DNA of 64,000 nt, from NCBI RefSeq assembly GCF_000519045.1, contig NZ_KI912532.1:1674001-1738000 (forward strand). Reading direction: 5' to 3'. This DNA comes from Dechloromonas agitata is5. GTDB taxonomy: Bacteria > Pseudomonadota > Gammaproteobacteria > Burkholderiales > Rhodocyclaceae. Under the pieces are notes generated by a model, which searched no databases, had not been told where the DNA came from, and saw nothing but the letters and a program-made list of their open reading frames with translations. Shown here piece by piece: positions 1-64,000 of this stretch (its first letter is position 1; each line of letters opens with the position of its first letter). Both the position numbers and the translations under genes were made by a program.

Positions 1-160
1 GCACAGCGGCGGCAATCAGGGGCGTAGCCATCAACAGCAGCATGGCAAGGCGGGTGGTGCGGGCGGCCAGCAGCAGAAGAAGCATCGGCCGCGGACGAAC
101 AACAATCGCCGGCCGCGCCAGAACAAGCCGCAATCCGGCGGCGGTGGCAATCCTGCCTGA
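1..160 (+). CDS. C-terminal end of a basic Gln/Gly/Arg-rich protein, possibly a DEAD-box RNA helicase tail (partial)
   Basis: The frame starting at base 2 is open to a TGA at 158-160 and gives about 52 residues with no domain, composed almost only of Gly, Gln, Asn, His, Lys and Arg (for example GGQQQKKHRPRTNNNRRPRQ). Such low-complexity basic tails are typical of RhlE-type DEAD-box RNA helicases in betaproteobacteria, where they bind RNA; that identity is inference because the catalytic core lies outside the window. A separate promoter-like element follows at 166-193, so the next gene need not be co-transcribed. Confidence 0.45.
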   Translation, partial: HSGGNQGRSHQQQHGKAGGAGGQQQKKHRPRTNNNRRPRQNKPQSGGGGNPA

Positions 161-165
161 TTTCC

Positions 166-193
166 TTGTATCGATTTTCTGAACCGGCATAAT
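166..193 (+). promoter_or_regulatory. Candidate promoter of the UbiH-family gene
   Basis: TTGTAT (166-171), a 16-bp spacer, then CATAAT (188-193). The expected start point is at or next to the ATG at 201, and no Shine-Dalgarno-like sequence lies between, so the mRNA may be leaderless or nearly so. Confidence 0.35.
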
Positions 194-200
194 TGCCGCC

Positions 201-1364
201 ATGCAGCAGTTTGATCTGATCATCGTGGGCGGTGGCCTGGCGGGCGCCAGTTTGGCGCTTGCCTTGCGCAACACCCGCCTGCGGGTGGCGCTGGTCGAGA
301 GCCAGCCGCCCCGCCGCCCGGATGGGTGGGACGCGCGCATCTACGCCGTCAGTCCGGCGAATATCGAATTCCTCGACAGCATCGGTGCCTGGCGCCACCT
401 CGATGCGGAACGCATCTGCCCGATCCGGGCCATGGAGGTTTTTGGCGATGCGGGCGGGGCGCTTTCGTTCTCGGCCTACGAAACCGGGGTGCCGCAGCTC
501 GGGTGCATTCTCGAATCCTCTCTGATGGCTTGCGAGTTCTGGGAGAGTGCCAAACGACAGAGCAACCTGACGCTGTTTTGTCCGGCTCGCCCGGCGTCGG
601 TCGAATTCCGCCACGATGCCGCCGTTTTACGGCTCGGCGATGGGGCGCTGCTCACCGCGCCGCTGCTGGTTGGTGCCGATGGGCGGGATTCTTGGGTGCG
701 CCAGGCAGCCGGCCTGGCGGCAATCAATACACCTTACGGCGAGAAGGGGGTGGTGGCCAACTTCGCCATCGAGAAACCCCATCGCGGCCGTGCCTTCCAG
801 TGGTTCCGCGACGATGGCGTGCTCGCCTTCCTGCCGCTGCCCGGCGATCGCATGTCGATCGTCTGGTCAACGCCCGATGCTCATGCCGACGAATTGTGCT
901 CCCTGCCGGACGACTTGTTCTGTGACCGCGTCGGCGAGGCTGGCAGCGGAATACTCGGCCGCCTGAGTCTGCTCACGCCGCCAGCCGCCTTTTCGTTGCG
1001 CCTGATGCGTGTGCCGCAGACCGTGGCGCCTCGGCTGGCGCTGGTTGGTGATGCGGCGCACGGCATCCATCCGCTCTCCGGGCATGGCATCAATCTCGGT
1101 TTCCAGGATGCCCGGGTGCTGGCTGAGTTGCTGGCGGCCAGCCAGCCTTGGCAAGACATCGGCGAGGAGCGCCTGTTGCAGCGTTATCAGCGCGCCCGGC
1201 GTGAGGAAACGGCGTTGATGCAGACAACGACCGATAGCCTGCGTCGCCTGTTCCGGGAAACGACACCCGGGCTTCGCCCTTTGCGCAATTTCGGTTTGAG
1301 CCTGACCAACGGCCTGCCTTTCATCAAGAATGCCCTGGTGCGCTATGCGCTTGGGGCGCTTTAG
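201..1364 (+). CDS. UbiH/UbiF/VisC-family FAD-dependent hydroxylase (ubiquinone biosynthesis)
   Basis: 387 residues, the usual length of the family. The N-terminal dinucleotide fold GGGLAG (residues 10-15), the central GADGRD motif near residue 157 and the FAD-binding GDAAHGIHPLSGHG motif near residue 283 are the three signatures of aromatic-ring flavoprotein hydroxylases of the UbiH/UbiF/COQ6 group. These proteins use FAD, NAD(P)H and O2 to hydroxylate the ring of ubiquinone precursors. Which ring position this one modifies (UbiH, UbiF, UbiI, UbiL or UbiM role) cannot be read from sequence alone. dsbC begins 9 bases downstream, so the two are probably co-transcribed. Confidence 0.85.
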   Translation: MQQFDLIIVGGGLAGASLALALRNTRLRVALVESQPPRRPDGWDARIYAVSPANIEFLDSIGAWRHLDAERICPIRAMEVFGDAGGALSFSAYETGVPQLGCILESSLMACEFWESAKRQSNLTLFCPARPASVEFRHDAAVLRLGDGALLTAPLLVGADGRDSWVRQAAGLAAINTPYGEKGVVANFAIEKPHRGRAFQWFRDDGVLAFLPLPGDRMSIVWSTPDAHADELCSLPDDLFCDRVGEAGSGILGRLSLLTPPAAFSLRLMRVPQTVAPRLALVGDAAHGIHPLSGHGINLGFQDARVLAELLAASQPWQDIGEERLLQRYQRARREETALMQTTTDSLRRLFRETTPGLRPLRNFGLSLTNGLPFIKNALVRYALGAL

Positions 1365-1373
1365 GAGATTTCC

Positions 1374-2078
1374 ATGCTGAAAAAGATGTTGTCCCTGACC
1401 TTGGCCATGGCCTTTTCGTCTGTTGCCGTGGCCGATGAGGCGGATGTCAAGAAAGCCATGGAAGCGAAGCTGGGCGCCAAGGTCGAGTCGGTCAACAAGT
1501 CGGGCTATCTTGGCCTCTACGAGGTGTATGCCGACGGTGCGATCTTCTATACCGATGACAAGGTGTCGGCAATCATGGTCGGTGGTCAGATGATCGATGC
1601 CAAGACCATGAAGAACGTTACCGACGAGCGCATGAAAAAGCTCACCGCCATCCGTTTCGGCGATCTGCCGCTGGATCGCGCGATCAAGCAGGTGCGAGGG
1701 GATGGCAAGCGGGTGCTGGCCACGTTCGAGGATCCGAATTGCGGTTATTGCAAGCGTCTGGCCAAGGAGATGCTGAAGCTCGATAACGTGACGGTCTATG
1801 TCTTTCTCTACCCCATCCTGTCGGAAGACTCGGTGCGCAAGTCGAAGCAGATCTGGTGCTCGCCTGACCGCGCCAAGGCCTGGAGCGAATGGATGGTGGA
1901 TGGCAAGGTGCCGGCGGGGCGCGAGGATTGCGACACGACGGCGATCACCAAGAATCAGGAATTCGGGCGCAAGTTGAATATTTCCGGTACGCCGACCATG
2001 TTCTTCGGTGACGGTGAGCGGGTGCCGGGGGCCATTCCGCTGGCGCGGATCGAGCAGAAGCTCAACCAGGTGAAATAA
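1374..2078 (+). CDS. dsbC: Periplasmic thiol:disulfide isomerase DsbC
   Basis: 234 residues. Residues 1-20 form a signal peptide (MLKKMLSLTLAMAFSSVAVA) followed by a DsbC-type N-terminal dimerisation domain (about 21-85) and a thioredoxin-fold catalytic domain carrying the CGYC active site (C123 and C126 within FEDPNCGYCKRL). A cis-Pro loop is visible as SGTPTMFF near residue 203. The family reshuffles wrong disulfides in exported proteins and is kept reduced by DsbD; no dsbD is in this window. The AGGAG-type ribosome site (1364-1368) overlaps the end of the upstream hydroxylase gene, consistent with one transcript. Confidence 0.93.
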   Translation: MLKKMLSLTLAMAFSSVAVADEADVKKAMEAKLGAKVESVNKSGYLGLYEVYADGAIFYTDDKVSAIMVGGQMIDAKTMKNVTDERMKKLTAIRFGDLPLDRAIKQVRGDGKRVLATFEDPNCGYCKRLAKEMLKLDNVTVYVFLYPILSEDSVRKSKQIWCSPDRAKAWSEWMVDGKVPAGREDCDTTAITKNQEFGRKLNISGTPTMFFGDGERVPGAIPLARIEQKLNQVK

Positions 2079-2151
2079 GCATGGGCTGCCGCCACACCGT
2101 TGACCGCGTGTGGGGCGATTTCCGGCCGGGTTGCCCGAAGAAGGGGCGCTG

Positions 2152-4122
2152 ATGGAAAGGGAGGCATTCGGACAATGCCTCGGGCGGGCCTTGCGCTCAT
2201 CCCAAGTCCGGCTGGTGGTTTTCTTCGTATTGACCTGGCTTGGTGTGGCCGGCCTGCTCGCTTTCCTGCTCGAGGAGGGGCGGCAGCAGGCCGAGCGCAA
2301 GGCCGAAGCCGATGCGCTGGGCGTTTCAGCCCTGCTTGAGGCGCGCTTGGCGGGAACGATCCGTCGCCTGCAGGCGACGCTGGAGCACATCGCAGCCACC
2401 CTGCCGCCCGAAGCCTTCCTGGCGTCCGCCAAGGCGACTCAGGGCGAGATGGTCCGGCGGACTTTGATCCTGCACTCGCGTCATTTCCCGGAGGTGGACA
2501 GTTTCAGGGTGCTCGATGCGGAGGGGGGCTTGCTCCATGCGTCGGGCGGCCGGACCGGCGAGGCCAGTGTTCGCGACCACGGCTACTTTCGGGCCTTTGC
2601 CGAGGGGCGGAGCAACGGCCTGTATTTTTCCGCCGTCGAATTTGATCGCTCCGCCGCCCGTTCCGTCGTCAATATTGCCGTGCCGGCCCGTTTCGATAGC
2701 GGAGGTTTGCAGGGTGTCGTTGTCGCCCGGCTCGATCTGACCTATCTTGCGCAGTGGTTCGACAGCGTTGCGGTCGGCGCGCAGGGCGTTGTTTCCTTCC
2801 GGCGGGTCGAAGACGGCAGCCTGATCCTGCGGCGTCCCTTTCTCCCTGAGCGCGTGAATCAGCCGCTGGTCAACCATCCCCTCCAGCAGCAGATCGAGGC
2901 CGGCGCACGCTCGGGAACGTTGCGCATGCGGGCGACCCTGGATGGCGTCGAACGAATCTACGGCTTTCATCGCCTGGGTGACTACCCCCTCTACGTCATT
3001 GCTGGCTTGGCGACCGATGATGTGCTGGCTGGCTGGCGCCACTCCTGCATGCTGGCCGTGGTGGCCGGCCTGTTGCTCTTCCTGGCCCTGTCGCTGGCCC
3101 TCGTTCGCGTCCTGCGGGCCGGTGCGCGCGAGGCACTGACGGCGCGCCGCTTGCAGGACAGCGAGGCGCGTTATCGCATGCTGGCGGAAAACAGCCATGA
3201 CGTGATCTGGACGATCGATATTCCGAGCCGCCGCTTTACCTATGTCAGCCCCTCGGTGAGCGACATGCTGGGCTATGCGGTCGAGGAGGTGGTTGGGCGG
3301 TCGTGCGATGCTTGGCTGACGCCGGATTCGGCGCTGCGCTTCGGCCGTGAGGTCGACCTCCGCTTGCGACGCATCGCCGCTGCTGATCCGGGGGCTGGTG
3401 TGCTGGTCAGTGAATTGGAAATGGTGTGCAAGGATGGCGAACAGATTGCCGTCGAGGTGGTGTCGAGCTACCTGCTCGACGAAGATGGTGTGGCGCGAAC
3501 CATCTTGGGCATCACGCGCAACGTGAGCGAACGCAAGGCGGCGGAGAGCGCCTTGCGCGAGAGCAATCGGCAATTGCATGCCCGGATCGAGGAAATCGGG
3601 CGTCTGCAGTCGGCACTCCAGGAGTTGGCGGTGCGTGACAGCCTGACCGGGTTGTATAACCGGCGCTACCTCGACGAAACCCTGGAGCGTGAGGTGTCGC
3701 GGGCGCGGCGTGAGGGTATTCCGCTCTCCTTGGTCATGCTCGACATCGACTATTTCAAACGGGTCAACGATACCTACGGCCACCAGGTGGGTGACGAGGT
3801 GCTGCGCACGCTGGCTGCAACCCTGTCGGCCGATGTGCGGGCCGAGGATGTCGCCTGCCGTTACGGCGGCGAGGAATTCTTGATCCTGCTGCCGAACATG
3901 CCGCTCGTGGCTGCCCTGGCGAGAGCCGAGGCCTGGCGGGCGGCCGTGGAGGGCCTGGCCATCGGCCATGGTGATTTCGTGCTGACCTTCACCATTTCGC
4001 TGGGGGTGGCCGCTTATCCGGAGCATGGCAAGACGCCGGATGACCTGACCCGCTGCGCCGACCAGGCCCTCTACAAGGCCAAGCGCGAGGGGCGCAACCA
4101 GGTGGCCGTTTACAGCGACTGA
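2152..4122 (+). CDS. Membrane diguanylate cyclase: extracytoplasmic Cache sensor, PAS and GGDEF domains
   Basis: 656 residues from the ATG at 2152, chosen over an in-frame GTG at 2110 because GAAGAAGGGG lies just upstream. Transmembrane helix at about 20-41, a Cache-like periplasmic sensor to about 290, second helix about 297-320, PAS domain about 333-460, short coiled coil, then GGDEF from about 490. The active-site motif is GGEEF (near residue 570), and RAED sits five residues before it, the RxxD inhibitory site that binds product. It should therefore make cyclic di-GMP from two GTP with feedback inhibition. The sensed ligand is unknown. It starts 73 bases after dsbC. Confidence 0.92.
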   Translation: MEREAFGQCLGRALRSSQVRLVVFFVLTWLGVAGLLAFLLEEGRQQAERKAEADALGVSALLEARLAGTIRRLQATLEHIAATLPPEAFLASAKATQGEMVRRTLILHSRHFPEVDSFRVLDAEGGLLHASGGRTGEASVRDHGYFRAFAEGRSNGLYFSAVEFDRSAARSVVNIAVPARFDSGGLQGVVVARLDLTYLAQWFDSVAVGAQGVVSFRRVEDGSLILRRPFLPERVNQPLVNHPLQQQIEAGARSGTLRMRATLDGVERIYGFHRLGDYPLYVIAGLATDDVLAGWRHSCMLAVVAGLLLFLALSLALVRVLRAGAREALTARRLQDSEARYRMLAENSHDVIWTIDIPSRRFTYVSPSVSDMLGYAVEEVVGRSCDAWLTPDSALRFGREVDLRLRRIAAADPGAGVLVSELEMVCKDGEQIAVEVVSSYLLDEDGVARTILGITRNVSERKAAESALRESNRQLHARIEEIGRLQSALQELAVRDSLTGLYNRRYLDETLEREVSRARREGIPLSLVMLDIDYFKRVNDTYGHQVGDEVLRTLAATLSADVRAEDVACRYGGEEFLILLPNMPLVAALARAEAWRAAVEGLAIGHGDFVLTFTISLGVAAYPEHGKTPDDLTRCADQALYKAKREGRNQVAVYSD

Positions 4123-4353
4123 CGCGCCGCTGCACCGCCCTGGTGGCTCCGGGATTTCCTGTTGCATCGACCCCACTTTTTACCACGCCGGCATGGCGGT
4201 GGGTGGTGGCGTTTTGACTTCGATCAACTCCTTATAAGTCACTTTAAGTGTTGTTTTACGAGCGTTGATTTTTAAAGGAAAAATTGGGCCTGGGTTTCAT
4301 TCTAAAGCGCTCGTAAGTCCTTGTTGTGTAAGAAAAAAATCAGGATTTTTCTA
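4123..4353. other. Intergenic region between the diguanylate cyclase and the mraZ promoter
   Basis: No gene is visible. The stretch becomes clearly AT-richer after about 4215 than the flanking genes. I see no convincing intrinsic terminator after the cyclase; the imperfect GC-rich dyad near 4184-4203 has no T-run. Confidence 0.5.
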
Positions 4354-4382
4354 TTGACGGAGGGGGGTTGTTGTTTTAAAGT
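4354..4382 (+). promoter_or_regulatory. Promoter of the dcw cluster (mraZ promoter)
   Basis: TTGACG (4354-4359), 17-bp spacer, TAAAGT (4377-4382). The -10 element overlaps the first GTGGG box at 4381, so bound MraZ would block RNA polymerase. This fits the known negative autoregulation of the cluster in other bacteria. Confidence 0.65.
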
Positions 4383-4415
4383 GGGTAAACGTGTTGAAAA
4401 GTGGGTAAACGGGGA
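4380..4415 (+). promoter_or_regulatory. MraZ operator: GTGGG boxes at 10-bp period
   Basis: AGTGGGTAAACG occurs twice, at 4380-4391 and 4400-4411, exactly 20 bp apart. With the weaker GTGTT at 4391 and GGGGA at 4411 this makes a run of boxes spaced one helical turn apart. MraZ of Escherichia coli and Mycoplasma is known to bind TGGGN direct repeats separated by 5 bp just upstream of its own gene, so this is a confident autoregulatory site. Confidence 0.8.
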
Positions 4416-4427
4416 GCGAGACGAGGG

Positions 4428-4874
4428 ATGTTTGAGGGGGCGGCAGCACTCAATCTGGATGCGAAGGGGCGACTTGCCATTCCGGCAAGGCATCGCGAAG
4501 CCCTGCTCGCCGCCAGCGAGGGTTCGCTCGTCCTGACCGCGCATCCGCACCGCTGTCTGTTGCTTTATCCGTCGCCGGCCTGGCAGCCGATCCGCGACCA
4601 GATCCTCAAGGCGTCCAGCCTCGATCCGCGGGCGGCATCGATCAAGCGCGTGCTGGTCGGCAATGCGCGGACCGAGGAGCCGGATTCGGCCGGGCGCATC
4701 CTGATTGCGCCGGAGTTACGCGATTACGCCCAGTTCGAGAAGACCGTCTATCTGGTCGGTATGGGCAGTCATTTCGAAATCTGGAGCGAGGCGGGCTGGA
4801 GGAAGCAGAACGACCTCGCGGCGGAGGCGCTGTCTGGCGACCTGCCGCCCGGCTTCGGGGATCTGGTGCTGTGA
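4428..4874 (+). CDS. mraZ: Transcriptional regulator MraZ
   Basis: 148 residues from the ATG at 4428; an upstream GTG at 4401 is excluded because it lies in the operator and because the family begins MF-x-GA. Two AbrB-like SpoVT/MraZ half-domains are visible, each with the DxxGR signature: [11 protein letters not shown] near residues 10-20 and [10 protein letters not shown] near residue 85. The protein forms ring oligomers that bind repeated TGGGN boxes and represses the division cluster it heads. Its 3' end overlaps the rsmH start by 4 bases (GTGA). Confidence 0.96.
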
Positions 4875-5797
4875 CGGCGAGCAGCGCCCACGTCACGGTG
4901 CTGCTCGAGGAGGCGGTGGAGGCCCTGGCGATCAAAGCCGACGGCACCTACGTTGACGCCACCTTCGGGCGGGGCGGCCATAGCCGCCGGATTCTTTCCT
5001 GTCTGAACGAGCAGGGGCGCCTGGTGGCGCTCGATCGCGATCCGCAGGCGATTGCCGCCGGTGAGGCGCTGGCCGATTCCCGTTTTCAGTTGGTGCACCG
5101 CGCTTTCGGCGAATTGGCTGAAGCGGCCGGCGAGGCTGGGATTTCCGGTGTTGATGGGGTTTTGTTTGATGTAGGGGTGTCGTCGCCGCAAATCGACGAC
5201 GGGGAGCGCGGCTTCAGCTTCCGCTACGACGCGCCGCTCGACATGCGTATGGATACGACGCAGGGCGAGACGGCGGCCGAGTGGCTGGCGCGGGCCGAGG
5301 TGAGGGACATTACGGAGGTCATCAAAAATTATGGCGAAGAACGGTTTGCTTTCCAGATTGCAAAGAAGGTTGTGGCTGCTCGGCTCGAACAACCTATTGT
5401 CACAACAGGCCAGTTCGCGGCCCTCGTACGCGAGGCCGTGCGCACCCGTGAACCAGGGCAGGACCCGGCGACGCGCAGCTTTCAAGCTCTACGGATTCAT
5501 ATCAACCAAGAGCTCCGCCAGCTGGAGGTAGCCCTGCCGCAGGCACTCGGTTTGCTGAAACCGGGTGGCCGGCTGGTGGTGATTTCCTTTCACTCACTTG
5601 AAGACCGCATCGTCAAGAATTTCATGCGGGCGCAATCGACACCGGATACCTTGCCGAAGAACCTGCCGCTTCGTGCGGATCAGCTGCCCAAGCCGAAGTT
5701 GCGCCTGGTCGGCAAGGTGATCAAGCCGACGGCGGCCGAGGTTGAGGCCAATCCGCGGGCGCGCAGTGCCGCGATGCGTGTCGCCGAGAAGCTGTGA
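4871..5797 (+). CDS. rsmH: 16S rRNA (cytosine-1402-N4)-methyltransferase RsmH (MraW)
   Basis: 308 residues, normal length. It starts at a GTG at 4871 that overlaps the mraZ stop codon. The N-terminus [13 protein letters not shown] and the SAM-binding [15 protein letters not shown] (about 29-43) are diagnostic, as is the late [17 protein letters not shown]-like segment (here [16 protein letters not shown], about 231-246). It methylates N4 of C1402 in the ribosomal P site and is conserved as second gene of the dcw cluster although its role is in translation. Confidence 0.97.
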
Positions 5798-6081
5798 TGC
5801 TCCGCTTCAACATGATCCTCCTCCTGATCGTTGTCGTTTGTGCGCTGGGTGTGGTGACCTCCCAGCACCGGGCGCGCAAGCTGTTCCAGGCCGTCGAGGC
5901 GGAGCAGGAGCGGGCGCGGCAGCTGGATATCGAGTACGGTCAGTTACAGCTCGAGATGTCGACCTGGGCCAATCATCCGCGGATCGAGAAGATCGCCCGT
6001 GAGCGCCTGCACATGGTGGCGCCGGACGCCCTTGGGCGGGTCGTCAAGGCGGATCCGGCTGCCGGGCGGAGGGGGCGCTGA
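5797..6081 (+). CDS. ftsL: Cell division protein FtsL
   Basis: 94 residues from the ATG at 5797, which shares bases with the rsmH TGA; a GTG at 5794 one codon earlier is also possible. Topology is classic: a very short cytoplasmic end, one transmembrane helix (about 5-22) and a periplasmic leucine-zipper-like coiled coil (about 26-60). FtsL forms a complex with FtsQ and FtsB that activates FtsWI. Position between rsmH and ftsI supports the call more than sequence identity, which is always low in this family. Confidence 0.92.
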   Translation: MLRFNMILLLIVVVCALGVVTSQHRARKLFQAVEAEQERARQLDIEYGQLQLEMSTWANHPRIEKIARERLHMVAPDALGRVVKADPAAGRRGR

Positions 6082-7829
6082 TGGTCGTCCGTCGTCGCCC
6101 GCAGCGCGGCCACCGTTTTACCGAGAGCCCGGTCCTGCAGCTGGCGCTGCAGGGGTGGCGTTCGCGCATGGTCGGCCTGCTGCTGATGGGGGCGTTCCTG
6201 GCGCTGGTCGGGCGTGGCTTCTACCTGCAGGTGATCAACAACGACTTCCTGCAGCAGAAGGGCGATTCGCGCTACCTCCGCGACATCGAGATTTCCGCCT
6301 CGCGCGGCAAGATCGTCGACCGTAATGGCGACATGCTGGCGGTGTCGACGCCGATGAAGACGATCTGGGCCATTCCGGGCGATGCCCGGCAGATGAGCGG
6401 TGAGCAGAAGCGCCAGTTGGCCGGGCTGCTGGACATGAGCGTGCGCGAACTCGACGCCAGGATCGCCGTCGAGAAGACCTTTACCTTCATCAAGCGTCAG
6501 GTGTCGCCGGAGGTGGCTGATCGCATCGCCGCCCAGAAGTTCCCGGGAGTGCATCAGGAAAAGGAATACCGTCGCTTCTATCCGACCGGCGACATGACTG
6601 CCCATATCGTCGGCTTCACCGGCGTGGACGACAAGGGGCTGGAGGGGGTCGAACTGGCCTTCCAGAACAGCCTGCTCGGCCGCCCGGGCAGCCGGACGGT
6701 GATTCGTGACCGGCGCGGCAATATCGTCGAGGATGTGGGCGCGACCCGGCCGCCACAGGATGGCAAGGACGTCCGCCTGGCGCTCGATTCCAAGATCCAG
6801 TACCTGGCCTACAGCCAGTTGAAGGAAGCGGTCGAGAAACATAACGCCAAGGCGGGCGGTGCCATCGTGATCGATACCCGTAACGGTGAAATCCTGGCTC
6901 TTGCCAACTGGCCGACCTACAACCCGAATAACCGGGAAAAACTCTCCGGTGCCCAGCTTCGCAATCGCGCCATCACCGACACCTACGAACCGGGCTCGGT
7001 GATGAAGCCGTTTACCGCTGCGCTGGCGCTGGAGCGGGGCAAGGTCCGTTTCGATACCGTGATCAACTGCGCGCCGGGCCGGATGACCATCGGCCCGGCG
7101 ACAATTTCCGATGCCCACCCGCATGGTGCGCTGACCGTGGCCCAGGTGATCCAGAAATCCTCCAACGTCGGCACGGCCAAGATCGCCTTGGGCTTCTCAC
7201 CCAAGGAAATGTGGGATCTGTTCGACAGTCTGGGCTTTGGCCAGGCACCCAACCTCGGGTTCCCCGGCGAGGTCTCCGGCCGTCTGCGTCCGTGGAAAAA
7301 CTGGCGCCCGATCGAGCAGGCGACGATGTCCTACGGCCATGGCATCGCCGTCAGCCTGATCCAGATGGCCCGGGCCTACACCGTGTTTGCGCGCGATGGC
7401 GAATTGATGCCCTTGTCGCTGATTAAAATCGATGATGCGCCGCCCCGTGGTACGCCGATCTTTTCACCGCAGACCGCCCGCGAACTGCGCGCCATGCTCG
7501 AAATGGCGGCCGGACCGGAAGGAACGGCGCCCAAGGCCCGCGTGCCGGGTTATCGCGTCGGCGGCAAGACCGGCACCGCCTACAAGGTCGAGGGGGGCGT
7601 CTATGCCCGCAAGTATGTCGCCTCCTTCGTCGGGATCGCACCGATCAGCGATCCACGCCTGGTCGTGGCGGTGATGATCGACGAGCCGACGGCGGGCGGC
7701 CACTACGGCGGCGACGTCGCCGGCCCGGCTTTCTCGCAGATCACGGGCGGTGCCCTGCGTACCCTGGGGGTGCCGCCGGATGCGCCGGTCCAGGTCGCGG
7801 CGGCAGATTCCGGGAAGGGCAAGCTATGA
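6081..7829 (+). CDS. ftsI: Septal peptidoglycan transpeptidase FtsI (PBP3)
   Basis: 582 residues. One N-terminal transmembrane helix (about 32-53), a class B PBP dimerisation region, and a transpeptidase domain with all three penicillin-binding motifs: SVMK (catalytic S306), SSN (360-362) and KTG (496-498). It cross-links septal peptidoglycan made by the partner FtsW. The start ATG overlaps the ftsL TGA by one base and the 3' end overlaps murE by four. No insertions or unusual changes around the motifs were noticed. Confidence 0.97.
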   Translation: MVVRRRPQRGHRFTESPVLQLALQGWRSRMVGLLLMGAFLALVGRGFYLQVINNDFLQQKGDSRYLRDIEISASRGKIVDRNGDMLAVSTPMKTIWAIPGDARQMSGEQKRQLAGLLDMSVRELDARIAVEKTFTFIKRQVSPEVADRIAAQKFPGVHQEKEYRRFYPTGDMTAHIVGFTGVDDKGLEGVELAFQNSLLGRPGSRTVIRDRRGNIVEDVGATRPPQDGKDVRLALDSKIQYLAYSQLKEAVEKHNAKAGGAIVIDTRNGEILALANWPTYNPNNREKLSGAQLRNRAITDTYEPGSVMKPFTAALALERGKVRFDTVINCAPGRMTIGPATISDAHPHGALTVAQVIQKSSNVGTAKIALGFSPKEMWDLFDSLGFGQAPNLGFPGEVSGRLRPWKNWRPIEQATMSYGHGIAVSLIQMARAYTVFARDGELMPLSLIKIDDAPPRGTPIFSPQTARELRAMLEMAAGPEGTAPKARVPGYRVGGKTGTAYKVEGGVYARKYVASFVGIAPISDPRLVVAVMIDEPTAGGHYGGDVAGPAFSQITGGALRTLGVPPDAPVQVAAADSGKGKL

Positions 7830-9298
7830 TTTCGCCGCGCGAATTGCTCGACCGCCTGGCCACGCTCGGCGTTACGCCGACTGGTGTGGCCGACGACAGC
7901 CGCCAGGTGCACCCGGGCGATCTCTTCCTGGCTTATCCCGGCGATCTGGCCGATGGCCGTCGTTATATCGCCGACGCCCTGGCCCGCGGAGCCGTGGCCG
8001 TGCTCTGGCAACCGGGTGGCGATTTCGTCTGGACGCATGCGGTGCCGAACCTGCCGGTCGAGGCGCTGCGTCCGCTGGCCGGGCCGCTGGCCCATACCGT
8101 CCATGGCTATCCGAGCGAGGCCCTGTCGTTGATCGCCATCACCGGCACCAACGGCAAGACGACGATCAGCCAGTGCCTGGCGCGGGTCTATCCGAAGCCC
8201 TGCGCCATCATCGGCACGCTGGGGGTCGGCTTTCCGGGCGAGCTGGTGGAAACCGGTTTCACGACGCCGGAAGCGACGACGTTGATGCGTTGCCTGGCCG
8301 ATTTCCGCGAGCGCGGCGCGGCGGCGGTGGCGCTCGAGGCCAGTTCGATCGGGATCGCCGAAGGCCGCATGAACGGTGCCCGGGTCGATGTTGCGGTATT
8401 CACCAATTTCACGCGCGACCATCTCGATTACCACGGCACGATGGAAGCCTATGCCGACGCCAAGGAGCAGCTTTTCCACTGGCCGCGCCTGCGTACGGCC
8501 GTGGTCAACCTGGACGATGAGCTCGGTCGCAAGCTGTCGCGCGATGCGACGGCCCTACGCGTACTCGGCTACGCCATCGGCGAACTGCGCCGCGATTACC
8601 CCGCCGTGGTGCGGGCCGAAGAACTGGTCGATACGCCCTTTGGCCAGCGTTTCAATCTGGTGCTGCCGAACGGTCGGGCGGTGGTCGATACGATGCTGGT
8701 CGGTCGCTACAACATCTCCAACCTGCTGGCCATTGCCGCCGTGCTCTACGATGCCGGCCTGGCGGCGCATGACGTGGCTCGCCGCCTGTCCGAACTGACC
8801 CCGCCGCCGGGACGCCTGGAGCGCGTGGGGGGCGAGGGCGAGCCGTTGGTCGTGGTCGATTACGCCCACACGCCGGATGCGCTGGATAACGCACTGACTG
8901 CGTTGCGCGCCGTGGCCAACAGCCGAAATGGCCGATTGGTGGTTGTTTTCGGCTGCGGTGGCGATCGCGACAAGGGCAAGCGTCCGGAAATGGGTAATGT
9001 GGCCGAGCGTTGTGCCGACCGCGTGCTGGTTACCAGCGATAACCCGCGCAGCGAAGATCCGGCCGCCATCGTCGCCGACATCGTGGCCGGCATGCGCCAA
9101 CCGGAAATCGAAATTGACCGGGCGACCGCCATCCGCCGTGCCGTGCTCGAAGCCGATGTCCGCGACGTCGTGCTGCTCGCCGGCAAGGGGCATGAACCCT
9201 ATCAGGACATGGGCAGCATCCGTCTGCCTTTCTCCGATGTCGAACAAGCCGGCGCGGCACTCGCCCAGCGTCGCGCCCAACAGGAGGTAAGTGCATGA
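7826..9298 (+). CDS. murE: UDP-MurNAc-L-Ala-D-Glu: meso-diaminopimelate ligase MurE
   Basis: 490 residues. Mur-ligase ATP-binding motif ITGTNGKTT lies at about 106-114, and the third-domain specificity motif DNPR is at 405-408. DNPR marks enzymes that add meso-diaminopimelate rather than lysine, so the cell wall is of the Gram-negative meso-DAP type. The carbamylated-lysine region and the late GKGHEPYQ segment are intact. Overlaps ftsI and murF by four bases each, implying translational coupling. Confidence 0.97.
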   Translation: MISPRELLDRLATLGVTPTGVADDSRQVHPGDLFLAYPGDLADGRRYIADALARGAVAVLWQPGGDFVWTHAVPNLPVEALRPLAGPLAHTVHGYPSEALSLIAITGTNGKTTISQCLARVYPKPCAIIGTLGVGFPGELVETGFTTPEATTLMRCLADFRERGAAAVALEASSIGIAEGRMNGARVDVAVFTNFTRDHLDYHGTMEAYADAKEQLFHWPRLRTAVVNLDDELGRKLSRDATALRVLGYAIGELRRDYPAVVRAEELVDTPFGQRFNLVLPNGRAVVDTMLVGRYNISNLLAIAAVLYDAGLAAHDVARRLSELTPPPGRLERVGGEGEPLVVVDYAHTPDALDNALTALRAVANSRNGRLVVVFGCGGDRDKGKRPEMGNVAERCADRVLVTSDNPRSEDPAAIVADIVAGMRQPEIEIDRATAIRRAVLEADVRDVVLLAGKGHEPYQDMGSIRLPFSDVEQAGAALAQRRAQQEVSA

Positions 9299-10659
9299 TG
9301 AACGGTTTGCTGTCACAAGTCGCCCGTGACGTGCAGGGCCGCATGATCGGCACCGATGTCACGGTCGACGGGGTGTCGACCGATACCCGGGCCATCGCCC
9401 AAGGCACCTTGTTCGTCGCACTGGCCGGCGAGCGCTTCGATGCCCACGATTTTCTCGAGCAAGCGGTTGCCGCCGGCGCGGCCGCGTTGCTCGTCGCCGA
9501 TGCGACCCGCGTGCCGGCCGGTGTCCCTGCTGTCGTGGTGGACGACACCCGCCTCGCGCTCGGTCGCCTGGCCGCTGCCTGGCGCGCCCGCTTCACCCTG
9601 CCGGTGATTGCCGTGACCGGTTCGAACGGCAAGACGACGACGAAGGAAATGATCGCTGCCATTCTCAAGGCGGCCTACGGCGCCGCCGTGCTATCGACGC
9701 GGGGCAACCTGAACAACGACATCGGTCTGCCGCTGACTCTGCTTGGTTTGTCGCCGGCCCATCAGGCCGCGGTGATCGAGATGGGCATGAACCGCCCGGG
9801 CGAGATCGCCTATCTGGCACCGCTCGGCGCGCCGACCGTCGCGCTGGTCACCAACGCCCAGCGCGCTCATCTCGAAGGGATGGGCGATCTCGACGAGGTA
9901 GCGCGCGAGAAGGGGTCCATTTTCAGCGGCCTGCCGGCCGACGGCGTGGCGGTGATCAATGCCGACGACGCTTATGCCGATGCCTGGCGCGGCATGGCGG
10001 CTGGGCGCCCGGTACGGACCTTCGCCATCGACCACGCAGCCGACGTGCGGGCGACGGTACGCCAGCATGGCCTGGAGATGGCACTCGATCTGCAGGCGCC
10101 GGAAGGCGATGCCGCCATCGTCTTGCGCGTGCCGGGACGTCATAACGCCCGCAACGCGGTAGCTGCCGCCGCCGCCTGCCTGGCGGCCGGCGTGCCGCTG
10201 ACGGCCGTGGTGGCCGGGCTGGAAGGTTTTGCCGGTGTCAAGGGCCGTTTGCAGCGGCGGGTGGGCAAGAGCGGGGCGGAAATCCTGGACGACACCTACA
10301 ACGCCAATCCCGATTCGGTACGTGCCGGTATCGACGTGCTGGCCACCACCATCGGCCGCAAGATCCTCGTCCTGGGCGACATGGGCGAAATCGGCGAAGC
10401 GAGCGGCCAGTATCACGACGAGATCGGCGGCTACGCGAAGAGCCAGGGGGTCGACCTGCTGTTCGCGCTGGGCGAGGCGACCAAGGCCGCGGTGCGCAAT
10501 TTCGGCGAAGGCGCCCGCCACTTCTGTCATGTCGACAAGCTGATCGCCGCGCTCGACAAGGAGGCGGGTCCCGAGACGACCGTCCTGGTCAAGGGATCGC
10601 GCTTCATGAAAATGGAACGGGTAGCCGACGCGCTGGCCGTTGCCGAGGAGAAACACTGA
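9295..10659 (+). CDS. murF: UDP-MurNAc-tripeptide:D-alanyl-D-alanine ligase MurF
   Basis: 454 residues. Mur-ligase P-loop [14 protein letters not shown] at about 106-119, the NxN-type [12 protein letters not shown] segment and the C-terminal [10 protein letters not shown] motif are typical of MurF. It adds the D-Ala-D-Ala dipeptide made by Ddl (encoded 6 kb downstream) to give UDP-MurNAc-pentapeptide, the substrate of MraY. Two consecutive ATG codons (9295 and 9298) could serve as start; both follow GGAGGT. Confidence 0.97.
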
Positions 10660-11762
10660 TGCTGCTCGCTCTGGCGCAATGGCTGGCCCAAGACGTCCGC
10701 TTCTTCAACGTCTTCAACTACATCACGTTGCGCGCCGTACTGGCGGCGATGACCGCGCTGCTCATCTCCCTGGCCGCCGGCCCGCGCGTCATCCGCTGGC
10801 TGGCTGCCAAGAAGATCGGCCAGGCGGTGCGCACCGACGGGCCGCAGACCCATCTGGTCAAGTCGGGCACCCCGACCATGGGCGGGGTGCTGATCCTGAT
10901 CGCCATCGGCATTACGACGCTGCTCTGGGGCGACCTGACCAACAAGTACGTCTGGACGGTGCTCATCGTCACGCTCGGTTACGGCATCGTCGGTTGGTAC
11001 GACGACTGGAAGAAGGTGGTTTACCGTGACCCGAACGGACTGGCCAGCCGCTGGAAGTTCTTCTGGCAGTCGGTGCTCGGCATCGGCGCCGCGCTGTTCA
11101 TCGCCTTCTCGGCCAAGAGCCCGGCGCAGACCGAACTGATCATCCCGTTCATCAAGACCGTCGCCTACCCGCTGGGCATCGTCGGCTTCATCACGCTGAC
11201 CTATTTCGTCATCGTCGGCACCAGCAACGCAGTCAACCTGACCGATGGCCTGGACGGCCTGGCGATCATGCCGACCGTCATGATCGCAGCCGCCTTCGCG
11301 CTGATCGCCTACGTCACCGGTCACGCGGTGTATGCCAAGTACCTGCTGATTCCCTACGTGCCGGGGGCCGGCGAATTGTGCATCTTCCTCGGCGCCATCG
11401 CCGGGGCGGGTCTCGGTTTCCTGTGGTTCAACGCCTACCCGGCCGAGGTGTTCATGGGCGACGTCGGCGCGCTGGCGCTCGGCGCGGCGCTCGGTACCGT
11501 GGCGGTGATCGTCCGCCAGGAAATCGTCCTGTTGATCATGGGCGGCGTCTTCGTCATCGAAACGCTGTCGGTGATGCTGCAGGTCAGCTACTTCAAATAC
11601 ACCAAGAAGAAGTATGGTGAGGGCCGGCGCATCCTGCGCATGGCGCCGCTGCACCACCACTTCGAACAAACCGGCTGGAAGGAGACGCAGGTCGTCGTCC
11701 GCTTCTGGATCATCACCATCATGCTCGTGCTGGTCGGGCTGTCTACCCTGAAGCTGCGGTAA
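10659..11762 (+). CDS. mraY: Phospho-MurNAc-pentapeptide translocase MraY
   Basis: 367 residues and about ten hydrophobic segments. Signature regions are visible: [13 protein letters not shown] (about 68-80), GWYDDWKK (about 112-119), [10 protein letters not shown] (about 193-202) and the C-terminal [15 protein letters not shown] (about 327-341). It transfers phospho-MurNAc-pentapeptide from UDP to undecaprenyl phosphate in the inner membrane, forming lipid I, the substrate of MurG. Start overlaps the murF TGA by one base. Confidence 0.97.
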
Positions 11763-11766
11763 TCAC

Positions 11767-13119
11767 ATGGAACTCAAGGGCAAACGCGTACTGGTGGTCG
11801 GACTCGGTGAGTCCGGACTGGCGATGGCAAAGTGGCTGCATCGCCAGGGCGCCGTCGTGCGCGTTGCCGACTCGCGTGACAATCCGCCCAACGTCGACGC
11901 GCTGCAGGCGGTTGCGCCGGGCGCCGAGTTGCTGACCGGCTCCTTTTCCGCCGAGCCCTTCGCCTGGGCCGATCTGGTCGCTCTGTCGCCGGGGGTGCCC
12001 AAGGCCACGCCGGAGATCGCCGCCGTCGCCGACAAGCTGGTGTCCGAAATCGAACTGTTCGCTGCCGGCGTGCGCGCGCAGGTGTCTGGCTCGCGGATCA
12101 TCGCCATCACCGGCAGCAACGGCAAGACGACGACCACGGCGCTCACCGCCCATCTGCTCAATGGCGCCGGCGTGCCGGCCATCGCTTGCGGCAACATCTC
12201 GCCGTCGGCCCTCGATGCACTGATGGTTGCGCAGGATGCGGGGACTTTGCCGCAGGTTTGGGTCCTTGAACTCTCCAGTTTCCAGCTTGAAACGACGCAC
12301 CACCTGAATGCCGAAGCGGCAACCATCCTCAATCTGTCGGAAGATCACCTCGATCGCTACGACGGGAGTCTGGCGAACTACGCCACCGCCAAGTCGCGCA
12401 TCTTCCAGGGCAAGGGCGCGATGGTGTTGAACCGCGATGATGACTGGTCGATGGCCAACGGCCGTTGCGGCCGCAAGATGATCACCTTCGGCCTGAATGC
12501 CGCGCCGCGCAATGTCGATTATGGCTTTGTCGAGGGGGCCATCGTGCGGGGCAAGGATAAGCTGGTCGCGCTAGCCGACCTGCAGTTGTCAGGGCTGCAC
12601 AATGCTGCGAACGCGATGGCGGCGCTGGCGCTGTGCGAGGCGGTCGGTGTCGCCCCGGAGCGCCTGATCGCCCCGCTGAAGACCTTCAAGGGCTTGCCGC
12701 ACCGTGTCGAGACGGTGGCCGAGATCGACGGTGTCCTCTATGTCGATGATTCCAAAGGAACCAATGTCGGTGCCACGCTGGCCGCCATTGAGGGTATGGG
12801 CCGCAAGGTTGCCATCGTGCTCGGTGGCGACGGCAAGGGGCAGGATTTCTCGCCGCTCAAGCCGGCGCTGGAAAAACATGGCCGCGCCATCGCCCTGATC
12901 GGCCGCGATGCGGCGGCCATCGGCATGGCGCTCGAGGGCAGCGGTGTGCCGACCTGCATCGTCGGCGACATGGAAGCCGCCGTGCGCTGGCTGGCTGCCC
13001 AGGCCCAGGCCGGCGATTGCGTGCTGCTCTCGCCGGCCTGTGCCAGCCTCGACATGTACCGGAACTACGCCCACCGGGCGCAGGCCTTCATCGACGCGGT
13101 GGAGGGGCTGACATCATGA
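11767..13119 (+). CDS. murD: UDP-MurNAc-L-alanine:D-glutamate ligase MurD
   Basis: 450 residues. N-terminal Rossmann-like [14 protein letters not shown] (about 9-22), P-loop [11 protein letters not shown] (about 114-124), and the C-terminal [15 protein letters not shown] stretch (about 420-434) shared by MurD enzymes. It adds D-glutamate to UDP-MurNAc-L-alanine in the cytoplasm. Four bases separate it from mraY; the stop codon overlaps the start of ftsW. Confidence 0.97.
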
Positions 13120-14279
13120 TGATCGGCGCCCTCGACGCCCCTCGTCGCCAAGTGGCCGAGATCGACCACGCCCTGCTGTGGAGCGTGCTGATCCTGCTGT
13201 TCACCGGCCTGGTTTTCGTCTATTCGGCATCGATCGCCATCGCCGAGGGGGGGCGGTCGACCGGCCACCAGCCGGCCTACTACCTGATCCGCCAGGGGAT
13301 TTTCCTGTGCATCGGCCTGGTCGCCGCCGCGGTGACGTTCCAGGTGCCGCTCAAACTCTGGCAGCGTTACGCGCCCTACCTGTTCATGGCCGGCGTCGTC
13401 CTGCTCGCCCTGGTGCTGATTCCCGGCATCGGCCGCGACGTCAATGGCGCCCGCCGCTGGATTTCGCTCGGCTTCGCCAACCTTCAGCCGTCCGAGCTGA
13501 TGAAGCTGTTCGCCGTGCTGTATGCGGCCGATTACACCGTGCGCAAGATCAACGTGATGCACGACCTGAAGCAGGCCTTCCTGCCGATGTTCGGCGCGAT
13601 GGCGGTGGTCGGCGGCCTATTGCTCAAGGAGCCCGATTTCGGCGCCTTCGTCGTGATCATCTCGATCGCCATGGGCATCCTGTTCCTCGGCGGCCTGCGT
13701 GCCCGCCTGTTCGCCCTGCTCATTGTCGGCCTGCTCATCGCCTTTGCCGTCCTGATCATCGTCTCGCCCTACCGCCGTGACCGCATCTTCGGTTTCATGG
13801 ACCCGTGGGCCGATGCCTATGGTCGCGGTTATCAGTTGTCGCATTCGCTGATCGCTTTCGGGCGGGGCGAACTGTTTGGCGTCGGCCTGGGCGGCAGCGT
13901 CGAAAAGCTGTTCTACCTGCCGGAAGCCCATACCGATTTCCTGCTCGCCGTGATCGCCGAGGAGCTCGGCTTCTTCGGCGTCCTGGCCGTCATCGCGCTG
14001 TTCGCCGTCCTCGTCCAGCGTGCCTTCGCCATTGGCCGCCAGTGCGTGCAGCTTGACCGCCTCTACCCGGCCCTGGTGGCGATGGGCATGGGTGTCTGGT
14101 TCGGTGTGCAGTCCTTCATCAACATGGGCGTGAACATGGGCCTGTTGCCGACCAAGGGGCTGACCCTGCCGCTGATGAGTTTTGGCGGGTCAGGGATCGT
14201 CGCGAACTGCGTGGCGCTGGCCATCCTGCTGCGGGTTGACTGGGAGAATCGCCAGTTGATGCGGGGAGGCAAGCTATGA
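13116..14279 (+). CDS. ftsW: Septal peptidoglycan glycosyltransferase FtsW
   Basis: 387 residues from the ATG at 13116, which overlaps the murD stop; the reading frame is open further upstream but those codons lie inside murD. SEDS-family protein with about ten membrane segments. The conserved GINGARRWI-like segment appears as [12 protein letters not shown] followed by QPSELMKL, and the C-terminal part carries [17 protein letters not shown] proteins polymerise lipid II; FtsW works with FtsI at the septum. Confidence 0.96.
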
Positions 14280-15334
14280 GCAAGACCATCCTGATCATGG
14301 CGGGGGGAACCGGCGGTCATATCTTCCCGGCGCTGGCCGTTGCCCACCAGCTCAAGGAAGCCGGCTGGCGTGTCGTCTGGCTGGGTAATCCGGACGGTAT
14401 GGAGGCGAAGCTGGTGCCGCAGCACGGCTTCGAGATGGTCTGGGTCAAATTCGCCGCCCTGCGCGGCAAGGGTCTGCTGCGCAAGCTGTTGCTGCCGCTT
14501 AACCTGTTGCGCGGCTTCGCACAGGCTTTGAAGGCCATCCGCCAGGTCAAGCCGAACGTCGTGCTCGGCATGGGCGGCTACATCACCTTCCCGGGGGGCA
14601 TGATGGCCGCGCTGACCGGCGTGCCGCTGGTCCTGCACGAACAGAATTCGGTGGCCGGGCTGGCCAACAAGGTGCTGGCTGGCGTGGCCGACCGCATCCT
14701 GACCGGTTTCCCGGATGTGCTGAAAAAAGGCGAATGGGTCGGTAATCCGGTGCGTCCGGAAATCGCCCGGATCGCCGCGCCGGCCGAGCGTTTTGCCGGG
14801 CGAAGCGGTCCGCTGCATGTCCTGGTCATCGGCGGCAGCCTCGGGGCGCAGGCCCTGAACGAGATCATTCCGCAGGGGATGGCCCAGCTGGCGGCCAGCG
14901 AATTGCCGCAGATCGTCCACCAGGCCGGCGAAAAGCACATCGAGGCCCTGCAGGCCAACTACGCGGCGGTCGGTGTCCAGGCTCACTGTGTGTCCTTCAT
15001 CGAGGACATGGCTGGCGCCTATGACTGGGCCGATCTGGTCATCTGCCGGGCCGGCGCCCTGACCATCGCCGAACTGGCAGCGGCGGGCGTGGCGAGCATC
15101 CTGGTGCCTTTCCCGCATGCGGTGGATGACCACCAGACGGGTAACGCCAGGTTCCTGGTCAACGTCGGCGCGGCCTTCCTGCTGCCGCAAACCGAACTGA
15201 CGCCCGACAGCATCGCGCTGATTCGCAACTATTCCCGCGGCCAGTTGCTGGAAATGGCCGAAAAAGCCCGCAGCCAGGCCAAGCCCGATGCCGCCGAGGC
15301 AGTCGCCCAACTTTGCACGGATATCGCCAAATGA
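14276..15334 (+). CDS. murG: UDP-GlcNAc:lipid I N-acetylglucosaminyltransferase MurG
   Basis: 352 residues, GT28 family. The glycine-rich loop [14 protein letters not shown] (about 8-21), a second G-loop [12 protein letters not shown] (about 101-112), the [12 protein letters not shown] segment and the donor-binding [11 protein letters not shown] (about 257-267) are intact. It makes lipid II at the inner face of the membrane. Overlaps ftsW by four bases and murC by four bases. Confidence 0.97.
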
Positions 15335-16722
15335 AACACAAGGTCAAGAACATCCACTTCGTCGGCGTCGGCGGTTCCGGCATGAGCGGCATTGCCGAAG
15401 TGCTGGCGCACCTCGATTTCAATGTCAGCGGTTCCGATATCGCGGCCAGTGCGACGACCCGTCGCCTGGAGGGGGAGGGCGTCAGGGTCATGATTGGCCA
15501 CGCTGCCGAAAACATCGCCGGCGCCGATGCGCTGGTCGTGTCGACGGCTGTCAAGGCCGATAATCCGGAAGTGGTGGCCGCCCGGGAGAAGAAAATCCCG
15601 GTCGTGCCGCGCGCCCAGATGCTGGCTGAACTGATGCGCCTGAAGAGTGGCATCGCCATTGCCGGCACGCACGGCAAGACGACGACGACCAGCCTGGTGA
15701 CCTCGATCCTGGCCGAGGGGGGCGTCGACCCCACCTTCGTCATCGGCGGCCGCCTGAATGCCGCCGGTGCCAACGCCCGCCTGGGGAGTGGCGATTTCCT
15801 GGTGGCCGAGGCCGACGAATCGGATGCGTCGTTCCTGTTCCTGTCGCCGGTCATCTCGGTCGTCACCAATATCGATGCCGACCATATGGAAACCTATGGA
15901 CACGACTTCGAGCGCCTGAAGACCGCCTTCGTCGATTTCCTGAACCGCCTGCCCTTCTATGGCGTCGCGGTGGTGTGCGGTGACGATGCCAACATCCGCG
16001 ACATCCTGCCGCGTGTGCCGAAGCAGGTGATCACCTACGGTCTGTCGAAGGAAAACAACTTCTACGCCGAGAACATCGTTGCCGAAGATGGCCGCATGCG
16101 CTTCGACTGCGTGCGCGTCAATGGCACGACGACCCGCCTGTCGGTCGTGCTCAACACGCCGGGTATGCACAATGTCCTCAACGCCCTGGCCGCCATCGCC
16201 GTAGCAACCGAAGTGCAGGTGGCCGACGAGGCCATCGTCAAGGCCCTGGCCGAGTTCAAGGGGGTCGGCCGCCGCTTCCAGCGTTATGGCGAAATCGCCC
16301 TGCCGGCCGGCGGCTCCTTCACGCTGGTCGATGACTACGGGCATCACCCGGTCGAGATGGCCGCCACGCTGGCCGCCGCTCGCGGCGCCTTCCCCGGTCG
16401 CCGCCTGGTGCTGGCTTTTCAGCCGCACCGCTACACGCGGACGCGGGACTGTTTCGAGGACTTCGTCAAGGTGCTGAGCACCGTCGATGCGCTCTGCCTG
16501 GCCGACATCTATGCCGCCGGTGAAGCGCCCATCGTCGCGGCCGACGGCCGCTCGCTGGCCCGCGCCCTGCGCGTCGCTGGCAAGGTTGAGCCGGTCTTCG
16601 TCGAGGATATCGCGGCCATGCCGCAAACGATCATGGATGTCGCCCGTGCTGGCGACGTGGTGTTGACCATGGGTGCCGGCTCGATCGGTGCGGTGCCCGG
16701 CAAGTTGGTGGAAGGCAAATGA
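15331..16722 (+). CDS. murC: UDP-MurNAc:L-alanine ligase MurC
   Basis: 463 residues from the ATG at 15331 overlapping the murG stop; a further ATG-type codon at 15313 would extend it into murG and is not needed. It opens with the MurC hallmark [18 protein letters not shown], has the P-loop [10 protein letters not shown] near residue 110 and the DDYGHHPVE motif near residue 337. It adds the first amino acid, L-alanine, to UDP-MurNAc and so commits the precursor to the peptide pathway. Confidence 0.97.
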
Positions 16723-17624
16723 GCAGTTTCGGCAAAGTCGCAGTCCTCTTCGGCGGTACCTCCGCCGAGCGCGAGGTTTCCCTGAACAGCGGTTCGCGCG
16801 TGCTGGCCGCCTTGCAGGGGCAGGGCATCGATGCCCATCCCTTCGATCCGGCCAGCCAGACGCTGGACGACCTGAAAGGCTATGACCGCGCGTTCATCGC
16901 GCTGCACGGCCGCCATGGCGAGGATGGCACCATTCAGGGGGCCCTGGAGGTCATGCACATTCCCTATACCGGTTCCGGCGTACTCGCCTCGGCCCTGGCC
17001 ATGGACAAGTTCCGCACCAAGCTGATGTGGCAGGCGGCTGGCCTGCCGGTGCCGGAATATGCGCTGTTGACCGCCGATTCCGACTTTGCCGAGATCGAGG
17101 AACAACTCGGCCTGCCGCTCTTCGTCAAGCCGGCCCGCGAAGGCTCGTCGATCGGTGTCACCAAGGTCAAGGAACGCGGTGCGCTGAAGGCCGCCTACGA
17201 GGAGGCCGCCCGCCACGATCCGCTGGTCATTGCCGAAAAAGGCGTGATGGGTGGCGAATACACGGTGGGCATCGTCGGCGACGAGGTGCTGCCGATCATC
17301 AAGATCGAGCCGGCGACCGAGTGGTACGACTACGAAGCCAAGTACAACCGTGACGACACCCGCTACCTGTGCCCCTGCGGCCTGCCGGAAGCGAAGGAAA
17401 TGGCCATCCGCAAGGGGGCGCTGGAAGCCTTCCGCGTCCTGGGCGGTCGCGGCTGGGGGCGGGTCGATTTCCTGATGGACGAGGCCGGCAATCATTACTT
17501 CCTGGAAGTGAACACCGCGCCGGGCATGACCGATCACTCGCTGGTGCCGATGGGCGCCCGCGTGGCCGGTCTGGACTACCCGGCGCTGGTGCGTCGTGTC
17601 CTGGAACTGGCGGCGAACGACTGA
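16719..17624 (+). CDS. ddl: D-alanine:D-alanine ligase
   Basis: 301 residues, DdlB size. ATP-grasp fold: N-terminal [19 protein letters not shown] (about 7-25), [12 protein letters not shown] (about 66-77), [14 protein letters not shown] near residue 136 and the Mg-binding end [17 protein letters not shown] (about 261-277). The dcw location favours the DdlB type. It supplies the dipeptide used by MurF. The serine/tyrosine region specifying D-Ala over D-lactate looks ordinary. Confidence 0.96.
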
Positions 17625-17639
17625 CGAGCGGACCGATGC

Positions 17640-18380
17640 ATGTGGAACAAACCGCACCTGCTGAACGCGCTGGCCGACCTGCTGATGCTGGTCGCCGCGG
17701 CTGCCGTGCTGGCTGCCGCCGCCGTCTGGCTGGTGCGTGTGCCGTCGCTGCCGGTTCGCCATGTGGTGTTCATCGAGGCGCTGCCCCACACCAAGCGGGG
17801 CGAGGTGGAGCAGGTGTTGCCGGCGGCGCTGAAGGGCAATTTTTTCAGTCTGAATCTGGAAGCCGTCCGCGGGGCGCTGGAAAAACTACCCTGGGCACGC
17901 AAGGTGGATGTCCGTCGCCAGTGGCCGGATCGTCTGGAAGTGCGGATCGAGGAACACAAGCCGGTGGCGCGCTGGGGCGAGGGGCGGGGCGAACTGGTCA
18001 ACAGCTACGGCGAGGTTTTCCTGGCCAGTCTGCCGGAGGACGAGGCAAGCGCCATGCCGCTGCTCTTCGGCCCGGCCGGCACGGCGCCCGAGGTATTGAA
18101 GGAGTACGGCGAATTGCTCGATGCCTTCAAGCCGGTGGGCGAAACGCCGGTACAGGTGACGCTGTCGCCGCGCCTGGCCTGGCAGTTGAAGCTGCAGAAC
18201 GGCATGTTGGTCGATATCGGGCGGGAGCAGCCGAAGTCGCCGGTGGGCGTGCGGCTGGCAAGGTTTATCGAGGTGTATCCGGAAATGGTCGCCAAACGGG
18301 CGGTCAGGCCGGCTGTGGTGGATTTGCGGTATCCGAATGGCTTTGCGATGAGGGTCGCGGCCGAGGGGAAGGGAAAGTAA
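17640..18380 (+). CDS. ftsQ: Cell division protein FtsQ
   Basis: 246 residues. A short cytoplasmic start, one transmembrane helix (about 10-34) and a periplasmic POTRA domain (about 40-110, beginning VRHVVFIEALPHTKR) followed by the FtsQ beta domain. FtsQ recruits FtsL and FtsB to the septum. The start is placed at the ATG at 17640, 15 bases after ddl; an ATG three bases upstream is in another frame. Family sequence identity is low, so topology plus position between ddl and ftsA carry the call. Confidence 0.94.
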   Translation: MWNKPHLLNALADLLMLVAAAAVLAAAAVWLVRVPSLPVRHVVFIEALPHTKRGEVEQVLPAALKGNFFSLNLEAVRGALEKLPWARKVDVRRQWPDRLEVRIEEHKPVARWGEGRGELVNSYGEVFLASLPEDEASAMPLLFGPAGTAPEVLKEYGELLDAFKPVGETPVQVTLSPRLAWQLKLQNGMLVDIGREQPKSPVGVRLARFIEVYPEMVAKRAVRPAVVDLRYPNGFAMRVAAEGKGK

Positions 18381-18384
18381 GCAT

Positions 18385-19614
18385 ATGAGCAGGGACAACA
18401 AGGATCTGGTCGTCGGTCTGGACATCGGCACCTCGAAGATCGTGGCGCTGGTCGCCGAGATCAACCAGGAGGGCAACCTCAACGTGATCGGCATGGGCTC
18501 GCAGGATTCGCGCGGCCTGAAGAAGGGCGTCGTGGTGAACATCGAGGAAACGGTGCACACCATCAGCCGCGTCATCCAGGAAGTCGAGCTGATGGCCGAC
18601 TGCAAGGTGAGCAATGTCTATACGGGCATCGCCGGCAGCCACATCAAGAGCTTCAACTCCAACGGCATGGTGGCGATCAAGGACAAGGAAGTGACGCCGA
18701 GCGATGTCGAGCGGGTCATCGAAACCGCCCGTGCCATGCCGATTCCGGCCGACCAGGAAATCCTGCACATCCTCACCCAGGAATTCGTCATCGACGGCCA
18801 GGACGGCATCCGCGAGCCGATCGGCATGAGCGGCATGCGCCTGGAGGTGAAGACACACATCGTCACCGGCGCCGTCTCGGCCGCCCAGAATATCGTCAAG
18901 TGCGTCCGCCGCTGCGGCCTGGAGGTGAATGACCTGGTGCTGCAGCCGCTGGCCTCCAGCTATGCGGTGCTGTCCGAGGACGAGAAGGATCTCGGTGTCT
19001 GCCTGATCGACATTGGCGGCGGTACGACCGATATCGCCGTGTGGACCCAGGGCGCCATTCGCCACACTTCGGTGATTCCCATCGCCGGCGACCAGATCAC
19101 CAACGACATCGCCATGGCGCTGCGTACGCCGACGCGCGAAGCCGAGGACATCAAGTGCAAATACGGTTGCGCCCTGTCGCAATTGGCCGACATCAACGAG
19201 AACCTCGATGTGGCCGGTGTGGACGATCGTCCGAGCCGCAAGTTGAGCCGCCGGGCGCTGGCCGACGTGATCCAGCCGCGCGTCGAGGAACTGTATGAGT
19301 TGATCCAGAACGAACTGCGCCGTGCCGGCTTCGAGGAAGTGTTGTCCTCCGGCATCGTGCTGACCGGCGGCGCCAGCGTCATGCCCGGAATGGTCGAGCT
19401 GGGCGAGGAAATCTTCCACATGCCGGTTCGTCTGGGCAACCCGAAGTACCACGGCAGCCTGGCTGACGTCGTGCAGAGCCCGCGTTTCTCGACGTCATTC
19501 GGCCTGCTGCTCGAAGCACAGGCCCAGCGCAAGCGGGGGCAAAAAATTCAGGAAAAGCAGGGCATCAAGGATGTCTTTTCCAGCATGAAGGATTGGTTCG
19601 TCAAGAACTTTTAA
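18385..19614 (+). CDS. ftsA: Actin-like cell division protein FtsA
   Basis: 409 residues. Actin/Hsp70 ATPase motifs are present: phosphate-1 VGLDIGTSKIVALV (about 10-23), phosphate-2 VCLIDIGGGTTDIAVW (about 204-219) and adenosine motif VLTGGASVMPGM (about 325-336). The 1C subdomain and the C-terminal amphipathic helix that anchors FtsZ to the membrane (final 15 residues, MKDWFVKNF) are intact. Begins 4 bases after ftsQ. Confidence 0.97.
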   Translation: MSRDNKDLVVGLDIGTSKIVALVAEINQEGNLNVIGMGSQDSRGLKKGVVVNIEETVHTISRVIQEVELMADCKVSNVYTGIAGSHIKSFNSNGMVAIKDKEVTPSDVERVIETARAMPIPADQEILHILTQEFVIDGQDGIREPIGMSGMRLEVKTHIVTGAVSAAQNIVKCVRRCGLEVNDLVLQPLASSYAVLSEDEKDLGVCLIDIGGGTTDIAVWTQGAIRHTSVIPIAGDQITNDIAMALRTPTREAEDIKCKYGCALSQLADINENLDVAGVDDRPSRKLSRRALADVIQPRVEELYELIQNELRRAGFEEVLSSGIVLTGGASVMPGMVELGEEIFHMPVRLGNPKYHGSLADVVQSPRFSTSFGLLLEAQAQRKRGQKIQEKQGIKDVFSSMKDWFVKNF

Positions 19615-19649
19615 TTTGAATTTGAACGGTTTTTTCAGAGGAGGTAGTC

Positions 19650-20837
19650 ATGTTTGAGATCATCGAGAAAGACGAAGACTGCGGTACGATCATCAAGGTG
19701 TTCGGCGTCGGCGGTGCCGGCGGCAACGCCATCGAGCACATGATCAACGAGGGTGTGAACGGCGTGGAGTTCATCGCCGCCAACACCGACGCCCAGGCAT
19801 TGAGCCGCAACGCCGCTGCGAGCAAGCTGTCGCTCGGCAAGACCGGCCTCGGTGCCGGCGCCAAGCCGGAAAAGGGCCAGGAAGCCGCCCAGGCCCACCG
19901 CGACGAAATCCGCGCTTCGCTGGAAGGGGCCCACATGGCCTTCATCACCGCCGGCATGGGCGGTGGCACGGGTACTGGCGCCGCGCCGGTGGTGGCCGAA
20001 ATCGCCCGTGAAATGGGCATCCTGACCGTCGGCGTGGTGACCAAGCCGTTCAGCTTCGAAGGCGGCAAGCGCATGAAGGCCGCTGAAGCCGGTATCGCCG
20101 AATTCTCCAAGCACGTCGATTCGCTGATCGTCATCCTCAACGACAAGCTGATGGAAGTCATGGGCGACGACGCCGATGTCGACGACTGCTTCAAGGCAGC
20201 TGACGACGTGCTGAAGAACGCCGTCGGCGGTATCGCCGAAATCATTACCTACCCCGGTCTGGTCAACGTCGACTTCGAAGACGTCCGCACGGTGATGGGT
20301 GAAATGGGCCGCGCCATGATGGGCTCCGCCGCCGCCGCCGGTGTCGACCGTGCCCGCATCGCCGCCGAGCAGGCCGTCGCCTCGCCGCTGCTCGAAGGCG
20401 TCAATCTGTCCGGCGCCAAGGGCGTGCTGGTGAATATCACCGCTGCCAAGGGCAACCTGAAGATGAAGGAAGTCAATGAGGTGATGAATACCGTCAAGGC
20501 CTTTGCCGCCGAAGACGCGCACATCATCTTCGGTGCGGTGTACGACGAACTGATGGGCGACGCACTGCGTGTCACCGTCGTCGCCACCGGCCTCGGCCAG
20601 GCGGTTGCGGCCTCCCGCAGCAAGCCGGAAGTGTTTACCCAGCCTGTGCTGGTCCAGGCCCAGGCCACGGGCACGCACGACGCGGTGGCCTTCGGTGCCG
20701 GCCCGGCCATCGACTACAACCAGATCGCCGATGTTCCGGCCGTCGTGCGCAAGCGCAACGTCACCGTCGAAGCCCTGGCCAACAGCGGCGTCGACCGTTA
20801 CGACATTCCGGCTTTCTTGCGCAAGCAGGCGGATTAA
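19650..20837 (+). CDS. ftsZ: Tubulin-like division GTPase FtsZ
   Basis: 395 residues. The tubulin signature GGGTGTG is at 104-110, preceded by the FGVGGAGGNAIEHM nucleotide-binding start (18-31). A linker leads to the conserved C-terminal peptide YDIPAFLRKQAD that binds FtsA. Preceded by a near-perfect ribosome site AGGAGGTAG (19638-19646), much stronger than for most genes here, matching the need for high FtsZ levels relative to FtsA. The 35-base gap before it is AT-rich. Confidence 0.98.
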   Translation: MFEIIEKDEDCGTIIKVFGVGGAGGNAIEHMINEGVNGVEFIAANTDAQALSRNAAASKLSLGKTGLGAGAKPEKGQEAAQAHRDEIRASLEGAHMAFITAGMGGGTGTGAAPVVAEIAREMGILTVGVVTKPFSFEGGKRMKAAEAGIAEFSKHVDSLIVILNDKLMEVMGDDADVDDCFKAADDVLKNAVGGIAEIITYPGLVNVDFEDVRTVMGEMGRAMMGSAAAAGVDRARIAAEQAVASPLLEGVNLSGAKGVLVNITAAKGNLKMKEVNEVMNTVKAFAAEDAHIIFGAVYDELMGDALRVTVVATGLGQAVAASRSKPEVFTQPVLVQAQATGTHDAVAFGAGPAIDYNQIADVPAVVRKRNVTVEALANSGVDRYDIPAFLRKQAD

Positions 20838-20880
20838 AGCGTAACAAAACCATTCTCTGAAAAAGGGCGGTGGCGGGTTG

Positions 20881-20889
20881 TGTTACAAT
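20881..20889 (+). promoter_or_regulatory. Extended -10 promoter of lpxC
   Basis: TGTTACAAT (TG-N-TACAAT, hexamer 20884-20889) sits 34 bases before the lpxC ATG in the 85-base gap after ftsZ. No good -35 is present, as expected for extended -10 promoters. The sequence following it, CCGCCGCC, resembles that after the secA element at 23433. Confidence 0.5.
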
Positions 20890-20922
20890 CCGCCGCCTTC
20901 CCCAATCATTCAAGCACTTAGC

Positions 20923-21837
20923 ATGCTCAAGCAACGCACGCTCAAGACGGTTATTCGCGCCTCAGGTGTCGGCCTGCACGGCGGCGTCAAGGTCAACCTG
21001 ACCCTGCGCCCGGCAGCCCCGGATACCGGCATCGTCTTCCGCCGCGTCGATTTGCCCGAGCCCAAGGATATTCCCGCCAAGGCGGTACTGATTGGCGATA
21101 CCCGCATGTGCTCCTGTCTCGAAGTGGACGGGGTCAAGGTGGGAACCATCGAACACCTGATGTCGGCCCTCTGCGGGCTGGGCATCGATAACGCCTGGAT
21201 CGACCTGGATGCGCCGGAAGTACCCATCCTCGACGGTTCGGCCGCGCCTTTCGTCTTCCTGATCCAGTCGGCTGGGATCGAGGAGCAGAACGCCGCCAAG
21301 AAATTCATTCGCGTCACCCAGCCCATCGAGGTGCGGGAGGGAGACAAATGGGCCCGTTTCGAGCCTTACGATGGCTACAAGCTGGCTTTTTCCATCGTCT
21401 TCAACCATCCGGCCATCGACAAGTCGGCTCAGAAGGCCGAGATCGATTTCGCCGAGCAGTCCTACGTCCGCGAAGTGTCGCGCGCTCGTACTTTCGGCTT
21501 CATGCAGGAAGTGGAGTATCTGCGTGAAAACGGCCTGGCCCTGGGCGGTGGTCTGGAAAACGCCATCGTCCTCGACGAGTTTCGCGTCCTGAACCAGGAT
21601 GGCCTGCGTTATGGCGACGAGTTCGTCAAGCACAAGATTCTCGATGCGGTCGGCGACCTCTATCTGCTTGGCCATCCGCTGCTGGCTGCCTATTCCTCGC
21701 ACAAAGGCGGTCACGCCTTGAACAATCAGTTGGCGCGCGCCCTGTTGCAGCAACAGGACTGCTGGGAGTTCGTCAGCTTCGATCAGGAAGCCGCCGCGCC
21801 GCAAGGCGTCACCCGCTGGCTGGCCCAGGCCGCTTAA
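20923..21837 (+). CDS. lpxC: UDP-3-O-acyl-N-acetylglucosamine deacetylase LpxC
   Basis: 304 residues from the ATG at 20923 (an in-frame ATG at 20878 would place the promoter-like element inside the gene). Zinc ligands H78 (TIEHLMSAL), H237 and D241 ([11 protein letters not shown]) and the catalytic H264 (KGGHALNN) are all present at the positions known from E. coli. It performs the committed step of lipid A synthesis, showing a Gram-negative outer membrane. In E. coli LpxC is controlled by FtsH proteolysis through its C-terminus; whether that applies here is unknown. Confidence 0.97.
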
Positions 21838-21843
21838 GCCACC

Positions 21844-22032
21844 ATGTGGCTGCTGCGCCTGCTGGCAGTCATCGTTGTCATCGCCATTGGCGCCGGCATC
21901 GTGGTCTATGCCTTCACCGGCAATCGCCAGTATCTCGCCTTCAGTTGGCGCCTTTTTCGTTACGCAATTGTCTTTGCCTTGCTGGTTTTTGCGCTGATGT
22001 TCCTCGAGCGCCTGGCCGTCATTCCGTTCTAG
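21844..22032 (+). CDS. Small two-helix membrane protein, unknown function
   Basis: 62 residues with two hydrophobic helices (about 2-23 and 38-57) joined by a short loop GNRQYLAFSWRLFR. Starts 6 bases after lpxC, so likely on the same transcript. The reading frame is not explained by any overlapping gene except for the last 14 bases, where it overlaps the 3' end of the opposite-strand dciA. I recognise no family beyond 'conserved small membrane protein'. Confidence 0.65.
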   Translation: MWLLRLLAVIVVIAIGAGIVVYAFTGNRQYLAFSWRLFRYAIVFALLVFALMFLERLAVIPF

Positions 22033-22453
22033 CGGCCCGCTGCAGCAGGCTGTCGAGTGCTGCCCGCAAGGGGCCCGGCGGCAATTTTTCCGCGGTTGCC
22101 AGCAGCGCCCCGAAAGCCTTGCCGGAGAGCGGTTTTGGTGTCGATGTCCTTGTTTGGTAAGGATTTTGGCGCGGTTGCACTTTGACTTCAAGAGCGCTAC
22201 ACTCCGCGCCTCCCATGGATAACTCGTTGCACAGTCGCTGGCTCATCTGGCGAATCTTGGCGGCGACCGCGCCGTTATCGGCGTGGATAACGATTTTCCC
22301 CGACTTGTAATTGGCCACTCGTGCCGCGTGGCGCAGCCCGCCCGGGGCGATGGCTTCGAAGCGGCGCGAGAGCTTTTGCAGCAGGCGCGCATGGGCCATG
22401 ACCCGGCCGATCGCGGCGTCGCTGTCGAGGTAGTGCTCTGGCCCTTGGTACAT
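22019..22453 (-). CDS. dciA: DciA-type replicative helicase loader (DUF721)
   Basis: 144 residues from the ATG complement at 22453. The middle LQKLSRRFEAIAPGGLRHAARVANYKSGKIVIHADNGAVAAKIRQ matches in style the DUF721 domain: a short helix then a KH-like beta region with LxLxVDNGAxAAKLR. DciA is the ancestral loader of DnaB in bacteria that lack phage-derived DnaC, fitting a betaproteobacterium. The start is uncertain because no Shine-Dalgarno precedes either candidate ATG (22453 or 22474). It is divergent from the M23 gene with only 10 bases between starts. Confidence 0.75.
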   Translation of the reverse strand: MYQGPEHYLDSDAAIGRVMAHARLLQKLSRRFEAIAPGGLRHAARVANYKSGKIVIHADNGAVAAKIRQMSQRLCNELSMGGAECSALEVKVQPRQNPYQTRTSTPKPLSGKAFGALLATAEKLPPGPLRAALDSLLQRAARTE

Positions 22454-22463
22454 AGGAGGTTCC

Positions 22464-23384
22464 GTGCAGATCATTCTGGTTTCACGCCATCTGAAGGCGG
22501 CGCGCACAATTACCATTATGCCTCGGCATGTGGTCGCCGCGGCATTCCTCTTTTTGGCCCTGGTCGTCTCTTCGTCGCTGTTTCTCTCCTGGTTGTCGGT
22601 GCATCTCCGTCTGCCGCTGGTCGAAGACCTGTTGGTCAAGCTGCAGCTGCAGGAAAGCCAGAAGACCCGCAGCTATCTCGACAGCAATCTGCAGTTGATG
22701 GCGACCCGCCTCGGCGAGCTGCAGGGGCAGGTCCTGCAGCTCGATGCGCTGGGCGACCGGGTGTCCGGCCTGGCCGGCATCCAACGCGAGCGCCCGGTGG
22801 AAGCTGCGAAGGCGCCCCAGGGCGGCCCTTACCTGCCGGCCCCCATGAATCCTTATGCGCTGCAGGACGAAATCGATCGTCTGGCCGGTGATGTCGAGCG
22901 ATACAGCGACGACCTGGTTTACCTGGAGGCGCGCCTGCTCGACAAGCGGGTCAAGGATCGCCTGTTGCCGACCACGCTGCCGGTCAAGGATGCGGCGCTG
23001 GGTTCGTTCTTCGGTTATCGCACCGATCCGTTCGCCGGTCTGCGCTCGATGCACGAGGGGCTTGATTTCTCGGCCGAACCGGGCACCCCCGTCGTTGCCG
23101 CCGCTGACGGCGTAGTGCTGGCGGCCAGCTTCCACCCGGAATACGGCAATCTGGTCGAGGTCGATCATGGCCAGGGGTTGACGACCCGCTATGCCCATCT
23201 TTCCCGCATGGATGTCACGCCCGGCGCCTTGGTCAAGGGGGGCTCCCGGATCGGTGCGGTAGGCAATACCGGCCGGTCAACCGGCCCGCACCTGCATTTC
23301 GAGGTGCGCCAGTTCGGCGTGGCCCGGGATCCCGCGCCATTCCTCAGGCAGGGTGGCGAATATGCCGCACTGAAGCGGCGTTGA
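22464..23384 (+). CDS. Membrane-anchored M23 (LytM) peptidase-family protein
   Basis: 306 residues from a GTG at 22464 preceded by AGGAGG (22454-22459). Transmembrane helix about 22-45, a coiled coil about 60-105, linker, then an M23 domain from about 175. All zinc and catalytic positions are present: H197 and D201 (HEGLDF) and H276/H278 (GPHLHFE), so it should be an active peptidoglycan endopeptidase rather than an EnvC/NlpD-like degenerate activator. Its place directly before secA is common in betaproteobacteria. Function in wall turnover is inferred from the family. Confidence 0.9.
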   Translation: MQIILVSRHLKAARTITIMPRHVVAAAFLFLALVVSSSLFLSWLSVHLRLPLVEDLLVKLQLQESQKTRSYLDSNLQLMATRLGELQGQVLQLDALGDRVSGLAGIQRERPVEAAKAPQGGPYLPAPMNPYALQDEIDRLAGDVERYSDDLVYLEARLLDKRVKDRLLPTTLPVKDAALGSFFGYRTDPFAGLRSMHEGLDFSAEPGTPVVAAADGVVLAASFHPEYGNLVEVDHGQGLTTRYAHLSRMDVTPGALVKGGSRIGAVGNTGRSTGPHLHFEVRQFGVARDPAPFLRQGGEYAALKRR

Positions 23385-23432
23385 AGCAGCGCCGGACTTG
23401 ATTCAGGTCGTCGTCATCGCCCGGGAGGGGCG

Positions 23433-23441
23433 TGTTAGAAT
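23433..23441 (+). promoter_or_regulatory. Extended -10 promoter of secA
   Basis: TGTTAGAAT (hexamer TAGAAT 23436-23441) followed by CCGCCC, 39 bases before the secA ATG. It closely matches the lpxC element at 20881. Confidence 0.5.
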
Positions 23442-23479
23442 CCGCCCTTTGCTGCACCGCGCAACCACTGAAGAACGCG

Positions 23480-26191
<2,712 letters not shown>

Positions 26192-26200
26192 TCTGACCCC

Positions 26201-26224
26201 CAAGGCACCCAAGGCGGTGCCTTG
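26201..26224 (+). terminator. Hairpin after secA, weak terminator
   Basis: CAAGGCACC (26201-26209), loop of 6, GGTGCCTTG (26216-26224): a perfect 9-bp stem, then only a TTTT four bases on. It may reduce read-through from secA into argJ. Confidence 0.5.
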
Positions 26225-26244
26225 ATGCTTTTGGAGTCCAACGA

Positions 26245-27471
26245 ATGCCTGTCAATTACGCCACGCCTGCTGCTGACCAACTCCTTCCCGTCGCCGGTGT
26301 TCGCCTCGGTGTCGCCGAGGCTGAAATCCGCAAGAAGAACCGCCGCGACCTGACCCTGGTTGCGCTCGATGGCGGCTGCACCGTGGCCGGCGTCTTCACG
26401 CAGAACCGTTTCTGCGCGGCGCCGGTTCAGCTTTGCCGTAACCATCTGGCAACCGGCAAGGAAATCCGTGCCTTGGTCATCAATACCGGCATCGCCAATG
26501 CCGGCACCGGCGAGCCGGGGCGCCAGACGGCGCAGGCTTCCTGTGAAGCGGTGGCCGCGTTGCTGGGCATTGCTGCCGACCAGGTTCTGCCCTTTTCGAC
26601 CGGCGTCATCCTCGAACCGCTGCCGGTCGACCGTCTGAAGGCCGGCCTGCCGGCTGCCAAGGCCGATCTGAAGGCGGACAACTGGCATGCCGCCGCGCAC
26701 GCCATCATGACCACCGACACGGTGGCCAAGGCCGCTTCGCGCCGCATCACGGTGGGTGGTAAGACGATTACCGTTTCCGGCATCTCCAAGGGTGCCGGCA
26801 TGATCAAGCCGAACATGGCGACCATGCTTGGTTTCGTCGCCACGGATGCCGGCATTGCCCAGTCCCTGCTCGACAAGTTGGTCAAGGAGGCGGCCGATGC
26901 GTCCTTCAACTGCATCACCGTCGATGGCGACACCTCGACCAACGACTCCTTCGTGATGATCGCCACCGGCCAATCCGGTGCAGCCTTCGCTTCGGAAGCC
27001 GATGCCGGCTGGGATGAGGTCCGGGCGGCCATCGTTGCCGTTGCCGTTGAGTTGGCTCAGGCCATCGTCCGTGACGGCGAGGGCGCCACCAAGTTCATCA
27101 CCATCGCCGTGCAGGGGGGCAAGACGGTCGAGGAATGCCGCCAGGTCGGCTATGCCATCGGCCACTCGCCGCTGGTCAAGACGGCGTTCTTCGCGTCCGA
27201 CCCCAACCTTGGCCGCATTCTGGCTGCCGTTGGCTACGCTGGCATCGCCGATCTCGATGTCGATGGCGTCAAGGTCTGGCTGGATGATGTGCTGGTTGCC
27301 GAGAACGGCGGCCGCGCGGCGGCCTATCAGGAAGCGGAGGGCGCCCGCGTCATGGCCCAGGCCGAGATCACCGTACGCGTCGACCTCGGTCGCGGCAATG
27401 CGCAGGCCAGCGTCTTCACCTGCGATTTCTCCTACGATTACGTCAAGATCAACGCCGACTATCGTTCGTAG
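26245..27471 (+). CDS. argJ: Bifunctional ornithine acetyltransferase / N-acetylglutamate synthase ArgJ
   Basis: 408 residues. The self-cleavage site is visible in [14 protein letters not shown]: Thr193 becomes the N-terminal nucleophile of the beta chain. The fold moves an acetyl group from N-acetylornithine to glutamate, recycling acetyl groups in arginine synthesis; many ArgJ also use acetyl-CoA, but monofunctional forms cannot be excluded from sequence. [16 protein letters not shown] and DGDTSTNDS are other family segments. No other arg gene is nearby. Confidence 0.96.
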
Positions 27472-27502
27472 CCGAATGCCCCGCGGGGCTACGAAGCAAA
27501 CA

Positions 27503-27528
27503 CAAGGCCCGCCGGTGTGCGGGCCTTG
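27503..27528 (+). terminator. Hairpin after argJ
   Basis: CAAGGCCCGC (27503-27512), loop CGGTGT, GCGGGCCTTG (27519-27528): a perfect 10-bp stem but without a T-run, so the terminator role is likely but not certain. Confidence 0.55.
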
Positions 27529-27605
27529 TCACGTGGAATGGGCGTTTGTGCTACCGGCCGGAAAGTTGTACTTTTGACCCATGATTTCCGGAGCGTCGGC
27601 GTGAC

Positions 27606-28517
27606 ATGAGCGATGACAAGCCCCCTCTCGCTTTTCTGCTGGACAGCGACTTTCGCAACAAGTACCCCCATCAATTGGTGGCACGCTTCCCTCATGTCGC
27701 CCGCAAAATCGAAGCGATGTGGGGTGACGCCGGAGCGACAGCGGATTATTTCACCGAATTGATGATCCCGAGCCGGCCCAATCGCCAGGGATTCCCGCCA
27801 GAAGTGGCGGCCGAGATCATGTCCTTGAGCATTGCCTACGATCGCATCGGTCATTTACTGGTGGCCGAGGAGGCGCCTGTCCGCGCTCCGCTGGCTGCAT
27901 ATCAATGGGATCAGGAGCGCCTGGTCAAAGAGATCGAAAACCTGGGCTTCGCCTTCAGTCGCGAAGGCTTTGCCAAGGCTGCCGAGGCGGGTAATCATCA
28001 AGTTTGTGCCATGTTCGTACAGGCCGGTTTTGATGTCGATACGCGCGATGCACGGGAATGGACCCCGCTGACGATCGCCGCCTTCCACGGCCGTGAACAG
28101 TTGGCGCTGATGTTGCTCGAATGCGGGGCCGATCTTTTCGCCAAGGATCGCGGGGGTTACACCCCCTTGCACTGGGCGGCCTTCAGCGGTTATCCGGTGG
28201 TGGTGAAACTACTGCTTGATAGGGGCGTGCCGGCCAACGTGCTGAGCAACGCTGGAATCAGCCCCCTGCTGCAAGCAGCGGCCCGCGGTCATCTGGCGGT
28301 GGTGAATCAACTGCTTGATCGCCAGGCCAATCCCAACCTGGATGCGAATGACGGCTCCACCCCGTTGCTCAAGGCTGTTGCCAACGGCCATCTGGCGGTG
28401 ATCCAGGTCTTGCTCAATGCCGGGGCCCATCGGCAGGTGACACTGGCAGACGGTACGACGCTCGACGACATTGTCGCGAAGACAAAGGATCTGCGAATCC
28501 GCGCTATATTCGGCTGA
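27606..28517 (+). CDS. Ankyrin-repeat protein
   Basis: 303 residues. The first 100 or so form a helical region I do not recognise (opening MSDDKPPLAFLLDSDFRNKY); residues about 115-295 hold five ankyrin repeats with clear TPLxxAA..G signatures (WTPLTIAAFHGREQLALMLL, YTPLHWAAFSGYPVVVKLLL, ISPLLQAAARGHLAVVNQLL, STPLLKAVANGHLAVIQVLL). No signal peptide, so a cytoplasmic protein-interaction role is expected. The partner is unknown. It stands alone between argJ and a permease gene. Confidence 0.85.
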   Translation: MSDDKPPLAFLLDSDFRNKYPHQLVARFPHVARKIEAMWGDAGATADYFTELMIPSRPNRQGFPPEVAAEIMSLSIAYDRIGHLLVAEEAPVRAPLAAYQWDQERLVKEIENLGFAFSREGFAKAAEAGNHQVCAMFVQAGFDVDTRDAREWTPLTIAAFHGREQLALMLLECGADLFAKDRGGYTPLHWAAFSGYPVVVKLLLDRGVPANVLSNAGISPLLQAAARGHLAVVNQLLDRQANPNLDANDGSTPLLKAVANGHLAVIQVLLNAGAHRQVTLADGTTLDDIVAKTKDLRIRAIFG

Positions 28518-28540
28518 TTCCCGTTTTCCTTTTTGCTGCC

Positions 28541-29668
28541 ATGACCGATATCCGCCGCGACCTGGCGCGCAATACCCTGGCCATCCTCTGTATTCTCGGT
28601 CTGATCGGCCTGAGCCTGTGGGTCTTGCGCCCCTTCCTGGCCGCTTCGGTCTGGGCGGCCATGCTGGTCGTCGCCACCTGGCCGCTCTTCCGTGGGCTGG
28701 AAGAACGTCTCGGCGGGCGGCGCGGCGTCGCGGTGGCGTTGATGAGCCTCGCCATGCTCCTCCTCCTCGTGCTGCCCCTGTGGCTGGCGATCGACACCAT
28801 GCTCGATCATGCGGATCAACTGGCGGCAGCGGGCAAATCCGTCGCAGCCCATGGTCTGCCACTGCCACCGGCCTGGGTCGGTGCCTTGCCCCTGGTGGGC
28901 GAGCGGATCGCAACGGCCTGGAGCCAACTGGCGGCCGGTGGAACGGCAGGTGTGTTCGCCAAGGCGATGCCCTACGCCACCGATGCCGGCAAATGGCTGC
29001 TGGCCCAGGTTGGTGGCCTGGGCGGCATGCTCATCCAGTTCCTGCTGGTTGTCACGATTTCCGCCATTTTCTATTCGGGCGGTGAGTCGGGCGCGCGCAT
29101 GGCGAGGCGTTTCGGCCGCCGGTTGGCCGGCGAGCGGGGCGAGAATTCAATCATCCTGGCTGGTCAGGCGATACGTGGCGTGGCGCTGGGCGTGGGCGTC
29201 ACGGCCATCGTCCAGACAGCGCTCGGCGGCATCGGCCTCGCTGTCGCCGGTGTGCCTTTGGCTTCCCTGCTGTCTGCCCTCATGCTGATGTTGTGCATTG
29301 CGCAGATCGGGCCGATGCTGGTGCTCTTGCCGGCGGCCGGCTGGCTGTTCTGGACGGAGGCTACCGGCTGGGCCAGCTTCCTGCTGGTGTGGAGTCTGGT
29401 CGTTGGCAGCCTGGACAACTTCCTGCGTCCGATGCTCATCAAGCGTGGCGCCGATCTGCCGCTGCTGCTGATCTTTGCCGGGGTGATTGGCGGCATGCTC
29501 GGTTTCGGGCTGATCGGCATCTTCGTCGGGCCGGTCGTGCTGGCCGTGACCTACACGCTGATGCTGGCCTGGATCGAGGACGCACTCGGCAAGGACGAGC
29601 CGGAGCCGCTCCCGGTCGAGCCCCTAGTACCGGCGCAGGCGGATCATCCGGAACCAACCGCCGGCTAG
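28541..29668 (+). CDS. AI-2E family (PerM/YhhT-like) membrane protein
   Basis: 375 residues. About eight membrane segments in the AI-2E transporter pattern: two helices at the start, a long extracytoplasmic segment (about 75-150), then the conserved block of helices with IGPMLVLLPAAGWLF and the late LPLLLIFAGVIGGMLGFGLIGIFVGPV. The family was named after autoinducer-2 export by TqsA, but members also move other solutes or act as Na+/H+ antiporters, so the substrate is open. Its last 45 bases overlap the 3' end of the opposite-strand methyltransferase. Confidence 0.85.
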   Translation: MTDIRRDLARNTLAILCILGLIGLSLWVLRPFLAASVWAAMLVVATWPLFRGLEERLGGRRGVAVALMSLAMLLLLVLPLWLAIDTMLDHADQLAAAGKSVAAHGLPLPPAWVGALPLVGERIATAWSQLAAGGTAGVFAKAMPYATDAGKWLLAQVGGLGGMLIQFLLVVTISAIFYSGGESGARMARRFGRRLAGERGENSIILAGQAIRGVALGVGVTAIVQTALGGIGLAVAGVPLASLLSALMLMLCIAQIGPMLVLLPAAGWLFWTEATGWASFLLVWSLVVGSLDNFLRPMLIKRGADLPLLLIFAGVIGGMLGFGLIGIFVGPVVLAVTYTLMLAWIEDALGKDEPEPLPVEPLVPAQADHPEPTAG

Positions 29669-30217
29669 GGCTGGTTGGTCGTGCTCCAGCGCCAGTTGTG
29701 GTGCCGCGGGGAGCAGGTCTTCAAACACGACATCGAGCCGGGTAGCCACCCGGCGCACCAGCGGATTGGCCAGTCGGCGCAGCAGGGCTGGCTGGCCACG
29801 ACGCAGGAACTTGTCGAATACCAGCACGCTGCCACCGGGTTTGACGATGCGGGCAATTTCGGCGAAGCAGGCGGCCGGGTGCGGGACGACGGCCAGGATC
29901 AGGTGTAGCACGGCATGGTCAAAGGCGCCATCGGCAAACGGCAGGCGCTGGGCGTCACCTTGCACGGGGGCGAAATCGACCGGGCCGACGCGCGACAGGG
30001 CGCGGCGCAGCATGGCGTGGGTCAGGTCCAGCCCGATGTAGTGGTGCTGCGCCGGCAGGTGCGGCAAATCCAGTCCGGTGCCGACCCCGGCCAGCAGCAC
30101 GCGGCCGGGGTCGGTCGGCAGGGCCGCCAGGCTGCGTTGCCGGGCCGCCCGCGTGGCACGGGCCAGCATCGCATCGTAGAAGGGCGCGATCAGCGTGTAG
30201 GTGTGTTTGAGGCTCAA
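29624..30217 (-). CDS. Class I SAM-dependent methyltransferase, PmtA-like
   Basis: 197 residues. SAM-binding motif I is [16 protein letters not shown] (about 40-55), followed by [11 protein letters not shown] (motif II region) and a [15 protein letters not shown] segment (motif IV). The short N-terminus [21 protein letters not shown] resembles phospholipid (phosphatidylethanolamine) N-methyltransferases and UbiE-like enzymes. The true substrate cannot be read from sequence. Its start overlaps the end of apaG by four bases, so the pair is translated together. Confidence 0.8.
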
Positions 30218-30594
30218 TGCAGGGCGCGCGGCGTGGCAAGTACGAATTCCGGAATTTCGGCTTCGAAGTGCGTGCCATCCTCGGCCACCATCTGGTAGGT
30301 GCCTTTCATCGTGCCGATCGGCGTCGTCAGCGACGAGCCGCTGGTGTATTCGTAGCTTTCGCCCGGTTGCAGCAGCGGCTGCTGGCCGACGACGCCCAGG
30401 CCGCGCACTTCCTGAATCGTATTGTGTGCATCGGTGATGATCCAGTGTCGGGAAACCAGCTGGGCTGCAATCTGCCCGGTGTTGGTGATGGTGATCGTGT
30501 AAGCGAAGATGTAGCGGTCATTTTCCGGATCGGATTGCTCCGGAATGAACTGCGGGCGGGGATGGACTTCGATACGATACTTGTTGTCGGGCAT
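30214..30594 (-). CDS. apaG: ApaG domain protein
   Basis: 126 residues, the full ApaG size. The immunoglobulin-like fold is recognised by [26 protein letters not shown] (about 30-55) and the GEGVVGQQP-like [24 protein letters not shown] segment. ApaG is widely conserved, binds pyrophosphate in Xanthomonas structures and is linked genetically to Co2+ resistance and Mg2+ efflux (CorD), but has no assigned reaction. It is divergent from rpe with 36 bases between starts. Confidence 0.93.
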
Positions 30595-30630
30595 GGGATA
30601 ATTTCGGTTGTTCTTGTGGAAGGGGTCATT

Positions 30631-31332
30631 ATGTCAGCCAAAGATTACGTCATCGCACCGAGCATCCTGTCCGCCAACTTCGCCAAACTGGGCGAGGAAG
30701 TGGCCAACGTCATTGCCTCGGGAGCCGACTGGATTCACTTTGACGTGATGGACAACCATTATGTTCCCAACCTGACCATCGGCCCACTGGTTTGCGAGGC
30801 CATCCGGCCGTGCACGACGGCACCGATCGACGTGCATCTGATGGTCAAGCCGGTCGATCGCATCATTCCCGATTTCGTGAAAGCCGGGGCCAACATCATC
30901 ACCTTCCACCCGGAGGCCTCCGAGCACATCGACCGCAGCCTGTCGCTGATTCGCGACGGCGGCTGCCAGGCCGGCCTGGTCTTCAACCCGGCTACCCCGC
31001 TCGACCACATGGACTACGTCATGGACAAGCTCGACCTCATCCTGCTGATGAGCGTCAACCCGGGTTTCGGCGGTCAGAAATTCATCCCCGGCACGTTGGC
31101 CAAGGCGAAGCAGGCCCGCGCCAAGCTCGATGCCTACGAGCGCGAAACCGGCCGCCGCATCCGCCTTGAAATTGATGGTGGCGTGAACACTGCCAACATC
31201 GCCGAAATCGCCCGTGCCGGCATCGATGCCTTTGTCGCCGGTTCGGCCGTCTATGGGGCCGGCAAGGACAGCGATCCGCACCGCTACGATTCGATCATTG
31301 GTGCGCTGCGCAGCGAACTGGCCAAGGTCTGA
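30631..31332 (+). CDS. rpe: Ribulose-phosphate 3-epimerase
   Basis: 233 residues from the ATG at 30631, beginning with the hallmark [20 protein letters not shown]-barrel metal ligands are visible: H in [16 protein letters not shown] (both D and H), DVHLMV, and the C-terminal LEIDGGVN and VAGSAVYG segments. It interconverts ribulose-5-phosphate and xylulose-5-phosphate in the pentose phosphate and Calvin pathways. Forms an operon with gph, which starts one base after its stop, and probably trpE. Confidence 0.97.
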
Positions 31333-31333
31333 G

Positions 31334-32005
31334 ATGCGTTTCCAATCGGTCACCTTCGACCTTGACGGCACCCTGCTCGACACCATCGCCGACCTGGCCG
31401 AAGCCTGCCGCCTGATGCTCGACGAGATCGGCGCCCCGCAGCGCACCCCGGCCGAGGTGCACAGCTTCGTCGGCAAGGGCATGGCGGTACTGGTTGAGCG
31501 TTGCCTGACCCACGACAAGCCGCCGACGGCCGAGGCGCTGCAGGCCGCCATCGAATCCTTCAAGCGTCATTACACCGAGGTCAACGGTCGTTTCACGCTG
31601 GTGTATCCGGGTGTGCTCGACGGCCTGAAGGCGTGGCAAGCCAGCGGCGCGAAAATGGGCGTCGTGACCAACAAGCCCGGCATGTTTACCGAGGCGCTGC
31701 TCGACCGCATGGGCATGAGCGATTTCTTCGACGTAATCGTTTCCGGTGATACCACCGCCCACAAGAAACCGCATCCCGAGCCCATCCTGCACGCCTGCCG
31801 CCTGTTCGGCGTGCGGCCCGACCGCAATCTGCACATCGGTGATTCCGAAAACGACATCCACGCCGCCCATGCCGCCGGTTGCCCGGCCTTTTGCGTGCCC
31901 TACGGCTACAACGAAGGCAAGCCGGTGGACAGTGCCGATTGCGATGCGCTAGTATCCGATCTGCTTGCTGCCTACCAGCAAGCCCTCACCTTCAAGACCT
32001 CCTGA
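31334..32005 (+). CDS. gph: Phosphoglycolate phosphatase
   Basis: 223 residues from the ATG at 31334. HAD superfamily: nucleophile motif TFDLDGTLLDT (about 7-17), motif II VVTNKPG (about 113), motif III lysine in HKKPHPEP and motif IV IGDSENDIHAAHAAG (about 170). It dephosphorylates 2-phosphoglycolate, formed during DNA repair or by oxygenase side reactions. The rpe-gph-trpE order is usual in betaproteobacteria. The Trp-rich leader peptide starts four bases past its stop codon. Confidence 0.95.
   Translation: MRFQSVTFDLDGTLLDTIADLAEACRLMLDEIGAPQRTPAEVHSFVGKGMAVLVERCLTHDKPPTAEALQAAIESFKRHYTEVNGRFTLVYPGVLDGLKAWQASGAKMGVVTNKPGMFTEALLDRMGMSDFFDVIVSGDTTAHKKPHPEPILHACRLFGVRPDRNLHIGDSENDIHAAHAAGCPAFCVPYGYNEGKPVDSADCDALVSDLLAAYQQALTFKTS
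31926..31955 (+). promoter_or_regulatory. Candidate promoter for the trp leader and trpE, inside gph
   Basis: TGGACA (31926-31931), 18-bp spacer, TAGTAT (31950-31955). A start near 31962 would give a leader transcript of about 180 bases before trpE. It lies within coding sequence, so chance is a real alternative. Confidence 0.35.
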
Positions 32006-32009
32006 CGAA

Positions 32010-32066
32010 ATGACCCCCTTGCATCACTGGAACATCGAGCTTCGTTGGCGCCGCTGGCGTCCGTAA
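32010..32066 (+). CDS. trpL: Predicted trp leader peptide (TrpL-type) upstream of trpE
   Basis: 18 codons giving MTPLHHWNIELRWRRWRP and a TAA stop. Three of 18 residues are Trp (positions 7, 13, 16), far above the roughly 1 percent expected. It sits between gph and trpE, exactly where a ribosome-stalling attenuator peptide is expected, and its start is four bases after the gph stop, so it could be translated by re-initiation as no clear Shine-Dalgarno is present. Overlapping RNA pairings downstream support the regulatory reading. Not experimentally known to me. Confidence 0.7.
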   Translation: MTPLHHWNIELRWRRWRP

Positions 32067-32104
32067 TCGCTCGTCCGTTCGGCGCCCACGTTGAGACAGG
32101 GCGC
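32047..32104 (+). promoter_or_regulatory. Candidate trp attenuator: mutually exclusive RNA stems
   Basis: GGCGCCG (32047-32053, within the Trp codons) can pair with CGGCGCC (32080-32086), while GCGCCC (32082-32087) can instead pair with GGGCGC (32099-32104). The two pairings compete for the same bases, the layout of 2:3 antiterminator and 3:4 terminator. No T-run follows the second stem, so it may act through Rho or on translation rather than as a standard intrinsic terminator. Confidence 0.45.
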
Positions 32105-32144
32105 ATGCAGTGTGCAAAAACAACCGTCATTTTCGAGGCTTCCC

Positions 32145-33620
32145 ATGACTGAAACCGAATTCAACGCGCTGGCCGCGCAAGGCTACAACCGTATCCCCGT
32201 TTCGCTGGAGACGTTTGCCGACCTCGACACCCCGCTGTCGATCTACATGAAACTGGCCAACGGCCCCTACACCTACCTGCTCGAATCCGTGCAGGGCGGC
32301 GAGCGTTTCGGCCGCTACTCCATCATCGGCCTGGCTGCCCAGACCCGCATTGTGGTCAATGGCCACCAGGTGCTGGTGCTGACCGGGAACCGCATCGCTG
32401 AGCGCGAGGACGATACCAATCCGCTCGACTTCATCGGCAAGTACATGCAGCGCTTCCGTGCCCCGCCGGCCAGCGGCCTGCCGCGTTTCTGCGGTGGTCT
32501 GGTCGGCTGTTTCGGCTACGACACCGTGCGCTATGTCGAAACCCGCTTGACCCGTACGAACAAGCCGGACGAAATCGGCACGCCGGACATCGGCCTGCTG
32601 CTCTCCGAAGAATTGGCTGTCGTCGACAACCTGTCCGGCAAGCTGACCCTGATCGTCTACGCCGAGCCCGGCTTCCCCGGCGCCTACCAGAAGGCGCGTT
32701 CCCGCCTGAAGGAGTTGCTCGGCAAGCTGCGCACGCCAGTGACTTTGCCGGCCGAACAGCCAGTGCATTCCGAGCCGGCGGTATCCACCTTCGGCGAGGC
32801 TGCCTTCAAGCAGGCCGTGCTCAAGGCCAAGCGCTACATCACCGAGGGTGACATCATGCAGGTCGTGCTGTCGCAACGGATGACCAAACCGTTCATGGCC
32901 AGCCCGCTGGCCCTGTACCGCACCCTGCGCAGCCTGAATCCGTCGCCTTACATGTTCTATTTCGACTTCGAGGACTACCATGTCGTCGGCGCCTCGCCGG
33001 AGATCCTGGTACGCCTGGAGGGCGAGCGGGTCACCGTGCGACCGATTGCCGGTACCCGCAAACGCGGTGCTTCGCCGGAAGAGGATGCCGCACTGGCCGT
33101 CGAACTGCTGGCCGATGAGAAGGAACGCGCCGAGCACACCCAGTTGCTCGATCTCGGTCGTAACGACTGCGGCCGCGTCGCCAAGGTCGGTTCGGTCAAG
33201 GTCACCGAAAACATGATCGTCGAGCGTTACTCGCACGTGATGCACATCGTCTCGAACGTCGAAGGCAGGCTGCAGCCCGGTCTCGATGCCCTCGACGTGC
33301 TGCGCGCCACCTTCCCGGCCGGTACCGTGTCCGGCGCCCCCAAGGTGCGGGCCATGGAAATCATCGACGAACTGGAGCCGGTCAAGCGCGGCATCTACGC
33401 CGGCTCGGTCGGCTACCTCAGTTTCAACGGCGACATGGACGTCGCCATCGCCATCCGCACCGGCGTCATCAAGGACAAGAAACTGCATGTCCAGGCCGGG
33501 GCCGGCATCGTCGCGGATTCGAATCCCGAATCGGAATGGCAGGAAACCCAGAACAAGGCCCGGGCCGTGCTACGCGCCGCCGAGCTGGCCGAACAAGGTC
33601 TCGATACCCGCTTCAACTGA
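32145..33620 (+). CDS. trpE: Anthranilate synthase component I
   Basis: 491 residues from the ATG at 32145 with GAGG upstream. The N-terminal [18 protein letters not shown] contains the LLES-type tryptophan feedback-binding element, and the chorismate-binding C-terminal half shows [27 protein letters not shown] and [11 protein letters not shown], then [19 protein letters not shown] and [15 protein letters not shown]. It forms anthranilate from chorismate with ammonia delivered by TrpG. The partner trpG is 1.2 kb downstream, separated by a reverse-strand gene. Confidence 0.97.
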
Positions 33621-33641
33621 GCGGGGGCAGCATGTTCGCGC

Positions 33642-33668
33642 AAAAAAGCCGCTCATTCGGAGCGGCTT
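33642..33668 (-). terminator. Intrinsic terminator of the glycosyltransferase gene (reverse strand)
   Basis: AAGCCGCTC (33646-33654), loop ATTCG, GAGCGGCTT (33660-33668). On the reverse strand the 9-bp stem is followed directly by T6 (33642-33647). It may also slow forward transcription from trpE. Confidence 0.8.
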
Positions 33669-33691
33669 CTCGGGCTGCCTTGGCGGGTGGT

Positions 33692-34702
33692 TCAGTCTGG
33701 CTGGTGCCAGGCTTCGTCGGCAGCCAGTTCCGGCATCTGGCGCGCCGAGTAGGAACGGACGGTGCCCGACTCGAAATAGATGCGGGCGAGCAGCTCGGAC
33801 AGCACGCCGGTGGTGATGAAATGTACGCCGGCGATCAGTGTGCCGATGCCGACAATGAGCAGCGGCCGGCCGCCGATCGACTCGCCCAGTCCGAACTTCA
33901 CCCAGGCCAGCCAGGCCAGCACCAGGCCGGAAATGGCGGTCAGCGCCAGGCCGATGCTGCCGAAGAAATGGCCGGGGCGGGCACGGAAGCGCATGAAGAA
34001 ATAAACCGCGATCAGGTCGAGGATGACACGGAAGGTGCGCGAAATACCGTACTTGGAAACGCCAGCCGTGCGGGCGTGGTGCGTCGTCGGCTCCTCGGCG
34101 ATGCGGCGCGGCGTCGTCACGGTCGCCATCCAGGCCGGGATGAAGCGGTGCATTTCACCGTACAGGCGGACGCGCTTGATCACGTCGCCGCGATAGGCCT
34201 TCAGGCTGCAGCCGTAGTCGCGCAGCTTGACACCGGTCATGCGGGCGATCAGGCGGTTGGCGATCTTCGACGGAATCTTGCGCAGGAACAGGCCGTCCTG
34301 GCGGTTCTGCCGCCAGCCGGCGACCAGGTCGAGGTCTTCATTGAGCAGGCGGGCGACCATCCGCGGAATGTCCACTGGGTCGTTCTGCAGGTCGCCGTCC
34401 ATGGTCACGATCACGTCGCCGCGCGCTGCATCCAGGCCAGCCTGCATGGCGGCGGTCTGCTTGAAGTTGCGGGTCAGTTCGACGACGCGGACATGCGGCC
34501 CATATTCGCGCGCACACTGCATGGCGCGATCCACCGTCGCATCGCTGCTGCCGTCGTCGACCAGCACCAGTTCCCACGGATGCTGGTAACCGGCCAGCGC
34601 CTCATGCACCCGCTTGACCAGCGGCGCGATGTTGTCTTCCTCGTTGTAGAACGGGACGACGATGGAGAGGCTGTGCGGCGGAATGGAGAGAGCGGCGGTC
34701 AT
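33692..34702 (-). CDS. Family 2 glycosyltransferase with C-terminal membrane helices (GtrB/DPM1/ArnC-like)
   Basis: 336 residues from the ATG complement at 34702. The GT2 domain is clear: SIVVPFYNEEDNIAPLV (about 13-29), VLVDDGSSDAT (about 48-58), VTMDGDLQNDP with the metal-binding DxD-like D-G-D, and the late RDYGCSLKAYRGDV. Two transmembrane helices (about 240-260 and 275-300) place it at the inner membrane. Such enzymes transfer sugars from nucleotide donors to polyprenyl phosphate. It lies between trpE and trpG on the other strand. The exact sugar is unknown; an ATG nine codons upstream is a second possible start. Confidence 0.85.
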   Translation of the reverse strand: MTAALSIPPHSLSIVVPFYNEEDNIAPLVKRVHEALAGYQHPWELVLVDDGSSDATVDRAMQCAREYGPHVRVVELTRNFKQTAAMQAGLDAARGDVIVTMDGDLQNDPVDIPRMVARLLNEDLDLVAGWRQNRQDGLFLRKIPSKIANRLIARMTGVKLRDYGCSLKAYRGDVIKRVRLYGEMHRFIPAWMATVTTPRRIAEEPTTHHARTAGVSKYGISRTFRVILDLIAVYFFMRFRARPGHFFGSIGLALTAISGLVLAWLAWVKFGLGESIGGRPLLIVGIGTLIAGVHFITTGVLSELLARIYFESGTVRSYSARQMPELAADEAWHQPD

Positions 34703-34776
34703 AAACGGGTCCGGCGGGAAAGGGCGCATTTTAGCGTGAAAGCATGCTCCTTCGCCTGCCCGGCGTGTCGCCGAGG

Positions 34777-34782
34777 TAGAAT
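34777..34782 (+). promoter_or_regulatory. Candidate -10 element for trpGDC
   Basis: TAGAAT at 34777-34782, 34 bases before the trpG ATG, in the divergent gap with the glycosyltransferase. No clear -35 is seen. A promoter is required here because the upstream gene runs the other way. Confidence 0.4.
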
Positions 34783-34816
34783 TCATGACTAACCAAACAG
34801 GCAAGGAATCAACAGC

Positions 34817-35389
34817 ATGCTGCTGATGATCGATAATTACGACAGCTTCACCTACAACATCGTCCAGTATTTCGGCGAGCTCGGGCAGGACGTCCGGGTG
34901 TTCCGCAACGATGCGATCACGCTGGCCGAGATCGCCCGGCTCAAGCCCGATTATCTGGTCATTTCTCCCGGCCCCTGCGCGCCGGCCCAGGCCGGTATCT
35001 CGCTTGCCGCGATCAAGGAATTCGCCGGCAAGATTCCGTTGCTCGGCGTCTGTCTCGGCCACCAGTCCATCGGCGAAGCCTTCGGCGGCAAGATCGTGCA
35101 CGCCAAGCAGCTGATGCACGGCAAGGTGTCGCCAGTGCATCACAAGGATATCGGCGTCTTCAAGGGCTTGCCCAACCCGCTGACTTGCACGCGCTACCAC
35201 TCGCTGGCCATCGAGCGCGAATCGCTGCCCGATTGCCTGGAGATCACCGCCTGGACGGACGATGGCGAGATCATGGGCGTTCGCCACAAGACGCTGGCGG
35301 TCGAGGGCGTCCAGTTTCACCCCGAATCCATCCTGACCGAGCGCGGTCACGACCTGTTGAAGAATTTCCTCGAGGAACACCAGAAATGA
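34817..35389 (+). CDS. trpG: Anthranilate synthase glutamine amidotransferase component II
   Basis: 190 residues. Class I glutamine amidotransferase with the catalytic triad: C79 in [16 protein letters not shown], His and Glu in [11 protein letters not shown] near the C-terminus. The opening [19 protein letters not shown] is characteristic of TrpG/PabA. It releases ammonia from glutamine for TrpE; in many proteobacteria one subunit serves both TrpE and PabB, which may apply here. Its stop overlaps the trpD start by four bases. Confidence 0.97.
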
Positions 35390-36414
35390 CCCCGCAAGCC
35401 GCCCTGCAGCGTGTCATCGAGCACCGCGAAATCTTCCATGACGAAATGATCTCCCTGATGCGCCAGATCATGGGCGGCGAGGTGTCGCCGGTCATGATCG
35501 CCGCCATCATCACCGGGCTGCGCGTCAAGAAGGAAACCATCGGCGAGATTGCCGCCGCCGCCAGCGTCATGCGGGAGTTGGCGACGCCGGTCAAGGTGCC
35601 TTATGACAAGCATTTTGTCGATATCGTTGGCACCGGGGGCGATGCGGCCCATACCTTCAATATCTCCTCGACCTCGGCCTTCGTCGTGGCCGCCGCCGGC
35701 GGCAGGGTCGCCAAGCACGGCGGGCGGAGCGTGTCGTCCAGTTCCGGCGCGGCCGACGTGCTGGAGGCGCTCGGTGCCAACATCATGCTGTCGCCCGAAC
35801 AGGTTGCCGCCTGTATCGCGGAAACCGGCTTTGGCTTCATGTTCGCGCCGAATCATCACAGCGCCATGAAGCACGTCGCGCCGGTTCGTCGCGAGATGGG
35901 GGTCCGTACCATCTTCAACATTCTCGGCCCGCTGACCAATCCGGCCGGTGCGCCGAACACCCTGATGGGGGTTTTCCATCCCGACCTCGTCGGCATTCTT
36001 GTGCGCGTCATGCAGCGCCTGGGCGCCGAGCGCGTGCTGGTTGTGCACGGCAAGGATTGCCTGGACGAAATTTCCCTCGGTGCCGCCACCATGGTCGGTG
36101 AACTGAAGGATGGTGAAGTCCGTGAGTACGAGATCCATCCGGAAGACTATGGCTTGCAGATGCAGTCCTTGCGCCAGTTGCGCGTCGGCAGCGCCGGGGA
36201 ATCCCGGGAAATGCTGCTCGGCGTTCTTGCCAACCAGCCCGGTGCGGCACGCGAAATTGTCTGCCTCAACGCCGGTGCCGCGCTCTATGTCGCCAATGTG
36301 GCGGAAAGCATCGGCGACGGTATCGCCAAGGCCCGCGAAGCCATCGCCAGCGGCGCGGCGCGCGCCAAGCTCGACCAGTTCGTGCAATGCACGCAACGAT
36401 TGGGTGGTCGGTGA
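35386..36414 (+). CDS. trpD: Anthranilate phosphoribosyltransferase
   Basis: 342 residues from the ATG at 35386 overlapping the trpG stop. The PRPP-binding glycine loop [17 protein letters not shown] (about 80-96), [21 protein letters not shown] (about 110-130) and the [26 protein letters not shown] block (about 162-187) are canonical. It joins anthranilate and PRPP in the second tryptophan-specific step. The stop overlaps trpC by one base. Confidence 0.97.
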
Positions 36415-37202
36415 TGGCTGATATTCTCGATAAAATCGTCGCGACCAAGTACGAAGAGGTCGCCGCCGCAAGGGCAGTCAAGCCGTTGGCCGCAGTCGAG
36501 GTCGAAGCGGCCGCCCAGGCGGCGCCGCGCGATTTCGTGGGCGCCATCCGCCGCAAGATTGCCGCCGGCCAGCCAGCCGTCATCGCCGAGATCAAGAAGG
36601 CCAGCCCTTCCAAGGGCATTATTCGCCCGGATTTCAAACCGGCCGACATCGCCCGCAGCTACGAGCAGCACGGCGCAGCCTGTCTGTCGGTGCTGACCGA
36701 CCGTCAATACTTCCAAGGCTGCCCGGAATATTTGCAGCAAGCCCGTGCCGCATGCAATCTGCCGGTGCTACGCAAGGACTTCATGGTCGACGCCTACCAG
36801 GTCGCCGAAGCGCGGGCGATGGGGGCCGATGCCATCCTGCTTATCGCCGCTGCTCTGAGCCTGCCCGACATGCAGGCGCTTGAAGCACAGGCCATGGGCT
36901 ACGGCATGGCCGTGTTGGTCGAGGTCCACAACGGGGAAGAACTCGATGTCGCGCTACAGCTGCAGACGCCGTTGCTCGGTATCAATAACCGTAACCTGCG
37001 TACTTTCGACGTCACGCTCGATACCACCCTCGGGCTGCTGTCCCGCATTCCGCATGACCGCATCGTCGTGACCGAAAGCGGCATCCTCAAGTCGGACGAT
37101 GTCGCTTTGATGCGTACCAACAAGGTCGATGCCTTCCTGGTCGGCGAAGCCTTCATGCGGGCCAGCGAGCCGGGGGAAGAACTCGCCCGCTTGTTTGCGT
37201 GA
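36414..37202 (+). CDS. trpC: Indole-3-glycerol phosphate synthase
   Basis: 262 residues from the ATG at 36414. TIM barrel with the catalytic lysines and glutamates in [17 protein letters not shown] (about 59-75), [22 protein letters not shown] (about 121-142), [13 protein letters not shown] (about 188-200) and VTESGI (about 220-225). It is the separate, monofunctional TrpC type, not fused to TrpF as in enterics. trpF, trpB and trpA are not in the window. Confidence 0.97.
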
Positions 37203-37550
37203 GGATATCCGGGCTGGGCTTCTCCGCAGTTACCTGACAATTTACTGGCCCTAATTAAAAAAGCCATCATTCCGGTTGGCCAGCCGTCAGCCAACGCTGT
37301 TGGCTCTCCAATTTAATCGAGGGGGGGCTTGGAAACCCCCGTCTGCCAGGTTGGAAAGGCTTTTCGCTCGGTCTGGCAGATGTGTTGCGCCAATGCAACA
37401 AAGGGCGGTTTTAGTGTGGCAACGACGCATTCGAAGGTTGCTGCCGGCTTTGGCTCTTTGCGACAATCGACGCAACTTCTCGATCCGAGAGGTAAAGCTT
37501 GGTCTGGCCCGCGGGTCAGATCAAAAACTAACCACTAAGGAGATTTTCTG
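37203..37550 (+). other. Regulatory gap between trpC and the porin gene, rich in small dyads
   Basis: No gene seen. It contains a perfect hairpin AGCCAAC-GCT-GTTGGCT (37289-37305) that may end trp transcripts though the T-run is poor, a G-rich hairpin (37323-37340, GGGGG with CCCCC), and two dyads of related sequence: GTTGC...GCAAC (37384-37399) and TTGCG...CGCAA (37458-37475). A strong ribosome site AAGGAG (37538-37543) precedes the porin. No promoter was identified with confidence. Confidence 0.5.
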
Positions 37551-38720
37551 ATGCAAAAGAAGATTATCGCTCTGGCAGTTGCTGCTCTGGCTTCTTCGGC
37601 CGCTTTCGCCCAAACCAACGTCACCATCTACGGCGTTGCTGACGCAACCTTCGACAGCGTTCGCGCTACTGGTTCGACTGGCAACAGCGATCGCCTGGAT
37701 TACAACAACCGCAATCGCGTTACCGCCAACTCTTCCTACATCGGTTTCAAGGGTGTTGAAGATCTGGGCAACGGTCTGAAGGCTGTCTTCCAGTTCGAAA
37801 ACGGTCTGACCACCGAAAACGGCGCTGCTGGCGTTTGGAACAACCGCGACTCCTACGTTGGTCTGTCCAGCAACTACGGCACCCTGCTGATGGGTAACCT
37901 GACTGGCCCGACCCGCGCTCTGGGTGCCAAGTTTGACGTTAACACTGGCGCTACTGGCATTGGTGCTAACACCGCTCTGCTGGGCAAGCTGGGTGGTGGT
38001 GCTGGTGCAGGTGCTTTCGACCAGCGCATCAACAACGCTATCGCTTACGTTTCCCCGAACTTCGCTGGCTTCAGCGGTGTTATCGGCTACTCCACTGGCC
38101 TGACCAATACCTTCAACGGTACCGCGCTGGCTGGTCGTGAGTCTATGGGTCAAGATAATGCCAACCAAGGTAACACCGCTTGGACCCTGGGCCTGAACTA
38201 TGAAACTGGCCCGATCTATGCTGGTTATGCTTACACCGCCGTGAATGCCGCGGGTAATGGTTCCCTGGCTTCTGATGGCCTGGCCGCCGGCTGGAACAAG
38301 CTGGACGATCACCGCGCTGCCGTTATGTACAAGGCTGCCTTCGGTCAAGTGGGCGTTCTGTTTGACCGTGCTCGTATCAACCTGACCAACGGCGACGATC
38401 TGAAGCAAAACGTTTGGTATCTGTCTGGTAAGTTCAACGTTGGTCGCGGTGCTGTTCTGGCTCAGTGGGGTCACGCGGGCGACGTCAAGAACAACGTGCA
38501 AGATCAGGAAGGTGCTAACCACTACGTTCTGGGCTACGAGCACAACCTGTCCAAGCGTACCGTCCTGAAGGCTGTTTATAGCCGCATCAACAACAAGAAC
38601 AACGCTAACTACGACTACATGTACGGTGTTTCCAACGCTAACTCCACCGCCACTACCGCTGGTGTTGCTGATGGCGCTGCCGTTCAAGGTTTCTCCTTCG
38701 GCGTACGTCACTCCTTCTAA
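37551..38720 (+). CDS. Major outer-membrane porin (betaproteobacterial general porin)
   Basis: 389 residues. Signal peptide MQKKIIALAVAALASSAAFA, then the start of the mature chain QTNVTIYGVADATFD that is characteristic of Burkholderia/Neisseria-type trimeric porins, regularly alternating beta-strands and a C-terminal Phe (VRHSF) needed for BAM recognition. Codon choice is strikingly different from neighbours: GCT, GTT, GGT and AAC dominate, as in very highly expressed genes. The gene has its own strong terminator. Which solutes pass is not readable. Confidence 0.95.
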   Translation: MQKKIIALAVAALASSAAFAQTNVTIYGVADATFDSVRATGSTGNSDRLDYNNRNRVTANSSYIGFKGVEDLGNGLKAVFQFENGLTTENGAAGVWNNRDSYVGLSSNYGTLLMGNLTGPTRALGAKFDVNTGATGIGANTALLGKLGGGAGAGAFDQRINNAIAYVSPNFAGFSGVIGYSTGLTNTFNGTALAGRESMGQDNANQGNTAWTLGLNYETGPIYAGYAYTAVNAAGNGSLASDGLAAGWNKLDDHRAAVMYKAAFGQVGVLFDRARINLTNGDDLKQNVWYLSGKFNVGRGAVLAQWGHAGDVKNNVQDQEGANHYVLGYEHNLSKRTVLKAVYSRINNKNNANYDYMYGVSNANSTATTAGVADGAAVQGFSFGVRHSF

Positions 38721-38745
38721 TCTGGCTTAAACCAGATCTAGATAC

Positions 38746-38773
38746 AAAAACGGGAGCTTCGGCTCCCGTTTTT
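38746..38773 (+). terminator. Intrinsic terminator of the porin gene
   Basis: AAAAACGGGAGC (38746-38757), TTCG tetraloop, GCTCCCGTTTTT (38762-38773). A stable UUCG loop with flanking A and T runs, usable in both directions. Confidence 0.92.
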
Positions 38774-39205
38774 CTTTGAGGTGTCAGATTCTGTCGATGC
38801 CTTTCAGCAACCGCTGAACTGGACCAATCACTATGCTCCTCCTCGTGGTGCGGTGATTCCCGGTTAACTCAACTCTGAGCCATTCGCCGTTGCGTTAGTC
38901 CTGAAGCAACAAATCCGCGGGGTGCCCAAGTCTCTTACTTGGCAGACGTATTTGCCGTATTTGGGCGGATTTCTTGATTTCAATTGAGATAGTCTGCTCC
39001 GCCTGTTGCGCCCAAAATCACGCCGCAGACTTTGGCGACGGTCAAGGTAAACAGGGGGAGACCTCAGTTTTGCCGGTTTCGGCAGGAGAGCAGCATAGGG
39101 ATGCTTGAATTCTTACGCCAAAGCGCTGTCCAATAAGTGGGCTGATGACTTGCTGTTCTCGGGGGGGGGGGCGTAGTGAGCGCCGTATCTGAAGTTGTCC
39201 CTTTT
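38774..39205. other. Gene-poor, decayed-looking gap with an 11-G run
   Basis: 432 bases without a convincing gene and less GC-rich than its surroundings. It holds two consecutive in-frame open stretches (about 38777-38986) broken by one TAA, a hairpin CCAAGT-CTCTT-ACTTGG (38926-38942), a 27-codon reverse-strand remnant (38980-39063) and a run of 11 G (39161-39171). The proB stop lies immediately right of it. Confidence 0.5.
39161..39171. repeat. Homopolymer run of 11 G
   Basis: Eleven consecutive G at 39161-39171, by far the longest mononucleotide run in the window, 35 bases downstream of the proB stop (proB is on the reverse strand). Such runs slip during replication. Confidence 0.9.
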
Positions 39206-41546
<2,341 letters not shown>

Positions 41547-41568
41547 CTGATTCTTCCGCCGGGCCGAA

Positions 41569-41832
41569 TTATTCGGCGGCCGGAACGATCGACACGGTGC
41601 GGCGCTTCTTTTCACCCTTGACGGTGAACTGGATCACGCCGTCCTTCAGGGCGAACAGGGTGTGATCCTTGCCGCAGCCAACGTTTTCGCCCGGGTGGAA
41701 TTCGGTGCCGCGCTGGCGAACGATGATGTTGCCAGCCAGGACGAATTGACCGCCGTAGCGCTTGACGCCCAGTCGTTGTGCCTGTGAGTCGCGGCCGTTA
41801 CGCGAACTACCGCCTGCCTTTTTGTGTGCCAT
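41569..41832 (-). CDS. rpmA: 50S ribosomal protein L27
   Basis: 87 residues, full length. Starts [24 protein letters not shown], the conserved N-terminal tail that reaches the peptidyl-transferase centre, without the Firmicute-type cleaved extension. The core [25 protein letters not shown] is typical. It lies 22 bases downstream of rplU in the usual L21-L27-Obg order. Confidence 0.98.
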
Positions 41833-41854
41833 TTAACTAGCTCCTTGTCTGAAC

Positions 41855-42166
41855 TTAGGCAGCGATCGTGTCGATGCGCAGTTCGGTGTAGTTCTGACGA
41901 TGGCCCTGACGCTTCTGGTAGTGCTTGCGACGGCGCATCTTGAAAATCTTGACCTTGTCGTGACGGCCGTGGGAAACCACGGTGCACTTGACGGTGGCGC
42001 CAGCAAGGAAGGGGGCGCCGATCTTCACGGACTCGCCTTCACCTACCATGAGGATCTGATCGAGCGTGACTTCTGCGCCAACGTCTGCCGGTATCTGTTC
42101 TACTTTGAGTTTTTGGCCAGCGGAAACGCGATACTGCTTGCCGCCGGTTTTTATGACCGCATACAT
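41855..42166 (-). CDS. rplU: 50S ribosomal protein L21
   Basis: 103 residues. Opens [20 protein letters not shown], with the late [22 protein letters not shown] basic region that contacts 23S rRNA. First gene of the rplU-rpmA-obgE-proB transcript. The region before it has a strong promoter on the reverse strand. Confidence 0.98.
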
Positions 42167-42213
42167 GGGTTGGACTCCGAAATTAATACAAAGGGTACTA
42201 CGAAGAACCGCGC

Positions 42214-42241
42214 ATTATACGGAGAAACTCCGATAAGTCAA
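42214..42241 (-). promoter_or_regulatory. Promoter of rplU-rpmA-obgE-proB
   Basis: On the reverse strand TTGACT (42241-42236), 16-bp spacer, TATAAT (42219-42214): the best sigma-70 consensus match I found in the window, about 48 bases before the rplU start. Fits a ribosomal protein operon. Confidence 0.75.
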
Positions 42242-42259
42242 AGGGTTTTCAATGGCTTA

Positions 42260-42268
42260 TGGTAGACT
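42260..42268 (+). promoter_or_regulatory. Extended -10 promoter of the FKBP gene
   Basis: TGGTAGACT (hexamer 42263-42268), 26 bases before the start codon and divergent from the rplU promoter. Confidence 0.4.
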
Positions 42269-42294
42269 TCCCGCCTTTCGCAAAGGAGCGTTTC

Positions 42295-42639
42295 ATGGCT
42301 GAGATCACCACTGCCTCCGGGCTGGTTTATGAGGATACCGTCGTCGGCGAAGGCGCCGAGGCCAAGGCCGGTCATTTCGTGACCGTGCATTACACCGGCT
42401 GGCTGACCAACGGCAGCAAGTTCGATTCCAGCAAGGATCGCAACGATCCCTTCCAGTTCCCGCTCGGCCAGGGCCATGTGATCAAGGGCTGGGACGAGGG
42501 CGTGCAGGGCATGAAGATCGGTGGCGCCCGCAAGCTGACCATTCCGGCCCACCTGGGCTACGGTGCCCGGGGAGCCGGCGGTGTGATTCCGCCGAACGCG
42601 ACGCTGGTTTTCGAGGTTGAGCTGCTCGACCTGCAATGA
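42295..42639 (+). CDS. FKBP-type peptidyl-prolyl cis-trans isomerase
   Basis: 114 residues from the ATG at 42295 with AAGGAG upstream (42283-42288). A single FKBP domain without signal peptide: [57 protein letters not shown] and [16 protein letters not shown] are all conserved, including the tryptophan at the base of the active site. Probably a cytoplasmic proline isomerase and chaperone. Its stop overlaps the next gene by four bases. Confidence 0.95.
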
Positions 42640-43961
42640 GCGAATCAGGCAAGGATAATCCGGGCGACCCGTGGGCCAAGTGGCGCAAGCCGGAGGCCGG
42701 CGCCACGAAGGTCGACCGGAAAGGCGAGCCCAAGTCGGAAGCCAGGCCTGCCGCGCCGCCGGTTGAGTCGGCGGCCGCCGAGCCGCTGGCTGACAAGCCG
42801 GCAGCGAACCCTTCCGGCACGCTGGGGGTGAACAAGGCGGCGCTGGGCGAGCCAGGGGCGCGCAAACGCCCGCTGCGCGGCGGCGCCTTGCCGCGCAAGC
42901 CGCGTTCAGGCGTGACTGAAACGTCTGGCGCGCCACCGCGCGAAAAAACGTCGGGTGCTTCTGGCAAGCCGGCCGAGCGCAAGGCGGATCGTCCGGATGC
43001 TCTGCGCAAGCCGCGTCCGGAGTCCGTTGCCGGCGAAAATCCGTGGGCGCCTGCTGGCAAGCCCCGGGAAGTGCGGGGCGACCGGCGGGACGAGCGCGTT
43101 GCCCGGCCGGTCAAGGCGACTGCGCCGTCCGCGGAGAGCCCCTGGGCATCGGCCGGCAAGCCGGCCGAGCGGCGCCCGGTTCGACCGGTAGACAAGGGGC
43201 CCGTTACGGCACCGGTTGCCCGGGCCGATGCACCGAGCGGTGTCCGCCTGTCCAAGGTGATGTCCGAACGCGGCCTGTGTTCGCGCCGCGAGGCTGACCT
43301 GTGGATCGAGCGCGGCTGGGTGTTCGTCAATGGTGAGCAGATCAGCGAACTGGGTACACGCATCGATCCGTCGGCGGACATCACGATTTCGAAGGCAGCG
43401 CAGAAGGATCAGGCCAAGCAGGTCACTATCCTGTTGCACAAGCCGGTCGGTTACGTTTCCGGCCAGCCGGAACCCGGTTGCATTCCAGCCGTCACGCTGA
43501 TTACGCCGGAAACCCAGGTGGTGCAGTCGGGCGACCCGGAATTCAAGCCGTGGATGCTGCGTGGCCTGGCCCCGGCCGGGCGGCTGGACGTCGATTCGAC
43601 CGGTCTGCTGGTGCTGACCAGCGACGGTCGGGTAGCCAAGCGGCTGATCGGCGAGGACAGCCAGGCCGAAAAGGAATACCTGGTGCGCGTTTCCGGCGAG
43701 ATGATCAAGGGCGGCCTCGACTTGTTGCGCCATGGCCTGGAACTTGACGGCAAGCCGTTGAAGCCGGCCTGGGTCAAGCAGCTCAATGAGGACCAGTTGC
43801 ACTTCATCCTCAAGGAAGGCAAGAAGCGGCAGATTCGTCGCATGTGCGAACTGGTCGGCTTGAAGGTGATTGGCCTGAAGCGCGTGCGCATCGGCCGGAT
43901 TCGCCTGGGCGACCTGCCGTTGGGGCAGTGGCGCTTCCTGCGCGAGGGCGAGGCCTTCTGA
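42636..43961 (+). CDS. rluF: rRNA/tRNA pseudouridine synthase of the RsuA/RluF group with a long disordered N-terminal extension
   Basis: 441 residues. Residues about 1-195 are low-complexity (Pro, Ala, Lys, Arg, Gly) with repeated units such as [20 protein letters not shown] and GKPAERK. Then an S4 RNA-binding domain ([22 protein letters not shown], about 204-225), HKPVGYVSG, the catalytic GRLDVDSTG (D318) and the C-terminal [10 protein letters not shown] and LPLGQWRFL blocks, closest to RluF of E. coli. It isomerises uridine in 23S rRNA (and possibly tRNA-Tyr). The extension is absent from E. coli RluF. Exact target unproven. Confidence 0.88.
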
Positions 43962-43986
43962 TTGGAGGCTGCCCGTTCCCTCAATG

Positions 43987-44013
43987 AAAACGCCGGCTCG
44001 CAGCCGGCGTTTT
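43987..44013 (+). terminator. Intrinsic terminator after the pseudouridine synthase gene
   Basis: AAAACGCCGGCT (43987-43998), loop CGC, AGCCGGCGTTTT (44002-44013) with further T. It also lies 20 bases past the stop of the convergent hydratase gene and works in both directions. Confidence 0.92.
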
Positions 44014-44032
44014 TGTTTGGGAGCAGCGGCGA

Positions 44033-44470
44033 TCAGACGGTGCCGACCGGCTTGGCAGCGCGCACCGGCGGCATCATCAGGCATTCGCCGTCGATCACGG
44101 TCTTGCCGCCGACGGTGCACACGGTGTCGAGGATGACGCGGTTCTTCTCGACATTGACTTCGCGCACGGTGACGGTGGCGGTGACGGTGTCGCCCGGCTT
44201 GACCGGGGCCTTGAACTTCAGGGTTTGCGACAGGTAGATGGTGCCGGGGCCGGGCAGCTTGTTGGCCAGCGTGGCGGAGATGAAGCCGGCGGAGAGCATG
44301 CCGTGGGCGATGCGGGTGCCGAACATGGTGCCCTTGCAGTATTCCTCGTCGAGGTGGGCCGGGTTCACGTCGGTCGAAATGCCGGCGAACAGGATGATGT
44401 CGGCTTCGGTGACGGTCTTGGAGGTGCTGGCGGACATGCCGGGATGCAGCTGATCGATGTGATAGGTCAT
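44033..44470 (-). CDS. MaoC-type (R)-specific enoyl-CoA hydratase, PhaJ-like
   Basis: 145 residues from the ATG complement at 44470, preceded by AAGGAG. A single hot-dog fold with the hydratase-2 motif: FAGISTDVNPAHLDEEY (catalytic D34 and H39), then GTRIAHGMLSAGFISATLA. PhaJ proteins hydrate enoyl-CoA to (R)-3-hydroxyacyl-CoA for polyhydroxyalkanoate or for beta-oxidation. No phaC is near, so the pathway link is inference. A reverse-strand extended -10 is visible at 44508-44516. Confidence 0.85.
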   Translation of the reverse strand: MTYHIDQLHPGMSASTSKTVTEADIILFAGISTDVNPAHLDEEYCKGTMFGTRIAHGMLSAGFISATLANKLPGPGTIYLSQTLKFKAPVKPGDTVTATVTVREVNVEKNRVILDTVCTVGGKTVIDGECLMMPPVRAAKPVGTV

Positions 44471-44507
44471 GCTGGACTCCTTGCGTTTGATCGGTTGGGA
44501 AAAAGGC

Positions 44508-44516
44508 ACTCTACCA
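44508..44516 (-). promoter_or_regulatory. Extended -10 promoter of the MaoC-type hydratase gene
   Basis: On the reverse strand TGGTAGAGT (hexamer TAGAGT, 44513-44508), 38 bases before the start codon. Confidence 0.4.
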
Positions 44517-44543
44517 TACTGATGCGTATGGATGAATAGCCCC

Positions 44544-45743
44544 TCACTCGGCGCGCAAGGCTTCGACCGGGTCGAGCAGCGCGGCGCGGCGGGCAGGCAG
44601 CACGCCGGCGGCGAGGCCGATGGCGATGGCCAGGCCTTCGGCGAGGAGCACGAAGGTGAGCGGCGTGTGCACCGGCAGGGCAGGGAGCAGGAGGTGGATC
44701 AGCTGCGCCAGCCCGAAGCCGATGGTCAGGCCGAGCAGGCCGCCGATCGCGGAGAGCGCGATGGCCTCGCCGAGAAAAAGCAGCAGGATGGTGCGGCGCG
44801 GTGCGCCGAGCGCGACGAGCAGGCCGATCTCGCCGGTCCGCTCGCTGACTGCGATGGTCATGATGGTGACGATGCCGACTCCGCCAACCAGCAGCGAAAT
44901 GCCCCCCAGGGCGCCGACGGCCATGGTCAGCACATTGAGGATGTTGGACAGCGTCGCCATCATCTCCTCCTGCGTGACGATGGTGAAATCCTCGCGGCCA
45001 TGGCGTTCGATCAGCTGCTGGCGGATGCGCTCGGCAACGACCTTGGCGGGTGCCCCTTCCGCCACCGCCAGGTTGATCTCGTCGACACCCTCGCGGTTGA
45101 ACAGCTCCTGGCCGCGTGCAGCGGGGATGAATACCGTGTCGTCGAGGTCGATGCTGAGGAACTGGCCCTTTGGCTCCAGTACGCCGATGATGCGGAATTG
45201 CAGGCCGCCAATGCGCAGGCGCTGGCCGAGCGGGCTATCGGGGCCGAACAACTCGTCCTTGACCTTGGCGCCGAGCACGGCGAAGGCGCGGGCGCTACCG
45301 GCTTCGTCGGGGGGCAGGAACTGACCGCTGCGCACGGTCGATTTGAATACCTTCTGCGACTGGCTGTTGACGCCATAGACCAGCGTCCGCCGCGTCCGGC
45401 CATTGCCTTCGACCTCGGCATTGCCGCGGACCTGGGGCGTTACCGCCAGGATGTGCGGCAGGCGTTCGAGCGAACGGGCATCGTCCAGCGTCAGCGGCCG
45501 GGCGCTCGACGGCAGGCCGGAGGGGGTGCCGCCGGTTTTCGTCTTGCCCGGCAGGGCGGTGATGTTGTTGGTGCCGAACTGGCTGAATTCGCCGAGCACG
45601 AAACGGTGGATGCCTTCGCCGATCGAGGTAAGCAGTATGACGGCCGCGATGCCGACGGCGATGCCAAGCAGGGTCAGGAAACTGCGCAGGCGTTGCGCGG
45701 TGATGGCGCGCAGGGCGAGGTTGAGGGCATCGGTGAACAGCAT
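44544..45743 (-). CDS. MacB-type ABC exporter permease, second copy
   Basis: 399 residues, MacB_PCD plus FtsX topology: one helix at about 20-42, a large periplasmic domain (about 45-270) and three helices at the C-terminus (about 275-295, 325-350, 360-382). The start LFTDALNLALRAITAQRLRSFLTLLGIAVG and the ISLLVGGVGIVTIMTIAVSERTGEIGLLVALG block are typical. MacB-type pumps use periplasmic motions to expel substrates through an outer-membrane channel. Here ATPase is a separate subunit, and this permease pairs with the one encoded directly upstream (45863-47071). Confidence 0.9.
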   Translation of the reverse strand: MLFTDALNLALRAITAQRLRSFLTLLGIAVGIAAVILLTSIGEGIHRFVLGEFSQFGTNNITALPGKTKTGGTPSGLPSSARPLTLDDARSLERLPHILAVTPQVRGNAEVEGNGRTRRTLVYGVNSQSQKVFKSTVRSGQFLPPDEAGSARAFAVLGAKVKDELFGPDSPLGQRLRIGGLQFRIIGVLEPKGQFLSIDLDDTVFIPAARGQELFNREGVDEINLAVAEGAPAKVVAERIRQQLIERHGREDFTIVTQEEMMATLSNILNVLTMAVGALGGISLLVGGVGIVTIMTIAVSERTGEIGLLVALGAPRRTILLLFLGEAIALSAIGGLLGLTIGFGLAQLIHLLLPALPVHTPLTFVLLAEGLAIAIGLAAGVLPARRAALLDPVEALRAE

Positions 45744-45862
45744 GGGCGCTTAGCGTCCACCGCCAAGGCGCGGCGGCACCAGGGCGTTGCCCAGCAAGGC
45801 AAGGACGGAATGGCTGTGTACGGACGCGGCGGTTTGGCGCCTGGGCGGTGGACTTTGCATCG

Positions 45863-47071
45863 TCAGCGCTTCATCAAGGCCTGTACCGGATCCAGTTGCG
45901 CGGCCCGCCGCGCTGGCATGACGCCGAACAGCAGGCCGGTGCCGATGGCAGTACCCAGGCCGGCGATCACCGCCCACTCCGGCGGATAGGCGGGAAAGAC
46001 GGGAAAGAGCTGGCGCAGCACGAAGGCGCCGATCTGGCCGAGGCCGTAGCCGACCAGGGCACCGGCTGCCGAGAGCATGGCGGCCTCGCTCAGGAAAGCG
46101 AGGCGGATGGTGCGTGCCGAGGCGCCAAGTGCCTTGAGCAGGCCGATTTCGCCGGTGCGCTGGGTGACGGCGACGAGCATCACGTTCATGACCAGGATGC
46201 CGGCCACGGCCAGGCTGATCGCGGCGATGCCGGCGACGGCCAGGGTCAGCGCGCCGAGCAGCTTGTCGAAGGTGGCGAGGATGGCGTCCTGGGTGATGAC
46301 GGTGACGTCCTCCTCGCCGCGATGGCGCTGCTTCAACAGGCTGAGCGCCGCTTCCTTGACGGCCGGGATGGCGTCGCGGCTGTTGGCTTCGAGCATGATG
46401 CGGAACAGGGTGTTCGAGTTGAACATCGCCTGGGCCAGGGCGACCGGCACGATGACCAGTTCGTCGGTATTCATGCCCAGCCCCTGTCCGCTCGGCTTGA
46501 GTACCCCAATGACGCGCAGGCGGCGGTCGCCAATGCGGATCAGCTGGCCGAGGGCCGGCGTGGCGCCGAACAGTTCCTCGTGCAGCTTGGCGCCGATAAT
46601 GGCGACCGACGAGCCGTGGTTCCAGTCCTCGTCGGGCAATGCCTTGCCCTGGGCCAGCTCGAAATGGCGGATCGGGATGAATTCGGCCGTCGAGCCGGCA
46701 ACCATGACTTCGCGCAGCTTGCCGCCGAAGGCCATTTCCGAGGTGCCGACGGCGAGCGGCGCGACGCGGCGGACATGGGGCAGGCGACGCAGGCTGGCGG
46801 CATCGTCGATAGTCAGGTCGCGCGGCGTGCTGGTAATGGCGTTCGCCGGGTTGAAGCCGCCTGTGCCGGAGCGGCCGGGCAGCACGATGACCAGGTTGGT
46901 GCCGAGCGATGAGAACTGCCCCACGACATAACGCCGCGCCCCGTCGCCCAGTGCGGTGAGCAGTACGACGGCGGCGACGCCGATGGCCATGGCCAGCACC
47001 GACAGCGCGGTACGCACCGGGTAGCCGGTGGCGGCATCGCGGGCAAAACGCAGGGTGTCGGCCAGGCGCAT
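45863..47071 (-). CDS. MacB-type ABC exporter permease, first copy
   Basis: 402 residues with the same layout as its neighbour: helix about 20-42, periplasmic MacB_PCD region, and three late helices with LVMNVMLVAVTQRTGEIGLLKALG. The two permeases share this architecture but differ clearly in the periplasmic part, so they probably form a heterodimer rather than being a recent duplicate. Lies two bases after the ATPase gene. A 119-base gap separates it from the second permease. Confidence 0.9.
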   Translation of the reverse strand: MRLADTLRFARDAATGYPVRTALSVLAMAIGVAAVVLLTALGDGARRYVVGQFSSLGTNLVIVLPGRSGTGGFNPANAITSTPRDLTIDDAASLRRLPHVRRVAPLAVGTSEMAFGGKLREVMVAGSTAEFIPIRHFELAQGKALPDEDWNHGSSVAIIGAKLHEELFGATPALGQLIRIGDRRLRVIGVLKPSGQGLGMNTDELVIVPVALAQAMFNSNTLFRIMLEANSRDAIPAVKEAALSLLKQRHRGEEDVTVITQDAILATFDKLLGALTLAVAGIAAISLAVAGILVMNVMLVAVTQRTGEIGLLKALGASARTIRLAFLSEAAMLSAAGALVGYGLGQIGAFVLRQLFPVFPAYPPEWAVIAGLGTAIGTGLLFGVMPARRAAQLDPVQALMKR

Positions 47072-47073
47072 GG

Positions 47074-47757
47074 CTAGCTGCGTGCCGAATCGCGCTGCAG
47101 CCGGCCGTCCTCCATGGCCAGCTGGCGGCGGGCGCGGGCGCCCAGCGTCGCGTCGTGGGTGACGACGACCAGCGTAACGCCGCGGTCATTCAGTTCTTCG
47201 AGCAGGTGGATGACCTCGTCGCCGGTATGGCGGTCGAGGTTGCCGGTCGGCTCGTCGGCAAGCAGCAGCGGCGGCTGCATGATCGTGGCGCGGGCGATGG
47301 CAACGCGCTGGCGCTGGCCGCCGGACAACTGGTCCGGCTTGTGGTCGGCCCGCTGGTCCAGACCGAAATCCTTGAGTGCCTTGGCGACGCGCCGGTTGCG
47401 CTCGGCGGCGGGGATGCCGGCCAGCATCATCGGCAGTGCGATATTCTCGGCGGCGGTCAGGCGCGGCACGAGGTGAAAGCTCTGGAAAACGAAGCCGATC
47501 TTGGCGCTGCGTACCTTGGCCTGCTCGTCGGGCGACAGCGTCGTCACATCGCGTCCGTCGAGCCGGTAGGTGCCGGACTGCGGCCGGTCGAGCAGGCCGA
47601 GCAGGTTTAGCAGCGTCGATTTGCCGGAGCCGGAGGGGCCCATCACGGCGACGTATTCACCGGCGGTGATCTGCAAATCCAGCCCGGCCAGCGCATGGAC
47701 CGTCGTGTCGCCGAGCTGGAAGCGGCGCTCGATGCCGGCCAGTTCGATCAGTGCCAT
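47074..47757 (-). CDS. ABC transporter ATP-binding protein (LolD/MacB-type)
   Basis: 227 residues. Walker A GPSGSGKST (about 40-48), Q-loop, signature LSGGQRQRVAIARA (about 143-156), Walker B LLLADEPTGNLD (about 161-172) and H-loop VVTHD (about 201-205) are all intact. Sequence style is that of LolD/MacB type-VII exporters, matching the two FtsX-like permeases. The start codon directly follows the adaptor's stop codon. Confidence 0.95.
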   Translation of the reverse strand: MALIELAGIERRFQLGDTTVHALAGLDLQITAGEYVAVMGPSGSGKSTLLNLLGLLDRPQSGTYRLDGRDVTTLSPDEQAKVRSAKIGFVFQSFHLVPRLTAAENIALPMMLAGIPAAERNRRVAKALKDFGLDQRADHKPDQLSGGQRQRVAIARATIMQPPLLLADEPTGNLDRHTGDEVIHLLEELNDRGVTLVVVTHDATLGARARRQLAMEDGRLQRDSARS

Positions 47758-48906
47758 CTATTTGCCGGCCGGCTTCTCTTCCGGCGTCACCAGGGCTCCG
47801 GCCTTGATACCGGCCCGTTCGAGCGAGGTGACGATGCGTTCGCCGGCCTGCAGGCCCTCGGTGATTTCGCTGTATTCCCAGTTGGCCAGGCCGATCCGGA
47901 TCGCGCGCGCGTCGAGCTGGCCGCTGGCGGGGTTGTACACCAGCACCGTGTTGCCTTCCTGGATGGCGGCGGTTGGCACGCGCAATACGTTGTCGCGGAC
48001 GGCAAGAATGATCTCGACATCGGCACTGTAGCCGACCAGCAGCTTGCCCGCTTCGGTTGCCCGCTCGAAATCGACTTCGATATCGACCGTGCGCGCCTGC
48101 TTCTCGACTGCCGAGACGTAGGGCGCGACACGCCGCACCTTGCCGGGCAGCGTCTTGCCGGGCAGTGCGTCGAGGGTGATGCGGACCGGCTGGCCGACGG
48201 CGATCTTGGGCGCGTCAACTTCGTCCATCGGCGCCGTGATATAGAGGCAGGTGTCGTCGATCAGGTCGATGGCCGGCGGGGTCGGCACGCCGGGGGGCGA
48301 GGGCGTTGAATATTCACCCAGCTCGCCGACGATCTTGGCGACGATGCCGTCGAACGGGGCGTAGAGCGCGACGCGACCCTGCTCGACGCGGGTCGCCTTG
48401 AGCCTGGCCTCGGCCTGCGCGACGTCGGCCTTTGCCGTGTTGCAGGCGGCGCGGCGGACTTCGGCTTCGGTGCGGGCGGCCTCTTCCTTGCTGGCCGAGA
48501 CGAAGCCCTTGCCGCGCAGGTCGGCCTGGCGTCGGGCCTCGTTTTCGGCGTTGGTGGCAGCGATACAGGCTTCCTCGCTGCGCTTGGCAGCCAGCGTGAT
48601 CTGCGCCTGGGCCAGGCTGGCCTGGGCCTGCTGGTCGTCGTTCCACAGCTTGAGCAGCAGCTGGCCCTTCTTCACCCGGTCGCCTTCCTTGACGGCGAGT
48701 ACCTCGATACGGCCGCCCATGATGGTCGACAGCTTGGTGCGCTGGCAGGCGTCGACGGTGCCGGCCCGGGTGTTGGCCAGTGTCGCTTCGACGCGGCCGG
48801 GGCCGATTTCGGCCAGAACGACCGGGATGGACTTGGGTCGGGTGATGAAGAACAGCCCGCCGCCGATGAGCAGCAGTATGACGAGAGCGATGGCGATGCG
48901 GCGCAT
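47758..48906 (-). CDS. HlyD/MacA-family periplasmic adaptor (membrane fusion) protein
   Basis: 382 residues from the ATG complement at 48906. Signal anchor at 2-21 (MRRIAIALVILLLIGGGLFF), then a lipoyl half-motif, a long coiled-coil hairpin (about 95-180, rich in Ala, Gln, Glu and Arg), a second lipoyl part (LYAPFDGIVAKIVGELGEYS, about 190-210) and beta-barrel. It should link the ABC permeases to an outer-membrane TolC-type channel, which is not encoded here. Confidence 0.9.
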   Translation of the reverse strand: MRRIAIALVILLLIGGGLFFITRPKSIPVVLAEIGPGRVEATLANTRAGTVDACQRTKLSTIMGGRIEVLAVKEGDRVKKGQLLLKLWNDDQQAQASLAQAQITLAAKRSEEACIAATNAENEARRQADLRGKGFVSASKEEAARTEAEVRRAACNTAKADVAQAEARLKATRVEQGRVALYAPFDGIVAKIVGELGEYSTPSPPGVPTPPAIDLIDDTCLYITAPMDEVDAPKIAVGQPVRITLDALPGKTLPGKVRRVAPYVSAVEKQARTVDIEVDFERATEAGKLLVGYSADVEIILAVRDNVLRVPTAAIQEGNTVLVYNPASGQLDARAIRIGLANWEYSEITEGLQAGERIVTSLERAGIKAGALVTPEEKPAGK

Positions 48907-48913
48907 GGAAATC

Positions 48914-49501
48914 CTAACGGAAGCCGGGCAGCCAGCCCGATTGCTGATGGCCCCAGACCGGTTCGAGCGTACCCTGGTAGAGCGCCTCGATGACCGGTGG
49001 CTCCGGCCAGGGCTCATCCATGAAGGTCAGGCCGATTTCCTCGACGGTGCGGCCCGACCAGTAGTGGTCGGCGACTTCATCGAGCGCGGCGAGCGACAGG
49101 CTGTGCGGCAGGCGCAGGTAATCGAGCCAGCTGGCATCGTGGAACGAACAGATGTAGGCGCCCTTGGTTTGGGCGCAGACCAGGTTCTTGCCGAAGACGC
49201 GGTCCGGATGCTTGTGGCGGAAGGTCATCGCGTCGGTCCGCGTGGCGAACTGCAGCAAGGCGTGCAGGCGGCTGGGGAAGTGGTTGTAGCGGCGCTGGCG
49301 GAAATATTCGAGATGGTATTCGGCGAAGTAGTTCTGCACCAACAGCAACTGGTCACCCGCTTGCGGCGCCCCGCCTTCCGGTGCGGCCAGCGTCGCACCG
49401 AACGGGCTGCCTTTCAGGATGTCCCAGCCCGGCAGCTCGGCACCGGGGTCGAGCCAGCAGAACAGCTCCAGCGTAGCGGTGTCCTTGATCAGGTTGTCCA
49501 T
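48914..49501 (-). CDS. Conserved protein of unknown function, first gene of the exporter operon
   Basis: 195 residues from the ATG complement at 49501. I recognise no family with confidence. Aromatic- and charge-rich, soluble, no signal peptide or transmembrane segment. Segments such as YRRQRRYNHFPSRLHALLQFAT-like (residues about 75-95) and GKNLVCAQTKGAYICSFHDASWLDYL (about 108-134) look like a compact enzyme-like fold; a distant ADP-ribosyltransferase-like fold is possible but unsupported. It ends seven bases before the adaptor gene, so it is probably part of the same transcript and diverges from the kinase gene. Confidence 0.75.
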   Translation of the reverse strand: MDNLIKDTATLELFCWLDPGAELPGWDILKGSPFGATLAAPEGGAPQAGDQLLLVQNYFAEYHLEYFRQRRYNHFPSRLHALLQFATRTDAMTFRHKHPDRVFGKNLVCAQTKGAYICSFHDASWLDYLRLPHSLSLAALDEVADHYWSGRTVEEIGLTFMDEPWPEPPVIEALYQGTLEPVWGHQQSGWLPGFR

Positions 49502-49657
49502 GGTGCGGCAGCGTCGGGGGCGTGGGCCATATTGTGGGGCAAGGCGCAGTTTAGGCCAATCGGGGCGGGCCGGGTTGATGCGAATCACCTCGCATTATTC
49601 GCTTTGTCATATCATTCGATATTCTTGTGTCTGGCGGGATGGCCGAGGGGACTGGGC

Positions 49658-52600
49658 GTGCTCATTCAAGGAAAGCGGACGGGCGAATCGACTGGGCGCG
49701 AGCGGCGGGTCAGCCTGCGCAAGGCGCTGCTGTCCGTGCTTCTGGCGCTGGGGGGCATGCTCGGCATGATCACGCTGGCGACGTTCGTCGCCCTCTCGGC
49801 TTATGACGATGCCCATGAGGCCGCGACGCATCGCCAGGAGTCCCTCGAACTGATGGTCGAGGTGCGGCGTGAGGTCGATCTGCTCAGTCGCCTGGTGGCC
49901 TCCTACGTCGCCACCGCCAATCCCCGCTTCCTGATCTACTACTATGATGTTCTCGCCATTCGCGAAGGTAGCAAACCGGCCTTGCAGGGCGTGACTGCCG
50001 CCTACTGGGAAGAGGTGGTCGGCGGCACCCGGCCGTATGTGCCGCCGCCGCCCGGACCGGGTGTGCCGCTGCCCGAACGCGCCGGTCGCCTGGGCTTCGA
50101 TGCCGTCGAGCAGGCGCTGTTGTTGCGCGTTTTTCGGATTTCCGACGACATGAAGGAAGTCGAGCAGATCGCCTTTGCCGCGACACAAGGCCTCTACGAT
50201 CCCGTGAAGGGCGAAATGGTTTCCGAGACCGAGCCACATCCGGAATTCGCCGGCCGGCTGCTGCACGAATCACGCTACCTGAAACTGCGGGCTGACCTGG
50301 CTATCGCAGTTGCCGAATTGTCGGCCCAGGTCGACCGGCGGACCCGCGATTCACTGGTCAAGGCTGGCGACAAGCTGCAGCGCTGGATCGTCATCGCCCT
50401 TGGCTTCCTGATCGGGGCCATCGCCGTACTGGTTTTCGGCTATTACTACCTCAGGCGCCATCTGCTGGCCCCCCTCACGGCGATGCATCACACCGCCATC
50501 GCCCTGGCCGAAAAATCATTCGGAGAGCGGATCGGCGATGTGCAGGGGGTTGAGGAGGTGCATGCGCTGGCCAATACGATCGACAGCATGGCCAGTGCCA
50601 TCGAGGCCGATCTTGAACAGCGCGAGACGGCCCAGCGCGCGCTGCGCGAGGCCCGGGCAAGGGCCGAGGTCGCCGCCGAGGCGAAGGCCATTTTCCTGGC
50701 CAACATGAGCCATGAAATCAGGACGCCGATGAACGCCATCATCGGCATGGCCTATCTCGCCCTCAAATCCGGACTGCCGCCGCGCCAGCACGACTACGTG
50801 TCGAAGATCCACACCGCGGCGCGCTCCCTGCTCGGTATCCTGAACGACATTCTCGACTACTCGAAGATCGAGGCCGGCAAGGTGGTGCTGGAGGCCGTGC
50901 CGTTCGACCTGGAGGCGGTTATCCAGAATGCGCTGTTCATGGTGCAGGAAAAGGTTGAGAGCAAGGGCCTGGAGCTGATTCTCGATTTTCGGCCGGTGCA
51001 CTCACTGCATCAGGTCGTGGGTGACCCCCTCCGCCTCGGCCAGGTGTTGATCAACCTGCTGAGCAATGCGGTCAAGTTCACCGAGCATGGCCATGTTCGT
51101 TTGCAGGTGCTCGCCACCGGCGGCGATGACCAGACGGTGACGATCGACTTCCGGGTCGAGGATACGGGTATCGGTATGAGCGTCGAGCAGATGGGCCGCC
51201 TGTTCAGCGAGTTTTCACAGGCCGACGGATCGACGACGCGCAAATATGGTGGCACCGGCCTCGGGCTCGCCATCTCGAAGCGCCTGGTGGGGGCAATGCA
51301 CAGCGATCTGCAGGCGGAAAGCCGCCTTGGCGAGGGCAGTGTCTTTCACTTCACCCTGCGCTTGCCGGTCGTCAAGGATGCCGATGAAGAGGTGCCGGCC
51401 GCACTGCCCCTGGCGGGGCGTCGGGCGCTGGTCGTCGATGATTATCTTCCGGCGCAGCAGAGCATGAGCGAGTTACTTGCCACACTGGGGTGCAGCCGTG
51501 TCGAGGGGGCCGCCAATGGCGAAGCGGCCCTGGCCCGGCTATCGGCAGATGATGCGGCAGCGCTTGGCTACGACCTGCTGGTCATCGACTGGACGCTGCC
51601 GGACATGACCGGCAGCGAACTTGTCCGTCGTCTGCAGGCAACTGGGCGGGCAATGCCTGGAACGGTGGTCGTCGTATCGGCCAGTGACCCGGCCGTGTTA
51701 CGCCAGGATGACTTGCCACCGGCAGTCAGCGATGTCGTTCAGAAATCCTTGCAACCCAAGGATTTGCGTCAGCTGGGCGGGGCTGCGCCGGGCCGGCGGG
51801 AAGCCGCTCCGGCCTTATCGCTGAGCCGTTCGCTGCAGCTCGAAGGCATGCCGATCCTGCTCGTCGAGGACAACGAAATCAATCGTCAGGTGGCCTGCGA
51901 ACTGCTGCGCAGTTGGGGGGCGCATGTCGATATCGCCCGCAACGGCCAGCAGGCGATCGACAGGCTGGCCGCCCATGCACCGGATCATTATGCGGTGGTC
52001 CTGATGGATATCGAAATGCCGGTGATGGATGGCCACGAGGCGACGCGCCGCCTGCGGGCCGATGGCCGTTACGCCAATCTGCCCATCGTCGCCATGACGG
52101 CCCATGTTGTCGGCCATGGCCTGCACGACCCCAGGGCCGAGGGGATCACGGCCTTCATTGCCAAGCCGTTCGAGCCGGATCTCCTGCGTGACATGCTGCT
52201 CCGCTTCTGGCGGGCCGATCAGACCCGGCTGGCTTCGGCGCTTCCGCCGCTCTCGGGTCAACCGGATGCTGCCTTGGTCGAGCTACTGGCGGCCATTGGG
52301 GAAATCGATTCGGCGGTATTGCTGCGTCGCTTTGCCGGGCGGGAATCCTTCCTGCGGCGTGCCTTGCAGCGTTTTGCCGACGATTGCCGCAACTGGCCGG
52401 ATATGCTGGCCGGGTACCTGGCCGCCGGCGACAGTGAGACCGCGCGGCGCCAGGCACATAGCTTGAAGGGCCTGGCCGGTACCTTCGCCATGCCCGGTCT
52501 GCAGGCTGTGTTGGCCAGCCTGGAGTCGGCACTGGCCGATGGGCAGGATGCCGGTGCGATGCTGGCTGATATCGAACTGCGCTTGTCCGTTTTGCTGCCG

Positions 52601-52891
52601 GCGCTGGACGCCTTGTCTGGCGAATCGGCAGCAACAAACGAGGCAGTAGAACGCGATCTAGCAGGCGATGAGAGCGTGGCTCGCCTGGTCGAGCGCCTGT
52701 GCGACCAGTTGCGGCAGGGGGATGGCGAAGTCGAGGAGTTGTGGCGTGCCAACCGGGCACGGCTGACTGCCGCCCTGGGGCAGCAGCAGGCCAGTGCGCT
52801 GGCGCATGCCATTGATCAGTGGAATTTTGGCGAAGCCCTGTCGATACTCGAACGAATCGGGCAGCCAGGTGAAGGAGAACGTCATGCATGA
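49658..52891 (+). CDS. Hybrid sensor histidine kinase with two receiver domains and HPt
   Basis: 1077 residues from a GTG at 49658 with GAGGGG upstream; the frame is open far upstream but that part is antisense to the adaptor. Helix about 23-45, periplasmic sensor about 46-245 with no family I recognise, second helix about 246-268, HAMP, HisKA with H352 (NMSHEIRTPMNAIIGM), HATPase (LINLLSNAVKFTEHG, DTGIGM, GGTGLGLAIS). Receiver 1 keeps D644 but ends in VVQKS, so may be weak; receiver 2 keeps D784 and AKPFEP. HPt domain with H934 (RQAHSLKGLAG). Overlaps the next gene by 8 bases, so a phosphorelay pair is likely. Confidence 0.93.
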   Translation: MLIQGKRTGESTGRERRVSLRKALLSVLLALGGMLGMITLATFVALSAYDDAHEAATHRQESLELMVEVRREVDLLSRLVASYVATANPRFLIYYYDVLAIREGSKPALQGVTAAYWEEVVGGTRPYVPPPPGPGVPLPERAGRLGFDAVEQALLLRVFRISDDMKEVEQIAFAATQGLYDPVKGEMVSETEPHPEFAGRLLHESRYLKLRADLAIAVAELSAQVDRRTRDSLVKAGDKLQRWIVIALGFLIGAIAVLVFGYYYLRRHLLAPLTAMHHTAIALAEKSFGERIGDVQGVEEVHALANTIDSMASAIEADLEQRETAQRALREARARAEVAAEAKAIFLANMSHEIRTPMNAIIGMAYLALKSGLPPRQHDYVSKIHTAARSLLGILNDILDYSKIEAGKVVLEAVPFDLEAVIQNALFMVQEKVESKGLELILDFRPVHSLHQVVGDPLRLGQVLINLLSNAVKFTEHGHVRLQVLATGGDDQTVTIDFRVEDTGIGMSVEQMGRLFSEFSQADGSTTRKYGGTGLGLAISKRLVGAMHSDLQAESRLGEGSVFHFTLRLPVVKDADEEVPAALPLAGRRALVVDDYLPAQQSMSELLATLGCSRVEGAANGEAALARLSADDAAALGYDLLVIDWTLPDMTGSELVRRLQATGRAMPGTVVVVSASDPAVLRQDDLPPAVSDVVQKSLQPKDLRQLGGAAPGRREAAPALSLSRSLQLEGMPILLVEDNEINRQVACELLRSWGAHVDIARNGQQAIDRLAAHAPDHYAVVLMDIEMPVMDGHEATRRLRADGRYANLPIVAMTAHVVGHGLHDPRAEGITAFIAKPFEPDLLRDMLLRFWRADQTRLASALPPLSGQPDAALVELLAAIGEIDSAVLLRRFAGRESFLRRALQRFADDCRNWPDMLAGYLAAGDSETARRQAHSLKGLAGTFAMPGLQAVLASLESALADGQDAGAMLADIELRLSVLLPALDALSGESAATNEAVERDLAGDESVARLVERLCDQLRQGDGEVEELWRANRARLTAALGQQQASALAHAIDQWNFGEALSILERIGQPGEGERHA

Positions 52892-53969
52892 AGATCGGGC
52901 AAGTATTCTGGTGATCGATGACACCCCGGGCAACCTCAGCCTGCTCAACCAGCTCCTGCGCACCCACTACCGCGTCAAGCTGGCGAACAGCGGCCAGCGC
53001 GGCCTGGAACTGGCTACCCTGGCACCGCCCGACCTGATCCTGCTCGACATCATGATGCCGGAAATGGACGGTTACGAGGTTTTCGAGCACCTGAAAGCCG
53101 ACCCGGTCACCCGCCGCATTCCGGTCATCTTCCTGACTGCCAAGTCGGGAACGGAGGATGAGGAACGCGGTCTGGCGATAGGGGCCGTGGATTTCATCCA
53201 CAAGCCGATCGCACCGTCTGTCGTGCTGGCCAGGGTGCGGACACATCTGCAGATCCGCAACTGGCAGACCTTCCTCGAAGACAAGAGCGACTGGTTGCAG
53301 AAGGAGGTCGAAGCCCGGGTGAGTGAGGTGTCTCGCCTGCAGGAGGCAACGATCCGGGTGATGGTGTCGCTGGCCGAATTCCGCGACGAATGTACCGGCA
53401 ACCACATCCGTCGCACGCAGACCTACGTCCGCCTGCTGGCCGAATACCTGAGCCGGCAGCCGCGTGATGCGGCCTTCCTGACGCCGGAGCAGATCGACCG
53501 GATCGCCAAGGCCTCGCCGCTGCACGATATTGGCAAGATCGCCATTCCGGACTACATCCTGCTGAAGCCAGGCAAACACACGCCCGAAGAGTTCGCCATC
53601 ATGAAGACGCATAGCGTCAAGGGCGAGAGCATGCTGCAACAGTCGTTGCGCGAGATGGGGGGCGATAACGCAATGCTCGCCTTCGCCTGCCAGATCGCCC
53701 GCAGCCACCACGAGCGCTGGGATGGCAGCGGTTATCCCGACGGCCTGGCTGGCGAGTCGATTCCGCTGGCAGCCCGGTTGATGGCGGTGGCCGATGTGTA
53801 TGACGCGCTCCGTTCGCGCCGTCCCTACAAGAAGGAGTTTTCCCATGCCGAGGCCGTCGCACTGATCGTCGCGGGGCAGGGCAGCCAGTTCGATCCCTTG
53901 CTGGTTGAGGCTTTTTTGGCACAGGAGGCCGCATTCGGCGAAATTGCGACTAAACTGGCAGACGAATGA
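52884..53969 (+). CDS. RpfG-type response regulator with HD-GYP phosphodiesterase domain
   Basis: 361 residues from the ATG at 52884 with GAAGGAG upstream. Receiver domain with phospho-acceptor D55 (LILLDIMMPEMDGYEVF), K in FIHKPIAP, then a coiled linker and an HD-GYP domain: HD pair H214-D215 (SPLHDIGKIAIPD) and HHERWDGSGYPDGL near residue 280. The HD-GYP type hydrolyses cyclic di-GMP to GMP. Paired kinase overlaps it by 8 bases, so it is probably activated by phosphotransfer. Confidence 0.93.
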   Translation: MHEDRASILVIDDTPGNLSLLNQLLRTHYRVKLANSGQRGLELATLAPPDLILLDIMMPEMDGYEVFEHLKADPVTRRIPVIFLTAKSGTEDEERGLAIGAVDFIHKPIAPSVVLARVRTHLQIRNWQTFLEDKSDWLQKEVEARVSEVSRLQEATIRVMVSLAEFRDECTGNHIRRTQTYVRLLAEYLSRQPRDAAFLTPEQIDRIAKASPLHDIGKIAIPDYILLKPGKHTPEEFAIMKTHSVKGESMLQQSLREMGGDNAMLAFACQIARSHHERWDGSGYPDGLAGESIPLAARLMAVADVYDALRSRRPYKKEFSHAEAVALIVAGQGSQFDPLLVEAFLAQEAAFGEIATKLADE

Positions 53970-53975
53970 TTTGTC

Positions 53976-55274
53976 ATGGCAAGAATAATTCCAATGAATA
54001 AGCTCAGAGGCATTTTCAGTGCAGGTGTCATGCCGTTTCTGGTCGCCGCGGCCAGCCCGGCGCAAGCCGTCGACCTGGCATGGTCCGGCTTCGGTACCTT
54101 CGGCTACGCCCAGTCCGATGCACCGGTCAATTACCAGCGCTTCATCGACGAAAAGGGAACGTTCAAGCGCGACAGCATCCTGGGGGCTCAGGTCGATGCG
54201 CGTTTCTCGCAGCAGTGGGGGGCGACGGCTCAGGTCAAGCTGGCACCCTCCGATCATTCCGATACGCAATGGCAGGCCTCGCTGGCCTGGGCCTTCGTTT
54301 CCTGGCGGCCGAGCGACGACTGGCTGATTCGCGCCGGCAAGCTGCGCCTGCCTTTCATGCTCAACACCGAAAACGCCGATGTCGGTGCGACCTACGACTT
54401 CGTACGCCTGCCGCAGGAGGTCTATTCCATTGCCCCGACCACCGACGTGGTTGGCCTGAGCGTCAGCAAGACCTGGTTCGGCGAAACCTTCGACTGGATG
54501 GCCGAGGCCTATTCCGGCAAGGCGAGCACTTATTGGCGCTACTACGGGCGGGAGCGGCAATACGATGTGAACAAACCGGGCAGCTGGTTCCTGCCGATCG
54601 ACATGAAAAGTAGTGGCTTGGTGCTGACGGCGCGCAGTCTCGAACACACCTTCCGGGTTGGCTACCATGAAGGCGAGGCATCCCGGCCGGGTGAGAAAAC
54701 CGGGGCAGGATTCACGTATGGTCCGTGCCCCCTTCCCGGAGGCGGGGGGCTGCCGCCGCCCTATTGCTACAACCTCGCACCGAGTGGCATGGACAAGATT
54801 CGTGTCCCTATCGTCACCCTCGCCGCCAGTGTCAGCCTGCCCGAAAACTTCCGGCTGACCGGCGAATTTGGCAAGATGCGGATCGATTCCGCCAGTCGCG
54901 GCCTGAACCGCTGGGGGGGCTATCTCGCGCTATCCAAGCGCATCGGCGCCTGGACGCCTTATGTCTACTACGCCAAGGTCAAGTCGAGCGACGAGGCCCG
55001 TTCGCTGTACCGGCAATTCAATGACAATGCCAATGTGGTCAATCCGGCGTATCGCACCTACCAGCGTCTGATGGCCGATCTGCTGGCGGCCTACGACCAG
55101 TCGACAGTGGCGCTGGGAACCTCGTACTGGGTAAGTTCGAAGAGCGTCATCAAGGCGGAATGGTCGCGGGTCGATACCGGTCTCGTGTCCAGCTTCGTGG
55201 ATGCGCCGGTGGGTGGCGAAAGCGGCAACCGGCGCATCGATATCTTCTCGCTGTCGTACAGCTTCACGTTCTGA
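53976..55274 (+). CDS. Outer-membrane porin-like protein
   Basis: 432 residues from the ATG at 53976 (or 426 from 53994, MNKLRGIFSAGVMPFL, a cleaner signal peptide). Signal peptide to AQAVDL, then alternating beta-strands (VDLAWSGFGTFGYAQSD, RAGKLRLPFMLNTENADVGATYDF) and a C-terminal SYSFTF typical of 16-18-stranded porins. The gene starts 6 bases after the regulator, so they are presumably co-expressed, an unusual pairing for a porin. Not similar in style to the major porin at 37.5 kb. Confidence 0.85.
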   Translation: MARIIPMNKLRGIFSAGVMPFLVAAASPAQAVDLAWSGFGTFGYAQSDAPVNYQRFIDEKGTFKRDSILGAQVDARFSQQWGATAQVKLAPSDHSDTQWQASLAWAFVSWRPSDDWLIRAGKLRLPFMLNTENADVGATYDFVRLPQEVYSIAPTTDVVGLSVSKTWFGETFDWMAEAYSGKASTYWRYYGRERQYDVNKPGSWFLPIDMKSSGLVLTARSLEHTFRVGYHEGEASRPGEKTGAGFTYGPCPLPGGGGLPPPYCYNLAPSGMDKIRVPIVTLAASVSLPENFRLTGEFGKMRIDSASRGLNRWGGYLALSKRIGAWTPYVYYAKVKSSDEARSLYRQFNDNANVVNPAYRTYQRLMADLLAAYDQSTVALGTSYWVSSKSVIKAEWSRVDTGLVSSFVDAPVGGESGNRRIDIFSLSYSFTF

Positions 55275-55277
55275 CCC

Positions 55278-55694
55278 ATGAAGCGCCTCTTGCTCATCTG
55301 CCTGGCGAGCCTCATCCTTGGGAGCGGGGCGTGTCTGGCGGGAGAGGATGTGCTGGTGATCGGTCACCCGGCCTTGCCGAAAACCGACCGGGTCACCGTG
55401 CAACGCATCTACACCGGGCGGGTCGTGTCGCTCGGCGAGCAGGCCGTGGTACCGATCAACCTGCCACCGGGCAACCCGGTGCGCGACGAATTCCTGTTCA
55501 GCTATCTTGGCCAGAAGGAAGAGCAATACACCGGCTACTGGCTGGTTCGCCGCTATGTCGGCAAGGGTACGCCGCCACTCGAACTGGGCGGTATCGACGA
55601 GGTCATCAAATACGTCCAGAGTACGCCGGGCGCACTTGGCTACGTCCCGGCTTCGCGCTTGCCGCGCGGGACGAACGTGATCGTCGGTCGCTGA
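55278..55694 (+). CDS. Minimal phosphate-ABC-transporter substrate-binding-like protein (PstS-like domain)
   Basis: 138 residues with signal peptide MKRLLLICLASLILGSGACLAG, followed by a short PBP-like domain: VTVQRIYTGRVVSLGEQAVVPIN, NPVRDEFLFSYLGQKEEQYTGYWLVRR and a final LGYVPASR segment as seen in PstS-like phosphate-binding domains. It is about half the size of a full binding protein, so it may sense rather than transport. It follows the porin by three bases. No ABC permease is nearby. Confidence 0.8.
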   Translation: MKRLLLICLASLILGSGACLAGEDVLVIGHPALPKTDRVTVQRIYTGRVVSLGEQAVVPINLPPGNPVRDEFLFSYLGQKEEQYTGYWLVRRYVGKGTPPLELGGIDEVIKYVQSTPGALGYVPASRLPRGTNVIVGR

Positions 55695-55807
55695 GGGGGC
55701 TGAGTTTGTCCTGGCTTTTTCGGCCGGTCGTGCTAAGCTGGAAGCGTGTCGGTTGTGCAGCAAAATCGGCATGTTGTGGCAACACCCGCTGCGCTGCTGG
55801 AGATTCT

Positions 55808-55837
55808 ATGGCAGTTATCACAGGGATTGTTTCTTGA
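55808..55837 (+). CDS. Possible 9-residue leader peptide
   Basis: ATG at 55808, nine codons MAVITGIVS, TGA at 55835; TGGAGA five bases upstream. It is in the same frame as the RidA-family gene 150 bases on. It might be a leader peptide, but could be chance. Confidence 0.3.
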   Translation: MAVITGIVS

Positions 55838-55909
55838 GATTACCGTGTAGTACTCCGTGACGGCGATACGCCGTATGCCCCTGCCGAAAGAGCCGGGGTT
55901 GCAGTAACC

Positions 55910-55945
55910 GAAGCCCGTGCCTCAAACGCATGGGCTTCACGTTTT
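55910..55945 (+). terminator. Terminator-like hairpin ahead of the RidA-family gene
   Basis: GAAGCCCGTG (55910-55919), loop of 9, CATGGGCTTC (55929-55938), ACG then TTTT (55942-55945). The stem ends 20 bases before the gene's ATG, so if it terminates it must be conditional, or serve the upstream operon with read-through. One G-U pair. Confidence 0.5.
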
Positions 55946-55957
55946 GGGGGATACGAA

Positions 55958-56302
55958 ATGCAGATTCAGCGTCACGGCACGACCCGCCGCTATTCCGACA
56001 GTGTGGTGCATAACGGCACTGTTTATCTGGTCGAGGTGCCGGCCAGTACCGAGGGTGACATCGCCACCCAGACCGCCAGCCTGCTGGCCGGGGTCGATGC
56101 CTTGCTGGCCCAGGCGGGCAGCGACAAACGCAAACTGCTGATGGTCACCGTCTATCTCGCCGACATGGCCGACTACGATGGCATGAATGCCGTCTGGGAC
56201 GCCTGGGTGCCCGACGGCCATGCGCCGACCCGTGCCTGTGTCCAGGCGCGCCTGGCCAAGCCGGGTTGGCGGGTCGAGATGGCGATCACGGCCGCCTGCT
56301 GA
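55958..56302 (+). CDS. RidA/YjgF-family protein
   Basis: 114 residues. Opens with the family pattern MQIQRHGTTRRYSDSVVHNGTVYLVEVP and continues with DIATQTASLLAGVDALLAQAGSDKRKLLMVTVYLADMADYDGMNAVWDAWVP, CVQARL and VEMAITA. The conserved arginine of RidA enamine/imine deaminases appears as the R in TRACVQARL, but other residues differ, so whether it deaminates 2-aminoacrylate or belongs to an Rid subgroup with another role is open. GGGGG (55946-55950) serves as ribosome site. Confidence 0.85.
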   Translation: MQIQRHGTTRRYSDSVVHNGTVYLVEVPASTEGDIATQTASLLAGVDALLAQAGSDKRKLLMVTVYLADMADYDGMNAVWDAWVPDGHAPTRACVQARLAKPGWRVEMAITAAC

Positions 56303-56318
56303 GACTGATGGGGGCGCG

Positions 56319-56636
56319 TCAGCCGAGGATGTCGACATCGCAATCGCAACCCCGGCCGGCGGCGATCCAGCGGTGCATCAGCCGTCGGGCCAGTGGTACG
56401 GCGCGGGCTGGCAGCCCGCGCAGGTGGCGGGCCGGTTCGCTGAGCAGGCCGCAGCGATAACGGTGTACCAGCGGGTCCCATGTCAGCGCCGGGCAGGGGC
56501 CGTTGATTTGCAGGAAGCGCAATCGCGCCACCGGGCAGGTACTCAGCGCGCAGCAGACACCGCAGCCGTTGCAGGGCTGGCCGGCCGGCGGCTTGGCAGG
56601 TGCGGCCGGGTGGAGATGGATGATTTCCTCGCGCAT
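56319..56636 (-). CDS. Small YkgJ-like Cys-cluster protein (CxxCxxCC)
   Basis: 105 residues from the ATG complement at 56636; a longer upstream start exists but would run into the neighbouring regulatory region. The cluster PCNGCGVCC (C22, C25, C28, C29) and C34 is the metal-binding motif of the YkgJ/UPF0153-type family, thought to coordinate zinc or an Fe-S cluster. Two more cysteines lie near the C-terminus (GRGCDCD). Convergent with the RidA-family gene at 16 bases. Function unknown. Confidence 0.75.
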   Translation of the reverse strand: MREEIIHLHPAAPAKPPAGQPCNGCGVCCALSTCPVARLRFLQINGPCPALTWDPLVHRYRCGLLSEPARHLRGLPARAVPLARRLMHRWIAAGRGCDCDVDILG

Positions 56637-56702
56637 CGTGCGTAATGAACCATGTCTGACGACAATGATCAAACGACTGTCCTCTCACGACAGGAGTTCG
56701 CC

Positions 56703-56831
56703 ATGAAGAAATTGCTTTCCAGTCTGTTGGCCGCCGTTTTCGTCATCGGCAGCGTTAATGCCATCGCCTGCCCAGGCGACAAGGCGAAGGACGAGAAACA
56801 GATGAGTACCCCGGGCAAGACCAAAGTCTGA
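56703..56831 (+). CDS. 42-residue exported small protein
   Basis: Short gene: MKKLLSSLLAAVFVIGSV starts a signal peptide; after A20 the rest is IACPGDKAKDEKQ and a charged tail. AIAC at 20-23 could be a lipobox, which would make it a small lipoprotein. AGGAG is nine bases upstream and a strong terminator follows at once. The gene is divergent from the Cys-cluster gene. Ribosome site, signal peptide and terminator together argue that it is real although very short. Confidence 0.7.
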   Translation: MKKLLSSLLAAVFVIGSVNAIACPGDKAKDEKQMSTPGKTKV

Positions 56832-56857
56832 AATCCGGCCATCGGTCCGTCAGCGAG

Positions 56858-56884
56858 GGCGGCTGCGGCCGCCGTCGTTTTTTT
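56858..56884 (+). terminator. Intrinsic terminator of the small exported protein gene
   Basis: GGCGGC (56858-56863), TGCG, GCCGCC (56868-56873), then TCG and T7 (56878-56884). The T-run overlaps the stop codon of the reverse-strand M23 gene. Confidence 0.85.
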
Positions 56885-57692
56885 AGCGGGGTGACAGGAA
56901 GAGTTCCGGATCGACGGGCGTGTTGTTGAGGATGACGGCCCAGTGCAGGTGGGGGCCGGTTACCCGGCCGGTGGCGCCGATGGCGCCGAGCAGTTCGCCG
57001 CGCCTGACCTTCTGCCCGGGATGGACATCGATGCGCGAGAGGTGCATGTAGGCGGTGATCAGGCCCTGGCCGTGGTCGAGGAAAACGGTGTTGCCGTTGA
57101 AGAAGTAATCGCCGGTATCGGCGACCACCGCATCGCTCGGGGCGCGCACCGGTGTACCGGTGCCGGCCGCCACATCCAGTCCAGCGTGGGGATTGCGCGG
57201 CTGGCCGTTGAAAATGCGGCGCAGGCCGAAACGTGACGACAGCGGCCCGGCTGACGGCTGGGCCAGCGCGGTGTCGGGCTGGCCATCGGAAAAGCGCTTC
57301 TTCACCGCCTCGGTGATTTTCTGTTCCCGCTCGATGCGCGCCAGGTCTTCCGGTGACGGCTCCACCTTGCGCTTGTCCTTGATGGTCAGGCGCTGCTCCG
57401 GGTAATTCTTGATGCCGATGGCAACCGCTTTCGTCTCTACCGCACGACCCCGGCTGATGCGTATTGCCAGCTCGCCGGGCAGGGTGTCGAGCGGAATGCC
57501 GAGCAGGGCGAAGCAGCGGCCATTTTCCTGGATCACCGCCAGCGGTTGCTCGCCCCAATGGGCGGTCGGCAGCGTATTGCCGGCCGGGCCGAGGTCGATC
57601 ACGGCGACGCCGCCGGGAACGGCTGCCTGCTTTGGCAGGGCGCCGGCCAGCAGGGGAGTGAACAGGACGAACAGTAGCAGGAGATGGCGCAT
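56883..57692 (-). CDS. M23 family peptidoglycan endopeptidase
   Basis: 269 residues from the ATG complement at 57692. Signal peptide (MRHLLLLFVLFTPLLAGALP), an immunoglobulin-like N-terminal part (about 25-110, LAIRISRGRAVETKAVAIG), then the M23 domain with zinc ligands H169 and D173 (HAGLDV) and H248/H250 (GPHLHW), so it should be active. It is the last gene of the reverse operon that begins with glnS, two bases after the TlpA-like gene. Confidence 0.9.
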   Translation of the reverse strand: MRHLLLLFVLFTPLLAGALPKQAAVPGGVAVIDLGPAGNTLPTAHWGEQPLAVIQENGRCFALLGIPLDTLPGELAIRISRGRAVETKAVAIGIKNYPEQRLTIKDKRKVEPSPEDLARIEREQKITEAVKKRFSDGQPDTALAQPSAGPLSSRFGLRRIFNGQPRNPHAGLDVAAGTGTPVRAPSDAVVADTGDYFFNGNTVFLDHGQGLITAYMHLSRIDVHPGQKVRRGELLGAIGATGRVTGPHLHWAVILNNTPVDPELFLSPR

Positions 57693-57694
57693 GG

Positions 57695-58225
57695 CTAGTG
57701 CAGTCCGGCCCACCACAGGCGCAGGCGAAGCCCGATTTCACTGGTGTAGCCCTGGCTGACGAAACGGATGTTGCCGGCCGGATCGATGACGGCCATGGCG
57801 GGCACCCCCTGGAAGCCGTAGTGCCGGAAGTGCTCGGCCTGGGGGTCGGCGAGGGTGATCGGCCAGGTATAGCCGCGCTGCTGCACGATACCGGCGACTG
57901 CGGCGCTCTCGCCGGACTGGATGGCGAGGGTCACGGTCGGCCAGTCGCGGGCGACGTTCTCGACCGTCCCGGCGGTCGTCTTGCAGATGGTGCACCACTC
58001 GGCCCAGAAGTAGATCAGGGCCGGCTGGCCGGGGTGCCTGGCACGCCAGGCAGCGAGGTCGAAGGGCTGGCCGGCGATGCTCTGCGCGGCGAGGGTCGGG
58101 GCGGGGCCGCTGGGGGCGTTGCGGTTCTGCCAGAGCAGGAGGGCGACCATGCCGGCGATGAAGATCAGGGCTTCGATGCCCCAGCGGCGCCAGCGCGGTC
58201 TCGTGCGAGGGGTGTGGTCGTCCAA
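57695..58225 (-). CDS. TlpA/ResA-like membrane-anchored thioredoxin
   Basis: 176 residues. One N-terminal transmembrane helix (about 17-34), then a periplasmic thioredoxin fold with CxxC (C78 and C81 in WAEWCTICKTTAG) and the cis-Pro region FQGVPAMAVIDPAGN. Length and sequence resemble 'protein disulfide oxidoreductase' partners of DsbD/CcdA and not TrxA. It probably reduces disulfides in the periplasm, in line with DsbC encoded at the left end. Target unknown. Confidence 0.88.
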   Translation of the reverse strand: MDDHTPRTRPRWRRWGIEALIFIAGMVALLLWQNRNAPSGPAPTLAAQSIAGQPFDLAAWRARHPGQPALIYFWAEWCTICKTTAGTVENVARDWPTVTLAIQSGESAAVAGIVQQRGYTWPITLADPQAEHFRHYGFQGVPAMAVIDPAGNIRFVSQGYTSEIGLRLRLWWAGLH

Positions 58226-58232
58226 GCGGGGC

Positions 58233-59087
58233 TTACAGGCGGTCGGTCTTGAAGGTATTGCACTGGTTCATGTCGCCGGTCTCGAAACCGCGGCGGAACC
58301 AGCGCACGCGCTGCTCGGAGGAGCCGTGGGTAAAGCTTTCCGGCACGATGCGACCCTGCGCCTGCTGTTGCAGGCGGTCGTCACCGATCGCCGAGGCAGC
58401 GGTCAGCGCCGCTTCCAGATCACCCGGTTCGAGTACCTGCTTCATCGTGTCGGTGCGCTTGCCCCAGACGCCGGCCAGGCAGTCGGCCTGCAGTTCCATG
58501 CGTACCGACAGAGCATTGGCCTCGCGTTCGCTGACCCGCTGACGGGCCTTGTGCACCTGGTCGGCGATGCCGAGCAGGTTCTGCACGTGATGGCCGACCT
58601 CGTGCGCGACGACGTAGGCCTGGGCGAATTCGCCGGGGGCGCGGAAGCGGTCCTTCAACTCGCGGTAGAAGGCGAGGTCGATGTAAACCTTGTGGTCGCC
58701 CGGGCAGTAGAACGGCCCCATGGCGGTCTGGCCGGTCCCGCAGGCGGTCGGTGTCGCGCCGGTGAACAGCACCAGCTTGGGGTTCTCGTATTGGCGCCCG
58801 GCTTCGCGGAAGGTCTGGTTCCAGACATCCTCGGTCGAGGCCAGCACCTTGGAGACGAACAGCGCTGTCTCGTCGTTGGCCGGCGGCTTGTGCGCGACCG
58901 GTGCTTCCTGGCGGGCGAGCGGCGTCTGCTCCATGATGCCGAGCAGGGTCATCGGATTGATGCCGGTGAAGTAGCTGATGACCAGGGCGAGGACGATACC
59001 GCCAATGCCGACCCCGCCGCGACCGATGCCACCGCCGCCCCGGCGGTCTTCGATATTGTCGCTCTCGCGGTAGTCGTCCATGCGCAT
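58233..59087 (-). CDS. YpfJ-family neutral zinc metallopeptidase
   Basis: 284 residues from the ATG complement at 59087, preceded by AGAGGAAAA. Starts with the family's charged segment DDYRESDNIEDRRGGGG, glycine-rich linker, one helix (about 27-43), then the conserved C-terminal domain. Zinc motif HEVGHH at 162-167 and the downstream ELQADCLAGVW (about 197-207) complete the HExxH..E site. The family is widespread in proteobacteria, but no substrate is known to me. It follows pyrF by 13 bases. Confidence 0.9.
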   Translation of the reverse strand: MRMDDYRESDNIEDRRGGGGIGRGGVGIGGIVLALVISYFTGINPMTLLGIMEQTPLARQEAPVAHKPPANDETALFVSKVLASTEDVWNQTFREAGRQYENPKLVLFTGATPTACGTGQTAMGPFYCPGDHKVYIDLAFYRELKDRFRAPGEFAQAYVVAHEVGHHVQNLLGIADQVHKARQRVSEREANALSVRMELQADCLAGVWGKRTDTMKQVLEPGDLEAALTAASAIGDDRLQQQAQGRIVPESFTHGSSEQRVRWFRRGFETGDMNQCNTFKTDRL

Positions 59088-59100
59088 GGCGGTTTTCCTC

Positions 59101-59913
59101 TTAACGGTACAGGTTGATCGCGTCGCGGGTTTCCTGTGCCGCCAGGCGGGCGGCAGCGGCAAACCCTTCGTCCTTGCCGGCGTACAGAATGGCACGCGAG
59201 GAGTTGATCATCAAGCCAGTGGCATTTCCGGTTTTGCCGGCCTTGACGGTGGCCTCGATGTCGCCGCCCTGGGCACCGATGCCCGGGACGAGCAGCGGCA
59301 TGTCGCCGACGATGGCGCGCACGCGGGCGATTTCGGTCGGGAAGGTGGCGCCGACGACAAGGCCGATCTGGCCGGTGGTGTTCCAGTCTTGGGCCGCCAG
59401 GCGGGCGACGCGTTCATACAGTTTTTCGCCATTCACATCGAGGAACTGCAGGTCGGAGCCGCCCGGGTTGGAGGTGCGGCAGAGCAGGATGACGCCCTTG
59501 TCCGGATAGGCCAGGTAGGGCTCGACCGAGTCACGGCCCATGTAGGGGTTCACGGTGACGGCGTCGGCCTGGTAACGCTCGAAGGCCTCGACGGCGTATT
59601 GCTCGGCGGTCGAGCCGATGTCGCCGCGCTTGGAATCAAGAATGACGGGGATGCCCGGGTGCTGGTCGTGGATGTGGGCGATCAGCGCTTCCAACTGATC
59701 TTCGGCGCGGCGGGCGGCGAAGTAGGCGATCTGCGGCTTGAAAGAGCAGGCGAGGTCGGCCGTGGCATCGACGATGCCCTTGCAGAATTCGAAGATGGCA
59801 TCGTCGCGGCCTTTCAGGTGGGCCGGGAACTTGGCGGGATCGGGATCGAGGCCGACGCAAAGCAGGGAGTTGTTCTTCTGCCAGGCGGCAGCGAGTTGCT
59901 GGGTGAAGGTCAT
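59101..59913 (-). CDS. pyrF: Orotidine 5'-phosphate decarboxylase, type 2
   Basis: 270 residues from the ATG complement at 59913. The catalytic DxKxxD tetrad appears as [17 protein letters not shown] (K95, D98 with D93), which in this SKRGDIG form marks the longer type 2 PyrF found in betaproteobacteria and actinobacteria. It decarboxylates OMP to UMP. Its start overlaps the stop of the methyltransferase gene by four bases, an unusual coupling of pyrimidine synthesis with DNA modification. Confidence 0.95.
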
Positions 59914-61079
59914 GACTGATCCTTGGGTAGATAGCGGGCGAATTTGTCCGGAAGCAGGCAGGTCTGCAGGCTGCGCTGGGTGAAGATGAAACGGCCGTCG
60001 CAGACGAAACCGAGTTGCTGCCAGTCGACTTCCTTGTTGAGCATCATCGTGCATTCGATCAGGTCGCGGCGTTGCATGCGGCGGTTGTTGGTGAACAGGG
60101 CGAGGATGGAGCCGTCGAAGGCGTGGCAGTCGTGCAGGAAGAAGGGTTCGGGGCGGCGCGTCCGGCCATTCACATAAATGCGTGGCAGTTCGTTGATCGG
60201 GAAATGGCGGCCCCATTGCCACCAGTTGCTTTCATCGAACTTGCGGACGCGGCGGGCGAGCAGCTCGGCCTTGTGCTTGTCGAGGTGCGGGTGTTTGATG
60301 CCATAGAGCATGCGGCGCGTCTCGCCGGTGTCGACGGTTTTGGAATAGACAAATTCCATGTTGCCCTTGGGGTGGGCGAAGATATGGTCGGCCCCGGATA
60401 CCGCGCCGACTTTTACCGTGAATACATCGGCCAACCGGATCCGATGATCGTCGCGCAGGAACATCAGTTGGCCATCGACTTCGGTGAAGATGCGGCCGTC
60501 GGCCATGTGGCGGTCGAAGCGTCCCTTCTCGAAGCGGAAGATGGCGCAGTTGGGCGTCGCGCCATCGAAGACGCGCACGTCGCCTGTTTCGTAGAAATGC
60601 GTGATGCTGCCCTGCTCGTACAGCCACGCGTTGAGTTTCTTGGCGGCGGTCAGCTTGATGAACTCGCGCGGCACGATGAAAACCAGCTCACCGCCCGGTT
60701 TCAGGTGGCGCACGGCTTTTTCGATGAAGAACAGGAAGAGGTTGCTGCGTGCGTCGAACAGCTCGGAACGGAGATGCTTCTTCGTTTCCCGGGCGACATC
60801 CTGATAACGTACGTAAGGCGGGTTGCCGATGATGGTGTCGAACTGCTCGCTCAGCGGGTAGGCAAAGAAATCGCCGACCTGCGCCCCTTCTGGTGCCACG
60901 CCGCGGTCGATCTCAATGCCGACGACGTCGGCACCGCGCTGGCGCAGCGTGTCGAAGAAAGCGCCATCACCGGCCGACGGTTCGAGCACCCGGCCCTTGT
61001 TGCGGCACAGGTCGAGCATGAAGGCCACGACATTGGGCGGCGTGAAGACCTGGCCGAGTTGCGCGACGTCGAGCGGCAT
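59910..61079 (-). CDS. Adenine-N6 DNA methyltransferase (Eco57I/TaqI-like class), no partner nuclease seen
   Basis: 389 residues. SAM motif [16 protein letters not shown] (about 31-45), motif IV NPPY at 86-89 ([11 protein letters not shown]), and [16 protein letters not shown] (about 123-138) are classic for N6-adenine methyltransferases of the gamma class, followed by a roughly 200-residue target-recognition-like C-terminal part. The start overlaps the small Cys protein's stop codon and the end overlaps pyrF by four bases. No restriction gene lies in the operon. Could also modify RNA or be housekeeping; DNA is the default reading. Confidence 0.88.
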
Positions 61080-61291
61080 CAGCGGCTATCGTCGGCCTTT
61101 TTATGACCAGCCTGCTCCGCCGCAGCCTGCTCCCGCGCCTTCTTCTCCCAGTAGCGTTCGTTCTTGCTCTCGTCGACAAAGCGGTAGCGGCCGGCGAGTT
61201 CGCAGCCCTTCATGCCGGGGTTGCACGGCAGGTTGTTGATCTTGGTGCAGCGGTCGTTGACCTCATGCGGGCAGCCCCAGCTTCCGGCCAT
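61079..61291 (-). CDS. Small Cys-rich protein, possible zinc binder
   Basis: 70 residues. Four cysteines in the first half (C7, C15, C23, C30) suit a compact metal-binding knuckle; the second half is charged and helical (KNERYWEKKAREQAAAEQAGHKK). No signal peptide. Its start is one base after the glnS stop and its stop overlaps the methyltransferase ATG by one base. Family not recognised. Arrangement implies constitutive co-translation with glnS. Confidence 0.75.
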   Translation of the reverse strand: MAGSWGCPHEVNDRCTKINNLPCNPGMKGCELAGRYRFVDESKNERYWEKKAREQAAAEQAGHKKADDSR

Positions 61292-61292
61292 G

Positions 61293-63098
61293 TCAGTTCC
61301 CCTTTCCCCAGGAGTCCTTGAGCGTCACGGTGCGGTTGAAGACCGGGGCGCCGGGCTTGGAGTCGATGCGGTCGGCGGCGAAGTAGCCGTGGCGCTCGAA
61401 CTGGAAGCGCTGCTCGGGCAGGGCATCCTTCAGCGAGGGTTCGAGCATGGCGGTGATGAGGGTCTTCGAAGCCGGGTTGAGGTCGTCGAGGAAGTCGCGC
61501 TCGAGATCCGGCGCATCGCCCTCGCGCCGGGCGCCGGGGGCGGGCACGGCGAACAGGCGGTCGTAGAGGCGCACTTCGGCCGGGTAGGCGTGGGCGGCCG
61601 AGACCCAGTGCAGATTGCCCTTGACCTTGACGCTGTCGGCGCCCGGCGTGCCGGACTTGGTGTCGGGCAGGTAGGTGCAATGCACGGCGATGACCTTGCC
61701 GTTTTCGTCCTTGTCGCAACCGGTGCATTCGACGATGTAGCCGTACTTCAGGCGTGCCTTGTTGCCCGGGAAGAGGCGGCGGAAGCCCTTTTCCGGCACT
61801 TCCTGGAAATCCTCGCCTTCGATCCACAGCTCACGGCCGAAGGGCATGGTGCGCGAACCGAGTTCCGGATGCAGCGGGTGGTTGGTGACGGTGCAGTCCT
61901 CGAACTGGCCTTCCGGATAGTTGTCGATGATCAGCTTGAGCGGATCGAGCACGGCGACGCGGCGTTCGTCCGATTCGTTCATCACCTCGCGCTGGGCGTC
62001 CTCGAACAGCACGTAGTCGATCAGCGAGTCGTTCTTGGTGACGCCGACGCGTTCCATGAACAGCTTGAAGCCGTCCGGCGAGTAGCCGCGGCGGCGGGCG
62101 CCGACCAGGGTTGGCATGCGCGGGTCGTCCCAGCCGTCGACGTGTTTTTCCTGCACCAGCTGGATCAGCTTGCGCTTGGAGAGCACGATGTAGGTCAGGT
62201 TGAGGCGGGAGAATTCGATCTGCTGCGGCAGCGGGCGCTGCAGCAGGCCGCCTTCGGCCAGGCGTTCGAGCAGCCAGTCGTAGAACGGGCGCTGGTCCTC
62301 GAACTCCAGCGTGCAGATCGAGTGGGTGATGCACTCCAGCGCATCCTCGATCGGGTGGGCGAAGGTGTACATCGGGTAGATGCACCACTTGTCGCCAGTG
62401 TTGTGGTGGGTGGCGTGGCGGATGCGGTAGATGGCCGGGTCGCGCAGGTTGATGTTGGGCGAGGCCATGTCGATCTTGGCGCGCAGGATGTGGGCGCCGT
62501 CCGGGAACTCGCCGGTCTGCATGCGCTTGAAGAGGTCCATGTTCTCTTCGACGGTGCGATTGCGGAAGGGGGAATCCTTGCCCGGCTCGGTCAGCGTGCC
62601 GCGGTTGGCGCGCATTGCCTCGGCGCTCTGGCTGTCGACGTAGGCGTGGCCGGTGCTGATCAGGTATTCGGCGAAGCGGGCCATCCAGTCGAAGTAGTTG
62701 GAGGCCTGGTAGAGGTTGGTTTCGCCGGCCTGTTCCCACGAGCAACCCAGCCACTTCACCGAGTCGATGATGGCGTCGACGTATTCCTGCTCTTCCTTCT
62801 CCGGGTTGGTGTCGTCGAAACGCAGGTGGCAGCGACCGCCGTATTGTTCGGCGAGGCCGAAGTTCAACAGGATGGATTTGGCATGGCCAAAGTGCAGGTA
62901 ACCGTTCGGCTCGGGCGGGAAACGGGTGCGGATCTTGGCCGGATCGAGCGGTGCGGCGGCATGGTCGGTGGCCGTGCCGGGGCGGCCGGCCCAGCGGCGT
63001 TGCGCGTGCTTGCCGGCGGCGAGGTCGGCCTCGACGATGTTCTTGATGAAATTGGCGGCGGGGGCCGGGGTGTTGGCGGGCTGGTTCGGGCTGCTCAC
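61293..63098 (-). CDS. glnS: Glutaminyl-tRNA synthetase
   Basis: 601 residues. Class I synthetase: HIGH-equivalent HFGH at 69-72 (EPNGYLHFGHAKSI) and KMSKS-equivalent VLSKRKL near residue 306. The C-terminal two beta-barrel anticodon-binding domains are complete. A direct GlnRS means the organism does not need the indirect Glu-tRNA(Gln) route for glutamine, typical of beta- and gammaproteobacteria. First gene of the seven-gene reverse operon to 56883, divergent from crcB with 68 bases between. Confidence 0.97.
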   Translation of the reverse strand: MSSPNQPANTPAPAANFIKNIVEADLAAGKHAQRRWAGRPGTATDHAAAPLDPAKIRTRFPPEPNGYLHFGHAKSILLNFGLAEQYGGRCHLRFDDTNPEKEEQEYVDAIIDSVKWLGCSWEQAGETNLYQASNYFDWMARFAEYLISTGHAYVDSQSAEAMRANRGTLTEPGKDSPFRNRTVEENMDLFKRMQTGEFPDGAHILRAKIDMASPNINLRDPAIYRIRHATHHNTGDKWCIYPMYTFAHPIEDALECITHSICTLEFEDQRPFYDWLLERLAEGGLLQRPLPQQIEFSRLNLTYIVLSKRKLIQLVQEKHVDGWDDPRMPTLVGARRRGYSPDGFKLFMERVGVTKNDSLIDYVLFEDAQREVMNESDERRVAVLDPLKLIIDNYPEGQFEDCTVTNHPLHPELGSRTMPFGRELWIEGEDFQEVPEKGFRRLFPGNKARLKYGYIVECTGCDKDENGKVIAVHCTYLPDTKSGTPGADSVKVKGNLHWVSAAHAYPAEVRLYDRLFAVPAPGARREGDAPDLERDFLDDLNPASKTLITAMLEPSLKDALPEQRFQFERHGYFAADRIDSKPGAPVFNRTVTLKDSWGKGN

Positions 63099-63154
63099 GG
63101 TTAAACCTCTTTGATTAAGCGCACTATTTTACCCGCCCGAACGCTGTCAGACAG

Positions 63155-63160
63155 TAGAAT
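63155..63160 (+). promoter_or_regulatory. Candidate -10 of crcB, possibly leaderless
   Basis: TAGAAT at 63155-63160 is followed by the crcB ATG at 63167, so transcription would start at or beside the start codon. No Shine-Dalgarno is visible. No -35 is clear. Confidence 0.3.
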
Positions 63161-63166
63161 TCGGCC

Positions 63167-63574
63167 ATGTCCGTCCTGCACCTCCTCAGCCCGCTGAATT
63201 TTCTCGCCGTCGGCCTCGGTGCCGCCTTTGGCGCCTGGGCGCGCTGGTTGCTCGGGCTGGCGTTGAATCCCCTCTTCATCGCCCTGCCGCTCGGCACGCT
63301 GGCCGCCAACCTGCTCGGTGGCTACCTGGTCGGTGTGGCGGTTGGCGTGTTCCATCTGAACACGCATTTTCCGCTGGCCTGGAAACTGTTCGCCATCACC
63401 GGCTTCCTTGGCGGTCTGACCACCTTCTCCACCTTCTCGGCTGAAGTCGTCGAACGTCTGCTGGCTGGCCAAGCTGCGCTGGCCATCGGGTTGGCGACGG
63501 TACATCTCGCCGGCTCGCTGCTTGCTACCTACCTCGGCCTGCTCACCGTCGGCGCAACGCGCATCTGGGGCTGA
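63167..63574 (+). CDS. crcB: Fluoride ion channel CrcB (Fluc)
   Basis: 135 residues, four helices. GLGAAFGAWARWLLGLAL (about 17-34), the TLAANLLGGYLVG (about 45-57) with the conserved pore Asn, GFLGGLTTFSTFSAEV (about 84-99) with the conserved Phe and Thr-Ser of the fluoride pathway, and a C-terminal helix. Fluc channels act as dual-topology dimers that let fluoride leave the cell. The short 68-base upstream region shows no fluoride riboswitch that I could fold. Confidence 0.95.
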   Translation: MSVLHLLSPLNFLAVGLGAAFGAWARWLLGLALNPLFIALPLGTLAANLLGGYLVGVAVGVFHLNTHFPLAWKLFAITGFLGGLTTFSTFSAEVVERLLAGQAALAIGLATVHLAGSLLATYLGLLTVGATRIWG

Positions 63575-63576
63575 GC

Positions 63577-63608
63577 AAAAAAACAGCCTCGCTGCTTGGG
63601 CGAGGCTG
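63577..63608 (-). terminator. Intrinsic terminator on the reverse strand
   Basis: CAGCCTCGC (63584-63592), loop of 7, GCGAGGCTG (63600-63608); on the reverse strand it is followed directly by T7 (63583-63577). In the forward direction the stem lacks a T-run, so it is better suited to a transcript running right to left. Confidence 0.75.
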
Positions 63609-63644
63609 GTAAAAGGAGGCCGGTTTTTCCGGCATGTCTGAAGC
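63577..63644 (-). ncRNA. Candidate small RNA on the reverse strand
   Basis: On the reverse strand TGGTCA (63679-63674), 17-bp spacer, TATGCT (63656-63651) could start a transcript near 63644. It would contain a perfect GCCGG-A5-CCGGC hairpin (63633-63619) and end at the terminator at 63577, about 68 bases in all. There is no open reading frame of its own. Confidence 0.35.
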
Positions 63645-63798
63645 CCCGCCAGCATAGCCGGACCGCTCATGCCTGACCATGTGACCGATTGCCGCAGCCC
63701 GTCCTGTTCGGGCAGAAAGCAAGTTGCAAAGAAACGGAAACATTCGACGCCCACAATGCGCGCCGTTATCTGCCCCAACTCACTATCCGGAGACTTCC

Positions 63799-64000
63799 AT
63801 GCGTTCCTTCCTGGCAACTTCCGCCATTGCGCTCGGCCTGACCGCCTGTGCTACCCAAGCCCCGACCCCCGCCGAAAAGCCGGCCTCTCCGGCCGCAGCT
63901 GCCCCGGCTGCCAAAAAGGCGCCGCAGTGCTGGAACGGCGATGCCGGTGCCTTCCAGGATGTCGGCACCCAGGCCACCATCTCCGGTGTTGTAGTCACCT
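63799..64000 (+). CDS. N-terminal part of a lipoprotein (cut by the window edge)
   Basis: 67 residues seen, frame open at the right edge. Signal peptide MRSFLATSAIALGLTAC with lipobox LTAC (lipidated C17), then an Ala/Pro-rich spacer (about 20-45) and WNGDAGAFQDVGTQATISGVVV. GGAGA lies just upstream (63789-63793). No family assigned from the visible part. The gene faces away from crcB with a 224-base gap holding the candidate small RNA. Confidence 0.8.
   Translation, partial: MRSFLATSAIALGLTACATQAPTPAEKPASPAAAAPAAKKAPQCWNGDAGAFQDVGTQATISGVVVT

Follow-up and report, generated by a model that had tools for sequence, protein, structure and literature searches.

Ribosome-mediated control has its textbook case in tryptophan attenuation, which is described as a transcription switch. 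Olekhnovich and Gussin are said to have found in 2001 that trpE and trpGDC of Pseudomonas putida, a proteobacterium, are regulated by attenuation. In translational attenuators of the ermC type, a drug-induced stall on the leader frees the Shine-Dalgarno (SD) sequence of the downstream gene, and no cognate amino-acid codons are involved. According to the available part of its description, the LEU element before leuA in Actinobacteria has a leader with Leu codons, and the Leu-codon run pairs with the SD inside a pseudoknot (PMC1262725). The Corynebacterium ilvB-II motif, in the accessible portion of its report (PMC10272879), is a conserved upstream open reading frame (uORF) with cognate codons before a biosynthetic gene, with an intrinsic terminator at its end. 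The available part of a survey (PMC5343134) reports TrpR in gammaproteobacterial groups and its absence from other proteobacterial classes.

The trpE locus of Dechloromonas agitata is5 lies in the window, by which we mean the whole 64,000-nucleotide stretch of DNA analyzed. With the E. coli trp attenuator (trpL) it shares a short Trp-codon leader peptide before trpE, a putative stalled-ribosome Trp sensor, and predicted competing RNA pairings; it differs in that the window has no U-run terminator and in that the main pairing joins the leader start to the trpE SD (here, the clamp). Nor does 31500-32600 of the window match the covariance model of the Rfam Trp leader (E values up to 5). As in ermC, stalling on the leader would free the SD of the next gene, whereas ermC has a drug stall, no cognate codons, and another pairing layout. 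The likeness to the LEU element (PMC1262725) lies in a cognate-codon leader, a base stem that joins leader sequence and the SD of the gene, and, within the available description, the lack of a terminator; however, there the Leu codons pair with the SD, whereas at trpE this partner is the sequence surrounding the leader's own start codon; the gene and the amino acid are also different. The Trp codon run does not pair with the trpE SD, the SD-pairing arm (31994-32001) being upstream of the leader start and the Trp region giving z = 1.0 within groups. Judging from the available text, the LEU element is the nearest described layout. The ilvB-II motif (PMC10272879) is alike in its cognate-codon uORF and differs in its intrinsic terminator.

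According to both the computed pairing and coevolution, the SD of the controlled gene is sequestered by upstream sequence, as in a translational attenuator. The arrangement appears to combine the working of a translational attenuator with the classical trp sensor, without the classical terminator or an Rfam match. No description of a clamp between a leader start and the trpE SD was found in the open-licence literature searched. The same Trp sensor appears to act on translation here, in a large group with no TrpR-family match among the 31 genomes searched; this offers a testable answer to how bacteria without such a match sense Trp, and it shows a way to couple leader and gene in which one start site hides the other.

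The trpE leader and its surroundings

The first-pass annotation had described an 18-codon frame with Trp codons at positions 7, 13, and 16, starting 4 bases past the gph stop, and the sequence confirms all of it: the gph TGA and the leader ATG are separated by CGAA, and the Trp codons occupy 32028-32030, 32046-32048, and 32055-32057. In a clade alignment of 31 of the 44 non-redundant loci of the window's leader-motif group (the other 13, hard to align, were excluded beforehand), the three Trp codons are invariant in 31/31 sequences, so the expectation of Trp-codon conservation in relatives was borne out. Over leader codons 2 to 18 of this alignment, entropy is 0.41, 0.59, and 0.91 at codon positions 1, 2, and 3; variability is highest at the third position, the pattern of a translated frame. 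The 18-codon Trp leader frame is present and under selection.

trpE was found in 193/199 genomes of the window's family. The family loci (L001 to L210) comprise 30 from the trpE search, 80 named loci from a scan of the genome collection, and 100 further stretches, some organisms being represented twice. With a leader defined as a short frame carrying two or more Trp codons close to its end, 184 of the 210 received a leader call before trpE; two of these calls (L025 and L096) lie inside gph and were later dropped as false, and redundancy filtering left 147 and then 145 family loci for analysis. Leader endings vary by clade (WRxWRP, EAWPWR, WPxGH, and others), while Trp near the stop is retained. 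Outside the family, the trpE search matched 112/120 genomes of the order and 109/143 of the class; a part of these matches, 86 order loci and 29 class loci, was taken, and a looser rule, which admits false calls, gave leaders in 53/86 and 15/29, respectively. The conserved Trp codons and the presence of a Trp leader in the family support the attenuation logic that the first reading had proposed.

The promoter-like site in the 3' end of gph (Table 1) is the probable origin of the leader transcript, and in 89 of the 145 family loci such a site lies no more than 130 nt before the leader, against 2.6 expected from shuffles. Re-initiation from gph, previously suggested as a source of leader translation, is not required: no gph could be detected upstream in 20 of the 184 leader loci, and 54 have their nearest leader start more than 10 nt past the gph stop (a leader start at -4 to +10 nt from that stop exists in 97/184). 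Because TGGACA-TAnnnT is retained in 13 of the 20 gph-less loci, with rpe upstream instead in 9, the leader is independent of gph.

The lack of a clear ribosome site for the leader, also pointed out earlier, holds both in the window, where no SD-like sequence is seen by eye, and in the family, where 132/145 leader starts are below threshold. Only 13/145 reach the level of a strong SD, fewer than random 17-mers do (24/145); at the trpE site, 132/145 loci reach it. CCTC or CTCC occurs in the leader 5' part in 100/145 loci, compared with 50 in an equal stretch upstream. We attribute the missing SD to the complementarity of the leader start region to the trpE SD; with no SD at its start, translation of the leader is a prediction.

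In the window, an opposite-strand glycosyltransferase-like open reading frame sits between trpE and trpGDC (34600-34900; trpG ATG at 34817), and no Trp-rich leader before trpG was seen by eye in 34600-34816.

Table 1. Features of the trpE leader region (coordinates within the window)
Feature	Positions	Strand	Remarks
gph	31334..32005	+	Upstream gene; contains the promoter-like site; stop TGA 32003-32005
Promoter-like TGGACA-18-TAGTAT	31926..31955	+	In the 3' end of gph; sole such site in 31300-32300
Clamp helix P1a, 5' arm (AAGaCCTC)	31994..32001	+	Before the leader start codon; complements the trpE SD; pair probabilities 0.63-0.92
Clamp helix P1b, 5' arm	32007..32014	+	Covers the leader start codon; pair probabilities 0.44-0.97
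Leader frame MTPLHHWNIELRWRRWRP plus stop	32010..32066	+	18 codons; ATG 32010, TAA 32064-32066
Clamp helix P2, 5' arm	32019..32029	+	Leader codons 4-7, reaching into the first Trp codon
First stem, 32047-53 with 32080-86	32047..32086	+	Alternative to the second-stem hairpin
Second-stem hairpin, 32082-85 with 32101-04	32082..32104	+	Conserved; compatible with the clamp
Clamp helix P2, 3' arm	32108..32117	+	Folding and RNAalifold
Clamp helix P1b, 3' arm	32126..32133	+	5' of the trpE SD
Clamp helix P1a, 3' arm (GAGGCTT)	32135..32141	+	Holds the trpE SD GAGG, 32135-32138
trpE	32145..33620	+	Gene under control

Pairing of the leader start with the trpE ribosome-binding site

When a window transcript begun just past the promoter-like site is folded, three stacked helices, P1a, P1b, and P2, join the leader start region (31994-32029) to a segment (32108-32141) made up of the trpE ribosome-binding site and the bases preceding it. 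RNAalifold recovered the cores of all three unprompted from the 31-sequence clade alignment, that of P1a being CCTC-GAGG, and at two of the three pairs of the P2 helix compensatory changes are present in 4 and 1 of the 31 sequences. No covariation is seen for P1a and P1b in the window's own clade, where the arms are too conserved. The minimum free energy of 32003-32150 alone is unremarkable (z = -1.07), and the window's own pairing is not outstanding, since 40% and 57% of swaps score equally high under two scorings.

Two competing stems of 6 to 7 bp had initially been proposed, formed by GGCGCCG (32047-32053) and GGGCGC (32099-32104) with parts of CGGCGCCC (32080-32087). These stretches are located and complementary as described; as the main device, however, coevolution favors pairing of the leader start with the trpE ribosome-binding site instead. 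The anticipated covariation holds for the second stem (two of five pairs changed on both sides; 3/500 shuffles) and fails for the first (163/500 shuffles), which is 96.8% paired in the clade alignment without covariation support of its own. The 3' arm of the second stem lies within an insertion in the window and is misaligned in the clade alignment. The Trp region and the region between the leader stop and the trpE site, the class to which the first stem belongs, coevolve within the family (z = 5.9) and weakly outside it (z = 2.0). The main structure is the longer-range pairing of the leader start with the trpE ribosome-binding site, missed at first; this pairing is well supported.

The coevolution score was that of the best helix joining the trpE start region to the leader 5' part, taken as the 80 nt that precede the first Trp codon, and the null was obtained by permuting arms within leader-motif groups. 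(Duplex folding with large interior loops was too permissive and was replaced by helix scoring with permutations.) Family loci score 23.9 with their own arms and 21.5 with permuted ones (z = 8.0, n = 145), and 36 divergent family representatives still give z = 4.7. Among the family controls, the 80 nt further upstream against the trpE site give z = 0.9, the leader 5' part against the middle z = 0.6, and the Trp region against the trpE site z = 1.0 within groups, or 2.5 (p = 0.0074) in a global permutation. In other families of the order and class, own arms score 27.2 and permuted arms 19.3 (z = 16, n = 65 non-redundant loci), the upstream control giving z = 0.3 and three further controls z = 2.0 to 2.5. 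Uninterrupted Watson-Crick runs of at least 9 occur in 16/145 family loci and 10/68 other loci, compared with 1.7% and 0.6% of swaps, respectively. The SD is paired with the leader 5' part at a probability above 0.5 in 128 of 147 loci, a number that falls to 51 when that part is shuffled and to 91 when it is swapped. Striking clamps outside the family are those of L239 (27 bp), L221 (13 bp), L226, L230, and L218 and, in the class, L300, L319, and L304.

The clamp arms are wholly different between families, with no sequence shared across clades, and still fall on the SD and the leader start. By sequence comparison, many related bacteria have the clamp arrangement, built from sequences of their own. 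A weaker test, in which arms were swapped between sister pairs, gave own above swapped in 42 of 69 informative pairs (p = 0.046); three of four subgroups were not significant, and the part upstream of the SD gave 34 vs 33. G-U pairs were not preferred over A-C pairs in the clamp helices, the cores showing a slight excess (8 vs 3 and 5 vs 2) in what is an uninformative test. The sister-pair result, the missing G-U preference, the modest energy and swap rank of the window sequence, and the lack of a leader SD all weigh against a translational attenuator. Suspicion of translational control had been voiced from the beginning, and the coevolving pairing of the leader start with the trpE ribosome-binding site supports it.

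The clamp of L239 (about 309-436) is a perfect 27-bp inverted repeat of CACAGAG-like units. It gives an Rfam match to mir-999 on both strands, below the gathering threshold, which is probably due to chance.

Proposed mode of action and rival explanations

A conserved Trp-rich leader, a coevolving helix on the trpE SD, the absence of a conserved terminator, and an upstream promoter-like site together make a ribosome-mediated translational attenuator of trpE the reading that we consider fairly probable. When Trp is present, the ribosome would clear the leader, and the freed start region would pair with the newly transcribed trpE SD, leaving trpE untranslated. When charged tRNA-Trp is scarce, ribosomes would stall at the leader Trp codons; the stalled ribosome and the queue behind it would occupy the leader start region, so that the clamp could not close and trpE would be translated. 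Rho may contribute by releasing untranslated trpE mRNA early. The leader start region thus probably hides the trpE ribosome-binding site until Trp runs short. The clamp pairing itself is well supported; from it, with the help of modeling, we infer the switch, that is, leader translation, stalling, the queue, and the direction of control.

In the model, the mean cost of opening trpE from -18 to +1 over the 145 loci is 11.9 kcal/mol when the leader is free and 7.3 kcal/mol with a ribosome at the leader start (a drop of more than 2 in 110/145 loci); ribosomes at both the leader start and the last Trp codon give 7.0 kcal/mol. Placed only at the last Trp codon, a ribosome changes next to nothing (11.7 vs 11.9), and one at the first Trp codon gives 10.5. 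Because the clamp stays shut when the last Trp codon holds a single ribosome, a queue reaching back to the leader start would be needed. In the static fold of the window, the trpE SD likewise remains paired with a ribosome at Trp7; given this and the small effect of ribosomes on the Trp codons, the switch would rest on queuing or on kinetics.

Two rivals place the control on transcription. Rho-dependent attenuation, in which the clamp would bar trpE ribosomes or expose a Rho-loading stretch, is unlikely, even though a conserved intrinsic terminator is absent and untranslated mRNA is a general target of Rho, since the clamp arms lie on the trpE SD, where control of initiation would be expected; both may act together. 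Classical attenuation by terminator and antiterminator, as in E. coli trp, is improbable. It can draw on the Trp-rich leader and the coevolution of the Trp region with the post-stop region (z = 5.9), as well as on terminator-like sites in 18/145 family and 5/68 other loci, found by a loose rule without a shuffled control; under the same rule, 127/145 have no site. For the window a classical terminator was ruled out: on the + strand nothing terminator-like follows the leader, in agreement with the absence of a T-run noted in the first-pass annotation, and the single + strand match in the window scan is at 31874, inside gph. Rfam leader families gave no match in 31500-32600 of the window (E values up to 5); in 20 relatives, the Rfam Trp leader gave no hit at E values up to 1, and no other Rfam match was convincing.

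Plain translational coupling, by which the leader would merely open the trpE site, through re-initiation from gph or from its own start and without sensing Trp, would suit the leader starts without SD and the 97 of 184 loci with a start at -4 to +10 nt from the gph stop; it leaves the conserved Trp codons unexplained and is at odds with the 20 leader loci without detectable gph and the 54 that start more than 10 nt past the gph stop, and we give it little credence. Trp-induced arrest of the nascent leader peptide at the stop codon would be analogous to TnaC, which likewise ends in Arg-Pro. The last leader residues are indeed conserved within clades (WRxWRP, EAWPWR, WPxGH), but these motifs vary between clades, and a modeled ribosome at the leader stop leaves the clamp unchanged (11.7 vs 11.9 kcal/mol), which makes such arrest very improbable. 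Least probable of all is an inverted repeat acting at the DNA level as a repressor binding site: G-U pairs are not preferred to A-C pairs, as this would allow, yet the arms take on entirely different sequences from one family to the next and still cover the SD and the leader start, unlike an operator, and none of 31 genomes, the window's own among them, gave a TrpR-family match in a search whose E. coli control was positive. The TrpR-family model also matches the B. subtilis control genome and is therefore not specific to proteobacterial TrpR.

Returning to the translational attenuator, we are evenly divided on a broader proposal, namely, that such attenuators form a type spread over the order and, in part, the taxonomic class. 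Its members would use the leader initiation region as an anti-SD strand against trpE, with a single switch for leader and gene, and ribosome queues behind starved Trp codons, by occupying the leader start, would report on Trp; where a TrpR-family repressor is absent, this would be the chief known control of trpE that responds to Trp.

Variation among the relatives

Among the 28 family loci without a usable leader, which include one sequence twice (L019 and L087), trpE abuts or overlaps gph within 19 nt in 11. This adjoining of trpE and gph where the leader is missing argues for loss of leader and clamp as a unit. In another set of loci (L018, L021, L101 to L104, L106, and L107), several of them titled Accumulibacter, an intergenic gap of 110 to 158 nt is present, no Trp leader was called, and the longest clamp run is 6 to 9 bp; control of trpE may have changed in these relatives. 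L189 has too few Trp codons for the leader rule and yet shows a 12-bp run between TTTCCTCAGCGA and the trpE start region, possibly a reduced form of the leader and clamp arrangement. In L089, an assembled metagenome, the leader frame extends past the usual stop, apparently through a small deletion, and the clamp is intact.

Loci of different families (L241, L243, L251, L304, L312, L314, and others) share the nucleotide string TGGCGATGG at their Trp codons, a stretch that is more alike across them than the remainder of the leader. In several loci (e.g., L304, L310, and L326), this stretch can pair with CCATC immediately beyond the stop of the leader. The CGA codon for Arg that separates the Trp codons may be important.
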